Assembly (NCBI RefSeq): GCF_000744815.1
Contig: NZ_JQMQ01000005.1
Span: 690,055-754,054, forward strand
Origin: Phaeacidiphilus oryzae TH49
GTDB lineage: Bacteria > Actinomycetota > Actinomycetes > Streptomycetales > Streptomycetaceae
Length of the DNA: 64,000 bases
Direction: 5' to 3'
Part shown: piece by piece, positions 1 through 64,000 of the stretch
How the letters are laid out: the number at the start of each line of letters is the position of its first letter
How positions within the stretch are numbered: position 1 is the first letter of the stretch
Program-made: the position numbers and the translations under genes
Notes under the pieces: generated by a model
Seen by the model: the letters and a program-made list of their open reading frames with translations, nothing else
Database searches by the model: none
What the model was told of the DNA's origin: nothing

Positions 1-1181
1 GGCGCCGCGCCCGCGGGGTAGCCGCCGACGGGGGCCGGGCCCAGGTGGCGCTGGCCGAGGTTGGCGTGCTCGGGGCCGGGGTCGGCGTCGCCCCAGGGGT
101 AGCGCCGGGAGCGGCCGGCGGCCGGGTCCCAGCGGGCGGCCTTCTCCCACTCGGCCTCGGTCGGCAGCCGCCGGCCGGCCCAGCGGGCGTAGGCGTCCGC
201 CTCGTACCAGCAGACGTGGAGCACGGGTTCGTCCGGCGGCACCGGCTCGGTGTGGCCGAAGCGGCGGCGCAGCCACCGGTAGCCGTCCCTGGTCCAGAAG
301 AGCGGCGCGGTAAGGCCCTCGCTCCGGACGTGCTCCCATCCGGCGGGCGTCCACCAGCGGGGGTCCTCATAGCCGCCGTCCTCGATGAACTCCTGGTACC
401 GGCCGTTGCTGACCGGGACGGTGTCCAGGTGGAAGGCGGGGACGTGCACCGCGCGGGCCGGGCGCTCGTTGTCCAGCGCCCACGGGTCGGTGTCGGTGCC
501 CATGGTGAACTCGCCGCCCGGGACCAGCACTTCGGCGGGCAGCCGGTCCGCGCCCGGTGGCGCGGGCCGTGGCGCGGGGGCGTCCAGCACGGCCGGGCCC
601 CGGCGCAGCTGGTGGGTGGCGAGCATGGTCTCGTCGTGCTGCTGCTCGTGCTGGGCGAGCATGCCGAAGACGAAGGCGTGGGCGGTCAGCCGCTCGGCGT
701 CCGGCCCCAGCTGGGCGGTGTCGAGCACGTCCAGCGCCGCTTCGCGGACCTGGACGCCGTAGCGCCGGGCGTCCGCCGCGCCGAGCAGCGGCAGTGCGGG
801 GCGGTCGGCGCGCGGATGCCGGAAGGCGTCGTACAGCGGGTCGAGCTCCGGCCGCAGTGCGGGGCGCCGGCCGGCCGCGCGGACCAGCCAGATCTCCTCC
901 TGGTTGGCGATGTGGGCCAGGTCCCAGACCAGTGGGGACATCAACGGCGAGTGCTGGGCGTTGAGTTCGGCCTCGTCCACGCAGTCGGTCAGCAGCGCGG
1001 TACGGCGGCGGGCGCGCTCCAGCACCTCGCGGACGACGGCGCGGAGGACCTCGGGGCCGTCCTCGGTCCGGGCGCCGGCGGCGGGCGCGGGGGCCTGGGC
1101 CTCGGCGGCGGGCGCGCCGGCGCCGGAAGCGGACACGGTGGATGCGGTGGAGGCGGCGGTGGATGCGGTGCTTCTGCTCAT
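1..1181 (-). CDS. egtB: EgtB, ergothioneine biosynthesis sulfoxide synthase (3' end cut by window edge)
   Basis: Non-heme iron enzyme that joins gamma-glutamylcysteine (or cysteine) to hercynine with oxygen during ergothioneine synthesis. The visible 393 residues start with an Ala/Ser/Thr-rich leader, then a DinB-like helical domain with the expected iron ligands: His90 in WDLAHIANQEE and His178/His182 in HEQQHDE. A formylglycine-generating-enzyme-like domain begins near residue 208 (VPGGEFTMGTD) and continues with LPTEAEWEKAARW. The start at 1181 follows a GAGGAGAG ribosome site and lies 15 bases after the egtA stop, so the two form an operon. The C-terminal end is outside the window. egtC and egtD would be expected beyond the left edge, which I cannot see. 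Confidence 0.93.
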   Translation of the reverse strand, partial: MSRSTASTAASTASTVSASGAGAPAAEAQAPAPAAGARTEDGPEVLRAVVREVLERARRRTALLTDCVDEAELNAQHSPLMSPLVWDLAHIANQEEIWLVRAAGRRPALRPELDPLYDAFRHPRADRPALPLLGAADARRYGVQVREAALDVLDTAQLGPDAERLTAHAFVFGMLAQHEQQHDETMLATHQLRRGPAVLDAPAPRPAPPGADRLPAEVLVPGGEFTMGTDTDPWALDNERPARAVHVPAFHLDTVPVSNGRYQEFIEDGGYEDPRWWTPAGWEHVRSEGLTAPLFWTRDGYRWLRRRFGHTEPVPPDEPVLHVCWYEADAYARWAGRRLPTEAEWEKAARWDPAAGRSRRYPWGDADPGPEHANLGQRHLGPAPVGGYPAGAA

Positions 1182-1196
1182 CTGGTTCGTCTCTCC

Positions 1197-2492
1197 TCAG
1201 GTGGTGAGGGCGTCGAGCCGGTCGTCGGCGGGACATCGGCCGCGCTCGGCGTAGCGCTCGGTGAACTCGCCGACCGCCTTCCGCAGCCCGCCCTCGTCCA
1301 GGGCGGACTCGGCCGCGGCCAGGCAGGCGCGGACCGCGCGGCCGATCTCCGGGTCCGCCGGGCCGAGCCGGGCCGCGCGCAGCCACACCTCGCGGTCCGG
1401 CGTCCGCGCGCCGGGCGGGCAGAGCGGTTCGGTGGCCTCGCGGGCGGCGTCGGCGGCCGTCGGATCGTCCAGCAGCGTGGCGGCGACAGCGGTGGCGGCC
1501 AGCCAGTCGTCGCCCTGCTGGGCGTCGACCATCCGCAGTTCCAGCCAGCCGCGCGGGCGGACCGGCGGGAAGAGGGTGCTGCAGTGGTAGTCCAGATCCT
1601 CGAGGGTGGCCGGCCGGCCGACCCGTCCGCTCCCGTTGCCGGCCGACACGCCGCCGCGCAGCCAGTCGCGGAAGGACAGCCCCGGCGGGGCCGTCCATTC
1701 GAGGTCCGGCGCCCGTTCCTGCCCGCGCAGGCAGAGCAGATGGGCGTCGAGGACGTAGCGGGCCCATTCGGCTCCCGGGTCCGGGTCGGTGTCGTGGGGA
1801 TCGCCGCCGTCCGCGAATCGTCCGTGGCGGGCGGCGGGCAGCGTGCGCCCGGGGTCAAGCCTGGCCCAGACCGCCTGGCGGGTGGACCGCCAGCCGGTCG
1901 GCCGGCCCTGCCAGAGGGGCGAGTTGGCGAACGCCGCGACCAGCACCGGGCCTATCCGGTGGGCCAGCAGCCAGCGGTCGCGGTAGCCGGTGGTGCCGGG
2001 ACCCGCGTCGCCGGCGTCGAGATTGATCTGCACCGAGGCGGTGCCGCGCATCATCATCCGGCCCCAGGGGCCGGAGCGGTCGAAGTACGCCTCCATGGCG
2101 CGGTAGCGCGGGTGGTCGAGCACCCGCGGTCCGACGGGGCGTACCGGTTCCAGGCCCTGGCCGGAGAGCTCCAGCCCGGCGTCCGCCATCAGCCGCCTCA
2201 GGACGGCGAGATCGGCGGCGGCCCGGGCCACGGCGGCGACCGGTCCGGGGGCGGGCGGCGAGCTGAGCTCCAGCTGCCCGCCGGGTTCCCGGGTGAGCCG
2301 GCCACCGCCCGGTAAACCGCGGGGCTCCAGGCCGGCCAACGCCTCGTCCACCCTCTTCGCCGGCACCGCAGCCGCCGGGTCCGCCCGGTCGTGCACCAGC
2401 CATTCCAGTTCGACGCCCACCCGTTCGGGAGGGCCGGTCTTGAAGCAGACGCCCCTCACATGGGCCTCGGCATCTTCCTCACGGAGTGTCAT
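1197..2492 (-). CDS. egtA: EgtA, glutamate-cysteine ligase for ergothioneine
   Basis: Makes gamma-glutamylcysteine, the sulfur donor used by EgtB. The 431-residue protein has the GCS2-type landmarks GVELEWLVHD near the N-terminus, REPGGQLELSSPP, and MMMRGTASVQINLDAG in the active-site region. The frame is open further upstream to about 3050, but I chose ATG 2492 because it has a strong GGGAGGAGG ribosome site and because the upstream extension is only arginine/glycine-rich translation of the repeat-filled intergenic DNA. It is the first gene of the egtA-egtB operon, transcribed leftward. Confidence 0.92.
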   Translation of the reverse strand: MTLREEDAEAHVRGVCFKTGPPERVGVELEWLVHDRADPAAAVPAKRVDEALAGLEPRGLPGGGRLTREPGGQLELSSPPAPGPVAAVARAAADLAVLRRLMADAGLELSGQGLEPVRPVGPRVLDHPRYRAMEAYFDRSGPWGRMMMRGTASVQINLDAGDAGPGTTGYRDRWLLAHRIGPVLVAAFANSPLWQGRPTGWRSTRQAVWARLDPGRTLPAARHGRFADGGDPHDTDPDPGAEWARYVLDAHLLCLRGQERAPDLEWTAPPGLSFRDWLRGGVSAGNGSGRVGRPATLEDLDYHCSTLFPPVRPRGWLELRMVDAQQGDDWLAATAVAATLLDDPTAADAAREATEPLCPPGARTPDREVWLRAARLGPADPEIGRAVRACLAAAESALDEGGLRKAVGEFTERYAERGRCPADDRLDALTT

Positions 2493-2704
2493 GGTCCTTG
2501 CCTCCTCCCCGGGGCCGCGCCCCGAGTCGGCCGGTCGGCCGGGTCGAACAACCGGCCAACGAATTCCCCGCTTTTCCCGTTCCATGCCTTCGGCCGACCC
2601 CCTGGCGCGTACCCGCCACCTCCGGAACGACCGTTCTGGACACCTCCTCCACCGTCGGCTCGAACGCTCCGAGAGGCACGCTAACCGGCACCACTGACAA
2701 TCCC

Positions 2705-3035
2705 GTGAACGACACCGGACGAGCGGCCCGGCGAGCGCCCCGCAGCGGCCCCGCGACGGCCCTGCGGCGGCCCCGCGGGCCGGCCCTGCCGCAGCCCGGC
2801 CGCGGCCCCGCCGAAGCCGCGCGAACGACACCGGACGAGCGGCCCAGCGAGCGCCCCGCGACGGCCCCGCGGCAGCCCAGCCGCAGCCGGCCGCGGCCCC
2901 GCCGAAGCCGCGTGAACGGCACCGGGCGAGCGGCCCTCGGCGGCCCCGCGACGGCCCGGCGACGGCCCCGCGGCAGCCCCGCGGCGGCCCCGCGGCGGCC
3001 CTGCCGCAGCCCGGCCGCGGCGCCGCCGGACTCGA
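2705..3035. repeat. GC-only imperfect repeat array
   Basis: Three copies of a motif GTGAACGRCACCGGRCGAGC (first copy at 2705, then about 2821 and 2912; the middle copy begins GCGAAC) are separated by runs built from short variants of CGGCCCCGCGACGGCC and GCAGCCC. Copies two and three are also preceded by the same GCCGAAGCCGC. Copy spacing is 116 and 91 bases, so the array is degenerate and not a CRISPR. It looks like a minisatellite that expanded by slippage. Function is unknown. Confidence 0.6.
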
Positions 3036-3063
3036 CGCTCCCCAGGCCACGCTCTACAGACTC

Positions 3064-3098
3064 TTGACGTCCGGCGCGCCCGGTGTAGAAGTTGAAGC
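3064..3098 (+). promoter_or_regulatory. Probable leaderless promoter of the box operon
   Basis: A TTGACG -35 element (3064-3069), a 16-base spacer and a TAGAAG -10 element (3086-3091) lie with only seven bases before ATG 3099. This spacing predicts a transcript that starts at or beside the start codon. Another in-frame ATG follows at 3105. Confidence 0.55.
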
Positions 3099-4823
3099 AT
3101 GGCCATGGCCGATCCCCCGCCCCCCGCCCCCGTCGACTTCGACCGCACCCCGGAGAGCTACCGGCACTGGCGGCTGGTGATCGAACCACCGCTCGCCCGG
3201 CTGGAGTTGGACGTCGACGAGGACGCCGCACTCTTCCCCGGGCAGCGCCTCAAGCTCAACTCCTACGACCTCGGCGTGGACGTCGAACTGCACGACGCCG
3301 TACAGCGGATCCGCTTCACCCACCCCGAGGTGCGGGCGGTCGTGATCACCAGCGCCAAGCCCGGGGTCTTCTGCGCCGGGGCGCACATCGGCACGCTGGC
3401 CGCCGCACCCCACGAGTGGAAGACCAACTTCTGCCGGTTCACCAACGAGACCCGTAACGCCATCGAGGAGGCCGCCGCCGACTCCGGTCTGCGCTTCCTC
3501 GCCGCCGTCAACGGCTCCTGCGCGGGCGGCGGCTACGAACTCGCCCTCGCCTGCGAGGAGATCCTGCTGGTGGACGACGGCTCCTCGGCCGTCGCCCTGC
3601 CCGAGGTACCGCTGCTCGGCGTGCTGCCCGGCACCGGCGGGCTGACCCGGCTGACCGACAAGCGCGGAGTCCGCCGCGACCTCGCCGACGTCCTCGCCAC
3701 CCGTCCGGACGGCGTCCGGGGGCGGACCGCCGTCGACTGGCGGCTGGTGGACGCGGCCGTGCCGCGCCGGGACTTCGAGCGGGTGGTGGGCGAGCGCGCC
3801 AGGGCGCTGGCCGAGGCCGCGGACTCCGGCGCGCGCCCCACCGCCGGGATCGAACTCCCGCCCCTGGACCGCAAGACCGCGGACGACCGGATCGAGTACC
3901 GCTACGTCCGCGCCGGCCTCGACCGGGGGCGCCGGCTCGTCGAACTCACCCTGCTGGGGCCGCCGACGGCGGGCGCCGGAGCCACCGAAGCCGCCGAAGC
4001 CGCCCAAGGCGCCCAAGGCGCCGAAAGCACCGAGGCCGGCGACCCGTACTGGCTGCTGACCCTCGCCCGCGAGCTGGACGACGCGATCCTCCGCCTCCGC
4101 TTCAACGAGCCCGAGCTCGGCACCTGGGTGATCCGCACCGAGGGCGACCCGGACGCGGTCCTCGCCCACGAGTCCCGTCTCCTCGCGGCGGCCGCCGCGG
4201 GCGACCGCGTCGCCCGCGAGACCCTCCACCTCTACAAGCGCACCCTGAAGCGCCTGGATGTGACGGGGCGCAGCCTGATCGCCCTGATCGAGCCGGGCTC
4301 CTGCTGCGCCGGCCTCCTTCTGGAGCCGGCCCTGGCCTGCGACCGCCAGTACCTCCTGGACACCTCGGACGACCCCGGGGCCGGCCCGCCCGCCCGGATC
4401 ACCCTCTCCGCGGCGGACTTCGGCCAGCTCCCGATGGGCAACGGCCTCACCCGCCTCCGGTCCCGCTTCCTCGGCGATCCGGCGCACGTGGAGGCCCTCC
4501 GCTCCGAGTACCTCGGCCGCCCGCTCGGCCCCGCCGAGGCCCGCGCCCTGGGCCTGGTCACCGACGCCCCCGACGACCTCGACTGGGCGGACGAGATCCG
4601 CCTCGTCCTCGAGGCCCGGGCGGCGCTCTCCCCGGACGCCCTCACCGCGATGGAGGCCAACCTCCGCTTCGCCGGCCCGGAGACCACCGAGACGAAGATC
4701 TTCGGCCGGCTGACCGCCTGGCAGAACTGGATCTTCACCCGCCCGAACGCCTCCGGCCCCGACGGCGCCCTCCGCAGCTACGGCAGCGGCCACCGCCCCG
4801 GCTACCGACGCAAGAGGACTTGA
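3099..4823 (+). CDS. boxC: BoxC, 2,3-epoxybenzoyl-CoA dihydrolase (ring-cleaving crotonase-fold enzyme)
   Basis: Opens the ring of 2,3-epoxybenzoyl-CoA by adding two waters, giving 3,4-dehydroadipyl-CoA semialdehyde and formate in the aerobic CoA-dependent benzoate route. The 574-residue length fits BoxC, which is about twice a normal enoyl-CoA hydratase. The first half carries crotonase motifs (SAKPGVFCAGAHI, NGSCAGGGYELALACEE, LPEVPLLGVLPGTGGLTRL) and the second half has a degenerate crotonase-like domain with IALIEPGSCCAG. An Ala/Glu-rich insert joins them around residues 287-310. boxB follows after four bases, so the two are translated together. Identification rests on family recognition and on the boxB neighbour. 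Confidence 0.9.
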   Translation: MAMADPPPPAPVDFDRTPESYRHWRLVIEPPLARLELDVDEDAALFPGQRLKLNSYDLGVDVELHDAVQRIRFTHPEVRAVVITSAKPGVFCAGAHIGTLAAAPHEWKTNFCRFTNETRNAIEEAAADSGLRFLAAVNGSCAGGGYELALACEEILLVDDGSSAVALPEVPLLGVLPGTGGLTRLTDKRGVRRDLADVLATRPDGVRGRTAVDWRLVDAAVPRRDFERVVGERARALAEAADSGARPTAGIELPPLDRKTADDRIEYRYVRAGLDRGRRLVELTLLGPPTAGAGATEAAEAAQGAQGAESTEAGDPYWLLTLARELDDAILRLRFNEPELGTWVIRTEGDPDAVLAHESRLLAAAAAGDRVARETLHLYKRTLKRLDVTGRSLIALIEPGSCCAGLLLEPALACDRQYLLDTSDDPGAGPPARITLSAADFGQLPMGNGLTRLRSRFLGDPAHVEALRSEYLGRPLGPAEARALGLVTDAPDDLDWADEIRLVLEARAALSPDALTAMEANLRFAGPETTETKIFGRLTAWQNWIFTRPNASGPDGALRSYGSGHRPGYRRKRT

Positions 4824-4827
4824 CGAC

Positions 4828-6270
4828 ATGTCGACTCAGCCTGCCACCAGCCCGATCGACTACGACTCCCGGATCCCCAACAACGTCGGCCTCGCCGAGG
4901 ACCGCCGCCTGCAACGCGCCCTGGAGAGCTGGCAGCCGCAGTTCCTCGACTGGTGGCTGACGATGGGCCCGGCGCTGGGCGGCGCCCTCGACAGCACCGC
5001 GTACCTCCGCACGGCCGTCGCCGTCGGCCGGGCCGGCTGGGCCCACTTCGACCACGTACGGCTGCCCGACTACCGCTGGGGCATCTTCCTCGCCGAGCGC
5101 GAGCCGGACCGCCGGATCGGCTTCGGCGAGCACCGCGGCGAACCCGTCTGGCAGCAGATCCCCGGCGAGTACCGGGCCGAGCTGCAACGGCTGGTGGTGA
5201 TCCAGGGCGACACCGAGCCGGCCTCCGTGGAGCAGCAGCGGCTGCTCGGACTGACCGCGCCCAGCCTCTACGACCTGCGCAACCTCTTCCAGGTCAACGT
5301 CGAGGAGGGCCGCCATCTGTGGGCCATGGTCTATCTGCTGCACGCCTACTTCGGCCGGGAGGGCCGGGAGGAGGCGCAGGCCCTGCTGCACCGCAACTCC
5401 GGCTCCCCGGACGCCCCCCGGATCCTCGGCGCCTTCAACGAGGAGACCGCCGACTGGCTGGCCTTCTTCATGTTCACGTACTTCACCGACCGGGACGGCA
5501 AGTACCAGCTCGGCACGCTCAAGGAGAGCGCCTTCGACCCGCTCTCCCGCACGGCCGAGTTCATGCTGAAGGAGGAGGCCCACCACATGTTCGTCGGCGT
5601 CACCGGCGTCGACCGGGTGGTCCGCCGCAGCGCCGAACTGACCCGCGAGCACGACACCCTGGACATCGCCGACGCCGGCGGCATCCCGCTGCCGGTTGTG
5701 CAGAAGTACCTCAACTTCCACTACTCGGTCTCCCTCGACCTCTTCGGCGGCGAGACCTCCACCAACGCCGCCAACTACTACACCGCCGGGCTGAAGGGCC
5801 GCTGGCAGGAGAGCCGCCGCCGGGACGGCCACCGCCTCTCCGAGGACGCCGTTCAGGTCGACGTCCCCGCCGAGGACGGGAGTTGGCAGCAGCGCGAGGT
5901 CCCCGCCCTGACCGCGCTCAACCTGGACCTCCGCGACTCCTACATCGCGGACTGCCGGACCGGCGTCAAGCGCTGGAACCGCATCCTGGCCGCCGAGGGT
6001 GTGGACCACCGCCTCTACCTCCCGCACCCCGGCTTCAACCGCCGGGTCGGCGCCGCCGCCGGGCACCACATCACCCCGGACGGCGAGATCACCGACGCCG
6101 AGACCTGGGCCGCGGCCCGCGACCGCTGGCTGCCCACGCCCGCCGACCTGGCCTTCGTCAGGTCACTGATGCGCCCGGTGTACCAGCCCGGCAGAATCGC
6201 CCCCTGGCTGGCCCCGCCCGCCGGCGGCATCAACGGCAAGCCCCTGGACTACGAGTACGTCCGGCTCTAG
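4828..6270 (+). CDS. boxB: BoxB, benzoyl-CoA 2,3-epoxidase oxygenase subunit
   Basis: Class I di-iron protein that epoxidises benzoyl-CoA, receiving electrons from the reductase BoxA. The 480-residue protein has the two paired ligand motifs E160-x2-H163 (VEEGRH) and E250-x2-H253 (EEAHH). Glu130 and Asp221 fall where the remaining iron ligands are expected, as I recall them from the characterised Azoarcus enzyme. The ATG lies four bases after the boxC stop. No BoxA-like flavin/iron-sulfur reductase, benzoate-CoA ligase or BoxD aldehyde dehydrogenase lies nearby, so electrons and downstream steps must come from elsewhere in the genome. Confidence 0.92.
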   Translation: MSTQPATSPIDYDSRIPNNVGLAEDRRLQRALESWQPQFLDWWLTMGPALGGALDSTAYLRTAVAVGRAGWAHFDHVRLPDYRWGIFLAEREPDRRIGFGEHRGEPVWQQIPGEYRAELQRLVVIQGDTEPASVEQQRLLGLTAPSLYDLRNLFQVNVEEGRHLWAMVYLLHAYFGREGREEAQALLHRNSGSPDAPRILGAFNEETADWLAFFMFTYFTDRDGKYQLGTLKESAFDPLSRTAEFMLKEEAHHMFVGVTGVDRVVRRSAELTREHDTLDIADAGGIPLPVVQKYLNFHYSVSLDLFGGETSTNAANYYTAGLKGRWQESRRRDGHRLSEDAVQVDVPAEDGSWQQREVPALTALNLDLRDSYIADCRTGVKRWNRILAAEGVDHRLYLPHPGFNRRVGAAAGHHITPDGEITDAETWAAARDRWLPTPADLAFVRSLMRPVYQPGRIAPWLAPPAGGINGKPLDYEYVRL

Positions 6271-6287
6271 GCGGAGGTGGTGACCGC

Positions 6288-7163
6288 GTGACCGACCGGA
6301 TCGAACGCCCCGTACGGATCGAACGGACCCTCGTAGACTGCCACCTCCACGTCCCCCGCCTCGACACCCTGAAGCCCGCCTGGCTGGACTGGGCCGACCA
6401 GCTCAACCCCCGCTGGCGCTCGGTCTACGACGAGGCCGGCGTGCCGGTCCCGGCCAGGCTCTCCGCCCACCTCGACGCGGAGGGCGTCGACCGCGCGCTG
6501 CTCTTCTGCGAGTACAGCCCGCGCGCCACCGGCATCCAGCCGATCGAGGACCTGCTGCCGCTGGTCGAGCACGACCCGGTGCGCTACCGCCTGGTCGCCA
6601 ACGTCAACCCGCACCTCCACCACCCGGTCGAGGCCGAGTTGGAGCGCCAACTCGCCCTGGGAGCCGTGGCGTTGAAGATCCACCCGGTGCATGCCGGCTT
6701 CTCCCCCGACGAACCGGAGATGTACGCCGCCTACCGGCTGTGCGCGGAGCGCGGGGTGCCGGTGATCATCCACTCCGGCACCTCCAGTTTCCCCGGCTCG
6801 CGCAACCGCTTCGGCGACCCGCAGCTGATGCTGGACGTGCTGGAGGACTTCCCCGACGTGGACTTCGTCTTCGCGCACGGCGGCCGCGGCTGGTGGTACG
6901 ACACGGCGGCCTTCCTGGCCCTCAACAAGCCCAACGTCTGGCTGGACCTGGCCGGTCTGCCGCCGCGCCGCCTGCCGGAGTACTACGCCCGCTTCGACCT
7001 GCGGCGGCTCGCCGGACGCTGGCTCTTCGGCACCGACTGGCCGGGCGTCCCCAGCACCGCCCGCAACGCCGCCGCACTGGCCGAACTGGGCCTGTCCGAG
7101 GAAGCGCTGACCGCCGTCCTCTCCGCCAACGCCGCCAAGGTCTTCCCCGGCCTGGACATCTGA
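6288..7163 (+). CDS. Amidohydrolase-family (ACMSD-like) metal-dependent hydrolase, box-linked
   Basis: A 291-residue TIM-barrel amidohydrolase with expected metal-binding motifs in order: DCHLH (His19/His21), a KIHP segment, VIIHSGT, VFAHGG and FGTDWPG. This group includes aminocarboxymuconate semialdehyde decarboxylase and related hydrolases or decarboxylases. It starts at GTG 6288 behind a GGCGGAGG ribosome site, 17 bases after boxB, so it is probably the third gene of the operon. A role in handling a ring-cleavage product or a benzoyl precursor is inferred from position only. The exact substrate is not known to me. Confidence 0.8.
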   Translation: MTDRIERPVRIERTLVDCHLHVPRLDTLKPAWLDWADQLNPRWRSVYDEAGVPVPARLSAHLDAEGVDRALLFCEYSPRATGIQPIEDLLPLVEHDPVRYRLVANVNPHLHHPVEAELERQLALGAVALKIHPVHAGFSPDEPEMYAAYRLCAERGVPVIIHSGTSSFPGSRNRFGDPQLMLDVLEDFPDVDFVFAHGGRGWWYDTAAFLALNKPNVWLDLAGLPPRRLPEYYARFDLRRLAGRWLFGTDWPGVPSTARNAAALAELGLSEEALTAVLSANAAKVFPGLDI

Positions 7164-7187
7164 CGGAGGGTCTGCCGGAGCCCCGGC

Positions 7188-7550
7188 TCACTCCTCTCCG
7201 GAGAACCGCTCCCAGGCGGACTGGCGGGTGATCCCCAGCGACTCGCCGATCCGCGTCCAGGTGACCCCGCGCCGGCGCAGCTCCCCCACCCAGGAGCGCA
7301 GATCGGCCTCGGCCCGCTCGATGTGCGCGGCGACGTTCGGGATGTGCTTGAGCATCTCCTCGTCGGAGAGCGACTCCCAGAGGGTGCGCGGCCGGGGCTC
7401 GGCGGCGGGCCTGCCCAGGCTCTCCGCGACGATCGACGCCGACAGGTCCACGCACTGGTCGCAGATGTTCACCCCGGGCCCGGCGACCATCTTGGCCACC
7501 AGCGTGTCGGACTTGCCGCAGAACGAGCAGTGGGCGAGCTCGGACGCCAT
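7188..7550 (-). CDS. ClpX-type C4 zinc finger plus helix-turn-helix small protein
   Basis: A 120-residue protein with an N-terminal C4 zinc finger like that of ClpX (Cys8, Cys11, Cys30, Cys33) and a C-terminal segment [19 protein letters not shown] that reads as a helix-turn-helix. It contains no AAA+ part, so it is not ClpX. It probably binds DNA. The upstream region has two near-identical 17-bp palindromes at 7568-7611 that are natural candidates for its own operator. It converges with the box operon, with 24 bases between the stops. Proteins of this layout are common in Streptomyces but I know of no assigned function. Confidence 0.82.
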
Positions 7551-7567
7551 AAAGGACTCCTAGGATC

Positions 7568-7611
7568 GTCAGGGTGGCCCTGACACCCTAGAGCGTCAGG
7601 GACTTCCTGAC
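7568..7611 (-). promoter_or_regulatory. Twin 17-bp palindromes upstream of the zinc-finger/HTH gene
   Basis: GTCAGGGTGGCCCTGAC at 7568-7584 has perfect 7-base arms, and GTCAGGGACTTCCTGAC at 7595-7611 has perfect 6-base arms. Both share GTCAGG...CCTGAC and their centres are 27 bases apart, between two and three helical turns. They lie 18 to 61 bases before the start codon of the leftward gene, where an autoregulator would bind. A regulator is inferred, not shown. Confidence 0.6.
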
Positions 7612-7656
7612 AACCAACGACAACCCATGACAACCCATGACGACGGATGACGACCG
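7609..7656. repeat. Ten-base tandem repeat between HTH gene and VOC gene
   Basis: About five successive units of the form TGACAACCCA or TGACGACCGA occur in register with a ten-base period, right next to the second palindrome. The period matches one helical turn. It could be an extended protein-binding array or slippage. Confidence 0.5.
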
Positions 7657-7659
7657 ATC

Positions 7660-8115
7660 TCAGACCACGCAGAACTCGTTCCCCTCCGGATCCTGAAGCA
7701 GCACCGCGTAGTGGCCCATCCCCGGCTCCTCCGTCGTCCGCAGCACCCTCGCCCCCGCCGCCACCAGCCGCGCCGTCTTCTCCCGCACCCGCTCGGTCCG
7801 CAGCGGCAGCGGGACCCCCCGCCCGCCGCCCACCTTCAGGTCCAGGTGCAGCCGGTTCTTCCCCGGCTTCGGCTCCGGGACCTGCTGGAACCAGATCCGC
7901 GGACCCCGCCCCTCCGGATCCACCACCGACTCCGGCAGCTCCCCCGCCCCCGGCGGCAGCTCCTCCTCCGGAACACCCATCTCCGACCAGTACTCCCGCC
8001 AACTGGCATGCCCGTCCGGCGGCGGCTCCGGTATGTACCCCAGCGCCTCCGCCCAGAACTCCACCAGCCGGCGCGGATCCGCGCAGTCCACCACCAACTG
8101 CAGTGCCATCTCCAT
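7660..8115 (-). CDS. VOC (glyoxalase/bleomycin-resistance) family protein
   Basis: A 151-residue cytoplasmic protein with two beta-alpha-beta-beta-beta modules. The first runs from LQLVVDCADPRRLVEFWAEALGY and the second ends in the family's typical MQDPEGNEF-like strand (LLQDPEGNEFCVV). The family binds metals and small molecules in enzymes or resistance proteins, and the substrate cannot be read from sequence. It stands alone in the leftward direction, downstream of the cupredoxin gene by 47 bases, and could be co-transcribed with it. Confidence 0.85.
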   Translation of the reverse strand: MEMALQLVVDCADPRRLVEFWAEALGYIPEPPPDGHASWREYWSEMGVPEEELPPGAGELPESVVDPEGRGPRIWFQQVPEPKPGKNRLHLDLKVGGGRGVPLPLRTERVREKTARLVAAGARVLRTTEEPGMGHYAVLLQDPEGNEFCVV

Positions 8116-8162
8116 GCGGGCAGCATCTCAGAGGGGTCTGACAACGGGCCCGGCCGCAGCCC

Positions 8163-8831
8163 TCACTCGCGGGCGGCGGCGGAACGGGAGGCGACGAGGA
8201 GCAGGCAGAGCACCGCCACGGCCACCACCACCCCGGTGAGCAGCAGCAGGGGGTTGAGCCGACCGGTGGTGCCGGTCGCCGCCGTCGGCGCGGCCTCCTG
8301 GGCCGGGGCCTGCGCGGGGGCGACGGCGGCGGTGGGCGACACGGCGGGCGCGGGGGCGGCGGCCGCCGCGGAGGAGGATCCGGCGGCCCTCGGGTGTCCG
8401 GCGTGGGTGGCCGGGGCGGCGGCCCTGGCACTGACCCGCGCCGGCGCGGCCGGGGCCGTGGTGGCCGGGGCGAGGACGGTCAGCACGGCGGTCATGTCCG
8501 GGTGCACCGAGCAGTAGTACTGGTATGTGCCCGGGGTGGTGAAGGTGTAGGTCCAGGACTGGCCCTTCTGGAACTGCGGCGAGTGGACGGAGGCCGGGGC
8601 GCTGGTGGTGGTGACGTCGTGCGGGGCGGGGTCCTGGTTGGTCCAGGTGACGGTGTCCCCGGCGTGGATCGTCAGCGAGCGCGGCGCGAAGGCGTAGCCC
8701 GTCATCTCCACGGCGTAGGACCGGCCGCCGGAGGCCGCGTGGGCGGGCTGGGCGGAGGCGGTCGGCAGCAGCACCGGGAGGAGCAGGCCGAGCAGGAGGG
8801 CGAACGGCAGTCCTCGTCCGAGCCGGCTCAT
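8163..8831 (-). CDS. Membrane-anchored plastocyanin/azurin-like cupredoxin
   Basis: Secreted type I copper protein of 222 residues. A signal peptide covers about residues 1-33 (LLLGLLLPVLLPTASA). The cupredoxin domain spans about 38-120 with ligands His71 (PAPHDV), Cys107, His110 and Met113 (YYCSVHPDM). A Pro/Ala-rich linker is followed by a C-terminal transmembrane helix (LLLLTGVVVAVAVLCLLLVA) and a short basic tail, so the domain faces the outside. It probably carries electrons or buffers copper. Its ATG overlaps the stop codon of the YceI-like gene by four bases, so the two are translationally coupled. Confidence 0.88.
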   Translation of the reverse strand: MSRLGRGLPFALLLGLLLPVLLPTASAQPAHAASGGRSYAVEMTGYAFAPRSLTIHAGDTVTWTNQDPAPHDVTTTSAPASVHSPQFQKGQSWTYTFTTPGTYQYYCSVHPDMTAVLTVLAPATTAPAAPARVSARAAAPATHAGHPRAAGSSSAAAAAPAPAVSPTAAVAPAQAPAQEAAPTAATGTTGRLNPLLLLTGVVVAVAVLCLLLVASRSAAARE

Positions 8832-9427
8832 ATCAGGTCCGCCGCGAGGATCAGCCGCAGCCGGTCGGCCGGCACGGTACGGGGCAGCGTGAAGCCGCAG
8901 GCCTCGCGCAGGGAGCGGTAGTCGAGCTCCCCGGTGGCGTACACGATCACCCGCTCGGCGCTCTGCTCGGTGACCCGGATCCGCAGGCCGCCCGGCTGCT
9001 CGGCCCCGCGGACCAGCCAGGCCCCGTCGGCGTCGAGCAGCCGCCCCCGCCCCCGCCCCTGCTTGCGCTCGTGCTCGTGCTCGCGGACCGTCATCCGATG
9101 CGAGCTGAAGCCCAGGTACGGGTGCCGGCCGGCGGACAGGCCGCCGCGGCCGAGCAGCGGTCGGCGGGCGAACGGCCGGTCGGTGGTGAGGTCGGCCGCG
9201 TCGGCCTCGACGTGCAGCGTCCAGTCCTCGGGCTGCTCCGCCGTGTGGAGGATCGCTCGGGCGCTGCGGAAGCGGGCCCGGAGCGTGGTGAACGGCCCCA
9301 TCCGGGCGTCGAGTTCGAGGATGCAGCGGTCCCCGGCAGCGGTGAACGCGCCGTGCTGCTGCGGGAGTGCGCCGGTGGTGGCCGCAGGGGCGGGCCCTGT
9401 CCCGGCCGGGACGGTCTGAGCGGTCAT
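8828..9427 (-). CDS. YceI-like domain protein
   Basis: A 199-residue protein resembling the YceI lipocalin-like family (isoprenoid or amphiphile binding). Support comes from a beta-rich pattern, a two-part GELDYRSL...GFTLPRTVPADRLRLILAADL ending and a middle segment comparable to YceI threshold strands. The match is weaker than for the neighbours. No clear signal peptide is visible. It begins with ATG 9427 and overlaps the cupredoxin gene by ATGA, so the pair form a two-gene operon. In many actinomycetes YceI-like proteins sit near redox and copper genes. Confidence 0.6.
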   Translation of the reverse strand: MTAQTVPAGTGPAPAATTGALPQQHGAFTAAGDRCILELDARMGPFTTLRARFRSARAILHTAEQPEDWTLHVEADAADLTTDRPFARRPLLGRGGLSAGRHPYLGFSSHRMTVREHEHERKQGRGRGRLLDADGAWLVRGAEQPGGLRIRVTEQSAERVIVYATGELDYRSLREACGFTLPRTVPADRLRLILAADLI

Positions 9428-9477
9428 GGCGGAGATGCCTCGCTTGTCGAAAGGAAGCGGGTGGGCGGTACGGAGCA

Positions 9478-9509
9478 GGGGGCGGGCCGATCGCGGCCGG
9501 CCCGCCCCC
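9478..9509 (-). terminator. GC hairpin after the second cupredoxin gene
   Basis: GGGGGCGGGCC (9478-9488) pairs perfectly with GGCCCGCCCCC (9499-9509) around a ten-base loop, just beyond the cupredoxin stop at 9525. The lack of a T-run is usual for actinomycete terminators. It would separate the upstream copper genes from the YceI-cupredoxin pair. Confidence 0.6.
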
Positions 9510-9524
9510 GGCCGGCCTCAGGAG

Positions 9525-10556
9525 CTAGCAGTTGCCGGTCACGTAGTCCTCGGTGGGCTTGAGCAGCATCTCGGCCCAGACGGTGTGGGTCTTCACCCAC
9601 TGGTCCACATTGAGCAGGTCGGTCACCTGCTGGCCCACGGACTCGTCCAGGTGCGCCGAGTTGAGGTGCTGGATGGCGACCTCAAGCGTCTGTGTCAGCA
9701 CCGACTGCGCGCCGGCGACGGTCGGGGTGAGCACGGTCTCCAGCCAGACGGTGTGGGTCTTGACCCACTGGTCGAGGTTGAGCAGATCGGTGACCTGCTG
9801 CCCGGGCGACTCCTCTAGGTGCGCGGAGTCGATGTGCTGGAGGATCGGCAGCAGCGTGGAGTTGAGGTCCACGCAGGAGGCGGAGCTCCCGCCGCCCGAG
9901 GTCGGCGAGGCCGAGGCGGTCGGCATCCCGCTCATCCCGCCGCCCGGGGCCGTGGGTGAGGCCGAGGCGGTGGGGGCGGCGGTCGGGGCACTGCTCGGAG
10001 TCGGCGCCGTGGTCGGCGTCGGGCTCGGCTGGGCGGCGGCGGGGAGGACGGTGACCTTCGCCTTCATGTCCGGGTGGACGGCGCAGTAGTAGCTGTAGGT
10101 GCCGGCGGTGGTGAAGGTGTACGACCAGGACTGGCCCTTCTGCAGCTGCGGGGAGCTCAGCTGCTTGGGCCCGGAGGTGGTGGTGACCGTGTGCGGGGCG
10201 GTGTCCTCGTTGGTCCAGGTGACGGTGTCGCCGACGTGGACGCTCAGCGAGGCCGGGGAGAAGGCATAACCCTTGATGGCCACCTGGACATGCTTGCTGC
10301 TGGAGTTCGCAGCGGCTCCGGCGGCCGCGGGCGCCATCGCCGCGGAGTCGGCGGCCAGTGCGGCCGCCCCTCCCGCCGGCTGCGCCGCAGAGCGCGCCGC
10401 GGGGGCGGTGGCCGGCGCCGCGGAGACGGAGGTGGACTGGGCCAGCAGCCCCAGAGCGGCCACCGCCGCCACTGCCGAGGCCACCCCGGTGGCCAGGAGC
10501 ACCCGGTCGGTGCCCCGCTTGTGAGTGGCGGCTCGGCCCTGTTCGGTGTCACGCAT
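9525..10556 (-). CDS. Secreted cupredoxin with duplicated C-terminal module
   Basis: A 343-residue protein with a membrane-spanning signal segment (residues 19-48) and a cupredoxin domain (about 88-171) with copper ligands His122, Cys158, His161 and Met164. A Pro/Thr/Ser linker follows. Two tandem modules come next, residues 238-279 and 294-335, identical at 31 of 42 positions, with the core GQQVTDLLNxDQWVKTHTVW. Cys228 and the last residue, Cys343, bracket the modules and could form a disulfide. ATG 10556 follows an AGGGGAA ribosome site. The module looks helical and I do not know its function. The gene lies 101 bases after the CopCD gene, suggesting copper handling. Confidence 0.85.
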   Translation of the reverse strand: MRDTEQGRAATHKRGTDRVLLATGVASAVAAVAALGLLAQSTSVSAAPATAPAARSAAQPAGGAAALAADSAAMAPAAAGAAANSSSKHVQVAIKGYAFSPASLSVHVGDTVTWTNEDTAPHTVTTTSGPKQLSSPQLQKGQSWSYTFTTAGTYSYYCAVHPDMKAKVTVLPAAAQPSPTPTTAPTPSSAPTAAPTASASPTAPGGGMSGMPTASASPTSGGGSSASCVDLNSTLLPILQHIDSAHLEESPGQQVTDLLNLDQWVKTHTVWLETVLTPTVAGAQSVLTQTLEVAIQHLNSAHLDESVGQQVTDLLNVDQWVKTHTVWAEMLLKPTEDYVTGNC

Positions 10557-10610
10557 ACGAGTGGTTCCCCTGTCTGGGATACGGGCTGGGCGGACGTGAT
10601 CTGTGGAGCA

Positions 10611-10642
10611 GTGGAGCGGTCGTGCGGTGGAGCGGTCGTGCG
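10611..10642. repeat. Two 16-base direct repeats before the cupredoxin gene
   Basis: GTGGAGCGGTCGTGCG occurs twice head to tail (10611-10626 and 10627-10642) and a partial third copy (GTGGTG) follows. The array lies between the CopCD stop and the cupredoxin start. Its meaning is unknown. Confidence 0.6.
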
Positions 10643-10657
10643 GTGGTGATTCGCCGG

Positions 10658-12007
10658 TCAGCGCCCCGGATCGGAGCCGACCAGCACACTCGCCGCGGTC
10701 AGCACGAGCAGCACGATGCCCGTCTCGGCCGCGACCGAGTAGACGAAGGGCCGTACCGCGGCCGCGTGCCCGCGCAGCAGTACGGCGATGTCGAGCCGGT
10801 GCCGGGTCCACACACTGCTCCGCTGGGCGGCCGGCAGCACCACCGCGAGCAGCGCGATCTTCACCAGCAGCAGCCGGCCGTACCCGGTGTCCACCAGCGC
10901 GGACACCGAGCCGAGCAGCTGCCAGGAGAGGATCGCCCCGGCGACGGCGATGCCGGCCACCGAGGCCATCGCGAGCCGCGAGTAGCGCGGCACCACGAAG
11001 GCCAGCTCCTCGGACCGCCGCCCGGGCAGCACCCCGACCAGCAGTACCGCGAGCCCGCCGAGCCACAGCGAGACCCCGGCGAGGTGGACGAAGTCCGCGA
11101 TCGCCCCCCAACTGCGGTGCGGCACCTCGGCGCTGTGCCCGGCCATCCCGGTCGTGCGGAGGAGGCCGAAGCCGATCGCGGTACCGGCCAGCCGCCAGCC
11201 GGGTGAGCGGGCCGCCTGTTCCCCGCGCTGCAGGAGCGCCGCCAGCGGCACGCCGGCCAGCAGCCAGAGCAGTGCGCGGGCCGCCAGCACGGTGCCGACA
11301 TGGGTGTCCAGCGCGGCGGAGTAGGAGGAGGGCGCGAACAGCGCCGCCCCGAGCGGCTTCTGGGCCGCGTACGCCCCCTGGAGCCCGACCACCGCGACGG
11401 AGGTGAGCAGCCCCGCCACCCAGGCGGTGCCGACCAGTCCCCGTGTCCGGCGGTCGCCGCCACCCTGTGGCCAGAGTGCCGCCAGAAAGGCTCCACCGCC
11501 GACGAAGAGCGTCAGGCCGAGGTAGCCGATCAGGCGGGCCGCTGTGAGAGCGTCCCGCACGGCGATGTCGGCGGCCGGAACGGCGGCAGGAGCCGGGGCG
11601 GCGGGGGAGGCCGGGACCTGGGCCGGCTTCGCCGCACTGCAGAAGGCCACAGTGCCCGATTCCACATGCCCGTCGTCGGCCGAGACGGACCGCCAGGACA
11701 GCCGCCAAACCCCCTGCGCGGCAGGCAGATCTGTCTTCGGCAGCCCTGCGACCACCTCCGTCGCGTCCGCGTCGGCGGCACGCAGGGACAGCCGCGTAGC
11801 ACCGATCGAGATCCTGGTCTGCGAGACGTCGACCCCCTCACTGAAGACCAGGGTGATCTGCCTCGGCAGCTCCTTGAGCTTCGCGCCGGCAGCCGGCGTG
11901 GAGCGCAGCAGCTCGGCATGGGCCGAGGCGGCCGGGGCGGAGGGCAGTAGCCAGCAGAGCCAGAGCAGCAGGGCGCCGGACAACGCGGCGAGGATCCGCC
12001 TGCTCAT
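10658..12007 (-). CDS. CopC-CopD fusion, copper resistance membrane protein (YcnJ-like)
   Basis: A 449-residue protein joining a periplasmic-type CopC copper-binding domain to a CopD membrane domain. A signal peptide ends in SAPAASAHA, exposing His30 as the N-terminal copper ligand, and the CopC domain continues with LLRSTPAAGA and SADDGHVESG. About eight hydrophobic helices follow, including GYLGLTLFVGGGAFLAALW and the histidine-bearing FVHLAGVSLWLGG. It probably moves copper across the membrane. ATG 12007 overlaps the upstream gene's stop by four bases. A longer open frame upstream is not used, because the signal peptide begins exactly here. Confidence 0.88.
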   Translation of the reverse strand: MSRRILAALSGALLLWLCWLLPSAPAASAHAELLRSTPAAGAKLKELPRQITLVFSEGVDVSQTRISIGATRLSLRAADADATEVVAGLPKTDLPAAQGVWRLSWRSVSADDGHVESGTVAFCSAAKPAQVPASPAAPAPAAVPAADIAVRDALTAARLIGYLGLTLFVGGGAFLAALWPQGGGDRRTRGLVGTAWVAGLLTSVAVVGLQGAYAAQKPLGAALFAPSSYSAALDTHVGTVLAARALLWLLAGVPLAALLQRGEQAARSPGWRLAGTAIGFGLLRTTGMAGHSAEVPHRSWGAIADFVHLAGVSLWLGGLAVLLVGVLPGRRSEELAFVVPRYSRLAMASVAGIAVAGAILSWQLLGSVSALVDTGYGRLLLVKIALLAVVLPAAQRSSVWTRHRLDIAVLLRGHAAAVRPFVYSVAAETGIVLLVLTAASVLVGSDPGR

Positions 12008-12798
12008 TTCGCCTCCCCCGGACCGGAGTTCGCGGACATCACGGCGGCCGACGGCGAGCCGCAGGCGACCACCTGCACCGTGCCGTCGACCAGTCGCCCG
12101 GCGGAGCCCACCACCGAGCCGAGCAGCCCGGAGACGGCGGTCACCGAGGAAGGCGGGGAAGCCGTCACTGTGGGCGTCGGAGCCGGGATCGGAGCCGGCG
12201 TCGGAGCCGCCGTCGCCGTGGGCGCGGACAGCGCCGACAGCAGGCCGGTGACGGGCTGTGCCGCCGTCCCCACCACGGGGCCGACCACCCGCAGTCCGTT
12301 GTCGCAGGCCCCCGGGGAGCCCGTGGGGGACGGGGCCGGTGACGCCGGCTCGGTCGGCGACCCGGACCCTGACCCGGAACCCGACCCGGATCCCGCACCC
12401 GGCCCCGAGCCCGGTTGGCCCGCGATCGGCGCCGGAGCCCCGCTCAGCACCCCCGAGCCGCCGCCCCCGCCGACCCCTCCCACCGTTCCGCCGCCGACCG
12501 TTCCGAGCCCGCCGACACCTCCGCCGACCACCCCGCCGGCTCCGCCGATCGCGCCCGTCCCCGCCCCCGAAGAGTCCGACGGCGAGGTCTGCAGCGGAAC
12601 CGTCGGCGCCGCCGTGGGCGCCGCTGTGGGCGCCACCGTGGGCATCGGCGGCTGGGCCGCCGAAGCGCCGCTCGCCGCCGCCCCGCCCCCGATCCCGGAG
12701 GCGTAGCCGAGCACCACCACCACGGTCCCGGCGATCGCCGCAGCGACCACCGCGTCCCGATGGTCCCGGGGCCAAGCGCTCCTGGCGAATACGGGCAT
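12004..12798 (-). CDS. Gly/Ser/Pro-rich anchored protein upstream of CopCD
   Basis: A 264-residue protein that I cannot assign to a family. It has a short basic N-terminus, one hydrophobic helix (residues 16-33), then APT repeats (AAPTAAPTVAP-like), glycine-rich stretches (GGVVGGGVGGLG), GSGSGSGS and a conserved-looking C-terminal part with two cysteines (GACDNGLRVVGPVV and VQVVACGS). It would be exported and anchored by its N-terminus. The overlap with copC-copD and the shared promoter region indicate a copper-linked role. It starts at 12798 behind an AGGAGGCCC ribosome site. Confidence 0.72.
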   Translation of the reverse strand: MPVFARSAWPRDHRDAVVAAAIAGTVVVVLGYASGIGGGAAASGASAAQPPMPTVAPTAAPTAAPTVPLQTSPSDSSGAGTGAIGGAGGVVGGGVGGLGTVGGGTVGGVGGGGGSGVLSGAPAPIAGQPGSGPGAGSGSGSGSGSGSPTEPASPAPSPTGSPGACDNGLRVVGPVVGTAAQPVTGLLSALSAPTATAAPTPAPIPAPTPTVTASPPSSVTAVSGLLGSVVGSAGRLVDGTVQVVACGSPSAAVMSANSGPGEAK

Positions 12799-13066
12799 GA
12801 AGGGCCTCCTGGCGACTGGCGTCTCTCTTCACCTTGGGCCCATGAGTTCAGCGCCTCACCGATTCCCTTGGATATCACTTGAGTTAACCGAACATTGATT
12901 AGCCCGCGTGGGAGCCGGACCAGAGCGTGAGACGCCGAACTCCGCAAGAATTCGTGAAGGCGCGGCGGAATTCCTCCAGATCTCCTCTACGCCAGCGCCT
13001 CGCCGCACAATTCCGCCCCACCGGAAAACGGCCTTGTTCGAGAATATGCGCGCTTCCTCGGCGGCC
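12799..13066. other. Intergenic region upstream of the copper genes
   Basis: 268 bases without a supported gene. The part near 12850-12905 is unusually AT-rich for the window (GGTTAACTCAAGTGATATCC on the minus strand) and probably contains the promoter of the leftward copper operon. Arms GCGGAATT (12965-12972) and AATTCCGC (13009-13016) could form a hairpin that ends the PaaX operon. I did not find a CsoR-type copper operator. Confidence 0.45.
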
Positions 13067-14020
13067 TCAGCGCTCGGAGGTCAGTGCGGCCCAGTGGGAC
13101 TGGGCAGCCTCGGCCCAGGTCTCGTGGAGGCGGTGGAAGAGGCCGGCGGCGCGGGCGCCGACCCAGGGGACGGGCAGCAGCTCCGGCGGAAGGCCCGGGT
13201 CGAGGAAGGGGAAACGGCGCCAGGCGTGCACCAGTTCGGTCTGGGCGCGGAGCGCCGCCTGCCCCGAGCGGGGCGCGGCGGCGCTGCCGAAGCCCCCGAT
13301 GAACTCCTCGTACCGGCGTTCCAGCAGGTCCAGGTCCCAGGCCCGGCGGGCCAGCTCGGCGGGCGGAGGGCCGAGCGCCCCGCCGCCGCCGGTGAAGGAC
13401 AGCGCGCCTTGCGCCAGGCCGAGTTGACGGAGTATCAGGTCGGCTTCGGGCTCCCGGTCCGGGTCGGGGCAGATCCAGACCCCGGGCTGCGGAGTGCCGT
13501 AGCCGGCCCAGTTGAGCCGGGTGCGCAGCCGGCGGCGCAGTTCGCGGCGGGCCTCCGGTACGGAGACCAGCAGCACGGACCACCGCCCGTCCCAGGCGCC
13601 GGCCGGGCCGCCGCGTACCCCGCCGAAGGAGTAGATCCGCTCCGCGCCGTCGGCGAGGAGGCGCACCGCCTCGGGGGTGAGCCGCCAGCGGACCCGGCGG
13701 CCGACCCGCTCGGAGTCCAGCAGCCCGGCCGCCGCGGTACGGGCCAGCGCCTGGCGGGCGGACTTCTCCTCCACGCCCAGCTCACCGAGGGCGCCGACCA
13801 GCGCCCGCGTCCAGACCGGGAGTTCGGCGCGGGGCAGGACGAACTCGCCGAGCAGGGTGAGGAGGATCCCGCGCGCCCCGGAGGGCCCGGCGGCCGCGGG
13901 CCGCTCCCCCGCCGCGGACTGCTCTCCCGCCACGGACTGCTCTCCCGCCGAAAACGGGTCCTCCGCCGAGGGCGGGTCCCCGGCCCCCGATGGCCGCGCC
14001 GGCCCCGGCGACCTGCCCAT
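13067..14020 (-). CDS. PaaX-family transcriptional regulator
   Basis: A 317-residue regulator of the PaaX type, a winged-helix repressor family named for the phenylacetyl-CoA-responsive repressor. After an acidic Ala/Gly/Ser-rich leader of about 45 residues come the N-terminal winged helix (GILLTLLGEFVLPR to ALARTAAAGLLDSERVGRRVRWRLT), the central WDGRWSVLLVSVPEARRELRRRLRTRLNWAGYG segment and the C-terminal RYEEFIGGFG/FPFLDPGLPPELLP region, all characteristic. Its start codon overlaps the stop of the LLM oxidoreductase gene (TGATG), so the two are coupled. The ligand is unknown and may be an aryl-CoA. A link to the box genes 6 kb away is only a guess. Confidence 0.87.
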   Translation of the reverse strand: MGRSPGPARPSGAGDPPSAEDPFSAGEQSVAGEQSAAGERPAAAGPSGARGILLTLLGEFVLPRAELPVWTRALVGALGELGVEEKSARQALARTAAAGLLDSERVGRRVRWRLTPEAVRLLADGAERIYSFGGVRGGPAGAWDGRWSVLLVSVPEARRELRRRLRTRLNWAGYGTPQPGVWICPDPDREPEADLILRQLGLAQGALSFTGGGGALGPPPAELARRAWDLDLLERRYEEFIGGFGSAAAPRSGQAALRAQTELVHAWRRFPFLDPGLPPELLPVPWVGARAAGLFHRLHETWAEAAQSHWAALTSER

Positions 14021-15087
14021 CAGCCGCGGATCGCGGCGGTGGCGGCCATGGCCGACGCCGGGTCCCCGGCGCCCTCGGGGGCGTGCAGCGAGAGCCTGTC
14101 CACCACTCCCCCGTAGCGCGCCCGCGCCTGCGCCGCGACCTCCTCCGGCGATCCGGAGACCGCGAACGCGTCCAGCACCCGGTCGTCGATCAACTCGCCC
14201 ATCTCGGCCCAGCGTCCGCGCAGCGAGAGCGGGTGCAGCCGCTCGGAGAGCTCGCCCCAGCCGTGGAGGTCCAGGACCGGGCGGTAGGCGGGAGTGGAGG
14301 CGTAGAAGGCGATCCGCTCGCGCACCGCCCTGCGTGCGGCGGCCAGTTCGGACTCGGTCCGGCCCACCGCGGCCAGCAGGTTGCCCACCGTCTGGAACGG
14401 CCGCTGCCCGGTCCACGGCTCGCCGGCCGCCTCCGCCTCGGCCCGGGCCGCCCGCACCCCGGGGAGCACCTTCTCGGTCAGATACCGGACGGTGGTGAAG
14501 GGGTGGCCTATGAAGCCGTCCGCCACCGCGCCCGCGGCGGCGGTCATCCGCGGCCCCACCCCCGCCAGCAGAATCGGCGGCGGACCGCCGGGCACCGGCT
14601 CCGGGGCGAAGACCGGCGTCATCACGGTGTGGGTGTAGAACTCCCCGCGGAAGCGCAGCCGTTCGCCGGTCTGCCAGCTGCTCCAGATGGCCCGCAGGGC
14701 GGCGACGTACTCCCGCATCCGGGCCACCGGACGGTCCCAGGGCATGTCGAAGCGCCGGGTGACATGCGTCTTCACCTGGGTGCCGAGCCCGACCACCGCC
14801 CGCCCGCCGGAGGCCTGGTGGACCCCCCAGGCGGCGTAGGCCAGGCTCATCGGGGTCCGCGCGAAGGCGATCGCCACGCCGGTGGCCAGCTCGATCCGCT
14901 CGGTCGCGTCCGCGGCCCGGGCGAGTTGGACGAAGGGGTCCTGGGCGGTCTCGGAGACCACCAGCCGGTCCAGACCCAGCCGCTCCGCGCGGCGGGCGTC
15001 GGCCAGGACGTCCTGCGGCCGGCCGGAGGAGTTGCCGTCCAGGAGAAGCCCGTCGTGCCCCGCGCTCCCTGCGCTCCCTGTGCTCAC
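14020..15087 (-). CDS. LLM-class F420-dependent oxidoreductase
   Basis: A 355-residue luciferase-like TIM barrel. The pattern (AERLGLDRLVVSETAQDPFVQLARAADATERIELATGVAIAFARTPM, VGLGTQVKTHVTRRF, MREYVAALRAIW) matches the TIGR03617 type of actinobacterial coenzyme-F420 oxidoreductases. The substrate is unknown. I chose GTG 15087, which has AGGGTGAT upstream. An in-frame extension further upstream overlaps the divergent GerW-like gene and is unlikely. It is the first gene of the operon with PaaX. Confidence 0.83.
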   Translation of the reverse strand: MSTGSAGSAGHDGLLLDGNSSGRPQDVLADARRAERLGLDRLVVSETAQDPFVQLARAADATERIELATGVAIAFARTPMSLAYAAWGVHQASGGRAVVGLGTQVKTHVTRRFDMPWDRPVARMREYVAALRAIWSSWQTGERLRFRGEFYTHTVMTPVFAPEPVPGGPPPILLAGVGPRMTAAAGAVADGFIGHPFTTVRYLTEKVLPGVRAARAEAEAAGEPWTGQRPFQTVGNLLAAVGRTESELAAARRAVRERIAFYASTPAYRPVLDLHGWGELSERLHPLSLRGRWAEMGELIDDRVLDAFAVSGSPEEVAAQARARYGGVVDRLSLHAPEGAGDPASAMAATAAIRG

Positions 15088-15172
15088 GGGGATCACCCTA
15101 GGGCTTGCCACGGCGGCCGGGCACCGCACAGGCTGGCAGCAGCAGCCGGCCGATGGCGGAGGGGGAGCCCCC

Positions 15173-15613
15173 ATGGGCATCGAGGAACGCGTCTTCGGCG
15201 AACCGTACGAGAGGGCGGACGGCTCTACGGTGATCACGGTCGCCGGGCTGAGCCGGACGGGCGGGGCCGAGGCCACGCCGCTCGGCGTGTTCGTGGTCCG
15301 GAACGGGAAGGCCGAGTGGTCCCCGGTCGTGGACGGCACCAAGATCGCCGTCCTGGGCGTGCTGACCGGCCTGGTGGCCGCCACTCTGGCCTGCGTGGCG
15401 CTGATCCGGCGGCCGCCGTGGCCGGACGTCCGGATCCGGCACGACAGCTCGCGGGCCGCTCTCCCGCCGGGGCGGGCCAGGCCGGCCCGGCCCCCGCGCC
15501 CGGCCTCGGGCCTGGCGACCGCGCCCCGTCCGGGCCGTCAGAACCGCCAGCGGGTGGCCCCGAAGGGTTCCTCGGTGGCGACCCCGTACACGGTGTGGAA
15601 GTCGAACCGGTAG
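15173..15613 (+). CDS. GerW/YtfJ-like family protein with membrane segment
   Basis: A 146-residue protein resembling the GerW (YtfJ) sporulation-protein family: VFGEPYERADGSTVITVAG, then PLGVFVVRNGKAEWSPVVDGTKI, then a hydrophobic helix (IAVLGVLTGLVAATLACVALI) and a basic Arg/Pro-rich tail. The ATG at 15173 follows a GGAGGGGGAG ribosome site. Its last 76 bases overlap the 3' end of the PPOX gene on the other strand. In streptomycetes such proteins may act in spores or at the membrane, but no activity is known to me. Confidence 0.7.
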   Translation: MGIEERVFGEPYERADGSTVITVAGLSRTGGAEATPLGVFVVRNGKAEWSPVVDGTKIAVLGVLTGLVAATLACVALIRRPPWPDVRIRHDSSRAALPPGRARPARPPRPASGLATAPRPGRQNRQRVAPKGSSVATPYTVWKSNR

Positions 15614-16056
15614 ACATACCAGGGCGGCGGCCCGGCGCTGGGGGCGTTGAACGGCGCGGTGAAGGCCTCGCCCTCGACCCGGGCGGGCCAGCCGCCGGCC
15701 TGGTACCCGGCGGCGACCCGCTCCAGCGTCCGACGGTCCGTCACCCGGCAGGCGGTGCCCTCCAGTACGAGGTCGATGCCGGGCAGCCGGGCGGAGATCG
15801 TGCACTTCGGGTTCGCGGCCAGATCGCGCGCCTTGCGGGCGGCCGGACCGCTGGTGAAGTAGATCTCGCCGGCCAGCCACTGGGCGCCGATCCCGGCCGC
15901 GTGCGGGGTGCCGTCCGGCCGGCTGGTCCCGAGGAACTGGGTATAGGCCGGGCTCGGCACCAGGGCCAGGGCCTCCTCCGCCCGGCTCCACTCCAGTACG
16001 GCGCTGCCATAGCGGTCGTCGAGGTTCCGCACCTCGACCGGTTTCTTCTCGGTCAT
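15538..16056 (-). CDS. PPOX-class (pyridoxamine 5'-phosphate oxidase-like) F420/flavin oxidoreductase
   Basis: A 172-residue split-barrel protein. Family landmarks include FLGTSRPDGTPHAAGIGAQWLAGEIYFTSGPAARKARDLAANPKCTIS, which is the typical strand pattern plus the basic helix that contacts cofactor phosphate, and a C-terminal YRFDFHTVYGV strand. Actinobacterial members use F420 or flavins to reduce small substrates. It starts at ATG 16056 and is transcribed alone leftward. Confidence 0.84.
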   Translation of the reverse strand: MTEKKPVEVRNLDDRYGSAVLEWSRAEEALALVPSPAYTQFLGTSRPDGTPHAAGIGAQWLAGEIYFTSGPAARKARDLAANPKCTISARLPGIDLVLEGTACRVTDRRTLERVAAGYQAGGWPARVEGEAFTAPFNAPSAGPPPWYVYRFDFHTVYGVATEEPFGATRWRF

Positions 16057-16524
16057 ACCCCAGTAGACCCCCGGCGCCCGCCCGACTCATCGCGGCTCGC
16101 GAACCCGGCGCCCAGGCCCGTCACCGGGCACGCCGACGGGAAGTCCACCGGGTAGCCGCCGTGCGACCGGCTCCGAGCGACAAGGCCGACGCCGGCGGCC
16201 GCCAGGGCCTTTCGCGCCAGTCGGCAAGTCCGGGCGTGGCCGCCCCGCCGCAAGGAGCCGCGCGGCGCGGGCGGGATCGGCCAGCACCGCCCCGGGGGCC
16301 GGCCCCCGGGGCGGGGTCGTCGAGGGTGACGACCACCCGCGCGCCCCAGGTCCGCGATGTCCACCAGCACCTGATCCCAGTGCCGGTACCGCCCGTCGTG
16401 CGCCTCGCCCTCTCCTCACAGCCGCCGGGCTCCCCCGAACGGGCTAGTCCCGGGCGCGTGCCCGGTGCGGGACCGGTAGCAAAAGGAGCGGACCCGGTCC
16501 CGACCAGCTACGGGAGAACACGCC
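16057..16524. other. 468-bp gene-poor region
   Basis: No intact gene. Most of it (16087-16420) looks like a broken minus-strand gene, listed separately. The last 80 bases carry the upstream region of the four-helix membrane protein, including GGGAG just before its ATG. Confidence 0.5.
16087..16420 (-). pseudogene. Possible decayed gene with frameshifts
   Basis: Protein-like segments appear in all three minus frames in sequence. EAHDGRYRHWDQVLVDIADLG is followed by ARVVVTLDDPAPG in a second frame, VLADPARAARLLAAG in a third, and GHARTCRLARKALAAAGV in the first again. Read together they resemble one polypeptide broken by at least three frameshifts. I could not name the family. High GC makes open frames cheap, so this is a low-confidence call. 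Confidence 0.35.
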
Positions 16525-17025
16525 ATGAGCACCTCGGCCGGCGCCGGTGCGCGCCCGACGGAACAGAACAAGCTGACGGCCGCCCGGCACCGGGGCGGGA
16601 CCGCCCGGCCGCAGGTCTCGGTGGGCGCGATGTGGTGGGCCGGCTTCGCCGCCGCGGGGTTCGCCACCCTGCTGGCGCTGGGGCTGATCATGCTGGTCCG
16701 CGGCTTCATCGGACTGCCGATCTACCAGGACTCGGCGGGCCAGGGGGACTCCGGGGTCGGCCCGATCTCGCTGGGCTTCATCATCGCCATGCTGATCACC
16801 ACGCTGCTGATGACCGTGCTGGTGAAGGCGGTCGACGAGCCGATGAAGATCTACACCGCCGTGGTCGCGCTCGCCGAGCTCGCGTTCATCGTGGTGCTGT
16901 TCACCGTCGGCGGCCGGACGCCCTCGCAGATCTTCGGCGAGCTGTTCACCTCGCTGGTCTTCGCCGCGATGTTCCTCTGGTTCGCCCACTGGATCGTCCG
17001 CTGCGGAGTCGGCTGGGCCCGCTGA
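16525..17025 (+). CDS. Four-helix membrane protein (DUF6069-like)
   Basis: A 166-residue protein with a hydrophilic 35-residue N-terminus and four predicted membrane helices at about 37-60 (WWAGFAAAGFATLLALGLIML), 81-100, 110-130 and 140-160. The layout and length resemble the actinobacterial DUF6069 family, which I recall without being able to verify. ATG 16525 follows GGGAGAACAC. No function can be inferred, and it has no operon partner. Confidence 0.7.
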   Translation: MSTSAGAGARPTEQNKLTAARHRGGTARPQVSVGAMWWAGFAAAGFATLLALGLIMLVRGFIGLPIYQDSAGQGDSGVGPISLGFIIAMLITTLLMTVLVKAVDEPMKIYTAVVALAELAFIVVLFTVGGRTPSQIFGELFTSLVFAAMFLWFAHWIVRCGVGWAR

Positions 17026-17078
17026 GGGCCCCTCGCGAACCCTCCGCCCTCGGGCACCTCCGACCGCGGTTCGGTCAC

Positions 17079-17101
17079 GGTCCGCGCTTCAGTCGCGGAC
17101 C
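17079..17101. terminator. Perfect hairpin overlapping a stop codon
   Basis: GGTCCGCG (17079-17086) pairs with CGCGGACC (17094-17101) around a seven-base loop. The loop contains the TGA stop of the leftward zinc-ribbon gene. It lies between two convergent genes and could end transcription from both sides. Confidence 0.5.
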
Positions 17102-17451
17102 GCGAAGTACGTCGTACCGGGCTCGCTGACCAGGACCCGCACCCGGGAGCCCACCGCGATCTCGCCGGGCAGCACGTCGACCACCGTGCCACGGGCCACG
17201 AAGCCCTCGTCCATCGCCACCGTGCAGCGCTGGGTGTGGGTGTCCCGGCCGCCGATCGCGCCGAGCAGCCGGCGCACCGTGCCGACGCCCGCACTGATCT
17301 GCCGCACCAGGCCGGAGGCGCCGCAGACCGGGCAGAGCAGCCGGCCCGCCTCCGCCGCGGAACCGCACCAGCGGCAGCTGAGGTAGTGCAGCGGAGCCGC
17401 CGAAGGCACCGTCGCCGCTGTCCCGAGCGGCTCGATCACCGTCGCTGTCAT
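17089..17451 (-). CDS. Zinc-ribbon/OB-fold (DUF35, ChsH2-type) small protein
   Basis: A 120-residue protein with a rubredoxin-like zinc ribbon (CRWCG...LCPVCG, residues about 27-47) followed by an OB-fold-like region (FVARGTVVDVLPGEIAVGSRVRVLVSE). This is the domain order of DUF35 proteins, which often pair with thiolases or acyl-CoA hydratases to bind acyl-CoA. No such partner is adjacent here. ATG 17451 follows a strong GAGGGGAGG ribosome site. A longer in-frame start is possible upstream but less likely. Confidence 0.68.
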   Translation of the reverse strand: MTATVIEPLGTAATVPSAAPLHYLSCRWCGSAAEAGRLLCPVCGASGLVRQISAGVGTVRRLLGAIGGRDTHTQRCTVAMDEGFVARGTVVDVLPGEIAVGSRVRVLVSEPGTTYFAVRD

Positions 17452-17611
17452 CGCAGTTGACCTCCCCTCAGGCCCGCCTGGGCCCTGGCCCGTCATTGGA
17501 CCGGAACGAATGTATGACACTCAGTTCCTCATGTAAAGGCACTGAGTACCACCGACTACCACCGAGTGCCACCAGGGACCGCCGCGTACCGCCGCGTACC
17601 GCCGATCCGGA

Positions 17612-18334
17612 TCACCCCTCGCCCGGCTCCTCCTCCAGCGCCGCCTCGATCCCCCGCACCACCCGCCACATCGGCACCCCGCGGCGGGCCACGAGCACCA
17701 CCAGGTCGTCCTCCGCGGCCCCCTGGGCCTGGCCCGGGTCGGCGCCGGGCTCGGCCCAGGCCGCGACCACCAGCTCCAGCGCGTGGTCGGTGGCCGCCTC
17801 GATGTCCGTCTCCCCGCCGGAGCGCAGCCAGGAGCGCAGGGCGTGGTTGTGCGCGGCGACCACCGCGGCGGCCACCACCTCCCCGCGCAGCGAGCCGTCC
17901 GGGCGGCCGGCCCAGCGGCTGCGCAGGTAGCGGGCGAAGGTGTGCTCGTACCGCCAGACCACCGAGAGCTCGTAGCTGCGCAGGCCCGGAACGGTGCGGG
18001 TGAGCTGGTAGCGCTGCACCGAGAACTCCCGGTCCCGGGCGTACATCCGCATCACCAGCCGGGCGGCGGCGCAGACCCGGCGGACCGGGTCCACCCCTCC
18101 GGCCTCGTCCTCGGCCGGCTCGGCGAGGAAGGCCGTGATCTCCTCCAGGCAGCGCTCGTGGTCCGGGAAGACCACCCCCTCCTTGCTCGGGAAGTACCGG
18201 AAGAAGGAGCGCCTGCCCACACCGGCCAGGGCGACGATGTCGTCGATGGTGGTCTGCTCGTAGCCGCGGTCCAGGAAGAGCTGGAAGGCGGCGGCGATCA
18301 GGGCGTCGCGCATCGCGGGTTTGGTCTCGGCCAT
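17612..18334 (-). CDS. TetR-family transcriptional regulator
   Basis: A 240-residue regulator with an N-terminal TetR helix-turn-helix (residues about 6-52: RDALIAAAFQLFLDRGYEQTTIDDIVALAGVGRRSFFRYFPSKEG) and a C-terminal ligand domain. I prefer ATG 18334 to ATG 18361, because a TAGATT -10 box lies seven bases before 18334, suggesting a leaderless message. A perfect 17-bp palindrome at 18368-18384 sits at the -35 position, as for an autorepressor. The divergent neighbour (18518) is a likely co-target. Confidence 0.85.
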   Translation of the reverse strand: MAETKPAMRDALIAAAFQLFLDRGYEQTTIDDIVALAGVGRRSFFRYFPSKEGVVFPDHERCLEEITAFLAEPAEDEAGGVDPVRRVCAAARLVMRMYARDREFSVQRYQLTRTVPGLRSYELSVVWRYEHTFARYLRSRWAGRPDGSLRGEVVAAAVVAAHNHALRSWLRSGGETDIEAATDHALELVVAAWAEPGADPGQAQGAAEDDLVVLVARRGVPMWRVVRGIEAALEEEPGEG

Positions 18335-18367
18335 GGCGGGAAATCTAGCACCCGGTGCCATATGTTC

Positions 18368-18384
18368 GGGGTACTCGGTACCCC
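18368..18384. promoter_or_regulatory. Perfect palindrome between tetR and the DinB-like gene
   Basis: GGGGTACTCGGTACCCC has 7-base perfect arms and a 3-base centre. It overlaps the expected -35 region of the leftward tetR promoter (-10 TAGATT, read from 18347 down to 18342) and lies 134 bases before the rightward gene. It is probably the TetR operator. Confidence 0.6.
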
Positions 18385-18517
18385 GTTGTCCGCGCGCCCC
18401 TCGCGCCCCCCGCCGAGCAGGGGCGGAAGAGACTTTCGCGGAGGGCGATGAGTGCGCGGAGCCGGCGCGGTCTCACCTTCAGGAGAGCTGCCATCCGTTC
18501 CATGCTGAGGAGCGACC

Positions 18518-19144
18518 GTGCCCACCAACATTCCGGACCTCGGACCGGCCGCCCGCCGGCTCGCCGACCTTCTGGGCGAGTTGACGGACGATCACTTCGA
18601 CCGGCCGACGCCCTGCGAGAAGTACACCGTCGGCGACCTGGTCGACCACGTCGGCGGCCTGGCGCTGGCCTTCACCGCCGCGGCCACCGAGCGCGACCGC
18701 GGGGCCGGCCCCGGCGTCGGCCCCGGTCGTGACCGCCCGCCGACGCCCTCCGCCTCCGCCCTGCCGCCCGACTGGCGGAAGGAGTTCCCGCGCCGGCTGG
18801 CCGCGCTGGCCGAGGCCTGGACCGACCCCGCCGCCTGGGACGGCTTCACCCGGGTCGGCGGGGTCGACCTGCCCGGCGGCGTGGCCGGCCGGGTCGCGCT
18901 GAACGAGCTGGTCATCCACACCTGGGACCTGACCGTCGCCACCGGCGTGCCGTACTCCCCCCGGTACGCCGCCACCCTGGGCGAGCTGGACGTCTGCGCC
19001 GACGTGCTGGCGCACGCGCTGCCCGCCGAGCAGCGCCCGCCCTCCGGCGGCCCCTTCGGCCCGCCGGTCCCCGTCCGGGCCGACGCGCCGCTCCTCTCCC
19101 GGGTGCTCGCGCTCAGCGGCCGGGACCCGGAATGGGCGCCCTGA
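18518..19144 (+). CDS. TIGR03086-type mycothiol-dependent/DinB-like metal-binding protein
   Basis: A 208-residue DinB/maleylpyruvate-isomerase-like four-helix protein. Typical features are the N-terminal RPTPCEKYTVGDLVDHVGG, with a metal-binding histidine, and NELVIHTWDLTVATG, with the second histidine. These proteins in actinomycetes commonly use mycothiol for detoxification. It starts with GTG 18518 behind CTGAGGAG. It faces the TetR gene across a shared upstream region with the 18368 palindrome. Confidence 0.82.
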   Translation: MPTNIPDLGPAARRLADLLGELTDDHFDRPTPCEKYTVGDLVDHVGGLALAFTAAATERDRGAGPGVGPGRDRPPTPSASALPPDWRKEFPRRLAALAEAWTDPAAWDGFTRVGGVDLPGGVAGRVALNELVIHTWDLTVATGVPYSPRYAATLGELDVCADVLAHALPAEQRPPSGGPFGPPVPVRADAPLLSRVLALSGRDPEWAP

Positions 19145-19223
19145 GCCCGCCGGGAGCGCCCTGAGCCCGCCCGCCGGGGGCGCCCCGAGCCCGCCGGGGC
19201 GCTCATGAGCAGCGAGGGCGCCG

Positions 19224-19253
19224 TTGACTGTGAACCGGTTCAGTGCTTCGCTG
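19224..19253 (+). promoter_or_regulatory. Promoter and LacI-type operator of the lacI gene
   Basis: TTGACT (19224-19229) is followed by an 18-base spacer holding TGAACCGGTTCA (19231-19242), a perfect 12-bp palindrome. The same sequence, changed in one base, recurs at 20438-20449 before the binding-protein gene with the same 18-base spacing. Confidence 0.68.
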
Positions 19254-19260
19254 ACCGTCC

Positions 19261-20403
19261 GTGACCGAGAATCGACCCACCATCGCGGACATCGCGGCAG
19301 CAGCGGGGGTGTCCAAGGGCGCGGTGTCCTACGCGCTGAACGGCAAGCCCGGGGTCTCGGCGGCGACCAGGGAACGGATTCTGGCCATCGCGCGGAGCCT
19401 GGGCTGGCATCCCAACCGGGCCGCCCGGGCGCTCTCCGCCGGACGGGCCGGTGCCGTCGGGCTGCTGGTCGACCGGCCCGCCTGGGTGCTCGGCGTGGAG
19501 CCGTTCTTCATGCAGCTGATCTCCGGTCTGGAGGCCGAACTCGCCCGCAGCGGGACCGCCCTCCTGATGCAGGCGATCGACGGGGGCGAGGGCGACCGGG
19601 AGGCCGAGGAGGCCGCCTACCGGGCCTGGTGGGGCGAGCGCCGGGTGGACGGGGCGATCATCGTCGATCTGGGTCCTGACGACTACCGGCTCAACCTGGC
19701 CGCCGAGCTCGGCATGCCGGCGGTCGCGATCGGCAGCCCGGGCCGCCCGCTGCCGCCCGGCGTCTCGGCGGTGTCGGTGGACGACGGGGCCGGGGCGCGC
19801 GAGACGCTGGAGTACCTGGTGGCCCTGGGGCACCGGAGGATCGCCCGGGTCGCCGGCCCCACCCGCTTCCTCCACACGGAACTCCGCACCACCGCGGTCC
19901 GCTCGGCGACCCGCGAGCTCGGCGTCCCCGAGCCGTGCACGGAGTACACCGACTACACCGGCGAGGGCGGCGCCCACGCCACCCGCCGGCTGCTCTCCGG
20001 GCCGGTCCGGCCGACCGCGATCGTCTACGACAACGACGTGATGGCGGTGGCCGCGCTGGGCGTGGCGCACGAGATGGGCTTCCGGGTGCCGGCCGACCTC
20101 TCCCTGGTGGCCTGGGACGACAGCGCGCTCTGCCGGCTGCCGCATCCGGCCCTGAGCGCGATCGACCGCCGGGTCCCGGAGTACGGGGAGCGCGCGGCGG
20201 CCGAGCTGATCCGGCTGATCGGCGGCGGTCCGGGATTCGGCCGGGAGGTGCGGCTGGAGCCCCCGCCCCGGCTGGTGCCGCGGGGCAGCACGGCGCCGCT
20301 TGCCGAACCCGGGCGACCTGGCGGGCCACCTGCCGGGGGGCATCGCGAGCGGCCGGCCGGCCCGGTGTCGGCGGGAGCGCCGGATCCGGTGGAAGGCGAA
20401 TAA
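19261..20403 (+). CDS. LacI-family regulator of the adjacent sugar operon
   Basis: A 380-residue regulator with a classical LacI HTH at residues about 6-50 (TIADIAAAAGVSKGAVSYALNGKPGVSAATRERILAIARSLGWHPNRAARAL) and a periplasmic-binding-protein-like effector domain (VGLLVDRPAWVLGVEPFF, TAIVYDNDVMAVAALGVAHEMGFRVPADLSLVAWDDS). It has an unusual 45-residue Pro/Gly-rich C-terminal tail. The start is GTG 19261. Matching operators at its own promoter and before the transporter suggest it represses both, released by a sugar. Confidence 0.88.
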   Translation: MTENRPTIADIAAAAGVSKGAVSYALNGKPGVSAATRERILAIARSLGWHPNRAARALSAGRAGAVGLLVDRPAWVLGVEPFFMQLISGLEAELARSGTALLMQAIDGGEGDREAEEAAYRAWWGERRVDGAIIVDLGPDDYRLNLAAELGMPAVAIGSPGRPLPPGVSAVSVDDGAGARETLEYLVALGHRRIARVAGPTRFLHTELRTTAVRSATRELGVPEPCTEYTDYTGEGGAHATRRLLSGPVRPTAIVYDNDVMAVAALGVAHEMGFRVPADLSLVAWDDSALCRLPHPALSAIDRRVPEYGERAAAELIRLIGGGPGFGREVRLEPPPRLVPRGSTAPLAEPGRPGGPPAGGHRERPAGPVSAGAPDPVEGE

Positions 20404-20430
20404 CGGTCGGGTAACGCGTTGTCCCCGGCA

Positions 20431-20460
20431 TTGTCGCTGAACCGGTTGAGTGCTTCTATC
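20431..20460 (+). promoter_or_regulatory. Promoter and operator of the sugar ABC operon
   Basis: TTGTCG (20431-20436), an 18-base spacer with operator TGAACCGGTTGA (20438-20449), and TCTATC (20455-20460) as -10. Fourteen bases TGAACCGGTTSAGTGCTTC-like are shared with the lacI promoter at 19231. Confidence 0.65.
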
Positions 20461-20493
20461 ACCGCGACCGTTCCGCTCCCCCCAGGAGGCGAT

Positions 20494-21816
20494 GTGAGAA
20501 CTCGCATACCGGCCGTGGCCGTCGGCCTCGCTCTGCTCAGCACAGGTCTGGTCGCATGCGGTGGCGGCTCCTCCGGAGGAGGGAGCGCGCACCCCAAGAC
20601 CCTCACCTACTGGGCCAGCAACCAGGGCACCAGCATCCAGAACGACCAGCAGATCCTCACCCCGGAGCTGAAGAAGTTCACCCAGCAGACCGGGATCAAG
20701 GTCAACCTGGAGGTCATCCCCTGGCCCGACCTGCTGAACCGGATCCTCACCGCGACCAGTAGCGGCAACGGCCCGGACGTCCTCAACATCGGCAACACCT
20801 GGTCCGCCTCGCTGGCCGCCACCGGCGCCTTCCAGCCCTTCGACCAGGCGACCCTGGCGAAGATCGGCGGCAAGGACAAGTTCGTCCCGTCCACCCTGAC
20901 GGCGACCGGCGCCTCCGGCCAGACGCCCGACTTCGTACCGCTCTACGGCCTCGCCTACGGGCTCTTCTACAACAAGAAGATGTTCGCCCAGGCCGGCATC
21001 GCCTCCCCGCCCACCACCTGGGAGCAGCTGGTCGCGGACGCCAAGAGGCTGACCAACCCGGCCAAGGGGCAGTACGGGGTCACCGTCGAGGGCGCCAGCT
21101 ACACCGAGAACGCCCACTTCGCCTTCATGTTCGGCAAGCAGCACGGGGCCTCGGTCTTCGACGGCTCCAAGCCGGCCTTCGACTCGGCCCAGATGGTCGC
21201 CGGGGTGAAGCAGTACCTGGACCTGATGTCCTCGGACAAGGTGGTCAACCCGGCGGACGCCGAGTACTCCACCGACCCGCAGGTCTTCAGCGAGTTCGCC
21301 AACAACAAGGCCGCCATGGTGATGTTCCAGGGCAACGCCGAGAACTCGCTCACCCAGGACGGAATGGTCAGCGGCAAGGACTACGGCGTCGTGCCGATCC
21401 CGTTCCCCAGCCCGATGCCGGCCGGCGGCCAGAAGGTCAACAGCCACATCGCCGGGATCAACATCGGCGTCTTCAAGAACAGCGGCAACGAGGACGGCGC
21501 GCTCAAGCTGGTGAAGTTCCTGACCAGCCAGGCCGAGCAGACCGCGCTCAACGCCAAGTACCACACCCTGCCGGTGGTCACCGCCGCCTACAGCGACAAG
21601 GCGTTCCAGACCCCCGACATCAAGGTCTTCCAGCAGGTGCTCGCGCAGACCGCGCAGACCATGCCGATGATCGCGCAGGAGTCGCAGTTCGAGACCACGG
21701 TGGGCACCGCCCTGAAGTCCCTGATGGCGGACGCCGCCACCGGCAAGACGGTCAGTGACGCGGACATCAAGGCCAAGCTCTCCGCCGCCAACCAGCAGAT
21801 GGCAACCGGCGGATGA
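20494..21816 (+). CDS. Sugar ABC transporter substrate-binding lipoprotein
   Basis: A 440-residue family-1 solute-binding protein. A lipoprotein signal peptide ends at the lipobox LVAC (near residue 18), followed by GGGSSGGG. The mature part has the expected LTYWASNQGTSIQNDQQIL and DVLNIGNTWSASLAATGAF segments. It captures an oligosaccharide or polyol outside the cell. GTG 20494 has a CCAGGAGG ribosome site. The preceding operator places it under the LacI regulator, and its stop overlaps the next gene (ATGA). Confidence 0.9.
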   Translation: MRTRIPAVAVGLALLSTGLVACGGGSSGGGSAHPKTLTYWASNQGTSIQNDQQILTPELKKFTQQTGIKVNLEVIPWPDLLNRILTATSSGNGPDVLNIGNTWSASLAATGAFQPFDQATLAKIGGKDKFVPSTLTATGASGQTPDFVPLYGLAYGLFYNKKMFAQAGIASPPTTWEQLVADAKRLTNPAKGQYGVTVEGASYTENAHFAFMFGKQHGASVFDGSKPAFDSAQMVAGVKQYLDLMSSDKVVNPADAEYSTDPQVFSEFANNKAAMVMFQGNAENSLTQDGMVSGKDYGVVPIPFPSPMPAGGQKVNSHIAGINIGVFKNSGNEDGALKLVKFLTSQAEQTALNAKYHTLPVVTAAYSDKAFQTPDIKVFQQVLAQTAQTMPMIAQESQFETTVGTALKSLMADAATGKTVSDADIKAKLSAANQQMATGG

Positions 21817-22829
21817 TGAGCGGACTGCGTACCCCGACCGCCCCGGCGGCTCCCTCCGGGGCCGCCGGGTCCCGGCGGAACGGCGGCGGCCGGCCGCGGC
21901 GGCGGATCAGCGCGCGGCTCTTCCCGTACCTCCTGCTGATCCCCGCGGTGCTCGCCGAGCTGCTGGTGCACATCATCCCGATGGTGACCGGCGTCTGGGT
22001 GAGCCTGCGCGAACTGACCCAGTTCTTCATCCGCAACTGGTCCCAGGCGCCGTTCGCCGGGCTCGCCAACTACCGGGTGGCGGTGGACTTCTCCGCTCCG
22101 GTGGGCAACGCCCTGCTGCACTCCTTCCTGATCACCGCGGCGGTCAGCGCGCTGGCGGTGGCCGGCGCCTGGCTGCTCGGCACCCTGGCGGCGCTCTCGC
22201 TCAGCGGCCCGACCTTCCGCGGCCGCGGCACCCTGCGCTCGCTCTTCCTGGTGCCGTACGCGCTGCCGATGTTCACCGCCGTGATGACCTGGTCCTTCAT
22301 GCTGCAGCACAGCACGGGGATGGTGAACCATGTGCTGGTCGACGACCTCCACCTGTTCTCCAAGGCGCCGTTCTGGCTGGTCGGCGGGAACAGCTTCTGG
22401 TCGCTGCTGATCGTGATGGTCTGGCGGACCTGGCCGTTCGCCTTCCTGACCCTCACCGCCGGACTCCAGTCCATCCCCGGCGACCTCTACGAGGCGGCGG
22501 CGATCGACGGGGCCGGCCCCTTCCAGCGGTTCCGGGCGGTGACCCTGCCGATGCTGCGGCCGGTGAACGGCGTGCTGGTGCTGGTCCTCTTCCTGTGGTC
22601 GTTCAACGACTTCACCACCCCGTACGTGCTCTTCGGGGCGACCGCGCCGGCCCAGGCCGACCTGATCTCACTGCACATCTACAACGCCTCCTTCATCACC
22701 TGGAACTTCGGCCTCGGGTCCGCGATGTCCGTACTGATGCTGGTATTCCTGCTGGTGGTCACGCTGATCTACCTCGGCCTGACCCGGATCGGCTCCTCCG
22801 GCCGGGAGGGAGGTGGCCGCCGTGCGTGA
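21813..22829 (+). CDS. Sugar ABC transporter permease (MalF-type)
   Basis: A 338-residue inner-membrane protein with a 35-residue cytosolic N-terminus and six or more helices. The EAA loop is EAAAIDGAGPFQRFRAVTLPMLRP, near residue 230. It overlaps the binding-protein gene by four bases and forms the channel with the following permease. No ATPase is encoded nearby, so a shared ATPase such as MsiK is expected, as for streptomycete sugar transporters. Confidence 0.9.
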   Translation: MMSGLRTPTAPAAPSGAAGSRRNGGGRPRRRISARLFPYLLLIPAVLAELLVHIIPMVTGVWVSLRELTQFFIRNWSQAPFAGLANYRVAVDFSAPVGNALLHSFLITAAVSALAVAGAWLLGTLAALSLSGPTFRGRGTLRSLFLVPYALPMFTAVMTWSFMLQHSTGMVNHVLVDDLHLFSKAPFWLVGGNSFWSLLIVMVWRTWPFAFLTLTAGLQSIPGDLYEAAAIDGAGPFQRFRAVTLPMLRPVNGVLVLVLFLWSFNDFTTPYVLFGATAPAQADLISLHIYNASFITWNFGLGSAMSVLMLVFLLVVTLIYLGLTRIGSSGREGGGRRA

Positions 22830-23664
22830 CCCGGCCTGGGTGCGGTGGGGGCGGAGGACCGTCCTCACCCTCCTCACCCTGTTCACCGTGGTGCCGGTGT
22901 ACGTGATGCTGGTGTCCTCGGTGAAACCGCTCAAGGACGTGCAGTCCGCGTTCACCTGGCTGCCCACCCACATCACCCTCTCCCCGTTCGTGGAGATGTG
23001 GCAGACCGTCCCGCTCGCCCAGTACTTCGTGAACAGCGCCATCGTCGCGGTCTGCTCGACGGTGCTCTCGGTGGCCTTCGCGATCCTGGCGGCGTACGCG
23101 GTGAGCCGGTACCGGTTCGTCGGCCGCGGCGGGTTCCTCACCGCGGCGCTCTCCACCCAGATGTTCCCGGGGATCCTCTTCCTGCTGCCGCTCTTCCTGA
23201 TCTACGTCAACATCGACCGGGCCACCGGGCTCAACCTCTACGGCTCCCGGACCGGCCTCGTCATCACCTATCTGACCTTCTCGCTGCCGTTCGCGATCTG
23301 GCTGCTGGCCGGCTACTTCGACACCATCCCCCGGGACCTGGACGAGGCCGCGCTGGTCGACGGCTCGGGCCCGCTGGGCGCGCTGATCAGGGTGATCCTG
23401 CCGGCCGCCATGCCGGGGGTGATCGCGGTGGCGGTCTACAGCTTCATGACCGCCTGGGGCGAGGTGCTCTTCGCCTCGGTTCTGACGACCGATCAGACCC
23501 GTACCCTCGCCGTCGGCCTGAGGGCCTACGCGAGCCAGGCGAACGTCTACTGGAACCAGGTGATGGCCGCCTCGCTGGTGGTCAGCATCCCGGTGGTGGT
23601 CGGCTTCCTGCTCCTCCAGCGCGCGCTGGTGCAGGGGTTGACCGCGGGCGCGGTCAAGACCTGA
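22822..23664 (+). CDS. Sugar ABC transporter permease (MalG-type)
   Basis: A 280-residue permease with six helices and EAA loop EAALVDGSGPLGALIRVILPAAMPG (near residue 170). I chose GTG 22822 (GGGAGGGAGG nine bases upstream) over GTG 22813, which lies inside the ribosome site. It overlaps the MalF-type gene by eight bases. With its partner it forms the transmembrane channel. Confidence 0.9.
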   Translation: MRDPAWVRWGRRTVLTLLTLFTVVPVYVMLVSSVKPLKDVQSAFTWLPTHITLSPFVEMWQTVPLAQYFVNSAIVAVCSTVLSVAFAILAAYAVSRYRFVGRGGFLTAALSTQMFPGILFLLPLFLIYVNIDRATGLNLYGSRTGLVITYLTFSLPFAIWLLAGYFDTIPRDLDEAALVDGSGPLGALIRVILPAAMPGVIAVAVYSFMTAWGEVLFASVLTTDQTRTLAVGLRAYASQANVYWNQVMAASLVVSIPVVVGFLLLQRALVQGLTAGAVKT

Positions 23665-23689
23665 CCGCGCCCCCTTTGCTCCACACCGA

Positions 23690-23715
23690 GAACGTACCGG
23701 GAACGTACCGGGTAC
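23690..23715 (+). repeat. Tandem GAACGTACCGG repeat before the isomerase gene
   Basis: Two copies of GAACGTACCGG lie head to tail, then GTACG, in the 79-base gap between the permease and isomerase genes. The part GTACCGGGAACGTACCGGGTAC is partly symmetric and could be a secondary operator. Confidence 0.4.
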
Positions 23716-23743
23716 GACCGAGTAAGACAGTCGAGGAGGCTGT

Positions 23744-24508
23744 ATGCCCGCCGGACAGCTGCTGTCCGTCCAGCTGTGGTCGCTGCGCGAGCTGTGTGAG
23801 AAGGACCGGGACGAGGCCCTGCGCCGCGTCGCCGCCTTCGGCTACACCGCCGTGGAGCCCTTCAGGCCCGCCGAGGACCCGGAGGGATTCCGGGCCCTGG
23901 CCGACGAGTTGGGCCTGGCCGTGCCCAGCGTCCACGCCGGGGCGATGATCCGGGAGGCCGAGCGCGAGGAGATGTTCGAGGCCGCCAAGGTGCTCGGCGC
24001 GGAGCTCGCCGTGGTCCCGGCCGGGATCCCGCACGAGGACTTCTCCTCCCCCGAGGCCCTGGACCGGGCCGCCGAACTGCTCAACTCCATCGCCGAGGCG
24101 GCCCGCCCGCACGGCCTCCGGATCGGCTACCACAACCACTGGTGGGAGTTCGAGGGGAAGGTACCGGGCCCCGACGGCGAGCCGCAGTTCGGCCTGGAGG
24201 CGCTGGCCGACCGGCTCGACCCGGAGGTCGTCCTGGAGATCGACACCTACTGGGCGGCGGTCGGCGGCGCCGACGTGCCGGCCCTCCTCGGCCGGCTCGG
24301 CGACCGGGTGGCCGCCGTGCACGTCAAGGACGGTCCGCTGGTCAAGGGCGAGCCGCACACCGCCCTCGGCGAGGGCCGGATGCCGCTGGACGAGATCCTC
24401 GCGGCCACCCCGGCGGACGCCCTGCGGGTGGTCGAACTGGACGACTGCGCGGGCGGGTTGACCGGCATGCTGAACGCGGTCGAGGCGAGCCGGCGGTACT
24501 TCGGATGA
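23744..24508 (+). CDS. Sugar phosphate isomerase/epimerase family TIM barrel
   Basis: A 254-residue xylose-isomerase-like barrel. Metal-site motifs are visible: GYHNHWWEF (His, Glu), EIDTYWA, and AVHVKDGP with the terminal VELDDCAG. It probably isomerises or epimerises the imported sugar or polyol derivative. ATG 23744 follows GAGGAGG. Together with the overlapping Gfo/Idh/MocA gene it resembles inositol- or pseudosugar-type catabolic pairs, but the exact substrate is not given by sequence. Confidence 0.84.
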   Translation: MPAGQLLSVQLWSLRELCEKDRDEALRRVAAFGYTAVEPFRPAEDPEGFRALADELGLAVPSVHAGAMIREAEREEMFEAAKVLGAELAVVPAGIPHEDFSSPEALDRAAELLNSIAEAARPHGLRIGYHNHWWEFEGKVPGPDGEPQFGLEALADRLDPEVVLEIDTYWAAVGGADVPALLGRLGDRVAAVHVKDGPLVKGEPHTALGEGRMPLDEILAATPADALRVVELDDCAGGLTGMLNAVEASRRYFG

Positions 24509-25623
24509 GCGCCGCGCAGCGGAGCGGCCCGGTCGGCGTCGCGCTGATCGGCGCCGGAGTGATCAGCGCCCAGTACCTCAAGACCCTCTCCACCTTCCCG
24601 GACGTCCGCCTCCTCGGCATCGCCGACCTGGACGCCGCCCGCGCCCGGGAGGCCGCCGAGCCGTACGGGATACCGGTGGCCGGCGGGGTCGACGAGGTGC
24701 TCGCGGTGCCCGAGGTCGAGGTGGTGGTCAACCTGACCGTGCCGGCCGCGCACACCGCGGTGGCCCGGCAGGTGCTGGCCGCGGGGAAGCACGTCTACGG
24801 CGAGAAGCCGCTCGCCCTGGACGCCGAGGACGGCGCCAAGCTGCTGGCCGAGGCCGCGCAGGCGGGGCTCCGCGTCGGCTCCGCACCGGACACCTTCCTC
24901 GGCGCCGGCCTGCAGTCCGCCGCACGGGCGATCCGCTCCGGCGCGATCGGGGAACCGCTCTCCGCGACCACCGCGGTGACCAACGCGGGGCCGGAACGCT
25001 GGCACCACAGCCCGGAGTTCCTGTTCGCCGCGGGCGCCGGTCCGCTCTTCGACCTCGGCCCGTACTACCTCACCGCGCTGGCCGCGCTCTTCGGCTCGCC
25101 GGTGACCAGGGTCGCGGCGACGGCCCGTCGGGCCAGGGCCGAGCGGGTGATCGGCTCCGGCCCGCGGGCCGGCAGCACCTTCCCGGTGGAGGTGCCCACC
25201 GACGTCACCGCGCTGCTGGAGTTCGCCGGCGGGCAGGGGGCCTCCTCCCGGTTCAGCTTCGACGCGCCGGTCAAGCGCACCCTGATCGAGATCACCGGCA
25301 CCGAGGCCGAACTCCGGGTCCCCGACCCGAACTTCTTCGACGGCGTGCTGCTGCGCCGGGCGGTCGGCGAGACCGAGTGGACCGAGCTGCCGGTCACCGG
25401 GCCGACGTCCGGACGCGGCCTGGGCGTCCTCGACCTGGCGCGGGCGCTGCGCGCCGGCGTCCCCGCCCGGGCCTCCGGCGAGCTGGCCCTGCATGTCGTG
25501 GACGCCATGTGCGCCATCGACCGCTCGGCGGCCGAGGGCACCTTCCAGCAGGTCGCCTCCACCTGCCCCACCCCCGAGCCCCTCCCCGAGGAGTGGGACC
25601 CCGAGGCCGCCACGCTGGCCTGA
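24505..25623 (+). CDS. Gfo/Idh/MocA-family oxidoreductase
   Basis: A 372-residue NAD(P)-dependent sugar or inositol dehydrogenase. The Rossmann GxGxxS/A-like motif is ALIGAGVISAQYLKTLSTFPDVRLLGIADLD (residues about 13-43), and the family's signature EKPLALD occurs near residue 100. ATG 24505 overlaps the isomerase stop by four bases. It acts on the carbon source imported by this operon, and a perfect terminator hairpin follows at 25635. Confidence 0.86.
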   Translation: MSAAQRSGPVGVALIGAGVISAQYLKTLSTFPDVRLLGIADLDAARAREAAEPYGIPVAGGVDEVLAVPEVEVVVNLTVPAAHTAVARQVLAAGKHVYGEKPLALDAEDGAKLLAEAAQAGLRVGSAPDTFLGAGLQSAARAIRSGAIGEPLSATTAVTNAGPERWHHSPEFLFAAGAGPLFDLGPYYLTALAALFGSPVTRVAATARRARAERVIGSGPRAGSTFPVEVPTDVTALLEFAGGQGASSRFSFDAPVKRTLIEITGTEAELRVPDPNFFDGVLLRRAVGETEWTELPVTGPTSGRGLGVLDLARALRAGVPARASGELALHVVDAMCAIDRSAAEGTFQQVASTCPTPEPLPEEWDPEAATLA

Positions 25624-25634
25624 CGACGCGTCAA

Positions 25635-25659
25635 CCCCGCCCGCAGCCGGCGGGCGGGG
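25635..25659. terminator. Terminator hairpin ending the sugar operon
   Basis: CCCCGCCCGC (25635-25644) pairs perfectly with GCGGGCGGGG (25650-25659) around a five-base loop, 12 bases after the Gfo/Idh/MocA stop. Confidence 0.75.
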
Positions 25660-25673
25660 CTAGCGTGGCGGAC
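25660..25673 (+). promoter_or_regulatory. Possible leaderless promoter of the kinase gene
   Basis: TAGCGT begins right after the terminator stem (25661-25666), seven bases before ATG 25674. No ribosome site lies before that start, so a leaderless message is likely. Confidence 0.4.
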
Positions 25674-26171
25674 ATGACGGACATCATCCCGAGCATCACC
25701 GCCGTCCCCTTCGAGAAGCCGGACGAGCTCAACGTCATCATCGGGCAGTCGCACTTCATCAAGACCGTCGAGGACCTCTACGAGGCGCTCGCCGGGAGCA
25801 GCCCGGGGCTGCGGTTCGGGCTGGCCTTCAACGAGGCGTCCGGGAAGCGCCTGGTACGGCGGGCCGGCAACGACAAGGACCTGGTCGCCGTGGCGGTCCA
25901 CAACGCCACCGCCATCGGTGCCGGCCACGTCTTCGTCATCGCCCTCGCCGACGGCTTCCCGGTCAACGTCCTCAACGCGGTCAAGTCCGTCCCCGAGGTC
26001 TGCCGGGTCTACTGCGCCACCGCCAACCCGCTCCAGGTCCTGGTCGCCGAGTCGCCGCAGGGGCGGGGCGTCGTCGGCGTCATCGACGGCGAACCGCCCG
26101 TCGCCGAGGAGACCGAACAGGACGTCGCCGAGCGGCAGCGGCTGCTGCGCGACATCGGCTACAAGTCCTGA
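25674..26171 (+). CDS. Adenosine-specific kinase-like protein (DUF355)
   Basis: A 165-residue protein matching the adenosine-specific kinase family known mainly from archaea and some bacteria: DELNVIIGQSHFIKTVEDLYEALAGSSPGLRFGLAFNEASGKRLVRRAGND, then AVHNATAIGAGHVFVIALADGFPVNVLNAVKSVPEVCRVYCATANPLQVLVAE and GVVGVIDG. The activity follows from the family, not from this sequence. It sits next to the encapsulin gene, converging with a 13-base gap. An association between the two is not established. Confidence 0.85.
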   Translation: MTDIIPSITAVPFEKPDELNVIIGQSHFIKTVEDLYEALAGSSPGLRFGLAFNEASGKRLVRRAGNDKDLVAVAVHNATAIGAGHVFVIALADGFPVNVLNAVKSVPEVCRVYCATANPLQVLVAESPQGRGVVGVIDGEPPVAEETEQDVAERQRLLRDIGYKS

Positions 26172-26184
26172 GGCGCCGGCCCGG

Positions 26185-27015
26185 TCACACCGCGAGCACC
26201 TGCGACTCCAGCACGACCACCGCCTCCGAGGTGTAGGCGAGGAAGGTCAGCGACTCCTGGAAGTAGAGGGCCACCGAGTCGTCGTCGTGGGAGGAGTAGC
26301 CGATGGAGAGGTCCTGCCCCAGGTGGAGTTCGAAGTCGCCGCCGCGGGTGGAGAGGAGGTAGCCGCCGGTGATCGCCGGTGCCCAGATGATCTGGCCGTC
26401 GTCGCCGAGCACCCGGGAGATGTGGGTGCGGATCGGGTAGCCGTGGTCCGAGGTCTCGTTGACCGCGGTGTACGGCTCCGCGCCGAGGAGCAGCGCGTAC
26501 GGGCCGTCCACGCCGGCCAGCCGCAGGGTGGTCAGCGCCTGGCTGACGGTGTTCGGCAGCTCCCGGACGTCGGCCGGCAGCGACAGCGGCGGGTTGGAGG
26601 AGAAGACATGGACGCCCTCGATGTCGGCCGCCGGGTAGCCCTCGAAGACGGCCCGGTCCTCGGCGTAGGCCACCCGCCGGGCGGCGTCCTTGACGGGCTG
26701 CCAGTCGGAGTCCTTGGCGCCGCGCTGGACGTCGTCCACGGCCGAGCGGCTGACCGTGAACGGCACCCGCAGCTCGACGACGTGCTGCGCCTCCCTCGAC
26801 CTGGCCAGGACGCCGTCGGCGGGCGGGGCGATCTCCCGCAGGTGCCCGGTGCCCACGGCGGCCAGCTCGGACCCGTCCGGTCCGGTCACGTCCACCACCC
26901 GGCGCCCGGCGAGGTGCTGGGCGAAGGTCCGGCGGGCCTCCTGCTCGATCTCGGCCCAGGCGGCGGTGGAGATCGGGGCGAGTTCCCGGTGGAGGTTGTC
27001 CGTGCTCACGGCCAT
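26185..27015 (-). CDS. Encapsulin shell protein (family 1)
   Basis: A 276-residue HK97-fold nanocompartment shell protein (linocin M18 type). Family landmarks are the N-terminal NLHRELAPISTAAWAEIEQEARRTFAQHLAGRRVVDVTGP, the E-loop-like region AVGTGHLREIAPP and the C-terminal DLSIGYSSHDDDSVALYFQESLTFLAYTSEAVVVLE. Shells self-assemble from 60 or more copies and take up cargo carrying a short C-terminal peptide. The upstream DyP peroxidase carries such a peptide. It starts at ATG 27015 with GAGGAG upstream, 85 bases after the DyP stop. Confidence 0.95.
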   Translation of the reverse strand: MAVSTDNLHRELAPISTAAWAEIEQEARRTFAQHLAGRRVVDVTGPDGSELAAVGTGHLREIAPPADGVLARSREAQHVVELRVPFTVSRSAVDDVQRGAKDSDWQPVKDAARRVAYAEDRAVFEGYPAADIEGVHVFSSNPPLSLPADVRELPNTVSQALTTLRLAGVDGPYALLLGAEPYTAVNETSDHGYPIRTHISRVLGDDGQIIWAPAITGGYLLSTRGGDFELHLGQDLSIGYSSHDDDSVALYFQESLTFLAYTSEAVVVLESQVLAV

Positions 27016-27029
27016 GGGGGGCTCCTCTC

Positions 27030-27090
27030 GGTGGTGGAGTGCGGTGGTGGAGCGGGGCGGTGGTGGAGGGGGCGGTGGTGGAGGGGGCGT
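27030..27090. repeat. GCGGTGGTGGAG repeats between DyP and encapsulin genes
   Basis: GCGGTGGTGGAG occurs at 27041, 27057 and 27072 (spacings 16 and 15) with a partial copy at 27031. This is in the short gap between the cargo and shell genes, so it lies in their shared message. It may be simple slippage. Confidence 0.5.
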
Positions 27091-27100
27091 GGCGGCGGGG

Positions 27101-28096
27101 TCAGCCGCGGAGGCTGCCGATGGCGAGCGAACCGTCCTCGCCGAGGGCGGCGGCGTCGGCGCCGGGCACCGGCGGGTCCTCCAGGAAGTCGGCCGGCGGC
27201 ACGGCGAAGAGGCAGCCGGTGACCGCGGTGGAGAAGTCCAGGATCCGGTCGTAGCGGCCGGGGGGCTCGCCGAGGAACATCCGGCGGAGCATCTCCTCGG
27301 TGACGCCGGGGTCCGCCGCGTAGCCGATGAAGTAGGTGCCGAACTCGCCGGCGCCGATCGAGCCGAAGGGCATGTTGTCGCGGAGGATGTCCCGCTCGGT
27401 GCCGTCCGGGTCGGTGATGGTGTTCAGGGCGACGTGCGAGTCGGCCGGCTTGACGTCGTCGGGGAGCTCGATGTCGTCCAGCTTGGTGCGGCCGATGATC
27501 CGCTCCTGCTGCTCGACCGGGAGCCGGTCCCAGGCGGCCAGGTCGTGGAGGTACTTCTGGACGATCACGTAGCTGCCGCCGGCGAAGTCCGGGTCCTCGT
27601 CGCCGACCAGCGCGGCGGCCACGGCGTCCGGGCCCTCGGGGTTCTCCGTGCCGTCCACGAAGCCGAGGAGGTCGCGCTCGTCGAAGAACTTGAAGCCGTG
27701 CACCTCGTCGACGACGGTGGCGGCGCCGGCCAGCCGGTCGGTGATCCGGTGGGCGAGCTCGAAGCACAGGTCCATCCGCTCGGCGCGGATGTGGAGGAGG
27801 AGGTCGCCGGGGGTGGCCGGGGCGCGGTGCGGGGTGCCGCGCAGCTCCCGGAACGGGTGGAGGCCGGCCGGCCGCGGGGCACCGGGGAAGAGCCGGTCCC
27901 AGGCGGCGGAGCCGATGCCGGTGACGCAGGCCAGGTTGCCGTGCGGGATCCGGAAGCCGACCGAGCGGCGGAGCGCCGCGAGGTCCGGCAGCAGCTCGCG
28001 GACGACCGGTTCGCCGCCGGGGGCGATGGTCAGGGTGAGGAAGACCGCACTGCGGGTGAGGGGGGTGACCACGGGCTGCGGCTGATTGCTCGTCAC
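27101..28096 (-). CDS. DyP-type peroxidase with encapsulin loading peptide
   Basis: A 331-residue heme peroxidase. The GxxDG motif is GFVDG with catalytic Asp148, His221 (ADSHVAL) is the probable proximal heme ligand, and Arg239 lies in LRDNMPFG. The extreme C-terminus ends DGSLAIGSLRG, which fits the encapsulin cargo-loading peptide consensus (SLxIGSLK/R). It is therefore the enclosed cargo of the shell encoded downstream, likely for oxidative stress defence or dye-type substrates. I chose GTG 28096; a 17-residue longer ATG start exists at 28147. Confidence 0.94.
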   Translation of the reverse strand: MTSNQPQPVVTPLTRSAVFLTLTIAPGGEPVVRELLPDLAALRRSVGFRIPHGNLACVTGIGSAAWDRLFPGAPRPAGLHPFRELRGTPHRAPATPGDLLLHIRAERMDLCFELAHRITDRLAGAATVVDEVHGFKFFDERDLLGFVDGTENPEGPDAVAAALVGDEDPDFAGGSYVIVQKYLHDLAAWDRLPVEQQERIIGRTKLDDIELPDDVKPADSHVALNTITDPDGTERDILRDNMPFGSIGAGEFGTYFIGYAADPGVTEEMLRRMFLGEPPGRYDRILDFSTAVTGCLFAVPPADFLEDPPVPGADAAALGEDGSLAIGSLRG

Positions 28097-28217
28097 CCGC
28101 CAAGCGTCTCCGGGCGGTCGGGCGGGGGCCAACGCCGGATCGCCCATCCGGGCGTGCGGGCCGGCTGTGGACCCGGTGCCCCAGCACCGGGAAGCAGCTG
28201 GGACACCGGGGCACAGG

Positions 28218-28257
28218 AGTCGGCAGGGCCCACACCCCCGCAGGGACCCTGCCGACT
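28218..28257. terminator. Strong hairpin upstream of the DyP gene
   Basis: AGTCGGCAGGG (28218-28228) and CCCTGCCGACT (28247-28257) form a perfect 11-base stem with an 18-base loop. A second stem, GTGCCCC/GGGGCAC, lies beside it (28176-28182 and 28208-28214). It is downstream of the leftward small gene and about 120 bases before the DyP start, so it could be that gene's terminator. Confidence 0.5.
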
Positions 28258-28297
28258 GAGTCGAGCTTCCCGCATCCGGGTCAACAGGGAATCAACG

Positions 28298-28335
28298 CGG
28301 GAACGCGGGAACGCGGGAACGCAGGCACGCGGGTA
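28298..28335. repeat. Nine-base GGGAACGC-type tandem repeat
   Basis: Four or five nearly identical units (GGGAACGCG, then GCAGGCACGC variants) run head to tail. It is simple-sequence DNA in the intergenic region. Confidence 0.5.
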
Positions 28336-28471
28336 TGGGGCGGCGGGCCGGCGGAAGGACGGCCGGCACCCGGCACCCGGCGCCCCCGGGCCCCGATCCC
28401 AGGGCACGCGGTGCCACGGCACGCGGTGCCCCCAGGCCCGCGGTACCCCCGGGCCCGCAGCCCGCGCGAGG

Positions 28472-28663
28472 TCACTCGGCCGGGGTCTCCTCGGAGTCCT
28501 CGCCGACGGAGACGCCGTGGTCGCGGGCGATCCTGCGGGCCTCCGCCATCTCCTCGGAGGCGAGGTCGAACGCCTCGGCGTCCTCCGCCTCGACCGCCGC
28601 CTCCTGCGCCTCCCGCGCCTTGCGTACCCGCTCGCGCAGGGCCTCCTCGTGCAACGTGCCCAT
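28472..28663 (-). CDS. Small helical hypothetical protein
   Basis: A 63-residue acidic, strongly helical protein (GTLHEEALRERVRKAREAQEAAVEAEDAEAFDLASEEMAEARRIARDHGVSVGEDSEETPAE in character), with charged heptads and a disordered acidic tail. ATG 28663 has GAGGA nine bases upstream. Homologs of this type are common in Streptomyces; I do not know a function. A coiled-coil or helical-hairpin adaptor role is only a guess. Confidence 0.7.
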   Translation of the reverse strand: MGTLHEEALRERVRKAREAQEAAVEAEDAEAFDLASEEMAEARRIARDHGVSVGEDSEETPAE

Positions 28664-28762
28664 CTAGTCCTCTTCCACTCCGCTAATTCTCGTAGGCCCC
28701 ATTCAACGCCATAGAACACACGCGCACCGAACGGACCCGGGACGGCTCACCTCGCCTGCCGG

Positions 28763-29788
28763 TCAGTACGGCGGCGGTTCGTCTTGGTGTACCCCCCGCA
28801 GACCTTTCCACACCGGGTGCCGCAGCCGGCCCGCCGCCGTCCGCTCGGCGTACTCGACCTCGCAGAGGAGCACCGGCCGCGCCCACTGCGGCTCGCTGTC
28901 CGGGCCGAGCTCCTCCGGCGCCGGCGGGTCGGCGAACGGTGGGGCCGCGCTGCGCACCCGGCGCAGCGCCTCGCCGAGCGCCCTCCGCTCGGCGGCGGCC
29001 AGCCCGCTGCCGACGGCGCCCGCGTAGCGCAGCCCGGCGCCGCCCGGGACCGGCTCGCCGACCAGCACGCTGCGCGGGGCTCCGGACTCGCCCGCGCCCC
29101 GGTGGGTCAGCCAGCCGCCGATCCGCAGCTCGGCCGATCTGCGGTGCTTGACCTTGATCCACTCCCGGGAGCGCTCCCCCGGCCGGTACGGGCTGTCCAG
29201 GCGTTTGGCGATGACGCCCTCAAGGCCCCGTTCCGCGGTCCAGCGCAGGGCGGTGCGGCCCGCCCCGGCCCAGTCGCCCTGCCACACCGGGGGCAGCAGC
29301 AGCCGGCCGCCGGACTGCGCGGCCCAGTCGCCGGCCAGCGACTCCAGGGCGGCCCGACGCTCCCGGAGCGGTCGCGGCATCAGGTTCTCGCCGTCCAGCG
29401 CCAGGAGGTCGAAGAGGAGGAGGGTGACCGGGGCGCGGTCCGCCGCCCGCCGCGCGCGGGCCCGGTCGCGCACCCCCATCCGGTCCTGGAGGCGTTCGAA
29501 GGAGGGGCGGCCGTCCTCGGCGAAGGCGACCACCTCGCCGTCCAGCAGCGCGGGGCGGCGGCACACCCGGGGCAGCGCCGCCACCAGCTCCGGGTAGCGC
29601 TCCCCGGCGTCCGCCCCGCTGCGGCCGGAGAGCCGGACGCCGCCGTCGCCGTCGAGCGCGGCCAGCAGCCGCATGCCGTCCCATTTCACCTCGAAGGCGT
29701 ACTCCCCAGAATCACCGGCTCCGTCCGCCCTCACCGGCGCCTTCCCGGGCACGGCCAACATGGGAGTGACCGGGGAGACCTGCGGCAT
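28763..29788 (-). CDS. ATP-dependent DNA ligase, LigD-ligase-like (NHEJ)
   Basis: A 341-residue ligase. The adenylation motif EVKWDGMR carries the catalytic Lys35. Other expected motifs are LLDGEVVAF, LLFDLLALDG, LEGVIAKRLDSPYRPGERSREWIKVK, and an OB-type C-terminal region (GEPVPGGAGLRYAGAVGSGLAAAERRALGEALR, then RPVLLCEVEYAERTAAGRLRHPVWKGLR). This is the stand-alone version of the LigD ligase domain, for sealing double-strand breaks. It starts at ATG 29788, divergent to the polymerase gene with a 32-base gap. No Ku gene is in the window. Confidence 0.9.
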   Translation of the reverse strand: MPQVSPVTPMLAVPGKAPVRADGAGDSGEYAFEVKWDGMRLLAALDGDGGVRLSGRSGADAGERYPELVAALPRVCRRPALLDGEVVAFAEDGRPSFERLQDRMGVRDRARARRAADRAPVTLLLFDLLALDGENLMPRPLRERRAALESLAGDWAAQSGGRLLLPPVWQGDWAGAGRTALRWTAERGLEGVIAKRLDSPYRPGERSREWIKVKHRRSAELRIGGWLTHRGAGESGAPRSVLVGEPVPGGAGLRYAGAVGSGLAAAERRALGEALRRVRSAAPPFADPPAPEELGPDSEPQWARPVLLCEVEYAERTAAGRLRHPVWKGLRGVHQDEPPPY

Positions 29789-29820
29789 GATCGGTTTCCT
29801 TTGCGGGGATTCGTCAAGTT
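29789..29820. promoter_or_regulatory. 32-base divergent promoter gap of the NHEJ pair
   Basis: Only 32 bases separate the two start codons, so any -35 elements lie inside the partner coding regions. The gap (GATCGGTTTCCTTTGCGGGG and beyond) has lower GC than its surroundings. No ribosome site precedes the polymerase ATG, compatible with leaderless starts. Confidence 0.45.
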
Positions 29821-30744
29821 ATGCCCGATTCGCAAAGTAAACCGGTGCAGGTGGACGGCCGCACCCTGCGCCTCTCCCACCTGGACAAGGTGCTCTGGCC
29901 GGACACCGGCTGGACCAAGGGCCAGGCGCTGGACTACTACGCCCGGGTGGCCGGGACGATGGTGCCGCATCTGGCCGCTCGCCCGGCCTCCTTCGTGCGC
30001 TTCCCGGAGGGCCTGGACGGCGAGCGGTTCTACGCCAAGAACCCGCCGCCCGGGCTGCCCGGCTGGGTGCGCCGGGTCGACGTCCCGTCCAGGTCCGACG
30101 AGGGCGGCAGCGGCCGGCCCTACGTGGCGATCGACGACCGCGCCTCGCTGATCGCCATGGCCCAGCTGTACGCGCTGGAGGTGCACGTCCCGCAGTGGAC
30201 CGCGGAGACCGGGCCGGACCGGCACGACCGCCTCGTCGTCGACCTCGACCCCGGCGAGGGCCGGAACCTGGTCGACTGCTGCGCGGTGGCGCTGCTGGTG
30301 CGGGAGCGGCTGGCCGAGGACGGGCTGGAGTGCTGGGCCAAGACCTCCGGCGGAAAGGGCCTCCACCTCTATGTGCCGCTGCGCGCGGCGGCCTCCCCCG
30401 CCGAGCCGGTCACCGAGTACGCCCGCCGGGTCGCGGCCGGTCTCGCGGACGAGCACCCGAACCTGATCGTCCATCGGATGACCCGCTCGCTCCGCGCCGA
30501 CCGGGTGTTCATCGACTGGTCGCAGAACAACTCGGCCAAGACCACCGCCGCCCCCTACACCCTGCGGGCGCGCGGCGGCCCGTCCGTCTCCACCCCGGTG
30601 GACTGGGAGGAGGTGGCCGGTTGCGTCTCCCCCGAGGACCTGGCCTTCACCCCGGACCAGGTGCTGGACCGGATCTTCGACCGCGGCGACCTGCTGGCCC
30701 CGCTGCTCGATCCGGAGCGGGCGGCCGATCCGCCGGTGGACTGA
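29821..30744 (+). CDS. LigD-type polymerase/primase domain protein (NHEJ)
   Basis: A 307-residue stand-alone archaeo-eukaryotic primase-type polymerase of bacterial NHEJ. Landmarks are LSHLDKVLWPDTGWTKGQALDYYARVA, RFPEGLDGERFYAKNPP, the catalytic pair DLDPG (two aspartates), SGGKGLHLYVPL and VFIDWSQNNSAKTTAAPYTLRARGGPSVSTPVDWEE. It fills gaps with ribonucleotides. It faces the ligase gene, so both are likely co-regulated from a shared short promoter. The phosphoesterase domain and Ku are absent here and may be encoded elsewhere. Confidence 0.93.
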   Translation: MPDSQSKPVQVDGRTLRLSHLDKVLWPDTGWTKGQALDYYARVAGTMVPHLAARPASFVRFPEGLDGERFYAKNPPPGLPGWVRRVDVPSRSDEGGSGRPYVAIDDRASLIAMAQLYALEVHVPQWTAETGPDRHDRLVVDLDPGEGRNLVDCCAVALLVRERLAEDGLECWAKTSGGKGLHLYVPLRAAASPAEPVTEYARRVAAGLADEHPNLIVHRMTRSLRADRVFIDWSQNNSAKTTAAPYTLRARGGPSVSTPVDWEEVAGCVSPEDLAFTPDQVLDRIFDRGDLLAPLLDPERAADPPVD

Positions 30745-30771
30745 GCCGTTCGCGCTCAGCGCAGGCGCCGT

Positions 30772-30784
30772 CCACTGTCAGTGG
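30772..30784. promoter_or_regulatory. 13-bp palindrome before the GNAT gene
   Basis: CCACTGTCAGTGG has perfect 6-base arms. It lies 20 bases before the acetyltransferase start in a 59-base gap, a position suitable for an operator. Confidence 0.4.
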
Positions 30785-30803
30785 TCCGCGCGAGGATGGC
30801 CCC

Positions 30804-31295
30804 ATGCTGTTGCGCGATGTGTCGTGGGACGACGTCGACGTGTACGTACGGATGCGCTGCGATCCGGAGATGATGGCCGAGTTGGGCGGGCCGCTGCCCC
30901 GGGAGGGGATAGCGGAGAAGGTGGCGGCCGATGTGCTGGACGCGGCCTCCGGCAAGTCGCTGATCAAGATGATCGTGCCGGACGAGGCCGATCCGGGCGG
31001 CGTCGCCGGCTCGGTGGTGCTGTGGCGGAACGACCGCGGGGACGCCGAGATCGGCTGGATGGTGCTGCCCCGGTTCCAGAACCGGGGCCTCGGCAGACGG
31101 GCCGTGCGGCAGCTGCTGGACGAGGCCGCGGCCGGCGGCACCGAGTGGGGCCCGGTGCACGCCTTCCCCGGGGCGACCAACGTCCCCTCCAACGGCATCT
31201 GCCGCGCCCTCGGCTTCCGTTTCCTGGAGGAGTGCGAGGTGGACTTCGCCGGGCGGCGGCTGCGGGCCAACCACTGGGTGCTGGACTCCCTCTGA
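30804..31295 (+). CDS. GNAT-family N-acetyltransferase
   Basis: A 163-residue acetyltransferase of the RimJ/RimL-like type. Support is the N-terminal LLRDVSWDDVDVYVRMRCDPEMMAELGG strand-helix pattern, the central beta strands AEIGWMVLPRFQNRGLGRRAVRQLLDEAAAGG (the QNRGLGRRA acetyl-CoA motif) and the NVPSNGICRALGFRFLEE C-terminal region. Substrate unknown. ATG 30804 is the only suitable start close to the 30772 palindrome. Confidence 0.85.
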   Translation: MLLRDVSWDDVDVYVRMRCDPEMMAELGGPLPREGIAEKVAADVLDAASGKSLIKMIVPDEADPGGVAGSVVLWRNDRGDAEIGWMVLPRFQNRGLGRRAVRQLLDEAAAGGTEWGPVHAFPGATNVPSNGICRALGFRFLEECEVDFAGRRLRANHWVLDSL

Positions 31296-31311
31296 CGGCC
31301 GGTCGGGCCGT
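31295..31311. terminator. Short hairpin between convergent GNAT and PemK genes
   Basis: ACGGCC and GGCCGT pair across a five-base loop directly after the GNAT stop, in a 38-base gap. It could end both genes. Confidence 0.4.
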
Positions 31312-31333
31312 GGGAGGGCGGGCCCCGGCCTCC

Positions 31334-31798
31334 TCAGACCCCCCAGCCGTAGCGCTCGATGAGCGCTGCGGCGACCCGGGTGAAGCGGTCCGCGTCCAGC
31401 GCGCAGGCCTCCCGGCGCATGCCGTCCGGGTGGACGCGCAGCACCCGGTCCAGCACCACCCAGGAGTCCCGGGCCTCGCGGTCCCAGGGGCCGTCGCCGA
31501 TCGCCAGCCAGTCGCGCGAGCCGTCATGCCGCTTGCTGGTCAACTGGACGGCCAGCAGCGTGCCGTGCCGCTCGCGGGCGACGATCAGCACCGGCCGGTC
31601 CTTGCCGCGCCCGTCGTTCTCCTCGTAGGGCACCCAGGTCCAGACGATCTCGCCGGGGTCCGGGTCCCCGTCGTGGTCGGGCGCGTACGCCATCCGGACC
31701 GGGCCGACGCCGGTCGGCTCGACCTCGGTGGTGGCGTCCGCGCCGGAGCGGCCGGGCGAGTCGGTGAACTGCTGGTCGGTGTCGGAGAAGTACGTCAT
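31334..31798 (-). CDS. PemK/MazF-like toxin-family protein
   Basis: A 154-residue protein whose core reads DPGEIVWTWVPYEENDGRGKDRPVLIVARERHGTLLAVQLTSKRH, the start of a PemK/MazF SH3-like barrel, preceded by an acidic 45-residue N-terminal region and followed by a C-terminal WVVLDRVLRVHPDGMRREACALD segment typical of the fold. MazF proteins cut RNA. No antitoxin gene is adjacent, so it may be an orphan or have another activity. I prefer ATG 31798, three codons after the longest possible start. Confidence 0.78.
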   Translation of the reverse strand: MTYFSDTDQQFTDSPGRSGADATTEVEPTGVGPVRMAYAPDHDGDPDPGEIVWTWVPYEENDGRGKDRPVLIVARERHGTLLAVQLTSKRHDGSRDWLAIGDGPWDREARDSWVVLDRVLRVHPDGMRREACALDADRFTRVAAALIERYGWGV

Positions 31799-31830
31799 CC
31801 GGCACACCCTAGCGGGCCCGGGCGGGGGCG

Positions 31831-32757
31831 CTACGCGCGCTCGCCGAAGGAGGCGACCTCCGCCGAGGTCGGCGGATTGGCCCCGGCGCGGGAGCAGGTG
31901 ACGGCGGCGGCGCGGGCCGCGAAGTCGAGCACCGCGGGCCAGTCGACCCCGCCGAGGCCGGGGCCCGTGCCGGGTCCGGAGGCCGCGCCGGCCTCGGCGA
32001 GCCGGTGCAGCAGGGCGGCGTTGACGGTGTCGCCCGCGCCGATGGTGTCCACCACGTCCACCTTGTGCCCGGGCACGTGGTACTCCCGGTACTCCCCGGC
32101 CTCCTGGACGTGGACCGACAGGCCGTCACCTCCCCTGGTGACGACGACCGCTGACGGGCCGTCGGCCAGCCAGTCGCGCGGGGTGCCGCCCAGCCACTCG
32201 GCGTCCTCGGCGGAGAGCTTGAGCAGCCGGACGTCCGGCAGCCAGCCGCGGAACCGGGCCCGGTAGGCGTCCGGGTCGGGGATCAGCCCGGCCCTGATGT
32301 TCGGGTCCAGGGCGGTGAAGAGGCCGCGCGCGGACTCCCGGCGCAGCATCCGCTCGTAGGCGGTCGCACCCGGCTCCAGCACCAGCGAGCAGGTGCCGAA
32401 GGAGACCGCGCGGGCCGCCTCCGGGAGCGCTTCCGGGAGCCGGAAGAGCCGGTCGGCGGTGCCCTCGGTGTAGAAGGTGTAGCCGGCCGACCCGTCCGCG
32501 CCGAGCGAGGCCACGGCCAGGGTGGTGGGCTCGGGCCCGCGCTGGACCAGACCGGTGTCCACGCCGTTCGTCCGCAGCTCGGCCAGCAGCGACTCGCCGA
32601 AGGCGTCGGTGGAGACGCGGGAGCAGAACGCGGTGGCGCTGCCCAGCCGGGCCAGCGCCACCGCGGTGTTGTAGGGCCCGCCGCCGCGGCGGGGGTACAG
32701 CGCCTGACCTCCCTCGGGGACGAGGTCGATCAGGGCCTCTCCGGCGACGACGATCAC
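31831..32757 (-). CDS. PfkB-family carbohydrate kinase (fructokinase-like)
   Basis: A 308-residue ribokinase-fold sugar kinase. Motifs: N-terminal GEALIDLVPEGG, sugar-binding GGGPYNTAVALARLG, FCSRVSTDAFGESLLAELR, and the C-terminal catalytic VDTIGAGDTVNAALLHRLAE (GAGD anion hole with the catalytic Asp). Substrate is probably fructose or another ketohexose, inferred from overall similarity. It starts with GTG 32757 and runs leftward ahead of the PemK gene. Confidence 0.88.
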   Translation of the reverse strand: MIVVAGEALIDLVPEGGQALYPRRGGGPYNTAVALARLGSATAFCSRVSTDAFGESLLAELRTNGVDTGLVQRGPEPTTLAVASLGADGSAGYTFYTEGTADRLFRLPEALPEAARAVSFGTCSLVLEPGATAYERMLRRESARGLFTALDPNIRAGLIPDPDAYRARFRGWLPDVRLLKLSAEDAEWLGGTPRDWLADGPSAVVVTRGGDGLSVHVQEAGEYREYHVPGHKVDVVDTIGAGDTVNAALLHRLAEAGAASGPGTGPGLGGVDWPAVLDFAARAAAVTCSRAGANPPTSAEVASFGERA

Positions 32758-32807
32758 GGGCGTGTTCCCTCCTGCGGCTGCTCCCCTGCCGCGGGCAATC
32801 TACCCGG

Positions 32808-33635
32808 TCAGCCCAGCCAGTTCATGGTCGCGGGGTCGGAGCCGAAGCGCTCGCCGCGCTCCAGGGCGGAGAGGGCGCGCAGGTCCTCGTCGTCCAGGGC
32901 GAAGCCGAAGACGTCGAAGTTCTCCTTGATCCGGGACGGGGTCACCGACTTGGGGATGACCACATTGCCCAGCTGGAGGTGCCAGCGCAGGACGATCTGC
33001 GCCGGGCTGCGGCCGTGCTTGGCGGCCAGCTCGGCCAGCACCGGGTCCTCCAGCAGGCCCTTGCCCTGCCCCAGCGGGCTCCAGGCCTCGGTGGCGATGC
33101 CGAGCGAGGCGTTCTTCGCCCGCATCTCGCCCTGCTGCAGGTAGGGGTGGAGCTCGATCTGGTTGACGGCCGGGACGACCGAGGTCTCGGCGGTCAGCCG
33201 GTCCAGGGTCTCGACGGTGAAGTTGGAGACGCCGATGGTCTTGGCGCGGCCGGAGGCGAGGATCTCCTCCATCGCCTTCCAGCTGTCCACATAGAGGTCG
33301 CGGGACGGCACCGGCCAGTGGATCAGGTAGAGGTCGACATAGTCGAGGCCGAGCCGCTGCAGGCTGGCGTCGAAGGCGGCCAGCGCCTCGTCCCGGCCCT
33401 GGTCGGAGTTCCACAGCTTGGTGGTGACGAAGAGCTCCTCGCGGGCGATCCCGGAGGACTTCAGAGCGCGGCCGACGCCCTCCTCGTTGCCGTATATGCG
33501 GGCGGTGTCGATGCTCCGGTAGCCCACCTCGAGGGCGGTGGAGACGGCGGCCTCGGCCGCGTCGTCCTCGACCTGCCAGACGCCGAAGCCGAGCTGGGGC
33601 ATCGTGCGGCCGTCATTGAGCGTGACGAAATCCAT
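32808..33635 (-). CDS. Aldo/keto reductase domain (possible separate start inside the TetR-AKR frame)
   Basis: A 275-residue aldo/keto reductase of the 2,5-diketo-gluconate reductase type, NADPH-dependent. Visible are PQLGFGVWQ, the catalytic tetrad set in SIDTARIYGNEEGVGR (Asp and Tyr), TKLW (Lys) and LIHWP (His), and the cofactor region IPKSVTPSRIKENFDVFGF. ATG 33635 has no convincing ribosome site. The upstream frame is open into the tetR gene (separate entry), so the reductase may be made as part of a fusion. Confidence 0.8.
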   Translation of the reverse strand: MDFVTLNDGRTMPQLGFGVWQVEDDAAEAAVSTALEVGYRSIDTARIYGNEEGVGRALKSSGIAREELFVTTKLWNSDQGRDEALAAFDASLQRLGLDYVDLYLIHWPVPSRDLYVDSWKAMEEILASGRAKTIGVSNFTVETLDRLTAETSVVPAVNQIELHPYLQQGEMRAKNASLGIATEAWSPLGQGKGLLEDPVLAELAAKHGRSPAQIVLRWHLQLGNVVIPKSVTPSRIKENFDVFGFALDDEDLRALSALERGERFGSDPATMNWLG

Positions 33636-34367
33636 GGTTCGGTCAGTCCGTTTCGCTGGGCTTGTGTTGACTGGGCTTGAATCCGCGGGGCAGTACGTGG
33701 TGGGCCGGGTGCGGCGGTCAGTCCCCGGCAGAGCCGGCCGGGGCGACCGGGCCCGCTGTTCCGGCTGGGCCCGCTGTTCCGGCCGGCCCCCGGCGCCGGC
33801 CAGCAGGCCGGTGAGGACGGCGTCCGCGCCGGGGCGGAGCAGCCGCTTGCCGTCCGGGACGTCCTCCAGGCCGCAGACCAGCGCCATGCAGATGTCCGCG
33901 GCCTGCTTCGGTCGCACGGCGCCCTCGGCGCCGCCGCCCCGGACGCCCCGCTCCTGGAAGGCCTCCCGGAAGAGGCCGGAGAGGATGCGGCGGAGGTCGT
34001 CGCCGAAGTCGTTGCAGATGTCGCCGAAGAGCCTGGCCTTGTCGTTCAGCAGCTCGGCGGCGTGCGGGGACTCCCCCATCAGCGCCAGCACCAGCTCCAT
34101 CTTGGCCTCGAGGACCCCGCGGATCCGCTCCTCCGCGGTCCGGCCGGGGACCTCCGCGGCGGTCCTGGCCTTGGCCAGGGCGTCGTCGTGGAGGCGCTGG
34201 GCGAGCCGCCGGAAGGCGTCGTCCTTGTTCTTCACGTACTGGTACACGGCGGAGCGGGAGACGCCCATCTCGGTGGCGATGTCGTCCATGGTGGTCCGCC
34301 GCACGCCGTACCGGTTCAGGCAGGCGTAGGTCGCGTCCAGCACGTCGTTCAGCCGGTCACCGCCCAT
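32808..34367 (-). CDS. TetR-family regulator read in frame into an aldo/keto reductase (519-residue fusion)
   Basis: Residues 1-205 are a TetR regulator (HTH at about 6-50: NDVLDATYACLNRYGVRRTTMDDIATEMGVSRSAVYQYVKNKDDA). Residues 206-244 are a Pro/Arg/Gln-rich linker (PEQRAQPEQRA...). Residues 245-519 are the aldo/keto reductase. There is no stop codon between the two halves. The DNA of the linker holds two 18-base direct repeats (33749-33784). TetR starts at ATG 34367 with a GAGGGAGGTG ribosome site and a promoter and operator at 34401-34437. Either the protein is a true regulator-enzyme fusion, or the tetR stop codon was lost by slippage in this region. Confidence 0.75.
   Translation of the reverse strand: MGGDRLNDVLDATYACLNRYGVRRTTMDDIATEMGVSRSAVYQYVKNKDDAFRRLAQRLHDDALAKARTAAEVPGRTAEERIRGVLEAKMELVLALMGESPHAAELLNDKARLFGDICNDFGDDLRRILSGLFREAFQERGVRGGGAEGAVRPKQAADICMALVCGLEDVPDGKRLLRPGADAVLTGLLAGAGGRPEQRAQPEQRARSPRPALPGTDRRTRPTTYCPADSSPVNTSPAKRTDRTMDFVTLNDGRTMPQLGFGVWQVEDDAAEAAVSTALEVGYRSIDTARIYGNEEGVGRALKSSGIAREELFVTTKLWNSDQGRDEALAAFDASLQRLGLDYVDLYLIHWPVPSRDLYVDSWKAMEEILASGRAKTIGVSNFTVETLDRLTAETSVVPAVNQIELHPYLQQGEMRAKNASLGIATEAWSPLGQGKGLLEDPVLAELAAKHGRSPAQIVLRWHLQLGNVVIPKSVTPSRIKENFDVFGFALDDEDLRALSALERGERFGSDPATMNWLG
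33749..33784. repeat. 18-base direct repeat in the tetR-AKR linker
   Basis: GGGCCCGCTGTTCCGGCT and GGGCCCGCTGTTCCGGCC follow each other. Copy number changes of 18 bases keep the frame, encoding PEQRAQ/PEQRAR. It lies where a tetR stop codon might be expected. Confidence 0.6.
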
Positions 34368-34400
34368 GGTTCACCTCCCTCTCCGTCCTTCCGCCCCGTC

Positions 34401-34437
34401 ACTCTACATACTGACGTTCTCTGCACGCAATGTCAGT
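34401..34437 (-). promoter_or_regulatory. Promoter and TetR operator of the tetR-AKR gene
   Basis: On the minus strand TTGCGT (from 34430) and TAGAGT (ending 34401) are spaced by 18 bases. Inverted arms ACTGACGTT (34410-34418) and AATGTCAGT (34429-34437) match at eight of nine positions across a 10-base centre and enclose the core promoter. This is a typical autorepressor layout. Confidence 0.62.
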
Positions 34438-34576
34438 CTGTCGAACCCAGGCGGCCGCCCCCGCCCCCGCCGCCGGCCCTCCGCCGTCCGCACACGCGCC
34501 GGGGCCGCCGCATCCCCCCGGTCTGGGGAGGCGCGGCGGCCCCGGATGGCGGTCGCCCGGCCGAGGACCGGTGGCG

Positions 34577-35185
34577 TCAGCCCTCCTCCAGCCGGCCGGA
34601 GATGTCGGCCAGGTGGCGGCCCTGGTAGTGGGCGGCCTCCAGATGCGCCCCGTCCGGGGTCTCGCCGTGGCCGCTGGGCCAGGAGGTGCCGTACGGGTTG
34701 CCGCCGGCGGCGAACAGCAGCGGGTCGGTGTAGCCGGGCGGGACGATGATGCAGCCCCAGTGGTAGAAGACGTTGTTGAGCGACAGCAGGGTGGACTCCT
34801 GCCCACCGTGGTCGTTCATCGCGGAGGTGAAGCTGGTGGCCGGCTTGTTGTGGAAGACGCCCGCCTGCCACAGCCCGCCCGCGGTGTCGATGTACTGCTT
34901 GAGCTGGGCACTGGTGTTGCCGAACCGGGTCGGCGTGCCGAAGGCGTACGCGGTGGCCCACTCCAGGTCGTCCAGAGTGGCGACCTCCACACTGTCCTTG
35001 GTGGCGTCGACATGGGCGCGCCACGCCGGATTGGCGTCGATCGCGGTGTCGGGGGCGAGCTCGGGCACCCTGCGCAGCCGGACCTCCGCGCCCCGGCTGG
35101 TCACGCCGTCGGCCAGCGCCTTGGCGAGTGCGTGAACATTGCCGGTGGCGCTGTAGTAGATGACGGCCACCCGGACGTGTGACAT
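34577..35185 (-). CDS. WrbA-type NAD(P)H:quinone oxidoreductase
   Basis: A 202-residue flavodoxin-fold protein that reduces quinones with two electrons using FMN. Support: N-terminal VAVIYYSATGNVHALAKALADG phosphate-binding loop, AYAFGTPTRFGNTSAQLKQYIDTAGGLW and NKPATSFTSAMNDHGGQESTLLSLNNVFYHWGCIIVPPGYTDP, all hallmarks of WrbA. ATG 35185 has GAGGAG upstream. It lies just after the tetR-AKR gene in the same direction, separated by about 200 bases, and its relation to that gene is unclear. Confidence 0.92.
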   Translation of the reverse strand: MSHVRVAVIYYSATGNVHALAKALADGVTSRGAEVRLRRVPELAPDTAIDANPAWRAHVDATKDSVEVATLDDLEWATAYAFGTPTRFGNTSAQLKQYIDTAGGLWQAGVFHNKPATSFTSAMNDHGGQESTLLSLNNVFYHWGCIIVPPGYTDPLLFAAGGNPYGTSWPSGHGETPDGAHLEAAHYQGRHLADISGRLEEG

Positions 35186-35508
35186 TGCTGAACTCCTCGG
35201 ATCGGCGCTCTGGCCCGCTCGGCGATCTGGTCGGAACCGGCTCTCGCTGGGAGAGATCGTGCCGTGTGCGACGGCCGACCCGCCGACGACGCGCCGAGAG
35301 GCGGGGGTGAGGGGGCACGAATGACCGAGCGCGCGGGGTCCACGGCGGTGGCGCTCGGGCCCGCCACCGAACACATCTGCCCCGGCAGTCCCCGCCTGCT
35401 ATGTGATGATCCGTCATACATGCCTCATTGGTAGCTGATTGCCGATTTTCCGGTGTTTTTCGTGCACAGGCCCTCGCCACCCCGGCGGGCGGCGCGATAC
35501 TGCTGCGC
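35186..35508. other. 323-bp region between wrbA and the S53 protease
   Basis: Divergent promoter region. It is moderately AT-rich around 35400-35465 (TGTGATGATCCGTCATACAT and a T-run) unlike the rest of the window, which fits regulatory DNA. A probable -10 GATACT lies at 35496-35501, seven bases before ATG 35509. No gene is supported. Confidence 0.45.
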
Positions 35509-37107
35509 ATGAACGCCCGATCCGTCGCCCTGCGCGGCAGCACCCGCTCCACCGCACCGGAAACCCGGCACCTCGGAGCCCTCGACGGCTCCACCCGGGT
35601 AGAGGCGTCGCTCTATCTGCGGCGCCGTGCCGAGATCCCCGCCGACCTGGTGAACGGCCCGAGCACGGTCACCCAGGGGCAACTGGCCGAGCGCTACGGC
35701 GCCGACCCGGCCGATGTCCAGCTCGTCCGCGACACCCTCGCCCGCTACGGCCTGGAGGTCACCGAGGCGGACCACGGCGCCCGCCGGCTGAAGGTGAGCG
35801 GCCGGGCCGAGCAGCACGCGGAGGCCTTCGGCGTCCAGCTGAACCGGGCCAGCAGCCCCGACCCCCTCTCCGGCCGCCAGGTCGAGCACCGCCACCGGGA
35901 GGGCGAGTTGCGGCTGCCGGCCGAGCTTGACGGGGTCGTCACCGCCGTCCTCGGCCTGGACGACCGCCCGCAGACCCGCCCGTACCTCCGCCGCCTCGCC
36001 CCGGAGGCCGGCCCGGGCGGCGGGGCCGCGGCCGAGAAGGCGGCCCACACCTCGTACACCCCGCCGCAGCTCGGAGAGCTCTACGGGTTCCCGGCGGGCA
36101 CCGACGGCAGCGGTCACAACCTGGCCGTCATCGAGCTCGGCGGCGGCTTCGACACCGCCGACCTGGACGCCTACTTCTCCGCGCTCCGGATCCCCACCCC
36201 GAAGATCAGCGCGGTGGGCGTGGACGGCGGCTCCAACGTGCCCGGCCAGGACCCGCAGGGCGCCGACGGGGAGGTCCTGCTGGACATCGAGGTGGCCGGG
36301 GCGCTCGCTCCCGGCGCGACCCAGGTGGTGTACTTCGCGCCCAACACCGACCAGGGCTTCGTCGACGCGGTGAGCACCGCCGTCCACGCCCAGCCCACCC
36401 CGACCGCGGTCAGCATCAGCTGGGGCGGCCCGGAGAACCAGTGGACCGCGCAGGCCCGCAACGCCCTGGACCAGGCCTTCGCCGAGGCGGCCGCGCTGGG
36501 CGTGACGGTCACCGCCGCGGCAGGCGACTCCGGCAGCTCGGACAGCACCAAGGACGGCAAGCCGCACACCGACTTCCCGGCCGCCAGCCCGCACGTGCTG
36601 GCCTGCGGCGGCACCCGGCTGGTCGCCGACTCGGCGATCGGCAGCATCAGCAGCGAGCAGGTGTGGAACGACGGCAGCACCGGTGGAGCCACCGGAGGCG
36701 GTGTCAGCGCCGTATTCGCGCAGCCGAGTTGGCAGGCGAACGCGGGAGTCCCGAAGGCTCCGGCGAAGGGCGGCGGCCGGGGCGTCCCGGACGTGGCCGG
36801 CGACGCCTCGCCCACCACCGGTTACCAGGTGCGGGTGGACGGCCAGGACACGGTGATCGGCGGGACCAGCGCGGTCGCCCCGCTCTGGGCCGCCCTGGTC
36901 TGCCGCCTGTCGCAGGCGCTGGGCAAGCCGCTCGGGCTGCTCCAGCCGCTGCTGTACGCCGGCGCCCAGGCCGGGCAGACGGCTCCCGGCTTCCACGACA
37001 TCACCGCCGGGAACAACGGCGCGTACTCCGCGGCGCCCGGCTGGGACCCCTGCACCGGCCTGGGCTCCCCGAACGGAACCGCCCTGCTGGCCGCCCTGCG
37101 CGGCTGA
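35509..37107 (+). CDS. S53 sedolisin/kumamolisin-type serine-carboxyl peptidase
   Basis: A 532-residue acid protease with an activation pro-domain (residues about 1-190) and a catalytic domain. The catalytic Glu and Asp are in the EVLLDIE segment (Glu-x3-Asp), the oxyanion Asp in AAAGDSGSSDS, and the catalytic Ser in GGTSAVAPLWA. A calcium-site-like C-terminal FHDITAGNNGAYSAAPGWDPCTGLG is also typical. It lacks an N-terminal signal peptide as I read it, which is often seen in related actinomycete members. I chose ATG 35509, preceded by GATACT; GTG 35428 would add 27 residues. Confidence 0.9.
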   Translation: MNARSVALRGSTRSTAPETRHLGALDGSTRVEASLYLRRRAEIPADLVNGPSTVTQGQLAERYGADPADVQLVRDTLARYGLEVTEADHGARRLKVSGRAEQHAEAFGVQLNRASSPDPLSGRQVEHRHREGELRLPAELDGVVTAVLGLDDRPQTRPYLRRLAPEAGPGGGAAAEKAAHTSYTPPQLGELYGFPAGTDGSGHNLAVIELGGGFDTADLDAYFSALRIPTPKISAVGVDGGSNVPGQDPQGADGEVLLDIEVAGALAPGATQVVYFAPNTDQGFVDAVSTAVHAQPTPTAVSISWGGPENQWTAQARNALDQAFAEAAALGVTVTAAAGDSGSSDSTKDGKPHTDFPAASPHVLACGGTRLVADSAIGSISSEQVWNDGSTGGATGGGVSAVFAQPSWQANAGVPKAPAKGGGRGVPDVAGDASPTTGYQVRVDGQDTVIGGTSAVAPLWAALVCRLSQALGKPLGLLQPLLYAGAQAGQTAPGFHDITAGNNGAYSAAPGWDPCTGLGSPNGTALLAALRG

Positions 37108-37127
37108 CCAGGCCGCTCCGCGGACCG

Positions 37128-37200
37128 CACGGCGGGCCGGCGGGCGCACGCCAGGCCGGTCGCACGGCCGGCCGGTCGCACGCCAGGCCGGCCCGCCGTG
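37128..37200. terminator. Long inverted repeat between convergent S53 and Nudix genes
   Basis: CACGGCGGGCCGG (37128-37140) pairs perfectly with CCGGCCCGCCGTG (37188-37200) around a 47-base loop that itself contains repeated GGCCGGTCGCACG and palindromic GGCCGGCC. The right arm ends at the Nudix stop codon (37202), so it is probably a bidirectional terminator. Confidence 0.62.
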
Positions 37201-37201
37201 G

Positions 37202-37684
37202 TTACACCGCGCCGCTGCGGGTGAGGAGCGGGATCACCTGGCCGCGGACGGCCGGGGCCAGCAGAGTGCTGTCGGCCTCGGCCTCCGGGCCGGTCAGCGG
37301 GAGCCAGCGCAGGGCGGCCAACTCGGCCGCGGGCTCCGGGAGCTGATCGCCGCTCAGCTCGGCGGTGTAGACGGTCAGCCGCATCGGACCGCCCTCCAGC
37401 GCGGCGACGTCCTCCAGGACGCCGAGCGGCCGGGTGATCGTCGGACGGCAGCCGAGCTCCTCGTCCAGCTCGCGCAGCAGGGTCTCCTCGGGGTCCTCGC
37501 CGGGCTCCGGCTTCCCCCCGGGGAGCTGGAACATCTCGGGGGCTATCCGCTTGCTGACCACCAGCAGCCGCCCCCGCTCGACGATCGCCGCCGCGACCAC
37601 CGCCAGCACCTCACCCGCCACCCCGGCCCCGATCATCGCACCCTCGACCGCTTCTCCACGCACCTGCTGCACCGTACGCACCAT
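37202..37684 (-). CDS. Nudix hydrolase
   Basis: A 160-residue Nudix-fold pyrophosphohydrolase. The Nudix box is perfect: G-KPEPG-E-DPEETLL-RELDEELG (residues about 57-78). Substrate could be an oxidised nucleotide or a dinucleoside. I chose ATG 37684, since the upstream 15 codons (starting at 37729) look like intergenic DNA and the region MVRTVQQVRGEAVEG resembles a proper N-terminus. Confidence 0.87.
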   Translation of the reverse strand: MVRTVQQVRGEAVEGAMIGAGVAGEVLAVVAAAIVERGRLLVVSKRIAPEMFQLPGGKPEPGEDPEETLLRELDEELGCRPTITRPLGVLEDVAALEGGPMRLTVYTAELSGDQLPEPAAELAALRWLPLTGPEAEADSTLLAPAVRGQVIPLLTRSGAV

Positions 37685-37769
37685 GTCCCCCACGAGCCAC
37701 CCTAGCGGGCGGATATGACAGGGCGTCATGCCAACCCACGACCGTAAGCGGTCACGGAAGGAGACGCCC

Positions 37770-37800
37770 CTGACGGCCGGCGACGGCCGATCGATATTCT
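37770..37800 (+). promoter_or_regulatory. Probable leaderless promoter of the MFS gene
   Basis: CTGACG (37770-37775) and TATTCT (37795-37800) are 19 bases apart, and only six bases separate the -10 from ATG 37807. No ribosome site is visible before the start. Confidence 0.4.
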
Positions 37801-37806
37801 GCCGTC

Positions 37807-39390
37807 ATGGCCGCGGCGAGGACGAAACCCAGGGTGAACCAACGGTTCGTAGTTCCGACGATGTTCGTCCTGACCCTCTTCCTGGTGGTGATGGACTCCT
37901 CGATCACCACGGTGGCGCTGCCCTCGATCGCCCGGCAGTTCGCCGTGCCCACCGCGGCCATCGACGGCGTCGTGGTGGTCTACCCGGTCTGTGTGGGCAT
38001 GGTCATCCCGGCCTCCGGCTGGCTCGGCGACCGCTTCGGCGCCAAGCGGGTGCTGCTGATCGCCATGGCGCTGTTCACCGCCTCCTCAGCGCTGTGCGGC
38101 ACCGCGGACTCGGTCGGCGCCCTGGTCGGCTACCGGGCGCTGCAGGGCCTTTCCGGCGGGATGCTCACCCCGGTCGCCAACGCCCTCCTCTTCCGCACCT
38201 TCACCACCCAGGAGCGGGTGCGGGTCTCCCGCTTCATGTCGATACCCCAGCAGATGGCCCCCGCGGTCGCCCCGCTGATCGGCGGCTGGCTGGTGGACGG
38301 CTTCTCCTGGCGCTGGGTCTTCTACGTCAACCTGCCGGTCGGGGTCTGCACGGTGCTCTTCGGCGCGCTCTGCCTCCGCGAGCAGCGGCACGAGGGGGCC
38401 GGCCGGTTCGACCTGCCCGGCCTGCTGCTGGCGGCGGCCGGGATGGGCACCCTGATGTACGGCCTGAGCGAGGGCGCGCAGGCGGGCTGGGCCACGCCGC
38501 GGATCCTGGGCGCGCTCTGCGCGGGCGCGCTGCTGCTGGCCGGGACGGTCTGGTTCGAGCTGCGGACCGCCGAGCCGATGCTGCGGCTGCGGTTCTTCGC
38601 CCGGCGGCTCTTCCGGGACGCCAGCGTGGTCAACCTCTTCGGCCTCCTCTCCTTCCAGGGCGCCATGTACATCGCCCCGCTCTTCCTCCAGGAGGCCCGC
38701 GGCCTCTCCGCGGCCGCGTCCGGGTCGAGCACCTTCACCGAGGCGATCGGCGTGATGCTGATGGTGCAGCTGGTGAGCCGGATCTACGGGCGGATGGGTC
38801 CGCGCCGGCTGATCTCCGGCGGCCTGCTGCTGGTCGCGGCCACCCTGGCGGTGATGACCGGTTGCGACGCCCACACCGGCCTGTGGGCCTTCCGGGGCTA
38901 CATGTTCCTTCTCGGCGTCGGCATGGGCGCGGTCTTCATGCCGGCCATGGTCGCCACCTTCGCCACCGTGGAGCAGGCCGACGTGGCCCGCGCCTCCACC
39001 CTGAACATGGTCCTCCGGCAGACCTCCCAGGCCCTGGCCCCGGCCCTGGTCGCCACCGTGCTGGCGGCCGGCACCGTGCACGGCGGCGGCTCGGCCGGTG
39101 CGAACGCCGTCCCGGCCATCGGCGCCTACCGGGCGGCCTACGCCGTCCTCGCCGTGATCGCCCTGGCCGTCGCCGCCTACACCGCCCTGCTGATGCGGGA
39201 CGGCTCGCCCCGCGGCCCGCGAGGCGGCCTGCGGGGCGGCGGCCACGGCGGCGGCACATCGACGAGGGGACGCACCCTCCTCGGCCGCATCCCCCGGCTG
39301 CCCGCGGCACGCCCCCCGGCGGCGTCCGGCCGCGACACCGGGGCCGGCCCGGCGGCCGCACACCGAGCCGGGCGGCCGGCACTCCCTTAG
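37807..39390 (+). CDS. MFS multidrug transporter, DHA2 (EmrB/QacA) family
   Basis: A 527-residue proton-driven efflux protein with about 14 membrane helices. It has the family motif A (GWLGDRFGAKRVLL) and motif C-type (PLIGGWLVDGFSWRWVFYVNLPVG). The C-terminus is a long Gly/Arg-rich tail of about 60 residues whose frame extends almost to the promoter of the next gene, and part of it may be low-information. The substrate is unknown. Confidence 0.87.
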   Translation: MAAARTKPRVNQRFVVPTMFVLTLFLVVMDSSITTVALPSIARQFAVPTAAIDGVVVVYPVCVGMVIPASGWLGDRFGAKRVLLIAMALFTASSALCGTADSVGALVGYRALQGLSGGMLTPVANALLFRTFTTQERVRVSRFMSIPQQMAPAVAPLIGGWLVDGFSWRWVFYVNLPVGVCTVLFGALCLREQRHEGAGRFDLPGLLLAAAGMGTLMYGLSEGAQAGWATPRILGALCAGALLLAGTVWFELRTAEPMLRLRFFARRLFRDASVVNLFGLLSFQGAMYIAPLFLQEARGLSAAASGSSTFTEAIGVMLMVQLVSRIYGRMGPRRLISGGLLLVAATLAVMTGCDAHTGLWAFRGYMFLLGVGMGAVFMPAMVATFATVEQADVARASTLNMVLRQTSQALAPALVATVLAAGTVHGGGSAGANAVPAIGAYRAAYAVLAVIALAVAAYTALLMRDGSPRGPRGGLRGGGHGGGTSTRGRTLLGRIPRLPAARPPAASGRDTGAGPAAAHRAGRPALP

Positions 39391-39435
39391 GGTGGGGACG
39401 ACCGAAGGCACTGACATCGCAGGAAGGCGCAGCCC

Positions 39436-40269
39436 GTGAGCACCGTCCCCGCCATCAAGCTCAACAACGGCGTAGCCATGCCGCAGCTCGGCTTCGGCGT
39501 GTACCTGGTACCGCCGGACGAGGCGCAGACCGCGGTGGAGTCCGCTTTCGAGGCGGGTTACCGGCACATCGACACGGCGGCGCTCTACCAGAACGAGGAG
39601 GGCGTCGGCCGGGCCATCGCCGCCTCCGGGATCCCCCGCGAGGAGGTCTTCGTCACCACCAAGCTGTGGAACGACGACCAGGGCTACGAGTCGACCCTGC
39701 GGGCCTTCGACACCAGCATGGCCAAGCTCGGCCTGGACGTCCTCGACCTCTACCTGATCCACTGGCCGCTGGCCGACCGGGAGGACTTCCTGCCGACCTG
39801 GCGGGCCTTCGAGAAGCTGTACGCGGAGGGCCGGATCCGGGCGATCGGCGTCTCCAACTTCCAGCCGCGCCACCTCCGGCGGCTCGGCGAGGAGTTCGAG
39901 GTCGTCCCGGCGGTCAACCAGATCGAGCTGCACCCCTTCCTCCAGCAGTCCGAACTGCGCGCCTTCGACCGCGAGCACGGCATCGCCACCGAGGCGTGGA
40001 GCCCGCTGGGCCGCACCAACGGGGCGCTGGCCGACGAGGACATCCGCCAGCTCGCCGGGAAGTACGACAAGTCGCCGGCGCAGATCGTCCTCCGCTGGCA
40101 CATGCAGCTGGGCAACATCGCGATCCCCAAGTCGGTGACCCCGTCCCGGATCCGGGAGAACATCGACGTCTTCGACTTCGAGCTGACCCAGACCGACATG
40201 GATCTGATCAGCACCCTGGACCGCGGCGAGCGGGTCGGCCCGGACCCGGACGTGCTGGACGGCCGCTGA
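39436..40269 (+). CDS. Aldo/keto reductase
   Basis: A 277-residue NADPH-dependent aldo/keto reductase with PQLGFGVYLV, HIDTAALYQNEEGVGRA (Asp/Tyr), TKLW (Lys) and LIHWPLAD (His), plus IPKSVTPSRIRENIDVFDF for the cofactor 2'-phosphate. It closely resembles the reductase at 32808 (shared NEEGVGRA, LDLYLIHWP-like and IEATEAWSPLG). GTG 39436 follows AGGAAGG. It lies between the MFS gene and the transhydrogenase operon. Confidence 0.9.
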   Translation: MSTVPAIKLNNGVAMPQLGFGVYLVPPDEAQTAVESAFEAGYRHIDTAALYQNEEGVGRAIAASGIPREEVFVTTKLWNDDQGYESTLRAFDTSMAKLGLDVLDLYLIHWPLADREDFLPTWRAFEKLYAEGRIRAIGVSNFQPRHLRRLGEEFEVVPAVNQIELHPFLQQSELRAFDREHGIATEAWSPLGRTNGALADEDIRQLAGKYDKSPAQIVLRWHMQLGNIAIPKSVTPSRIRENIDVFDFELTQTDMDLISTLDRGERVGPDPDVLDGR

Positions 40270-40355
40270 GCCGGCTGGATCCGGCGAGCCCGGCGAACGC
40301 GGATCCGCCGAACCCGCCGGGCCGCGAACCCCCCAGTCCGGCCTCGACTGTGATG

Positions 40356-40368
40356 TGACGCAGCGTCA
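40356..40368. promoter_or_regulatory. 13-bp palindrome upstream of pntAA
   Basis: TGACGCAGCGTCA has perfect 6-base arms around one base. It lies 74 bases before the pntAA start. A related TGACGACGCGTCA occurs at 25621, so the motif may belong to a global regulator. Confidence 0.38.
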
Positions 40369-40442
40369 GTCACCCGCCGTCCGTTGATACTTCGGCCTCC
40401 CGTGGGCTGGACGGGGCGACGGGCCGCTCCGACCATAAGGGC

Positions 40443-41591
40443 ATGGACGCCACGGTCGGAGTCGTCAAGGAGCGCGCGCCCGGCGAAAGGCGCGTCGCAC
40501 TGGTCCCCCAGGCGGTCCCCGGACTGCTCACGGCGGACGCGGGCGCCGGTGCGACGGTACTGGTGGAGAGCGGGGCGGGGGACGGCGCCTGGTTACCCGA
40601 CGAGGAGTACCGGGAGGCCGGCGCCGAGATCACGTCCGACCCGGCCGACCTGGTGGCCCGCGCCGACGTGCTGCTCTGCGTGCGGGCCGACGGCCTGGAG
40701 GCGCTGCCTCCGCTGCGCGGCGGCCAGCTGCTGATCGGCCTCCTCGACCCGGCCCGGCACCAGCGGCAGGCCGCGGAGTGGGCGGAGCGCGGGGTACTCG
40801 CGCTCAGCCTCGACCGGCTGCCCCGGCAGCTCTCCCGTGCGCAGTCGATGGACGCGCTGACCTCGCAGTCCAGCGTGGCCGGCTACAAGGCCGCGGTGCT
40901 GGCCGCGCACGCCTTCGACCGCTTCTTCCCGATGCTCACCACCGCGGCCGGCACCACCAGGCCGGCCGCGGTCCTGGTGCTGGGCACCGGGATCGCCGGC
41001 CTGCAGGCCATCGCCACCGCCCGCCGGCTGGGGGCGGTGGTCACCGCCTACGACGTCCGCGCGGCGGCCCGGGCTGAGGCGGAATCGCTCGGCGCCCGCT
41101 TCCTCGACCTCGGCGCCGCGGCCGCCTCCGCGGCCGGATCCGGCGGCTACGCGCGAGAGTTGACCGCCGAGGAACTGGCCGCGCAGCAGCGTGCCCTGGA
41201 CGAGCGGACGGCCTCCTTCGACGTGGTGATCACCACCGCCCAGGTGCCGGGGCGCACGCCCCCGGTGCTGGTCACCGAGCGGGCACTGGCCGCCATGCGG
41301 CCCGGCTCCGTCCTGGTCGACCTGGCCGCGAGCGAGTACGGCGGCAATGTGGAGCTCTCCGAGCCGGAGCGGACGATCGTGCTGCCGAACGGCGTCACGG
41401 TGATCGGCGCGGGCTCGCTGCCCTCGGCCGCGGCCACCGCGGCCTCCACCGCGTACGCCCGCAACCTCACCGCGCTTCTGCGCCATCTCACGGGGCCTGA
41501 GGGCAAGTTGACGGTCGACCCGGCCGACGAGATCACCGGCGCGCTGCTGCTCCCGCCCGCGCCCGTCACAGAAGGAGGGCCGAGGCCGTGA
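40443..41591 (+). CDS. pntAA: NAD(P) transhydrogenase subunit alpha part 1 (PntAA)
   Basis: The soluble NAD(H)-binding subunit (382 residues) of the proton-translocating transhydrogenase that makes NADPH from NADH. It has the alanine-dehydrogenase-like N-terminus VGVVKERAPGERRVALVPQAVPGLL and the Rossmann site VLVLGTGIAGLQAIATARRLGAVVTAYDVR (residues about 175-205), then ITTAQVPGRTPPVLVT. It starts at ATG 40443 and overlaps the next gene by four bases (GTGA). Confidence 0.94.
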   Translation: MDATVGVVKERAPGERRVALVPQAVPGLLTADAGAGATVLVESGAGDGAWLPDEEYREAGAEITSDPADLVARADVLLCVRADGLEALPPLRGGQLLIGLLDPARHQRQAAEWAERGVLALSLDRLPRQLSRAQSMDALTSQSSVAGYKAAVLAAHAFDRFFPMLTTAAGTTRPAAVLVLGTGIAGLQAIATARRLGAVVTAYDVRAAARAEAESLGARFLDLGAAAASAAGSGGYARELTAEELAAQQRALDERTASFDVVITTAQVPGRTPPVLVTERALAAMRPGSVLVDLAASEYGGNVELSEPERTIVLPNGVTVIGAGSLPSAAATAASTAYARNLTALLRHLTGPEGKLTVDPADEITGALLLPPAPVTEGGPRP

Positions 41592-42025
41592 CACTCTCCC
41601 TGCTCACCGCGGTCTACATCTTCGTGCTCAGCGTGCTGGTCGGCTTCGAGGTGATCAGCAAGGTGCCGGCCACCCTCCACACCCCGCTGATGTCCGGCGC
41701 CAACTCGATCCACGGGGTGGTGGTGATCGGCGCGATGCTGATCGCCGCCCAGGCGCACGACGCCGTCGGCTACGTGCTGGCCTTCTTCGCCGTGGCGCTG
41801 GGCGCGATGAACGTGGTGGGCGGATACGTGGTCACCGACCGGATGCTGCACATGTTCCGCGGCAAGCGCGAGGAGAAACCGGCCGGGCCGCCCGCCGGGT
41901 CGCCCGCTGAAGCGCCCGCCGGGCCGCCCGCCGTCGCGCCCACCGGCGGCTTCACCGGCGACGACCGGCCCGCCGAACGGCCCGCCGGCGCCGAAGGCCC
42001 GTCCGCCCCCGGGAGGCCGGAGTGA
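41588..42025 (+). CDS. pntAB: NAD(P) transhydrogenase subunit alpha part 2 (PntAB)
   Basis: A 145-residue membrane subunit with three hydrophobic helices (LLTAVYIFVLSVLVGFEVIS, VVVIGAMLIAAQAHDAVGYVLAFFAVALGAMNVVGGYVV) and the conserved MSGANSIHG motif in the proton channel. The C-terminus is a Pro/Ala/Glu-rich extension of about 45 residues, longer than usual. GTG 41588 overlaps pntAA, and the stop overlaps pntB. Confidence 0.92.
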   Translation: MTLSLLTAVYIFVLSVLVGFEVISKVPATLHTPLMSGANSIHGVVVIGAMLIAAQAHDAVGYVLAFFAVALGAMNVVGGYVVTDRMLHMFRGKREEKPAGPPAGSPAEAPAGPPAVAPTGGFTGDDRPAERPAGAEGPSAPGRPE

Positions 42026-43440
42026 ACAGTCTGGACGCCGCCGTCCGGTACGTCCTCCTCGCCGCGGCGGCCTGCTTCGTCGTCGGCCTCCATCTGATGA
42101 ACACCCCGCGTACGGCCCGCCGCGGCAACGCGATCTCGGCAGCCGCGATGGCGGTGGCCGTCCTGGCCACCGCCGTCCTGCTGCTCAACGACGGCGCGAT
42201 CAGCGGCTACGGCTGGCTGGTGCTGCTCCTCGGCGGGGCGCTGGGCTCGGCCGCCGGACTCTACTCGGCGCGCCGGGTCGCGATGACCGCCATGCCCCAA
42301 CTGGTCAGCCTCTTCAACGCGGTGGGCGGCGGGGCGGCGGTGCTGATCACGGTCACCGACCTGCTGCAGACCTCCCACCCGGCCGGAATCGCCGCCCGCA
42401 CCACCGTCCCCGGCGCACTGGACATCGTCATCGGCGCGGTCACCTTCTCCGGCTCGCTGATCGCCGCCGGGAAGCTCCAGGGACTGGTCCCCGGCCGCCC
42501 GATCGGGCTGCCCGCGCTGCGTACCGCCTGCACCTTCGGGCTGCCGCTGATGTTCGTGGCGGGGCTGATCTCGGTGCTGGACCCGCAGTGGCTGTGGCTC
42601 TCGGCGGCGCTGCTGCCCGCGCTGGGCCTCGCCTTCGGGGTGGCCATGGTGCTGCCGATCGGCGGGGCGGACATGCCGGTGGTGATCTCGCTGCTGAACG
42701 CCTGCACCGGCACGGCGGTGGCGATGGCCGGATTCGTCCTGGACGAGCCCGCGCTGATCACCGCCGGCGCGCTGGTCGGCGCCTCCGGCGGGATCCTCAC
42801 CAAGCTGATGGCGGACGCCATGAACCGCTCGATCGTCTCGATCATCGTCGGCGGCTTCGGCACCGGCGACGAGGGGCCGGTAGGCGGTGAGGGCGCCGGC
42901 GACGCCCGGGTCCGCTCGCTGTCCGTGGACGACGCGGCGATCCAACTCGCCTACGCGGAACGGGTGATGATCGTCCCCGGCTACGGCCTGGCGGCCGCCC
43001 AGGCCCAGCACGAGCTGGGCGACCTGGCCCAGCTTCTGGAGGAGCACGGGGTGCAGGTGCGGTACGCGGTCCACCCGGTGGCCGGGCGGATGCCGGGCCA
43101 TATGAACGTCCTGCTGGCCGAGGCAGACGTGCCCTACCCCCAGCTCCTCGACCTGGAGGAGGCCAACCCGGCCTTCCCGCAGACCGACGTCTCGCTGGTG
43201 GTCGGGGCCAACGACGTCACCAACCCGGCCGCCCGCCGCCCCGGCAACCCCGTCTCCGGGATGCCCGTCCTGGACGTCGACCGCTCGAAGAACGTCATCG
43301 TGATCAAACGCTCGATGGCCCCCGGCTACGCCGGCATCGACAACGAGCTCTACACCGCCCCGCAGACCGGAATGCTCTTCTCCGACGCGAAGCAGGCGCT
43401 CTCCGACCTCCGGGCGGCCGTCCGCACCTTCGTGGCCTGA
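42022..43440 (+). CDS. pntB: NAD(P) transhydrogenase subunit beta (PntB)
   Basis: A 472-residue subunit with about nine membrane helices and a C-terminal NADP(H)-binding domain (from about 300). The NADP site includes VMIVPGYGLAAAQAQHELGDLAQLLEEHG and VRYAVHPVAGRMPGHMNVLLAEADVPYP. The proton-channel GGADMPVVISLLNACTGTAVAMAGF is typical. Genes pntAA-pntAB-pntB are overlapped and form the usual three-gene actinobacterial operon. Confidence 0.95.
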   Translation: MNSLDAAVRYVLLAAAACFVVGLHLMNTPRTARRGNAISAAAMAVAVLATAVLLLNDGAISGYGWLVLLLGGALGSAAGLYSARRVAMTAMPQLVSLFNAVGGGAAVLITVTDLLQTSHPAGIAARTTVPGALDIVIGAVTFSGSLIAAGKLQGLVPGRPIGLPALRTACTFGLPLMFVAGLISVLDPQWLWLSAALLPALGLAFGVAMVLPIGGADMPVVISLLNACTGTAVAMAGFVLDEPALITAGALVGASGGILTKLMADAMNRSIVSIIVGGFGTGDEGPVGGEGAGDARVRSLSVDDAAIQLAYAERVMIVPGYGLAAAQAQHELGDLAQLLEEHGVQVRYAVHPVAGRMPGHMNVLLAEADVPYPQLLDLEEANPAFPQTDVSLVVGANDVTNPAARRPGNPVSGMPVLDVDRSKNVIVIKRSMAPGYAGIDNELYTAPQTGMLFSDAKQALSDLRAAVRTFVA

Positions 43441-43577
43441 GCCGCGGCAGGGAGCGGGCGGGCGGCTGGAGGAGGAACAGCCAAGCGAGTGACGGGACTT
43501 GACGACGCGTCGGCGGAGCCCGCCGGTTCCGCTTATCATGGCGGCGTTCTGGCGGATGATCAGTCGGGTGGTGGCGG

Positions 43578-44426
43578 ATGACGAACACCGAGTGGATGCG
43601 GACCGGGCCTGACGGGCGGGAGCCGGTCGAGCTGCGGACCGACGTCCCGCACAGCGCCCGGATGTACGACTACTACCTCGGCGGCAAGGACAACTTCCCC
43701 GCGGACCGCGCGGCGGCGGAACGCTTCGTCGCCAACGCGCCGAGCGTCCCCGATGCGGCCCGGGCCAACCGCCGCTTCCTCGGCCGGGCCGTCCGCTTCG
43801 CCTGCGAGCAGGGCATCAGCCGCTTCCTCGACGTCGGGACGGGGATTCCGACGGCGGAGAACACCCACGAGGTGGCGCAGTCCGTCGACCCGGCGGCGCA
43901 GGTCGTCTACGTCGACAACGACCCGATCGTGCTGGCCCACGCCCGGGCCCTGCTCAGCTCGAAGAACGGGTCCGGCTCGACGGCCTTCCTGGGCGCGGAC
44001 TTCCGGGATCCGGAGGCGATCCTCTCGGCGCCGGCGACGCGCAAGCTGCTGGAGCCGGGCGAGCCGGTCTGCCTGATGATGGTCGCCCTGCTGCACTTCT
44101 TCGCCGACGAGGAGGCGTACGCGTCGGTGCGGCGGCTGACCGCGGCGCTGCCGGACCGGAGCCTGGTCGTCCTCTCCCACCTGACCTCGGACTTCTCCAC
44201 CCCGGAGTCGGACGAGGAGGGCCGCAGGATCTACCGCGAGGCGGGTATCCCCCTGACCACCCGCAGCCGCGAGGAGGTCGAACACCTCCTCGCCGACTCC
44301 GGCCTCACCCTCCTCGCCCCCGGCGTCGTCCCCACCATCGACTGGCGTCCCGGCGACCACCCCTCCGACGCCGCCCTCACCGCCGAACTCGTCTGCACCT
44401 ACGCGGCCGTGGCCGCCAAGGACTGA
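43578..44426 (+). CDS. DUF574 SAM-dependent methyltransferase
   Basis: A 282-residue class I methyltransferase of the actinomycete-specific DUF574 (Methyltransf_19) family. Signature PHSARMYDYYLGGKDNFPADRAAAE, SAM-binding RFLDVGTGIPT, and VVYVDNDPIVLAHARALL. It resembles the gene at 50328 in family and layout. The substrate is unknown. It starts at ATG 43578. Confidence 0.9.
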   Translation: MTNTEWMRTGPDGREPVELRTDVPHSARMYDYYLGGKDNFPADRAAAERFVANAPSVPDAARANRRFLGRAVRFACEQGISRFLDVGTGIPTAENTHEVAQSVDPAAQVVYVDNDPIVLAHARALLSSKNGSGSTAFLGADFRDPEAILSAPATRKLLEPGEPVCLMMVALLHFFADEEAYASVRRLTAALPDRSLVVLSHLTSDFSTPESDEEGRRIYREAGIPLTTRSREEVEHLLADSGLTLLAPGVVPTIDWRPGDHPSDAALTAELVCTYAAVAAKD

Positions 44427-44474
44427 CCCTTCCGGAAGTCACGGCACGGACCGCTCCCCGCCGCTCGACGACCA

Positions 44475-44540
44475 GCGCAAGCGCACCCCAAGGGCGCGGG
44501 GATCGGCGCGGCCGACCACCCCACCAGCCCCGGCCGGCAA
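44475..44540. repeat. Streptomyces-type intergenic hairpin repeat
   Basis: CGCACCCCAAGGGCGCGGGG followed by a CGGCGCGGCCGACCACCCC-like stretch looks like the widespread Streptomyces intergenic element (CCCCnnGGGGCGCGGGGA...CCCCAC). It lies in the gap between the methyltransferase and the UvrA gene, which converge, so it may terminate both. Confidence 0.5.
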
Positions 44541-44560
44541 CGGCGCCCCCTCGCCCGCGG

Positions 44561-47170
44561 CTACTCCGCGGCGAGCGCCCGGCGCAGGTGGGGGGCCGTC
44601 GCCCCCTCCGTCGCGCGGGCGACGTCCGGCGGCTCGCCGGCGGCGACCACCCGGCCGCCCGCCTCGCCGCCGCCGGGCCCGAGGTCGATCACCCAGTCCG
44701 CTCCCGCCGCGACCGACATGTCGTGCTCCACGACCACCACCGTGTGCCCCGCGTCCACCAGCCCGTGGAGCTGCGCGTTGAGGAGGTCGACGTCGGCCGG
44801 GTGAAGCCCGGTGGAGGGCTCGTCCAGCACGTAGAGGGTGTGGCCGCGCCGCCCCCGCTGCAGCTCCGCCGCCAGCTTGACGCGCTGCGCCTCGCCCCCG
44901 GACAGCGTGGTGGCCGGCTGCCCGAGCCGCAGATAGCCGAGGCCGACCTCCTCCAGGACGGCCAGCGGGCGGGCCGCGGCCGGGTCCTCGGCGAAGAACT
45001 CCCGGGCCTGCTCCACGGTCAGGTCCAGGACCTCGGCCACCGACCGGCCGCGCAGCCGCACCTCCAGCGTCTCCTCGTTGTAGCGGCGCCCGCCGCAGAC
45101 CGGGCAGGGGGCCGTCGCCCCCGGCAGGAAGAGCATCTCGATCCGGATCTCGCCCTCGCCCTGGCAGTTCTCGCAGCGCCCGCCGGCCACGTTGAAGGAG
45201 AACCGGCCGGCCCCCCAACCCCGTTCCCGCGCTTCCCGGGTGGCGGCGAAGAGCTTGCGGACGGTGTCGAAGAGGCCGGTGTAGGTGGCCAGGTTGGAGC
45301 GCGGGCTGCGGCCGATCGGCTTCTGGTCGACGCGCACCAGCCGGCGGACCGCCTCCCCGCCGCGGACCACGACCCCCGCGGCCGGATCGTCCTCGCTCGG
45401 GGCCTCCGGCTCCCCGTCCGGCTCCTCCTCCGCCGGCCCGGCCTCCGCGGAGGCGTCCCGGGCCACCACCGCCGGCAGCACCTGGCCGACCAGCGTCGAC
45501 TTCCCGGAGCCCGAGACCCCCGTGACCGCCGTGAACGCGCCCAGCGGAAAGGCGACTTCGAGACCGTGGAGGTTGTGCCGCTCGACACCGGAGAGCTCCA
45601 GCCAACCGCTGGGGACGCGGCGGGCGCCCGGCCGCCCACCCGCCCCGGCCGCCCGCGCACCGAAGAGGTAACGGCGGGTCACCGACTCTTCCACATCCGC
45701 GAGTTGCGGCACCGCGCCGCTGTAAAGCACCTCACCGCCGCGCTCCCCCGCGCCCGGCCCCACGTCCACGATCCAGTCCGCGGCCCGGATCACGTCCAGG
45801 TCGTGCTCCACCACGAAGAGCGAGTTGCCGGCCACCCGCAGCCGCCGCAGCGCCGTCAGCAGCGCGTCCGTGTCGGCCGGGTGCAGCCCCGCGGACGGCT
45901 CGTCCAGGACGTACAGCACGCCGAAGAGCCCCGCCCGCAGCTGCGTGCCGAGCCGCAGTCGCTGGAGCTCCCCGGAGGAGAGGGTGTCCGTGGAGCGGTC
46001 CGCGCCGAGGTAGCCGAGCCCCAGCTCGACCAGCGCGCCGATCCGGCCGCGGAGGTTCTCCACCAGCGCGGCGGCCGCCTCCGCCCGGGCCCCGTCCACC
46101 CCGCCGGCGGCGAGCGCGCCCGGCGCCGCCGCCTGGGCCAGCGCCTCGGCCAGCTCGGCCAGCGGCAGCCGGGCGTACGCGGTGATGTCCCGTCCGCCGA
46201 AGCGGACGGCCAGCGGCTCAGGCCGCAGCCGGCGCCCACCGCAGGCCGGGCACGGCCGGGAGAGCAGGAAGCGGGCCGCCTTGGCGCGCAGCGTGCGGCT
46301 CTTGGTGGTGGCGTAGGTGTGCAGCACCCAGCGGCGCGGGCTGGAGTACGTCCCCTCGTACGGCCGCTGGATGCGGCCGGCCTCGCGCACCGGGTGGACG
46401 GTGACGACCGGCTGCTCCTCGGTGAGGAGGATCCAGTCCCGGCGCTCGGCGGGCAGCTCGGACCAGGGCGCGTCCAGGTCGACGCCGAGCTCGCCGAGGA
46501 TGTCCCGGTAGTTCTTGCCCTGCCAGGCGCCCGGCCAGGCGGCGACGGCTCCCTCGCGGATGCTCAGCGAGGGGTCCGGGACCATCGCCTCGGCGTCCAC
46601 GTCGTGCACCCGCCCCAGGCCGTGGCATGCGGGGCAGGCGCCGGCCGGGGTGTTCGGTGAGAAGGCGTCGGAGTCCAGCTGCTCGGCGCCCGGCGGATAG
46701 GTCCCCGCCCGGGAGAAGAGCATCCGCAGCACGTTGGAGAGCCCGCTGACCGTGCCGACCGAGGAGCGGGCGCTGCCGCCCCCGCGGGGCTGCCGCAGCG
46801 CGACCGCCGGCGGCAGCCCGGTGATCTCGCCCACCCGGGGGGCGCCGACCTGGTCGATCAGCCGCCTGGCGTAGGGGCTGACCGACTCCAGGTAGCGGCG
46901 CTGCGCCTCGGCGTAGATCGTGCCGAAGGCCAGCGAGGACTTGCCGGAGCCGGAGACCCCGGTGAAGACCGCGATCCGGTCCCGCGGCACGGCGAGGTCG
47001 ACCCCGCGCAGGTTGTGCTCCCGCGCGCCGTGGACGCGGACCATGCCGTCGGAAGCGCTCTCGGCCGGCGCGGGCGCGGGCGTCGGCCCCGGCCTGGGGG
47101 CTGGGTTCGGCCCCGGTTCGGGCCCCGGTTTTGGCTCCGCCCCAGGTCCCGGCTCTGACGATGCGATCAC
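44561..47170 (-). CDS. UvrA-like class II ABC excinuclease subunit
   Basis: An 869-residue double-ABC protein. Two Walker A sites ([18 protein letters not shown]), two signatures ([22 protein letters not shown]) and zinc knuckles ([25 protein letters not shown]...CPVCGGRR) are present. At 830 residues of core it is short, which fits class II UvrA lacking the UvrB-interaction region and often found near resistance genes or secondary metabolism. It carries a Pro-rich (GPGP...) N-terminal extension of about 40 residues; the start is GTG 47170, with ATG 47044 as alternative. Confidence 0.85.
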
Positions 47171-47176
47171 CCGTCG

Positions 47177-47198
47177 AACGTACCCGAACGGTTAGGGT
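47177..47198. promoter_or_regulatory. Divergent promoter elements of uvrA and IMPase genes
   Basis: TACGTT on the minus strand (read from 47182 to 47177), six bases before GTG 47170, fits a leaderless -10. TAGGGT on the plus strand (47193-47198) is a candidate -10 for the rightward gene. Confidence 0.35.
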
Positions 47199-47251
47199 GT
47201 CCGGGTTTGCCCCCGCGAAGCCCTCGCCCCGCGCCCCCAGGGAGTACCCGT

Positions 47252-48166
47252 ATGCCGGACGGCCCCGACCGCCTCCTGCCGATAGCGGTGGACGCCTGCC
47301 GCTCCGCGGCCAAGCTGCTGCGCGGGCTGCTCGGCGGCGCCGAGGACCGGCTCACGGTGCGGGAGAAGTCCGCGGACGGCTTCGACACGGTGACGGCGGC
47401 GGATCTGGCGGTCGAGGACCATCTGCGCGGCCTGCTGGCGGACGCCGTCCCCGGCTCGGCCGTCCTCGGCGAGGAGCGCGGCGGCGGCGAGGCCGGGGGC
47501 GGGCCAGCACCGGTCCGCTGGTACGTCGACCCGATCGACGGGACCGGCAATCTGCTGCGCGGCATCCCCCTCGCCGCGGTCTCGGTCGGCGCCGCCGTCG
47601 GGGACCGGGTGGTGGCCGGCTGCGTGCTGGACGTCTTCCGGGACGAGTGCTTCACCGGCGGGGAGGGGCTGCCGTTCAGGCTGGAGACCCCGCCCGGAGC
47701 CCTGCGGGTCGCTCCCGCCGCCGCGCGCAAGCCCCTTGTGCTCACCGACATCCCCCTCCCCGGCCGGGTGGAAGGACCCGAACTCGCCTTCCTGGCCGAG
47801 CTGTTGACCAGGGCCGAGGTCCGGCGGATCTACTCCACCGCGCTGAGCCTGGCCTGGGTGGCGGCCGGCCGCGCCGACGCCGCCTGCAACCTCGTCATCA
47901 AGCCCTGGGACACCGCGGCGGGCCTCGCCCTGGTCCGCTCGGCGGGCGGCGCCTTCCTGCCCATCGCCGCCCGGGCGCGCCCGCCGCCCATGACGCTCCC
48001 GGCGCCCTGCCGCCCCCGGCGACCTTCGCACCCCGCCCCAGCACTCCCCGGCTTCCTGGCCCACCGGCGCCAGGCCGATCCGGCCCTCACCGGCTGGCTG
48101 CACACCCGGCTGACCGGCCTCGCGCTCACGTCCCCGGCACCCGCCGCCGCAGGAGGTCCGGGCTGA
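47252..48166 (+). CDS. Inositol monophosphatase-family protein
   Basis: A 304-residue phosphatase-fold protein. Metal motif WYVDPIDGTGNLLRGIP (family usually DPIDGTTN), EERGGGE and the C-terminal WDTAAGLALVRSAGG are present. The region after residue 230 (an Arg/Pro-rich insert) is atypical. Substrate is uncertain (inositol phosphate, fructose bisphosphate or PAP type). It starts at ATG 47252. The last 41 bases overlap the FMN enzyme gene on the opposite strand. Confidence 0.8.
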   Translation: MPDGPDRLLPIAVDACRSAAKLLRGLLGGAEDRLTVREKSADGFDTVTAADLAVEDHLRGLLADAVPGSAVLGEERGGGEAGGGPAPVRWYVDPIDGTGNLLRGIPLAAVSVGAAVGDRVVAGCVLDVFRDECFTGGEGLPFRLETPPGALRVAPAAARKPLVLTDIPLPGRVEGPELAFLAELLTRAEVRRIYSTALSLAWVAAGRADAACNLVIKPWDTAAGLALVRSAGGAFLPIAARARPPPMTLPAPCRPRRPSHPAPALPGFLAHRRQADPALTGWLHTRLTGLALTSPAPAAAGGPG

Positions 48167-49331
48167 GCTCGGAGACGCTGCGCACCCCGCACAGCCCCAT
48201 CGTCACGGTCAGCTCATGGGCGAGGATGTCGATGCAGTGCCGGACGCCCGCCTCCCCGGCGGCTGCCAGCCCGTACAGATGGGCCCGGCCGAGCAGCACC
48301 GCCCGGGCGCCCAGGGCGAGCGCCGCCGCGATGTCGCTGCCGCGCCGGAACCCGGAGTCCACCAGCACCTCCACCCGGTCCCCCACCGCCTCGACGATCC
48401 CCGGCAGCACGTCGATGGTGGCCGGCACATGGTCCAGCTGCCGGCCGCCGTGGTTGCTCACCACGATGGCGTCGGCCCCGGCCCCCGCGGCCCGGACCGC
48501 CTCCTCCGGCCGCAGGACGCCCTTGACCACGACCGGCCCCTCCCACTGCTCGCGGATCCACTTCAGGTCGTTCCAGCAGACCGTGCCGTCGAACAGGTCG
48601 GCGACCACGTCCAGCGAACGCCGGTCGTCCGGGCCGATGTTGGGAAAAGTGATCAGCTCCGAGGTGAGGAGGTGCCAGGACCAGTACGGGTGCAGCGCGC
48701 CGTCCAGGAAGGACGGCAGGGTCAGCTGCGGCCGGGGCAGCGAGAGGCCGGCGTGCTTCTCCCGCTCGCGCTTGGACCGCACGTTGGTGTCGATGTTGAG
48801 CACCAGGGCGTGGAACCCGGCGCGGCGGGCCCGCTCGATCGCCCCCCGGATCACCTCGCGGTCGCTCCAGAGGTAGAGCTGGAACCACAGCGGCGTGTCC
48901 GTCTGCGCGGCGACCTCCTCCACCGAGGTGTTGGCGAGGGTGGAGATCCCGTACGGGATTCCCGCGTGCCGGGCCGCCCGGGCCACCGCCACCTCGCCCT
49001 CGTGGTGGACCATCCGCGGAGCGCCCACCGGGGAGAGGACGAAGGGCAGCGGCTGGTGGATGCCGAGGACGGTGGTACCGGTGTCGATCTCGCGCACATC
49101 GCCCGGGGCCTCGGGGAGGAACTCGAGTTCGTCGAAGGCCGCCCGGTTCCGCCGCAGCGTGTACTCGTCCTCCGCGCCCCCCTCCAGGTAGGCCCAGGCC
49201 GCGGACGGCAGCCGGCGGCGGGCCCGGCGGGCCACGTCCGAGATGCTCTCGCAGCGCGCGAGGCGCCAAGCCCCGTACGGCGCCGGGGGCCTGGCGACCC
49301 TCAGCATGGCGGGAATCTCAGAGGGTTTCAT
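48126..49331 (-). CDS. FMN-dependent alpha-hydroxy acid oxidase (lactate oxidase/monooxygenase-like)
   Basis: A 401-residue TIM-barrel flavoprotein. Active-site and FMN motifs: AWAYLEGGAEDEYTLRRNRAAF, LSPVGAPRM, WFQLYLWSDRE, VVKGVLRPEEAVRAAGAGADAIVVSNHGGRQLDHVPATIDVLP (HGGRQLD with catalytic His) and DSGFRRGSDIAAALALGARAVLLGRAHLYGLAAAGE. It oxidises L-2-hydroxyacids (such as lactate) to ketoacids. It starts at ATG 49331; a downstream ATG at 49307 is possible. Confidence 0.9.
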   Translation of the reverse strand: MKPSEIPAMLRVARPPAPYGAWRLARCESISDVARRARRRLPSAAWAYLEGGAEDEYTLRRNRAAFDELEFLPEAPGDVREIDTGTTVLGIHQPLPFVLSPVGAPRMVHHEGEVAVARAARHAGIPYGISTLANTSVEEVAAQTDTPLWFQLYLWSDREVIRGAIERARRAGFHALVLNIDTNVRSKREREKHAGLSLPRPQLTLPSFLDGALHPYWSWHLLTSELITFPNIGPDDRRSLDVVADLFDGTVCWNDLKWIREQWEGPVVVKGVLRPEEAVRAAGAGADAIVVSNHGGRQLDHVPATIDVLPGIVEAVGDRVEVLVDSGFRRGSDIAAALALGARAVLLGRAHLYGLAAAGEAGVRHCIDILAHELTVTMGLCGVRSVSELSPDLLRRRVPGT

Positions 49332-49440
49332 AAGACGCCGGATATCCCGGGTGGGCCGCGCCAAACGCCCGCGCCCGGGGTGCGGCGGGCAGGCGGGGCG
49401 CAAGCGGGGTGGGCAGGCGGGGTGGGCAGGCGGAGCGGCG

Positions 49441-50196
49441 TCAGAAGGTGGTGTAGCCGCCGTCGACGGTGAACTCGCCGCCGGTGCAGTAGCTCGACTC
49501 GTCCGAGAGGAGGAAGAGGACCATGGTGGCCAGCTCCTCGGGGCGGGCCTGGCGCGGGATCGGGAGGTGGGCGACGGCGCCCTCGGTGCCGGGCGCGTCC
49601 GCGGTCATCGGGGTGGCCACCATCCCCGGGTGGACCGAGTTGACCCGGATCCCGTACCGGCCGAACTCCTGGGCCGCGGTCTTGGTCATCCCCCGCACCG
49701 CCCACTTGGCGGCGGTGTAGCCGACTATGCCGCTGAAGGCGATGATCCCGCCGACCGAGGAGATGTTGACGATCGAGCCGCCGCCGGCCCGCCGCATCGA
49801 CGGCAGCACGGACTTCATCCCGAGGAAGACGCCGACCTGGTTGACGTCGACCACCTTGCGGTAGTCGGCCTCGGAGAGCTCCGCGATCGGGCCGACGTGG
49901 ACGATGCCGGCGTTGTTGACCAGCCCCGAGACCGGGCCGAAGGCCTCCTCTGCGGCGGAGACCGCCTGCTGCCAGGCCGCCTCCGAGGTGACGTCCAGCG
50001 GCTGGAAGAGGGCGGCGTCCGGGCCCAACTCCTTGGCCAGCGCGCGCCCTTCCTCCTCCAGGATGTCGCCGACGACGACCCGCGCGCCCTCGGCCACCAG
50101 CAACCGGGCGTGCGCCTCGCCCATGCCGCGGGCGCCGCCGGTGATCAGCACGGTCCTGCCGGACACCCGGCCGCTCTTGCCCATGCTCATGCTCAT
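49441..50196 (-). CDS. Short-chain dehydrogenase/reductase
   Basis: A 251-residue classical SDR. NAD(P) motif GGARGMGEAHARLL, NNAG (VNNAGIVH), catalytic Ser in NISSVGGIIAFSG, and YTAAKWA (Y-x3-K). VHPGMVATPM and the C-terminal DESSYCTGGEFTVDGG are family features. The acidic residue after the beta2 strand (GDILEEE) suggests NAD preference. Substrate unknown. It starts at ATG 50196. Confidence 0.9.
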   Translation of the reverse strand: MSMSMGKSGRVSGRTVLITGGARGMGEAHARLLVAEGARVVVGDILEEEGRALAKELGPDAALFQPLDVTSEAAWQQAVSAAEEAFGPVSGLVNNAGIVHVGPIAELSEADYRKVVDVNQVGVFLGMKSVLPSMRRAGGGSIVNISSVGGIIAFSGIVGYTAAKWAVRGMTKTAAQEFGRYGIRVNSVHPGMVATPMTADAPGTEGAVAHLPIPRQARPEELATMVLFLLSDESSYCTGGEFTVDGGYTTF

Positions 50197-50313
50197 CCCG
50201 CCATGGTGGCAGTGGGCCCCGCGGACCGGAAGGCGCCGACGCCGGCGGCCCGCACCCTCGCCCGGAGAGCACTTCTCTCCCCCGAATCGCTCACACGACG
50301 AGCAGATCAGCCC

Positions 50314-50327
50314 TACGATTCGATCTC
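50314..50327 (+). promoter_or_regulatory. Probable leaderless promoter of the second DUF574 gene
   Basis: TACGAT (50314-50319) lies eight bases before GTG 50328, with no ribosome site. Confidence 0.45.
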
Positions 50328-51197
50328 GTGAGCACCTCGCCCGAGTGGATGAGACCCGACCCGGACGCGCCCGCCCAGCGGTCCCTGGACCTGCAGACCG
50401 ATCGGCCGCACCCGGCCAGGGTCTACGACTACCTGCTCGGCGGGAAGGACAACTTCCCCGCCGACCGCGCGGCCGCCGAGGAAGGCCTCAAGGCCAAGCC
50501 CGGCGGCCCGGTGACGGTTCGTCAGAACCGGGACTTCATGCGCAGAGCCGTCCGCTGGCTGGCCGGGGAGGCAGGGGTCGACCGCTTCCTGGACATCGGC
50601 ACCGGCCTGCCCACCGCGCCGAACGTCCATGAGACCGCGCAGGCGGTCCGGCCGGGGGCCCGCGTGGTCTACGTGGACAACGACCCGATCGTCCTCACCC
50701 ACGCCCGCGCCCTCCTCCAGGGCACCGCAGAGGGCCGCACCGCGTATCTGGAGGCCGATCTCCGCGACCCGGAGGCGATCCTCAACGCGTCGCTCACCCG
50801 CGAGGTGCTCGGCCTGGACGAGGAGCCGGACCGGCCGATCGGGCTCCTGCTGGTCGCGGTGCTCCACCATCTCCAGGACGAGGACGCCCCGGCGGAGATC
50901 GTCCGCCGGCTCACCGCGGCGCTGCCCTCCGGCAGCTACCTGGTCCTCTCGCACGTCACGGCGGACTTCGCCCCCGAGGAGTGGGAGGCCGCTCGCAGCG
51001 TCTACCGCGAGCACCGCGCCACCAGCCTGATCCGCCCCCGCCCGCGGGCCCGGATAGCCGGCCTGCTGGACGGCCTGGAGCCGGTGGACCCCGGGCTCCG
51101 GCTCGTCCACAAGTGGCGCCCGGACGCGGGCGCGCCGGACCCGTCCCTCACCCCGGCGCTGGTCTCCTGCTACGGCGCGGTGGCTCGCGTGCCCTGA
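50328..51197 (+). CDS. DUF574 SAM-dependent methyltransferase (second copy)
   Basis: A 289-residue methyltransferase of the same family as the gene at 43578. Signature PHPARVYDYLLGGKDNFPADRAAAEE, SAM site FLDIGTGLPT and VVYVDNDPIVLTHARALL. It starts at GTG 50328 behind TACGAT. The two family members are 6 kb apart and probably arose from the usual expansion of this family in actinomycetes; the targets are unknown. Confidence 0.9.
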   Translation: MSTSPEWMRPDPDAPAQRSLDLQTDRPHPARVYDYLLGGKDNFPADRAAAEEGLKAKPGGPVTVRQNRDFMRRAVRWLAGEAGVDRFLDIGTGLPTAPNVHETAQAVRPGARVVYVDNDPIVLTHARALLQGTAEGRTAYLEADLRDPEAILNASLTREVLGLDEEPDRPIGLLLVAVLHHLQDEDAPAEIVRRLTAALPSGSYLVLSHVTADFAPEEWEAARSVYREHRATSLIRPRPRARIAGLLDGLEPVDPGLRLVHKWRPDAGAPDPSLTPALVSCYGAVARVP

Positions 51198-51203
51198 CCT
51201 GGG

Positions 51204-51506
51204 CTAGCGAACGGGAGCGCCGTGCATCTTCGGCGGCGCGGTCAGGTCGCCCAGATGCTGCGTCACCCCGCTCAGCCCGCTCAGCGGACCGGACTGGGCC
51301 ACCTTCGGCGGCTGGTGCGAGGTCACGCCCTGGACGTACAGCAGGTCCGCCGGGACGGCGGTGAGTCCCGGCTGGGCGGCCTGCCCCAGCAGCTCACCCG
51401 GCCCCAACTGGTTCGCCTGCGCGGTTCCCGCCTGCCCCAGTACGGCGGCGGTGACGGCGCTCGCGGTCAATGCGGTGGCGGCGACGGCTCGGCGCACGAT
51501 GCCCAC
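51204..51506 (-). CDS. Small secreted hypothetical protein
   Basis: A 100-residue protein starting with a signal peptide (VRRAVAATALTASAVTAAVLGQAGTAQA) and a short mature part of low complexity (LGPGELLGQAAQPGLTAVPADLLYVQG, then PLSGLSGVTQHLGDLTAPPKMHG). No family recognised. GTG 51506 has a GAGGAGAGAGG stretch upstream; GTG 51497 is an alternative. It converges with the methyltransferase gene. Confidence 0.6.
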   Translation of the reverse strand: MGIVRRAVAATALTASAVTAAVLGQAGTAQANQLGPGELLGQAAQPGLTAVPADLLYVQGVTSHQPPKVAQSGPLSGLSGVTQHLGDLTAPPKMHGAPVR

Positions 51507-51600
51507 CCTCTCTCCTCGACGACCGATGATCGTCCTGCCCAACGACCTCCGGCCGCCGACGTCACGGCCTGGCGTCATGGCCCGGCGTCACGGCCTGGCG

Positions 51601-52665
51601 TCATGGCACCCGCGCCGTCCACTCCCCCGTGCCGAACTTCTCCTCCACCAGCTCCTTCGCCCGTCCCAGCTCCTCGGCGGAAACCTCGCCCGCGCTCAGC
51701 CCGTACCGCGCCCGGAAGGAGTCGACCATCCGGTCGATGACGGTCTCGCGCGGCAGCCCGGTCTGCCGCCGCAGCGGGTCGACGCGCTTCTTGGCGCTGC
51801 GGGTGCCCTTGTCGGACATCTTCTCCTTGCCGATCCGCAGCACCCGCAGCATCTTCTCCACGTCGATGTCGTAGGACATCGTCACGTGGTGGAGCACCGC
51901 GCCGGGGCCGCCACCCGGGCCCACCAGCCGCTTCTGGGCCGCCCCGGCGATCTTGCCCTGCTCGGTCGCGATGTCGTTGAGCGGCTGGTACCAGGCCTGG
52001 ATCCCCATGTCCCCGAGGGCGCCCAGCACCCAGTCGTCCAGGTACGCGTAGCTGTCGGCGAAGCTCAGCCCCTGCACCAGCGAGTCCGGCACGGACAGCG
52101 AGTAGGTGATGGTGTTCCCGGGCTCGACGAACATCGCCCCGCCGCCGCTGACCCGGCGGACCACGTCCACGCCGAGCCGGGCCGCCGCGTCCAGGTCCAC
52201 CTCGTTCCGCAGCGACTGGAAGCTGCCGATGATGACGGCCGGGGAGGCCCACTCCCAGACCCGTAGCGTCGGCGGCCGGCGGCCGGCCGCGACCTCCTCG
52301 GTGAGCACCTGGTCCAGCGCCATGTGGAGGGCCGGCGGCTGCGGGGCCTCGTGGATGTACTGCCAGTCGTAGTCGGTCCAGTCGGTGGCCTCGGCCAGCG
52401 CCCGGCGGACGGCGACGCCGATGCCGGCGCTGGTGAGTCCGAAGAGCACCGCGCCCTCGGGGAGCGCCGCGTCGATCCGTGCGGCGAGCGCCGCCGCGTC
52501 GGCGTCCGCGGGCGCGCCCTCGAGCGCCCGGTCGATCAGCAGGATGGCCTCGTCCGGCTCCAGGAAGAAGTCCCCGGCCACCCGGACGTCCCGCAGCACC
52601 CCGTCGCGGACCTCCAGGTCCACCGCAACCAGCTTCCCACCGGGGATCTTGTATTCGCCGTGCAT
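51601..52665 (-). CDS. Lipoate-protein ligase family protein with leading LplB-like domain
   Basis: A 354-residue protein. The C-terminal two thirds carry lipoate-ligase motifs: RVWEWASPAVIIGSFQSLRNEVDLDAAARLGVDVVRRVSGGGAMFVEPGNTITYSL (RRxSGGGAxF) and NDIATEQGKIAGAAQKRL (lysine acting on AMP). The N-terminal 90 residues (EYKIPGGKLVAVDLEVRDGVLRDVRVAGDFFLEPDE) resemble the accessory C-terminal domain of LplA, here at the front. It attaches lipoate (or octanoate) to dehydrogenase domains. ATG 52665, or GTG 52668. Confidence 0.82.
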   Translation of the reverse strand: MHGEYKIPGGKLVAVDLEVRDGVLRDVRVAGDFFLEPDEAILLIDRALEGAPADADAAALAARIDAALPEGAVLFGLTSAGIGVAVRRALAEATDWTDYDWQYIHEAPQPPALHMALDQVLTEEVAAGRRPPTLRVWEWASPAVIIGSFQSLRNEVDLDAAARLGVDVVRRVSGGGAMFVEPGNTITYSLSVPDSLVQGLSFADSYAYLDDWVLGALGDMGIQAWYQPLNDIATEQGKIAGAAQKRLVGPGGGPGAVLHHVTMSYDIDVEKMLRVLRIGKEKMSDKGTRSAKKRVDPLRRQTGLPRETVIDRMVDSFRARYGLSAGEVSAEELGRAKELVEEKFGTGEWTARVP

Positions 52666-52877
52666 CACACCGCCTTCTCCCGCTCTCGCCCCGAGAACGC
52701 TATGACCGGTCGGGTTCCTTCCCATCCCGGACACGCGGTGGGCCCCAGGGGATCGGGCGGCGGGCGGTTCGGCGGCCGGGCGAACGGGTGAACGGCGCGG
52801 CGCGGCGGCGGCGCGGCGGCCCGGAGCGGCGGGGCCGTCTCCGATGATGGCCGTCGGCCGACCCGCAGGAGGAGACG

Positions 52878-53633
52878 GTGGCGACCCCGAGCCCGGCCCC
52901 GGCTCCGAAGCCGGCGCCCCGCGAGCCGTCCGGACGCCCGCCGCGCAAGCCCCGTCTGGCCCTCCTCGCGGTGCTGGTCGCCCTGGTGCTGATCAACCTG
53001 GCGAACAACCGCTGGCTGCACGGCTGGGGCCTGGCCACCGCCTGTGCCGCCACGGCGCTGCTGCTGGGGATCGCCCGCCTGGCCGGCTGTGACGCGGCGG
53101 ACCTGGGCCTGGGCAGAGCGGCGCTGCCCCGGGGAGCCGCGTGGGCCGGAGCACTGATCGCACTGGTCGCCCTGGTGTATCTGGCCGGCGCTCTGCTGCC
53201 GATGACCAGGAGCCTCTTCGACGACCAGCGCAACGCGGGCCTCGGCCTGGGCGCGGTACTGCTGCGGGCCCTGGTCTATGTCCCGATCGGCACGGTGATG
53301 CTGGAGGAGGTCGCCTTCCGCGGGGTGCTGTACGCACTGGTCCGGCGCGGCTGGGGAGGGCGGTGGGCGACAGCCGTCTCCTCACTGCTCTTCGGGCTGT
53401 GGCACATCCTGCCCTCCCTCGACCTGGCCTCCGACAAGCCCGCGCTGGGCTCGGTGTTCGGGGACTCCCTGGCCGGCCGGGTGGTGGTGGACCTGGGGGC
53501 GGTGCTGTTCACCGCGCTCGCCGGGGCGCTCTTCTGCGAGCTGCGCAGGCGGAGCGGCAGTCTGCTGCCGCCCGCCGCGCTCCACTGGTCCACCAACGCC
53601 CTCGGCTACCTGGCCGGCTACCTGCTGCGGTAG
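52878..53633 (+). CDS. CPBP-family intramembrane metalloprotease
   Basis: A 251-residue protein with a Pro-rich cytosolic N-terminus and about eight membrane segments. The Abi motif EExxxR is EEVAFRG (near residue 150), with a later FGLWH and an N-rich C-terminal helix HWSTNALGYLAGYLL, both part of the active site. Such proteins process membrane or prenylated proteins. GTG 52878 is behind AGGAGGAGAC. Confidence 0.87.
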   Translation: MATPSPAPAPKPAPREPSGRPPRKPRLALLAVLVALVLINLANNRWLHGWGLATACAATALLLGIARLAGCDAADLGLGRAALPRGAAWAGALIALVALVYLAGALLPMTRSLFDDQRNAGLGLGAVLLRALVYVPIGTVMLEEVAFRGVLYALVRRGWGGRWATAVSSLLFGLWHILPSLDLASDKPALGSVFGDSLAGRVVVDLGAVLFTALAGALFCELRRRSGSLLPPAALHWSTNALGYLAGYLLR

Positions 53634-53657
53634 CCGGTCCGGGAGGCGCTGCCCCGG

Positions 53658-56066
53658 TCAGCGCACCGCGAACTCCGGATGCAGCCGGCGGGTGTGGTCC
53701 ACCGGCCGGGCCGGCCCGGTGAGCTCGACCTGAGCGGTGAGCCTGATGTCGGTGCTGGAGGCGCCGAAGCGCAGTTCCAGCCGGCCCGGCTCGACGATCC
53801 GCCGGCCCTCGCGACCGGTGAAGGAGGCCAGGTCGCCCGGCACGACGACCTCGATCCTCCGCCGCTCCCCCGGCTCCAGCGGCACCCGCTGGTAGCCCAC
53901 CAGCCGCTGCACGGGCTGCACCACCGAGGCCACCGGGTCGTGGAGGTAGAGCTGGACCACCTCGGTCCCGGCCCGCTCGCCCCGGTTCCGCAGGGTGAAC
54001 TCCGCCCGCAGCTCGCCGTCCGTGCCCGCGCTGGGCACGGTGGTCTCCAGCTCCGACCACTCGAACTCGGTGTAGCTCAGGCCGTGGCCGAAGCCGTACG
54101 CGGGGGTCGGGTCGATGTTGGAGACATCGCTGACCCCGCCCAGCCGGGCGGTGAGATAGCTGGAGGACTGGACGCCCGGACGGGCCGGAATGCTCACCGG
54201 CAGGCGTCCGGACGGGTTGACCCGGCCGCTGAGCACCCGGGCCACGGCCGTGGTCCCCTCCTCGCCGGGGAAGAAGGCCTGCACGATGGCGGCCGCCTCG
54301 GTGACCGCCCGCCCCAGCGCGTACGGCCGTCCGGAGAGGAGGACCACCACCACCGGGGTGCCGGTGTCCAGTACGGCGTCCAGCAACCGGCTCTGCACGC
54401 CCGGGAGTTCGAGGGACTCCACATCGCAGCCCTCGCCGCTGGTGCCGCGGCCGAAGAGGCCTGCGCGGTCGCCGAGGGCGAGGACCGCGACGTCCGCTTC
54501 GCGGGCCGCGGCGACGGCGGCGGCGAAGCCCTCGGTCCCGGTGCCGTCCACGGTCGCGCCCGGCACGGTGGTCACCGTGCTCTGCCCGAACTCGGCGGTC
54601 AACGCCTCGCGGAGGGTGGGCAGTTCGATGCCGACCGGCACCTCGGGGTGGTGGGCGCCGACGTGCATCGGGAAGGAGTAGCAGCCGAGCACGGCGTCCG
54701 TGGTGTCGGCGTTCGGCCCGACCAGCGCGATCCGGGCGGGCCCGGCCAGCGGCAGGGTGCCGTCGTTGCGCAGCAGCACGACGGCGTTCTCGGCCACCTC
54801 GCGGGCGAGGGCCCGGTTCTCCGGCGGGTCCAGGTCGACGCTGCCGCGCAGCGCCTCGGCGGCGGCCTCCGCGGCCTCCGCGGGCGCCTCGGACGTGCCG
54901 TCGAGCGCTGGGACCGCTGCCCTGAGGACCTCGGGCACGGGGCTCCAGTCCGGGTCGAGCAGCCCGAGTTCGGCCTTCTGCCGCAGCACCCGGCGCAGGG
55001 CGTCGTCGATCACGGACTCCGCGAGCCGGCCGGCCGCGACCTCGGCCTGCAGCGGCTTGCGGAAGGCCTTGACGGTCGGCAGCTCGACGTCGAGTCCGGC
55101 CGACAGCGCGGTGACGGCCGCCTCGCCGAGGTCGCCCGCGACCCCGTGGAGGGTCTGGAGGAAGGCGACGCCGAAGTAGTCGGCCACCACGGTGCCCTGG
55201 AAGCCCCAGGTCTCCCGGAGGAGGCCGGTGAGGAGCGCCTCGTCGGCGGCCGAGGGCATTCCGTCGGTGTCGGTGTAGGCGTGCATCACCGAGCGGGCGC
55301 CGCCCTCGCGGACCGCCATCTCGAACGGGGGCAGGATGACGTCGGCGCGCTCCCGCGGGCCCATCCCCACCGGCGCCAGGTTGCGCCCGGCGCGCGAGGC
55401 CGAGTACCCGGCGAAGTGCTTGAGGGTGGCCACCAGACCGGCCGACTGGAGGCCCCGCACATAGGCGGTGCCGATGCTGCCGACCAGGTAGGGGTCCTCG
55501 CCGATGGTCTCCTCGACCCGGCCCCAGCGGGCGTCCCGCACCACGTCGAGCACCGGCGCGAGGCCCTGGTGGACGCCGACCGCGCGCAGGTCGCGGCCGA
55601 TCGCCGCGGCCATCCGCCGGATCAGCCCGGGGTCGAAGGTGGCGCCCCAGGACAGCGGCACCGGATAGGCGGTGGCGCCCCAGGCGGCGAAGCCCGCGAG
55701 GCACTCCTCGTGGGCGACGGCGGGGATGCCGAAGCGGTTGGAGCGCGCCACCCGGCGCTGGGTGCGCTGGAGGGAGAGGGCGCCCAGCGCCGGGTCGACG
55801 GGGGCGGTGCCGAACGGCCGGGTCAGCTGGCCGAGACCGCTGGGCAGGAGCTCGTCGAGGTCCGGAGCCTCCTCCAGGTTGTCGTGCTGGTGCGGGGCCA
55901 CCTCCCCGCCCTCGCTCGACGCCCCGACCCAGACTCCGTAGAGCTGCGCGGCCTTCTCCTCCAGGGTCATCTCGGAGATCAGGGCCTCGACGCGGGTGGC
56001 GACGTCCAGCGAGGGGTCGTTCCACGGGGCAGGCGCCGGGGTCGGCACCCCGGTGTCGTCGTTCAC
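53658..56066 (-). CDS. bxlA: Beta-xylosidase/beta-glucosidase, glycoside hydrolase family 3 (BxlA)
   Basis: An 802-residue GH3 enzyme. The (alpha/beta)8 domain has LKHFAGYSASRAGRN, and the nucleophile Asp is in GTVVADYFGVAF. The alpha/beta sandwich domain and a fibronectin-like C-terminal domain (VQLYLHDPVASVVQPVQRLVGYQRV, then GEREL-like strands) follow. No signal peptide, so it acts inside the cell on the imported disaccharide. It starts with GTG 56066 overlapping the upstream permease stop. Gene order bxlE-F-G-A with divergent bxlR matches the streptomycete xylobiose operon, from which I take the name; cellobiose or another disaccharide is possible. Confidence 0.85.
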   Translation of the reverse strand: MNDDTGVPTPAPAPWNDPSLDVATRVEALISEMTLEEKAAQLYGVWVGASSEGGEVAPHQHDNLEEAPDLDELLPSGLGQLTRPFGTAPVDPALGALSLQRTQRRVARSNRFGIPAVAHEECLAGFAAWGATAYPVPLSWGATFDPGLIRRMAAAIGRDLRAVGVHQGLAPVLDVVRDARWGRVEETIGEDPYLVGSIGTAYVRGLQSAGLVATLKHFAGYSASRAGRNLAPVGMGPRERADVILPPFEMAVREGGARSVMHAYTDTDGMPSAADEALLTGLLRETWGFQGTVVADYFGVAFLQTLHGVAGDLGEAAVTALSAGLDVELPTVKAFRKPLQAEVAAGRLAESVIDDALRRVLRQKAELGLLDPDWSPVPEVLRAAVPALDGTSEAPAEAAEAAAEALRGSVDLDPPENRALAREVAENAVVLLRNDGTLPLAGPARIALVGPNADTTDAVLGCYSFPMHVGAHHPEVPVGIELPTLREALTAEFGQSTVTTVPGATVDGTGTEGFAAAVAAAREADVAVLALGDRAGLFGRGTSGEGCDVESLELPGVQSRLLDAVLDTGTPVVVVLLSGRPYALGRAVTEAAAIVQAFFPGEEGTTAVARVLSGRVNPSGRLPVSIPARPGVQSSSYLTARLGGVSDVSNIDPTPAYGFGHGLSYTEFEWSELETTVPSAGTDGELRAEFTLRNRGERAGTEVVQLYLHDPVASVVQPVQRLVGYQRVPLEPGERRRIEVVVPGDLASFTGREGRRIVEPGRLELRFGASSTDIRLTAQVELTGPARPVDHTRRLHPEFAVR

Positions 56067-56881
56067 TTTCCTCCAACTCCCATCAGCCCCTGCACCAGAG
56101 CGCGTCGGGCGAACAAGTACACGAGCAGAACGGGCACCATCGACAGCACCACGGCGGCGAGCATGGCCGGGACGTTCACCCCGAACTCGGTCTGGAAGTC
56201 GTACAGTCCGAGGGTGATCACCCGGGTGCTGTTCGACTGGGTCAGCACCAGCGGGAAGAGGAACCCGTTCCAGGCCTGGAGCGCCGAGAAGACCACGATG
56301 GTGGAGACCCCGCTCTTGGACAGCGGGAGCACCAGGCGGAAGAAGACCCGCCAGGACGAGGCCCCGTCGATGGCCATGGCCTCGTAGAGCTCGGGCGAGA
56401 TGTCCCGCATCACCCCGGACAGGACCAGGGCGCAGACCGGCAGCGCGAAGGCCGCGGTGGGCAGGATGACGCCGATCAGGTTGTCGTACAGCCCGGCCTT
56501 GCTGATCAGGTAGAACATCGGGATGATCACGGCCTGGGCCGGGATGGCCAGCCCCAGCAGGAACATCCGGAAGGCGCCCCTGGTCAGGAAGCCCCGGCCG
56601 CGCACGATGGCGTACGCCAGCGGCGGGACCACCAGCAGGACGACGGCCACCACGCTGACCGTCACGATCACCGTGTTGAGGTAGTACCGGCCGAAGCCGC
56701 CGGAGAAGTCGGAGACGAAGTTCGAGAAGGTCACGTGGTGCGGCAGGCCCAGCGGGCCGCTCGCGGAGAAGCCGCTGGTGTCCTGCACCGAGGCGGAGAC
56801 CATCACGTACAGCGGCAGGCCGACCAGCACGAGCCAGACGATGGAGGCGAGGCCGGCGAGGTAGTTGGGTCGACGTCGCAT
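56063..56881 (-). CDS. bxlG: Xylobiose-type ABC transporter permease (BxlG-like)
   Basis: A 272-residue permease with six helices and EAA loop EAMAIDGASSWRVFFRLVLPLSKSG. It starts at ATG 56881 and overlaps both neighbours by four bases (ATGA and GTGA). Pairs with BxlF and needs an ATPase such as MsiK. Name is from operon order, not from direct evidence of substrate. Confidence 0.83.
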   Translation of the reverse strand: MRRRPNYLAGLASIVWLVLVGLPLYVMVSASVQDTSGFSASGPLGLPHHVTFSNFVSDFSGGFGRYYLNTVIVTVSVVAVVLLVVPPLAYAIVRGRGFLTRGAFRMFLLGLAIPAQAVIIPMFYLISKAGLYDNLIGVILPTAAFALPVCALVLSGVMRDISPELYEAMAIDGASSWRVFFRLVLPLSKSGVSTIVVFSALQAWNGFLFPLVLTQSNSTRVITLGLYDFQTEFGVNVPAMLAAVVLSMVPVLLVYLFARRALVQGLMGVGGK

Positions 56882-57816
56882 CAGACGCCCTCCGCCATGC
56901 TGCGCATCTTGTCGTAGCCGGAGATCCGCACCACGACCAGCGAGATGATCGTCGCCACCACGACCAGCAGCAGGGCGATCGCCGAGCCGGTGCCGAAGTC
57001 GAAGCCCTGGAAGGCCTTCCGGTACATGTAGTAGGCGCTGATGGTGGTGTCCGTGCCGGGCCCGCCCTGGGTGAGGATGAGGACGGTGTCGAAGGTCGTC
57101 AGACCGCCCACCACCATCAGGATCATCGAGGTGATCATGGCGTTGCGCAGCTGCGGCAGGGTGATATGGAGGAACTGCCGCACCCGCCCCGCGCCGTCGA
57201 TCTCCGCGGCCTGGTAGAGCACCCGCGGGATGGCCCGCGCGGCGCCCTGGTAGATCAGGGTGTGGAAGGGGGTGTACTGCCAGGCGCCGACGAAGACCAG
57301 CACGCCCATCGCCCCGGCCTGCGAGCCGAGGAGGTTCCCGCTTCCGAAGAGCCACCTGGCCTGGGACGGGATACCGAAGTTGGGGTCGAGGAGGGCCCGC
57401 CAGAGCACCGAGATGGCGGTCGCCGAGAGCAGCAGCGGAACGAAGTAGATGGCCGAGAGCACCGCGCGGTTGCGCTGGTACCCGGCCGCCCAGACTCCGA
57501 TGAAGATGCTGACCGGGGTCTGCACGGCCACGCCGAGCACGGTGAGCAGCAGGCTGAGCCAGAGGCTCTGCAGCATCACCGGGTCGTGGAAGAGCTTGGT
57601 CCAGTTGGAGACGCCCGCCCACTGCGGCGAGCCGAGGCCGCCCCAGCTCACGAAGGAGAGCACGGCGACCAGGACGAGCGGGACGATGGCGAAGAGCAGG
57701 AAGAAGACCGTGGCGGGGAGGGCCCAGGCGAAGCCCGGGCGGGCCACCCGGTCGGTGCCGGCAGCACTGCGCTGCCGGCCCCGGCGGATCGCGACGGTCC
57801 GTGCGATGGAGGTCAT
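56881..57816 (-). CDS. bxlF: Xylobiose-type ABC transporter permease (BxlF-like)
   Basis: A 311-residue MalF-type permease with six helices and EAA loop QAAEIDGAGRVRQFLHITLPQLRN. Starts at ATG 57816 and overlaps the following permease start. It forms the channel with BxlG for the sugar bound by BxlE. Confidence 0.84.
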   Translation of the reverse strand: MTSIARTVAIRRGRQRSAAGTDRVARPGFAWALPATVFFLLFAIVPLVLVAVLSFVSWGGLGSPQWAGVSNWTKLFHDPVMLQSLWLSLLLTVLGVAVQTPVSIFIGVWAAGYQRNRAVLSAIYFVPLLLSATAISVLWRALLDPNFGIPSQARWLFGSGNLLGSQAGAMGVLVFVGAWQYTPFHTLIYQGAARAIPRVLYQAAEIDGAGRVRQFLHITLPQLRNAMITSMILMVVGGLTTFDTVLILTQGGPGTDTTISAYYMYRKAFQGFDFGTGSAIALLLVVVATIISLVVVRISGYDKMRSMAEGV

Positions 57817-57873
57817 TTCTGGTGTGCGTCCATGTGGTTCAAGGCGTCCGCGTCGATCGCGTCCGACACTGCG

Positions 57874-59184
57874 TCAGGAGGTCGACAGCGACTGCATGGC
57901 CTGGATGAAGCCGTTCTGGTCGATCTGCCCGTCGAAGAACTGCTGCACGGCGGTGCGGATCGGCTGGCTGTCCGACGGCGGGTAGGCCTGGTCCCAGGAG
58001 AGCGCGAAGGAGGGGGCCTTCTGCACCAGTCCGTACTGGAACTGGTCGTAGGCGGGGCTGGCGGCCGCGGTGGAGATGAACTGCCTGGTGTTGGTGGTGG
58101 TCGGCAGGTTGCCGATGGACAGCTGCTCCTTGACGAACTGGTCGGAGTACATCAGCGTCAGGAACTTGGCGATGGCCGCCTGGTACTTGGTGGTCTTCAG
58201 CACCGAGTAGAAGTTGTTGGTGTTGCCGACCACGTCGGCCGGGTCGCCCTTGCCGCCGGGGATGCTCGGGAAGGCGCCGTAGCCGAGGTCGGTCTTGACG
58301 AAGTCCGGCGAGATGGACTGCAGGGTCGAGTAGTCCCAGGAGCCCATCAGCTCGAAGGCGGCCTTGCCGGTGGCGAGCAGCTTCGGCGAGCCGTTGTCGG
58401 TGAACTTCACCGAGTCGTAGTTCTTGCCGAAGGCCCCGGCGTCGATCAGCTGCTTGAGGACGGTCAGCGCCTTCTTGCTGTCGCTGCTCGCCCAGGCGCT
58501 CTTGTCGCCGCTGAGCGCCTTCTGCAGCAGGTCCGGGCCGGCGATCCGGTCGTAGACGTACTCGAACCACATCTGGGTGGGCCACTGGTCGCCGCCGCCG
58601 AGCGCGATCGGGGTGACGCCCTTGGCCTTCAGCGCGGAGACGTCGGCGAGGAGGTCGTTCCAGGTCTTCGGCTGGCTGATGCCGGCCGACTTGAGCACCT
58701 TGGTGTTGCTGAACAGCAGCACGGGCTGGGTGCCGCGCATCGGGATGCCGTAGCTCTTGCCGTTGACCTCGGCGGAGCTGAAGACCGAGGGCAGGAAGCT
58801 GGACTTGAGCTTCGGGTTGCTCTTGATCATGTCGTCCAGCGGCAGCAGCAGGCCCGCCTTGACGAAGGGCGAGATGCTGCCGCCGCCCCAGTTGAAGAAG
58901 ACGTCGGGGGCCTGCTGGGTGCCGATGATGGTCTGCAGCTTGGCCTGGTAGTCCGCGCCCGGGATAGTGTCGAGCACGGCCTTGACCTTGGACGTCTTGT
59001 TGAACTGGGCGACCACTTCCTGCTCCACCTTGTTGGTGGCGTCACCGTAGACGAGGACGTGGAAGCTGCCGGAGGTGGCCTGCTTGGGAACGCCTCCGGA
59101 GCTCCCGCAGGCTGCCAGCCCCATGCTCGCGGCCACGGCTATGCATCCGGTGACGACGCGGGCAGTCCACGTGTGTCTGCGCAC
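57874..59184 (-). CDS. bxlE: Xylobiose-type ABC transporter substrate-binding lipoprotein (BxlE-like)
   Basis: A 436-residue solute-binding lipoprotein. The signal peptide ends in LAAC (lipobox), followed by GSSGGVPK. The mature domain has FHVLVYGDATNKVEQEVVAQFNKTSKVKAVLDTIPG, FFNWGGGSISPFVKAGLLLPLDDMI and GVTPIALGGGDQWP. It starts with GTG 59184 behind GGGAGAG, 18 bases from a CGAAAAGTTTCG operator. The gap to the permease is 57 bases. Disaccharide specificity is inferred from operon similarity. Confidence 0.85.
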   Translation of the reverse strand: MRRHTWTARVVTGCIAVAASMGLAACGSSGGVPKQATSGSFHVLVYGDATNKVEQEVVAQFNKTSKVKAVLDTIPGADYQAKLQTIIGTQQAPDVFFNWGGGSISPFVKAGLLLPLDDMIKSNPKLKSSFLPSVFSSAEVNGKSYGIPMRGTQPVLLFSNTKVLKSAGISQPKTWNDLLADVSALKAKGVTPIALGGGDQWPTQMWFEYVYDRIAGPDLLQKALSGDKSAWASSDSKKALTVLKQLIDAGAFGKNYDSVKFTDNGSPKLLATGKAAFELMGSWDYSTLQSISPDFVKTDLGYGAFPSIPGGKGDPADVVGNTNNFYSVLKTTKYQAAIAKFLTLMYSDQFVKEQLSIGNLPTTTNTRQFISTAAASPAYDQFQYGLVQKAPSFALSWDQAYPPSDSQPIRTAVQQFFDGQIDQNGFIQAMQSLSTS

Positions 59185-59201
59185 TGTTCTCTCCCTGACT
59201 C

Positions 59202-59239
59202 CGAAAAGTTTCGTACACTTCGCCGAAACATATTGTTCG
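59202..59239. promoter_or_regulatory. BxlR-type operator cluster
   Basis: CGAAAAGTTTCG (59202-59213, arms CGAAA/TTTCG), TTCGCCGAA (59219-59227) and CGAAACATATTGTTCG (59224-59239, arms CGAA/TTCG) follow closely. They sit right before the bxlE start. The CGAA...TTCG arm type matches what I recall for the streptomycete BxlR and XlnR-type boxes. Confidence 0.6.
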
Positions 59240-59345
59240 ACGAGACCCTAGAATGCGTGCGATCTTGGGTCAACGCCCGAGCGACAGGTTGCCGAAGCGT
59301 TACATCCGAGCTTCATGGCCTACTCAACGTGTAGGTCTGGCAAGG

Positions 59346-59369
59346 AAATCGGGGATAGTGTCCCGATTT
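59346..59369 (+). promoter_or_regulatory. Perfect inverted repeat before bxlR
   Basis: AAATCGGG and CCCGATTT (59346-59353 and 59362-59369) around eight bases, 37 bases before GTG 59406. It is a possible operator or leader hairpin of the regulator gene. Confidence 0.45.
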
Positions 59370-59405
59370 GACCGAAAGCGGGACGGAAGTCCAGGGAAGG
59401 GATCA

Positions 59406-60425
59406 GTGACGGACACCGAGAAGTCGGGAACAGCGACTCTGGCCGCGATCGGGCGAGAGGCCGGGGTATCCGTTCCGACAGTTTCGAAGGTCTTGAACGG
59501 CCGGGGCGACGTGGCGCCCGCGACCCGCGAGCGGGTGGAACGGCTGCTCCGCCGGCACGGCTACCAGCGCCGGCGCGGCCGCCCGCAGCCGGCGCCCCTG
59601 CTGGAGCTGGTCTTCCACGAGCTGGAGAGCGCCTGGGCGACCGAGGTCATCCGGGGTGTGGAGAACGTCGCCCGCGAGGAGGGGATGAGCGTCGTCCTCT
59701 CCGAGTGCGCCGGCCGCCTCGAACTCCGCCAGTCCTGGCTGGACGCGGTGCTCGCCCGCCGCCCCACCGGCGTGGTGCTGGTCCTCTCCGGCCTGGACGC
59801 CGCCCAGAAGGCCGAACTGACCCGCAGCGAGGTGCCGTTCGCCGTCCTCGACCCGGCCGGCGACCCCGGCGAGGACGTCCCCGCGGTCGGCGCCGCCAAC
59901 TGGCACGGCGGCCTGGCCGCCACCCGCCACCTGCTGGAACTCGGTCACCGCAGGATCGGGGCGATCGCCGGACCGTCCCGGATGATGTGCAGCCGGGCGC
60001 GGATCGACGGCTACCGGGCCGCGCTGGAGACCGCCGGAGTGGTCTTCGATCCCGGCCTCATCGCCGAGGGCAACTTCCACCACGACGCCGGCCGCACCGC
60101 CGGCCTCGAACTGCTGGGCCGGCCCGACCGCCCGACCGCCGTCTTCGCCGGGAACGACCTCCAGGCCCTCGGCGTCTACGAGGCGGCCCGGGAACTCGGT
60201 CTGCGGATCCCCGAGGACCTCAGCGTGGTCGGCTTCGACGACCTGCCGGTCGCCCGCTGGGTCGGACCGCCGCTGACCACCGTGCGCCAGCCGCTCACCG
60301 ACATGGCCGAGACCGCCGCCCGGATCGTCCTCGACCTGGCCCGCGGGGACGAGCCGGCGACCCTGCGGGTGGATCTGGCCACCCGGCTGGTGGAGCGGAG
60401 CAGCACCGCCCGGCTGCCGGACTGA
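59406..60425 (+). CDS. bxlR: LacI-family regulator of the bxl operon (BxlR-like)
   Basis: A 339-residue LacI regulator. HTH at residues about 10-57 (TLAAIGREAGVSVPTVSKVLNGRGDVAPATRERVERLLRRHGYQRR), then a sugar-binding domain (PTAVFAGNDLQALGVYEAARELGLRIPEDLSVVGFDDLPVARW). It is divergent from bxlE with operator-like inverted repeats between them. GTG 59406 follows AGGGAAGG. It should repress the transporter and beta-xylosidase genes until a disaccharide is present. Confidence 0.86.
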   Translation: MTDTEKSGTATLAAIGREAGVSVPTVSKVLNGRGDVAPATRERVERLLRRHGYQRRRGRPQPAPLLELVFHELESAWATEVIRGVENVAREEGMSVVLSECAGRLELRQSWLDAVLARRPTGVVLVLSGLDAAQKAELTRSEVPFAVLDPAGDPGEDVPAVGAANWHGGLAATRHLLELGHRRIGAIAGPSRMMCSRARIDGYRAALETAGVVFDPGLIAEGNFHHDAGRTAGLELLGRPDRPTAVFAGNDLQALGVYEAARELGLRIPEDLSVVGFDDLPVARWVGPPLTTVRQPLTDMAETAARIVLDLARGDEPATLRVDLATRLVERSSTARLPD

Positions 60426-60512
60426 GGCCGCCCCGGCGCCCGCCGGGCCGCCGGCGGCTCAGCAGGCCGAGCGGACCGAGCAGACCCAGAAAGCTCAGCA
60501 GGCCCAGCAGGC

Positions 60513-61775
60513 TCAGTAGTCCACCGGGTCGCGGCTCAGCGGGCAGGTCATGCAGTGGCCGCCGCCGCGACCGCGGCCGAGCTCCGCGCCGACGATGGTG
60601 ACCACCTCGATGCCCGCCTTCCGCAGCAGGGTGTTGGTGTGGGTGTTGCGGTCGTAGGTGAAGACCACCCCGGGCTCCACCGCCACCGCGTTGTTGCCGC
60701 TGTCCCACTGCTGGCGCTCGGAGGCGTAGGCGTCGCCACCGGTCTCGATCACCCGCAGCTCCGGCAGGCCCAGCGCCTCGGCGACCACCTCGGTGAAGCG
60801 CCGCGAGCCCTCGTCGGTGATCTCCAGCCCCGGTGCCCGGTCGGCCGACCGCAGGGTGAAGGTGTGCACCCCGTCCATGATGTTCGGGTAGAGGGTGACG
60901 GTGTCCCGGTCGACGAAGGTGAAGACGGTGTCCAGGTGCATCGCCGAGCGGAGCTTGGGCATCCCGGCGACGATCACCCGCTCGGCCGCCCCGTTGGCGA
61001 AGAGCTCGTGCGCGACCTGGGTGATGGCCTGCCGCGAGGTGCGCTCGCTCATCCCCATCAGCACCACGCCGTTGCCCACCGGCATGATGTCGCCGCCCTC
61101 GAAACTCGCCTGGCCCCAGTCCCGTTCCGGGTCGCCCCACCACACGGTGCTGCCCTCGAAGTCCGGGTGGAAGGCGTAGACCGCCTTCATCAGCAGCGTC
61201 TCGTCGTGCCTGGCCGGCCAGTACAGCGGGTTGAGGGTGACCCCGCCGTACAGCCAGCAGGTGGTGTCCCGGGTGTAGAGGGTGTTGGGCAGCGGCGGCA
61301 TCAGGTACTCGGGGACGCCGGTGGACTCCCTGGCCAGCGCCAGGTACTCCGGGCGCAGCTCCTCCGGAAGGTCGCCGGTGGCCAGTCCGCCGATCAGGTA
61401 CTCGGCCAGGGCCCGGGGCCGCAGCGTCTCCAGATAGGCCCGGGTGGGCTCGATCAGTCCCAGGCCGACCTGGTTGGCGACGATCTTCCGGTCCAGCAGC
61501 CAGTCCCGGGCGCCGGGCACGGCCATCGTCTCGGCGAGGAGGTCGTGCAGCTCGACCACCTCGACCCCGCGCGCGGTCAGCTTGTTGACGAAGTCGGCGT
61601 GGTCGCGCTGGGCGTTCTCCACCCACAGCACGTCGTCGAAGAGCAGCGTCTCGGCGTTGCTCGGGGTCAGCCGGCGGTGGGCCAGCCCGGGGGCGCAGAC
61701 CAGCACCTTGCGCAGCCGGCCGACCTCGGAGTGGACGCCGAGAGTGTGGGGATCGGTGGAGTTCGGGGCTGACAT
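60513..61775 (-). CDS. arcA: Arginine deiminase (ArcA)
   Basis: A 420-residue enzyme that converts arginine to citrulline and ammonia. Motifs: [34 protein letters not shown], and C-terminal [14 protein letters not shown] with catalytic Cys408. It starts at ATG 61775 with GGGAGGAACA upstream. The partner transporter gene is directly upstream and leftward, so they form an arginine-using operon, but no ornithine carbamoyltransferase or carbamate kinase gene is near. It ends 87 bases from the bxlR stop. Confidence 0.93.
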
Positions 61776-61831
61776 GGGGGTGTTCCTCCCGAGGGCGGCG
61801 GTGCGGTGACGAGGTGTGCGGTGACGAGGGG

Positions 61832-63340
61832 TCAGATGCTGATCCAGCCGAGAGCCAGCGCGACCACCCCCAGCACTCCGCCGGCGCAGACCACCGCGAG
61901 GATCACCAGTTCGGACCGGCTGAAGACGGTGCGCCCCTGCTCGCGCCTGGTCATCACGAAGAGCACGGTGGCGGGGGCGTAGATGACGAACGAGAGGAGG
62001 AGGTACTTCAGCCCGGCGGCGTAGATGAGGAACGCGGTGTAGACCGTGGCCAGCAGCGCCACCACCAGTTCGCGGACGGGCGGGCGCCCAGCCTCGGCCG
62101 CCGCCCCTGCCGCCCGCTCCGCCCCCGCCCGCTCCGCCCCCGCCTGGCCCGGCCTCCTCGGCCAGGCGATCAGCAGGGCGTACCCGGCCGCGAGGAGGAA
62201 CGGGATCAGGGTCAGCGCGCTGGTCAGCTCCAGGGCGAAGTTGAAGGCGTCGTCCGAGAAGATCGTCACGATCAGCACCAGCTGGGACAGCGCGGTGGTC
62301 ATCACCAGCGCCGGGACCGGCACGTCCGCCTCTGTCGACCGGCCCAGGAAGCGCGGCATGTCGCCGTCCTGGGCGGCCACGAAGAGCACCTCGGCGGCCA
62401 TCAGTGTCCAGGCCAGATAGGCGCCCAGCACCGAGACGATCAGGCCGACGCTGACGAAGACCCGCCCCCAGGTGCCGACCGCGGCCTCCAGCACCCCGGC
62501 CATCGAGGGCTGGCGCAGCCCGGCGATCTCGCCCATCGGCAGGAGGCCGTAGGAGACGATGGTGACCGAGGCGAAGATCGCGAAGACGCTGAGGAAGCCC
62601 AGCACCGTCGCCCGCCCGACGTCCTCCCGCCGCTTGGCGTGCCGGGAGTAGACGCTCGCCCCCTCCACCCCGAGGAAGACGAAGACGGTGGCCAGCATGG
62701 TGCCGCGGACCTGGTGGAAGAGGGAGCCGGCGTAGTCCGCGCCGCCGAAGTTCTCCGCGAAGACGTGCGGCTTGAGGTAGAAGAGCGCCAGCACGACGAA
62801 GACGAGGATCGGGATCAGCTTGGCCACCGTGACGATCCGGTTGATCGCCGCGGCCTCCCGGACGCCCCGCCGGATCAGCAGGAAGAAGCCCCACAACCCG
62901 AGGGTGGAGAGCCCCGCCGCCAGCAGGGTGTCGCCGTCGCCCAGGGACGGCCAGATCGCGCCCACCGTCGACATGATCAGCACCCAGTAGGTCACGTTGC
63001 CGACGCAGGCGCTGGCCCAGTAGCCGACGGCCGAGTAGAAGCCGGTGTACTCGCCGAACCCGGCCTTGGCGTAGGCGTAGACGCCGGCGTTCAGGTCCGG
63101 CCTGCGCACCGCCAGGGTCTGGAAGACGAAGGCCAGCATCAGCATGCCGACGCCGGCGATCGCCCAGGCGATCAGCGCCCCGCCGACCCCCGTCTCCTCG
63201 GCGAAGCGCCGCGGCAGGGAGAAGACCCCCGCGCCGACCATCGAGCCGACCACCATGCCGGCCATCGTCGGCATCGACAGCTTGGCCGCCGCCGGCTCCC
63301 CGTCGGCCGTCGCTGCGGCGGGTCGGTCTGCCTCGGTCAC
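61832..63340 (-). CDS. APC-family amino acid permease (arginine/ornithine antiporter-like)
   Basis: A 502-residue transporter with 12 or more membrane helices. The first helix has [16 protein letters not shown] (conserved glycine-rich substrate site), and the pattern [38 protein letters not shown] is typical of basic amino acid/polyamine antiporters. An Ala/Gly/Arg-rich cytosolic loop lies near residue 405. GTG 63340 has GGGAGGAGGAACAG. The linked arginine deiminase gene suggests that it brings in arginine or exchanges it for citrulline or ornithine. Confidence 0.84.
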
Positions 63341-63529
63341 CTGTTCCTCCTCCCGTGGTCGCGCCCGGTCGCGGCTCGCGGCCGGCGCACCACCATCTCC
63401 CCACGCTGCCCCGGCCCCCGGGCACAGCGCAGTCCACGCGCGGCCGTTGGAGGGCTGTGGGGTTCTGCGGCTTGGGCCGTACGGGTCATCGGACGGCGTG
63501 GAGCCGCCGCCCGGCGGCCGGCGGGACGG

Positions 63530-63541
63530 GATAGTCGGCGG
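63530..63541 (+). promoter_or_regulatory. Possible leaderless promoter of the last gene
   Basis: GATAGT (63530-63535) lies six bases before ATG 63542, with no ribosome site. The gap 63341-63541 otherwise holds only the divergent upstream region. Confidence 0.35.
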
Positions 63542-64000
63542 ATGGGCAGTTCTCGATCGGGAGTCCCCCGCCGGCTGGTGCGTCGCCGCCCGGCCTGGAC
63601 GGCGCTGCTGGGCGCGGTGCTGGGCTACTGGCTGTCCTTCACCCCCTCGCTGCTGCCCCGGCCGTGGCTGCTGCAGGCGCTGGCGGCCGCCGTCACCGCG
63701 CTGATCGGCTACGCCCTGGGCGCCTTCGTGCAGTGGCTGGCCGGGCGGTGGGTGACGATCGATCCGCGGTTCCGCCGCTGGGCCTGGTGGGCGATGGCGG
63801 TGGGCGGCCCGGCGGCCGCGGTCTACATCACCGCCTGGAGCGTGCGCTGGCAGGGCGACCTGCGGCGGGCGGTCGGGATGGACCCGCGGCTGGTGTGGTG
63901 GCAGTGGGCGCTGGTGCCGGTGGTGACGCTGGTGCTGGCCGGGCTGCTGCTGCTCCTCGGCCGGTCGATCCGGCTCGGCACCCGGGCGCTGGGACGGCAG
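63542..64000 (+). CDS. Alpha/beta-hydrolase-family membrane protein, N-terminal part (cut by window edge)
   Basis: The visible 153 residues form a membrane domain with about four helices: FTPSLLPRPWLLQALAAAVTALIGYALGAFVQW, then WWAMAVGGPAAAVYITAW and WWQWALVPVVTLVLAGLLLLLG. The FTPSLLPRPW motif is typical of the N-terminal domain (Abhydrolase_9_N) of alpha/beta-hydrolase-family membrane proteins. The catalytic domain would lie beyond the right edge. Starts at ATG 63542. Function unknown. Confidence 0.7.
   Translation, partial: MGSSRSGVPRRLVRRRPAWTALLGAVLGYWLSFTPSLLPRPWLLQALAAAVTALIGYALGAFVQWLAGRWVTIDPRFRRWAWWAMAVGGPAAAVYITAWSVRWQGDLRRAVGMDPRLVWWQWALVPVVTLVLAGLLLLLGRSIRLGTRALGRQ

Follow-up and report, generated by a model that had tools for sequence, protein, structure and literature searches.

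The window (the whole stretch of DNA that was analysed, 64,000 nucleotides from the soil actinobacterium Phaeacidiphilus oryzae TH49) carries on its minus strand a conserved cluster of copper-related genes. The first gene of the cluster (12004..12798) encodes a protein rich in Pro, Gly and Ser that has a membrane anchor and ends in a Cys...Cys segment, and it yielded no Pfam match; counterparts of this protein occur in Amycolatopsis (e.g. L036:2793-3434). It is followed by a CopC-CopD fusion of 449 residues (10658..12007), in which both domains lie above the Pfam cut-offs (PF04234, CopC, 1.5e-14, 55.2 vs 23.3 bits; PF05425, CopD, 9.1e-16, 58.6 vs 32.1 bits), and by a protein of 343 residues (9525..10556; PF00127/PF13473) that combines a cupredoxin with a C-terminal module of two repeats. 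The last two genes encode a YceI-like protein of 199 residues (8828..9427) and a plastocyanin-like protein of 222 residues with a C-terminal membrane anchor (8163..8831), the latter identified by PF00127 (1.2e-10) and by synteny. CopC/CopD and cupredoxins are copper-handling families. The match of the 8828..9427 product to PF04264 (E 0.0062, 17.3 bits) falls under the Pfam cut-off of 23.7, and its counterparts in L010 and L020 matched nothing in Pfam; the position is syntenic in many Streptomyces loci and in L042/L043. The label YceI-like therefore rests on a weak match in the window and on synteny.

According to its translation, the fused protein fills positions 9525-10556 exactly with a 343-codon reading frame, and its domains are arranged as a putative signal or anchor, through which the protein would be secreted, a type-1 cupredoxin, a Ser/Thr/Pro linker, Cys228, two repeats and a terminal Cys343. 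The preliminary description had called the protein a cupredoxin, and rightly so. Residues 90-170 (10047..10289) match the plastocyanin/azurin family PF00127 at 1.1e-11 (45.5 bits vs a cut-off of 21.2), the type-1 copper ligand pattern His...Cys-x2-His-x2-Met is present, by pattern, at His122, Cys158, His161 and Met164, and a search of PDB sequences returns amicyanins as the nearest solved relatives of this part (3.7e-17). Assignment to the amicyanin equivalog TIGR02657 was discarded, at 67 bits against an NCBIfam cut-off of 110.2. The only cysteines of the protein are the copper ligand Cys158, Cys228 (9873..9875, near-invariant in alignment A1) and the last residue, Cys343 (9528..9530, invariant in A1), and the translation bears out the earlier statement that the latter two bracket the repeats.

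The low-complexity linker of Ser, Thr, Pro and Gly (9876..10046) includes a Met208-x2-Met211-Pro box. One or a few methionines, most often within an MP or MxMP box, occur in the linkers of 26 of 39 relatives, with MxM or MxxM in 17 of the 39, and the remaining linker sequence is Met-free Ser/Thr/Pro. Such boxes might represent a methionine site for Cu(I), or else drift within low-complexity sequence; the idea that they define a general copper motif was rejected, because 13 of the 39 linkers have no methionine.

Repeat 1 spans residues 234-281 (9714..9857), with invariant His241, His246, Gln254, Asp257 and His268, and repeat 2 spans residues 290-337 (9546..9689), with the corresponding invariant His297, His302, Gln310, Asp313 and His324 (alignments A2 and A4). 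The previously noted identity of residues 238-279 and 294-335 at 31 of 42 positions is genuine, the best of 2000 shuffles of the region reaching 13, and both copies do contain the segment GQQVTDLLNxDQWVKTHTVW. The duplication of what had been described as a 42-residue module thus stands; the conserved unit is slightly longer, at about 48 residues, and the repeat period is 56. At the DNA level the two 48-codon units have the same base at 107 of 144 positions; 23 codons are identical, 10 synonymous and 15 changed.

Over the lineages compared, little of the repeat is strictly conserved. Alignment A4 comprises 21 repeats from five lineages, in one-, two- and three-copy forms, with a mean column identity of 58% and an identity to the first repeat of the window that goes down to 27%. 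The invariant columns are His8, His13, Gln21, Asp24 and His35 only, that is, a His-x4-His, a Gln-x2-Asp and a third His. The three columns at which the window repeat has His all belong to this set (6e-4 by chance for three random columns, a figure that ignores relatedness), which is kept at copy number one (L044), two and three (L062/L063). In the three-repeat proteins (L062:1150-1638 and L063:1321-1806) a methionine often adjoins an invariant His, as in HMDAAHW, which may indicate a preference for Cu(I). The preliminary description had drawn its suggestion from the duplication and had noted the cysteine bracket, and neither turns out to be general. Relatives carry one, two or three copies, and duplication was hence rejected as the key or an essential feature; the bracket cysteines are missing from the three-repeat form, so that the bracket is lineage-specific rather than essential, and therefore the His/Asp set constitutes the core of the module. 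Copies within one protein (75% identical in Amycolatopsis, 71% in the order's second family) are more alike than copies across lineages, and they therefore look homogenised or re-duplicated.

Conservation of the repeat beyond the window was confirmed in about 40 relatives. These belong to Streptomyces and other Streptomycetaceae, to Amycolatopsis, to another family within the order and to two more lineages. Scanning of genome contigs located 30 loci, all of them in Streptomyces and Amycolatopsis. The repeat is sparse among the sampled genomes: it was found in 8 of 298 from the family, 12 of 198 from the order (two of these from another family), 5 of 346 from the class and 2 of 396 from the phylum. 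The genome of the window itself holds just two matches, both being the copies within the 9525-10556 protein. Searches with the module gave no match among plasmid sequences and no confirmed match among viral contigs, and a plasmid or phage origin was rejected on these grounds. The usual architecture is that of the window protein: anchor or signal, cupredoxin, linker, Cys, two repeats and terminal Cys. Several variants exist. One genome (G522; L044/L078) has a single Cys-bracketed repeat placed N-terminal to the cupredoxin, two others (G767 and G794; L062 and L063) have a cupredoxin followed by three repeats without bracket cysteines, and L022 has the module without a cupredoxin and no copCD match on the locus. 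Two loci encode extra proteins that consist of the two-repeat module alone (L033:4027-4368 and L035:4002-4343), and these module-only genes are flanked by the CopD gene on one side and the cupredoxin-module gene on the other.

The gene neighbourhood ties the two-repeat module to copper genes. Wherever the flanks can be read, an intact two-repeat cupredoxin gene has a CopD gene on one side and a plastocyanin gene on the other, and intact two-repeat loci with enough flank share the order CopD, cupredoxin-module, short YceI-position gene and membrane-anchored plastocyanin. The window follows this order, with CopC fused to CopD and the membrane-anchored Cys-Cys gene ahead, and in Amycolatopsis (L020, L036) CopC is separate, upstream and on the opposite strand. 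Among 101 genomes of the family, strong matches to the cluster plastocyanin (E < 1e-40) occur in four, all of which carry the module, and the cluster therefore appears to be inherited as a unit. One family genome retains a deletion remnant (L008/L079; L079 7535-7732) in which the beginning of the first cluster gene runs directly into the final part of repeat 2. This locus has lost CopCD together with the fused cupredoxin and has kept the YceI-position and plastocyanin genes. In the distant one-repeat genome (L078), a clear YceI gene (PF04264, 9e-22, 78.5 bits) is found two genes downstream, providing an independent link between YceI and the module. No copCD or YceI match was found beside the three-repeat relatives.

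The earlier view that the module is uncharacterised is upheld by searches of Pfam, NCBIfam, PDB sequences and Foldseek, none of which returned a credible match for the repeat or module. Pfam and NCBIfam scans of the whole protein, the module, single repeats and 35 relatives gave only sub-threshold matches to the module, and profile searches of PDB sequences with the module gave nothing credible. The candidates discarded were the top weak matches of the module, FTH (PF01827; 15.7 bits vs a cut-off of 22) and DUF3860 (PF12976; 13.7 vs 27), as well as an NCBIfam "Rv0910 toxin" match (22 vs 100) and Hemerythrin HHE (PF01814), which weakly matches 2 of 35 members (best E 0.014) and is not listed for the window module in the Pfam scan. 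No paper on the module, or on CopD with YceI, was found in the open-access library searched. On the evidence of the libraries and open papers covered, the repeat is an undescribed domain family; the cupredoxin and its CopCD surroundings are of kinds already known.

The repeat fold is predicted to be helical, with three helices per repeat. With a pLDDT of 67.5 and a pTM of 0.51, the AlphaFold2 model obtained for the window module is weak and was used solely for agreement on helix boundaries; that of an Amycolatopsis module (L020, 43 rows) reaches pLDDT 83.6 and pTM 0.75 and shows two similar helical sets. Both models place His8 and His13 in helix 1, Gln21 and Asp24 in a short helix 2, and His35 in a longer helix 3. 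His13 and His35 face the hydrophobic side of their helices (42 and -31 degrees off the hydrophobic moment), as would be expected of ligands in the core of a bundle; His8 lies at the edge (-98 degrees) and not clearly on the core face. Foldseek found no match with E < 2 for either model, which proves neither a new fold nor a difference, and the best VIA-align Z for the predicted module was 2.8.

Taken at the level of sequence, the retention of invariant His and Asp residues amid near-total change would be the usual mark of a ligand set, and a metal-handling role fits the His/His/Gln/Asp/His set. The reading of the module as metal-shuttling, put forward in the preliminary description, is accordingly a plausible one, and we see the chances as evenly balanced that this extracytoplasmic helical module binds metal in a copper role. 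Under this proposal, each domain of about 48 residues would bind a metal ion, most likely copper, through the candidate ligands His-x4-His of helix 1 and His of helix 3, with Gln and Asp of helix 2 acting as ligand or support. In the window protein the pair of repeats would pack into a single compact bundle, with a Cys228-Cys343 disulfide to close it and the flexible linker to connect it to the type-1 cupredoxin. The module would serve this cupredoxin and the CopC/CopD protein of the cluster by capturing or handing on copper, or by adding a further redox or metal site, and the YceI-like protein might be a quinone or isoprenoid partner. More tentatively, the repeat may be an autonomous His-x4-His/Gln-x2-Asp/His domain that provides cupredoxins with a second copper site and, on the outer side of the actinobacterial membrane, moves copper or electrons between CopC/CopD, the cupredoxins and a lipid-carrier protein.

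The invariant His residues can also be compatible with partner-protein, haem or quinone binding. It is unlikely, but worth weighing, that the module serves in docking or assembly, with a conserved surface that binds CopD, the YceI-like protein or the membrane plastocyanin and so keeps the cupredoxin in place, and with the His residues in the interface; the docking role named in the preliminary description draws no direct support from the results. The conservation of the cluster as a unit, the co-occurrence of the module with its plastocyanin, the flexible linker between domains and the good conservation of Trp/Tyr and Thr near the third His in the two-repeat form would all agree with docking, but three-repeat genomes carry the repeat away from copCD, the L044 repeat precedes the cupredoxin rather than following it, and an invariance limited to His/His/Gln/Asp/His resembles a ligand set more than an interface. 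We judge it quite improbable that the module holds a redox cofactor, be it a bis-His haem or a quinone, which would make the protein a two-centre electron carrier working with the YceI-like protein. A predicted helical bundle with invariant His is what such a carrier might display, a YceI gene neighbours the module even in the distant one-repeat genome, and in other systems YceI lipocalins have redox proteins as partners and often carry ubiquinone-8 or another isoprenoid (PMC9113575; PMC8981238). Yet three His and an invariant Asp within 48 residues suit a metal site better than haem, and no haem-protein profile of Pfam or NCBIfam matched the module, its relatives or single repeats. A structural spacer or cell-wall-facing element, its invariant residues being helix caps and core contacts, is very improbable: Ser17 and Asp29 of the repeat do resemble helix caps, but the invariant set is His-rich, omits hydrophobic core positions and is kept at 27% overall identity, and L033 and L035 encode the module on its own.

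To our knowledge, known secreted bacterial copper sites draw on a short list of folds. If the copper-binding proposal holds, a helical His module that is joined to cupredoxins and stays together with CopC/CopD and YceI-like genes would represent a new kind of copper site, and it would offer a testable route for the movement of copper or electrons outside the membrane of actinobacteria.

The fused protein shares with amicyanin- and plastocyanin-type cupredoxins (PF00127) the family profile and the His-Cys-His-Met type-1 pattern of its N-terminal domain, but solved relatives align to the cupredoxin part only and none spans the C-terminal repeat. A helical bundle proposed to hold copper also invites comparison with the Csp copper storage proteins, which are four-helix bundles with cores lined with thiolates (PMC10155185). 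The module of the window has conserved His instead; with Cys228 and Cys343 of the bracket as its sole cysteines, it lacks the many Cys lining a four-helix core, and Csp membership was rejected. The BcnA-LcoA and Cbp2D systems resemble the window in that a YceI-like gene adjoins secreted or membrane redox proteins (PMC9113575; PMC8981238), but their partner is a cytochrome, whereas the window cluster has cupredoxins and CopCD, and the YceI-like protein of the window is under the Pfam cut-off. A further parallel is given by CopC/CopD loci, including ycn-type operons with YcnI (DUF1775), where about 40% of the Bacillus-like DUF1775 set adjoin a CopCD gene (PMC8424229). In both cases CopCD stands beside a secreted copper-binding protein, but in the window the additional protein joins a cupredoxin to a helical His repeat of an unrelated kind, and YceI-like and plastocyanin genes accompany it.
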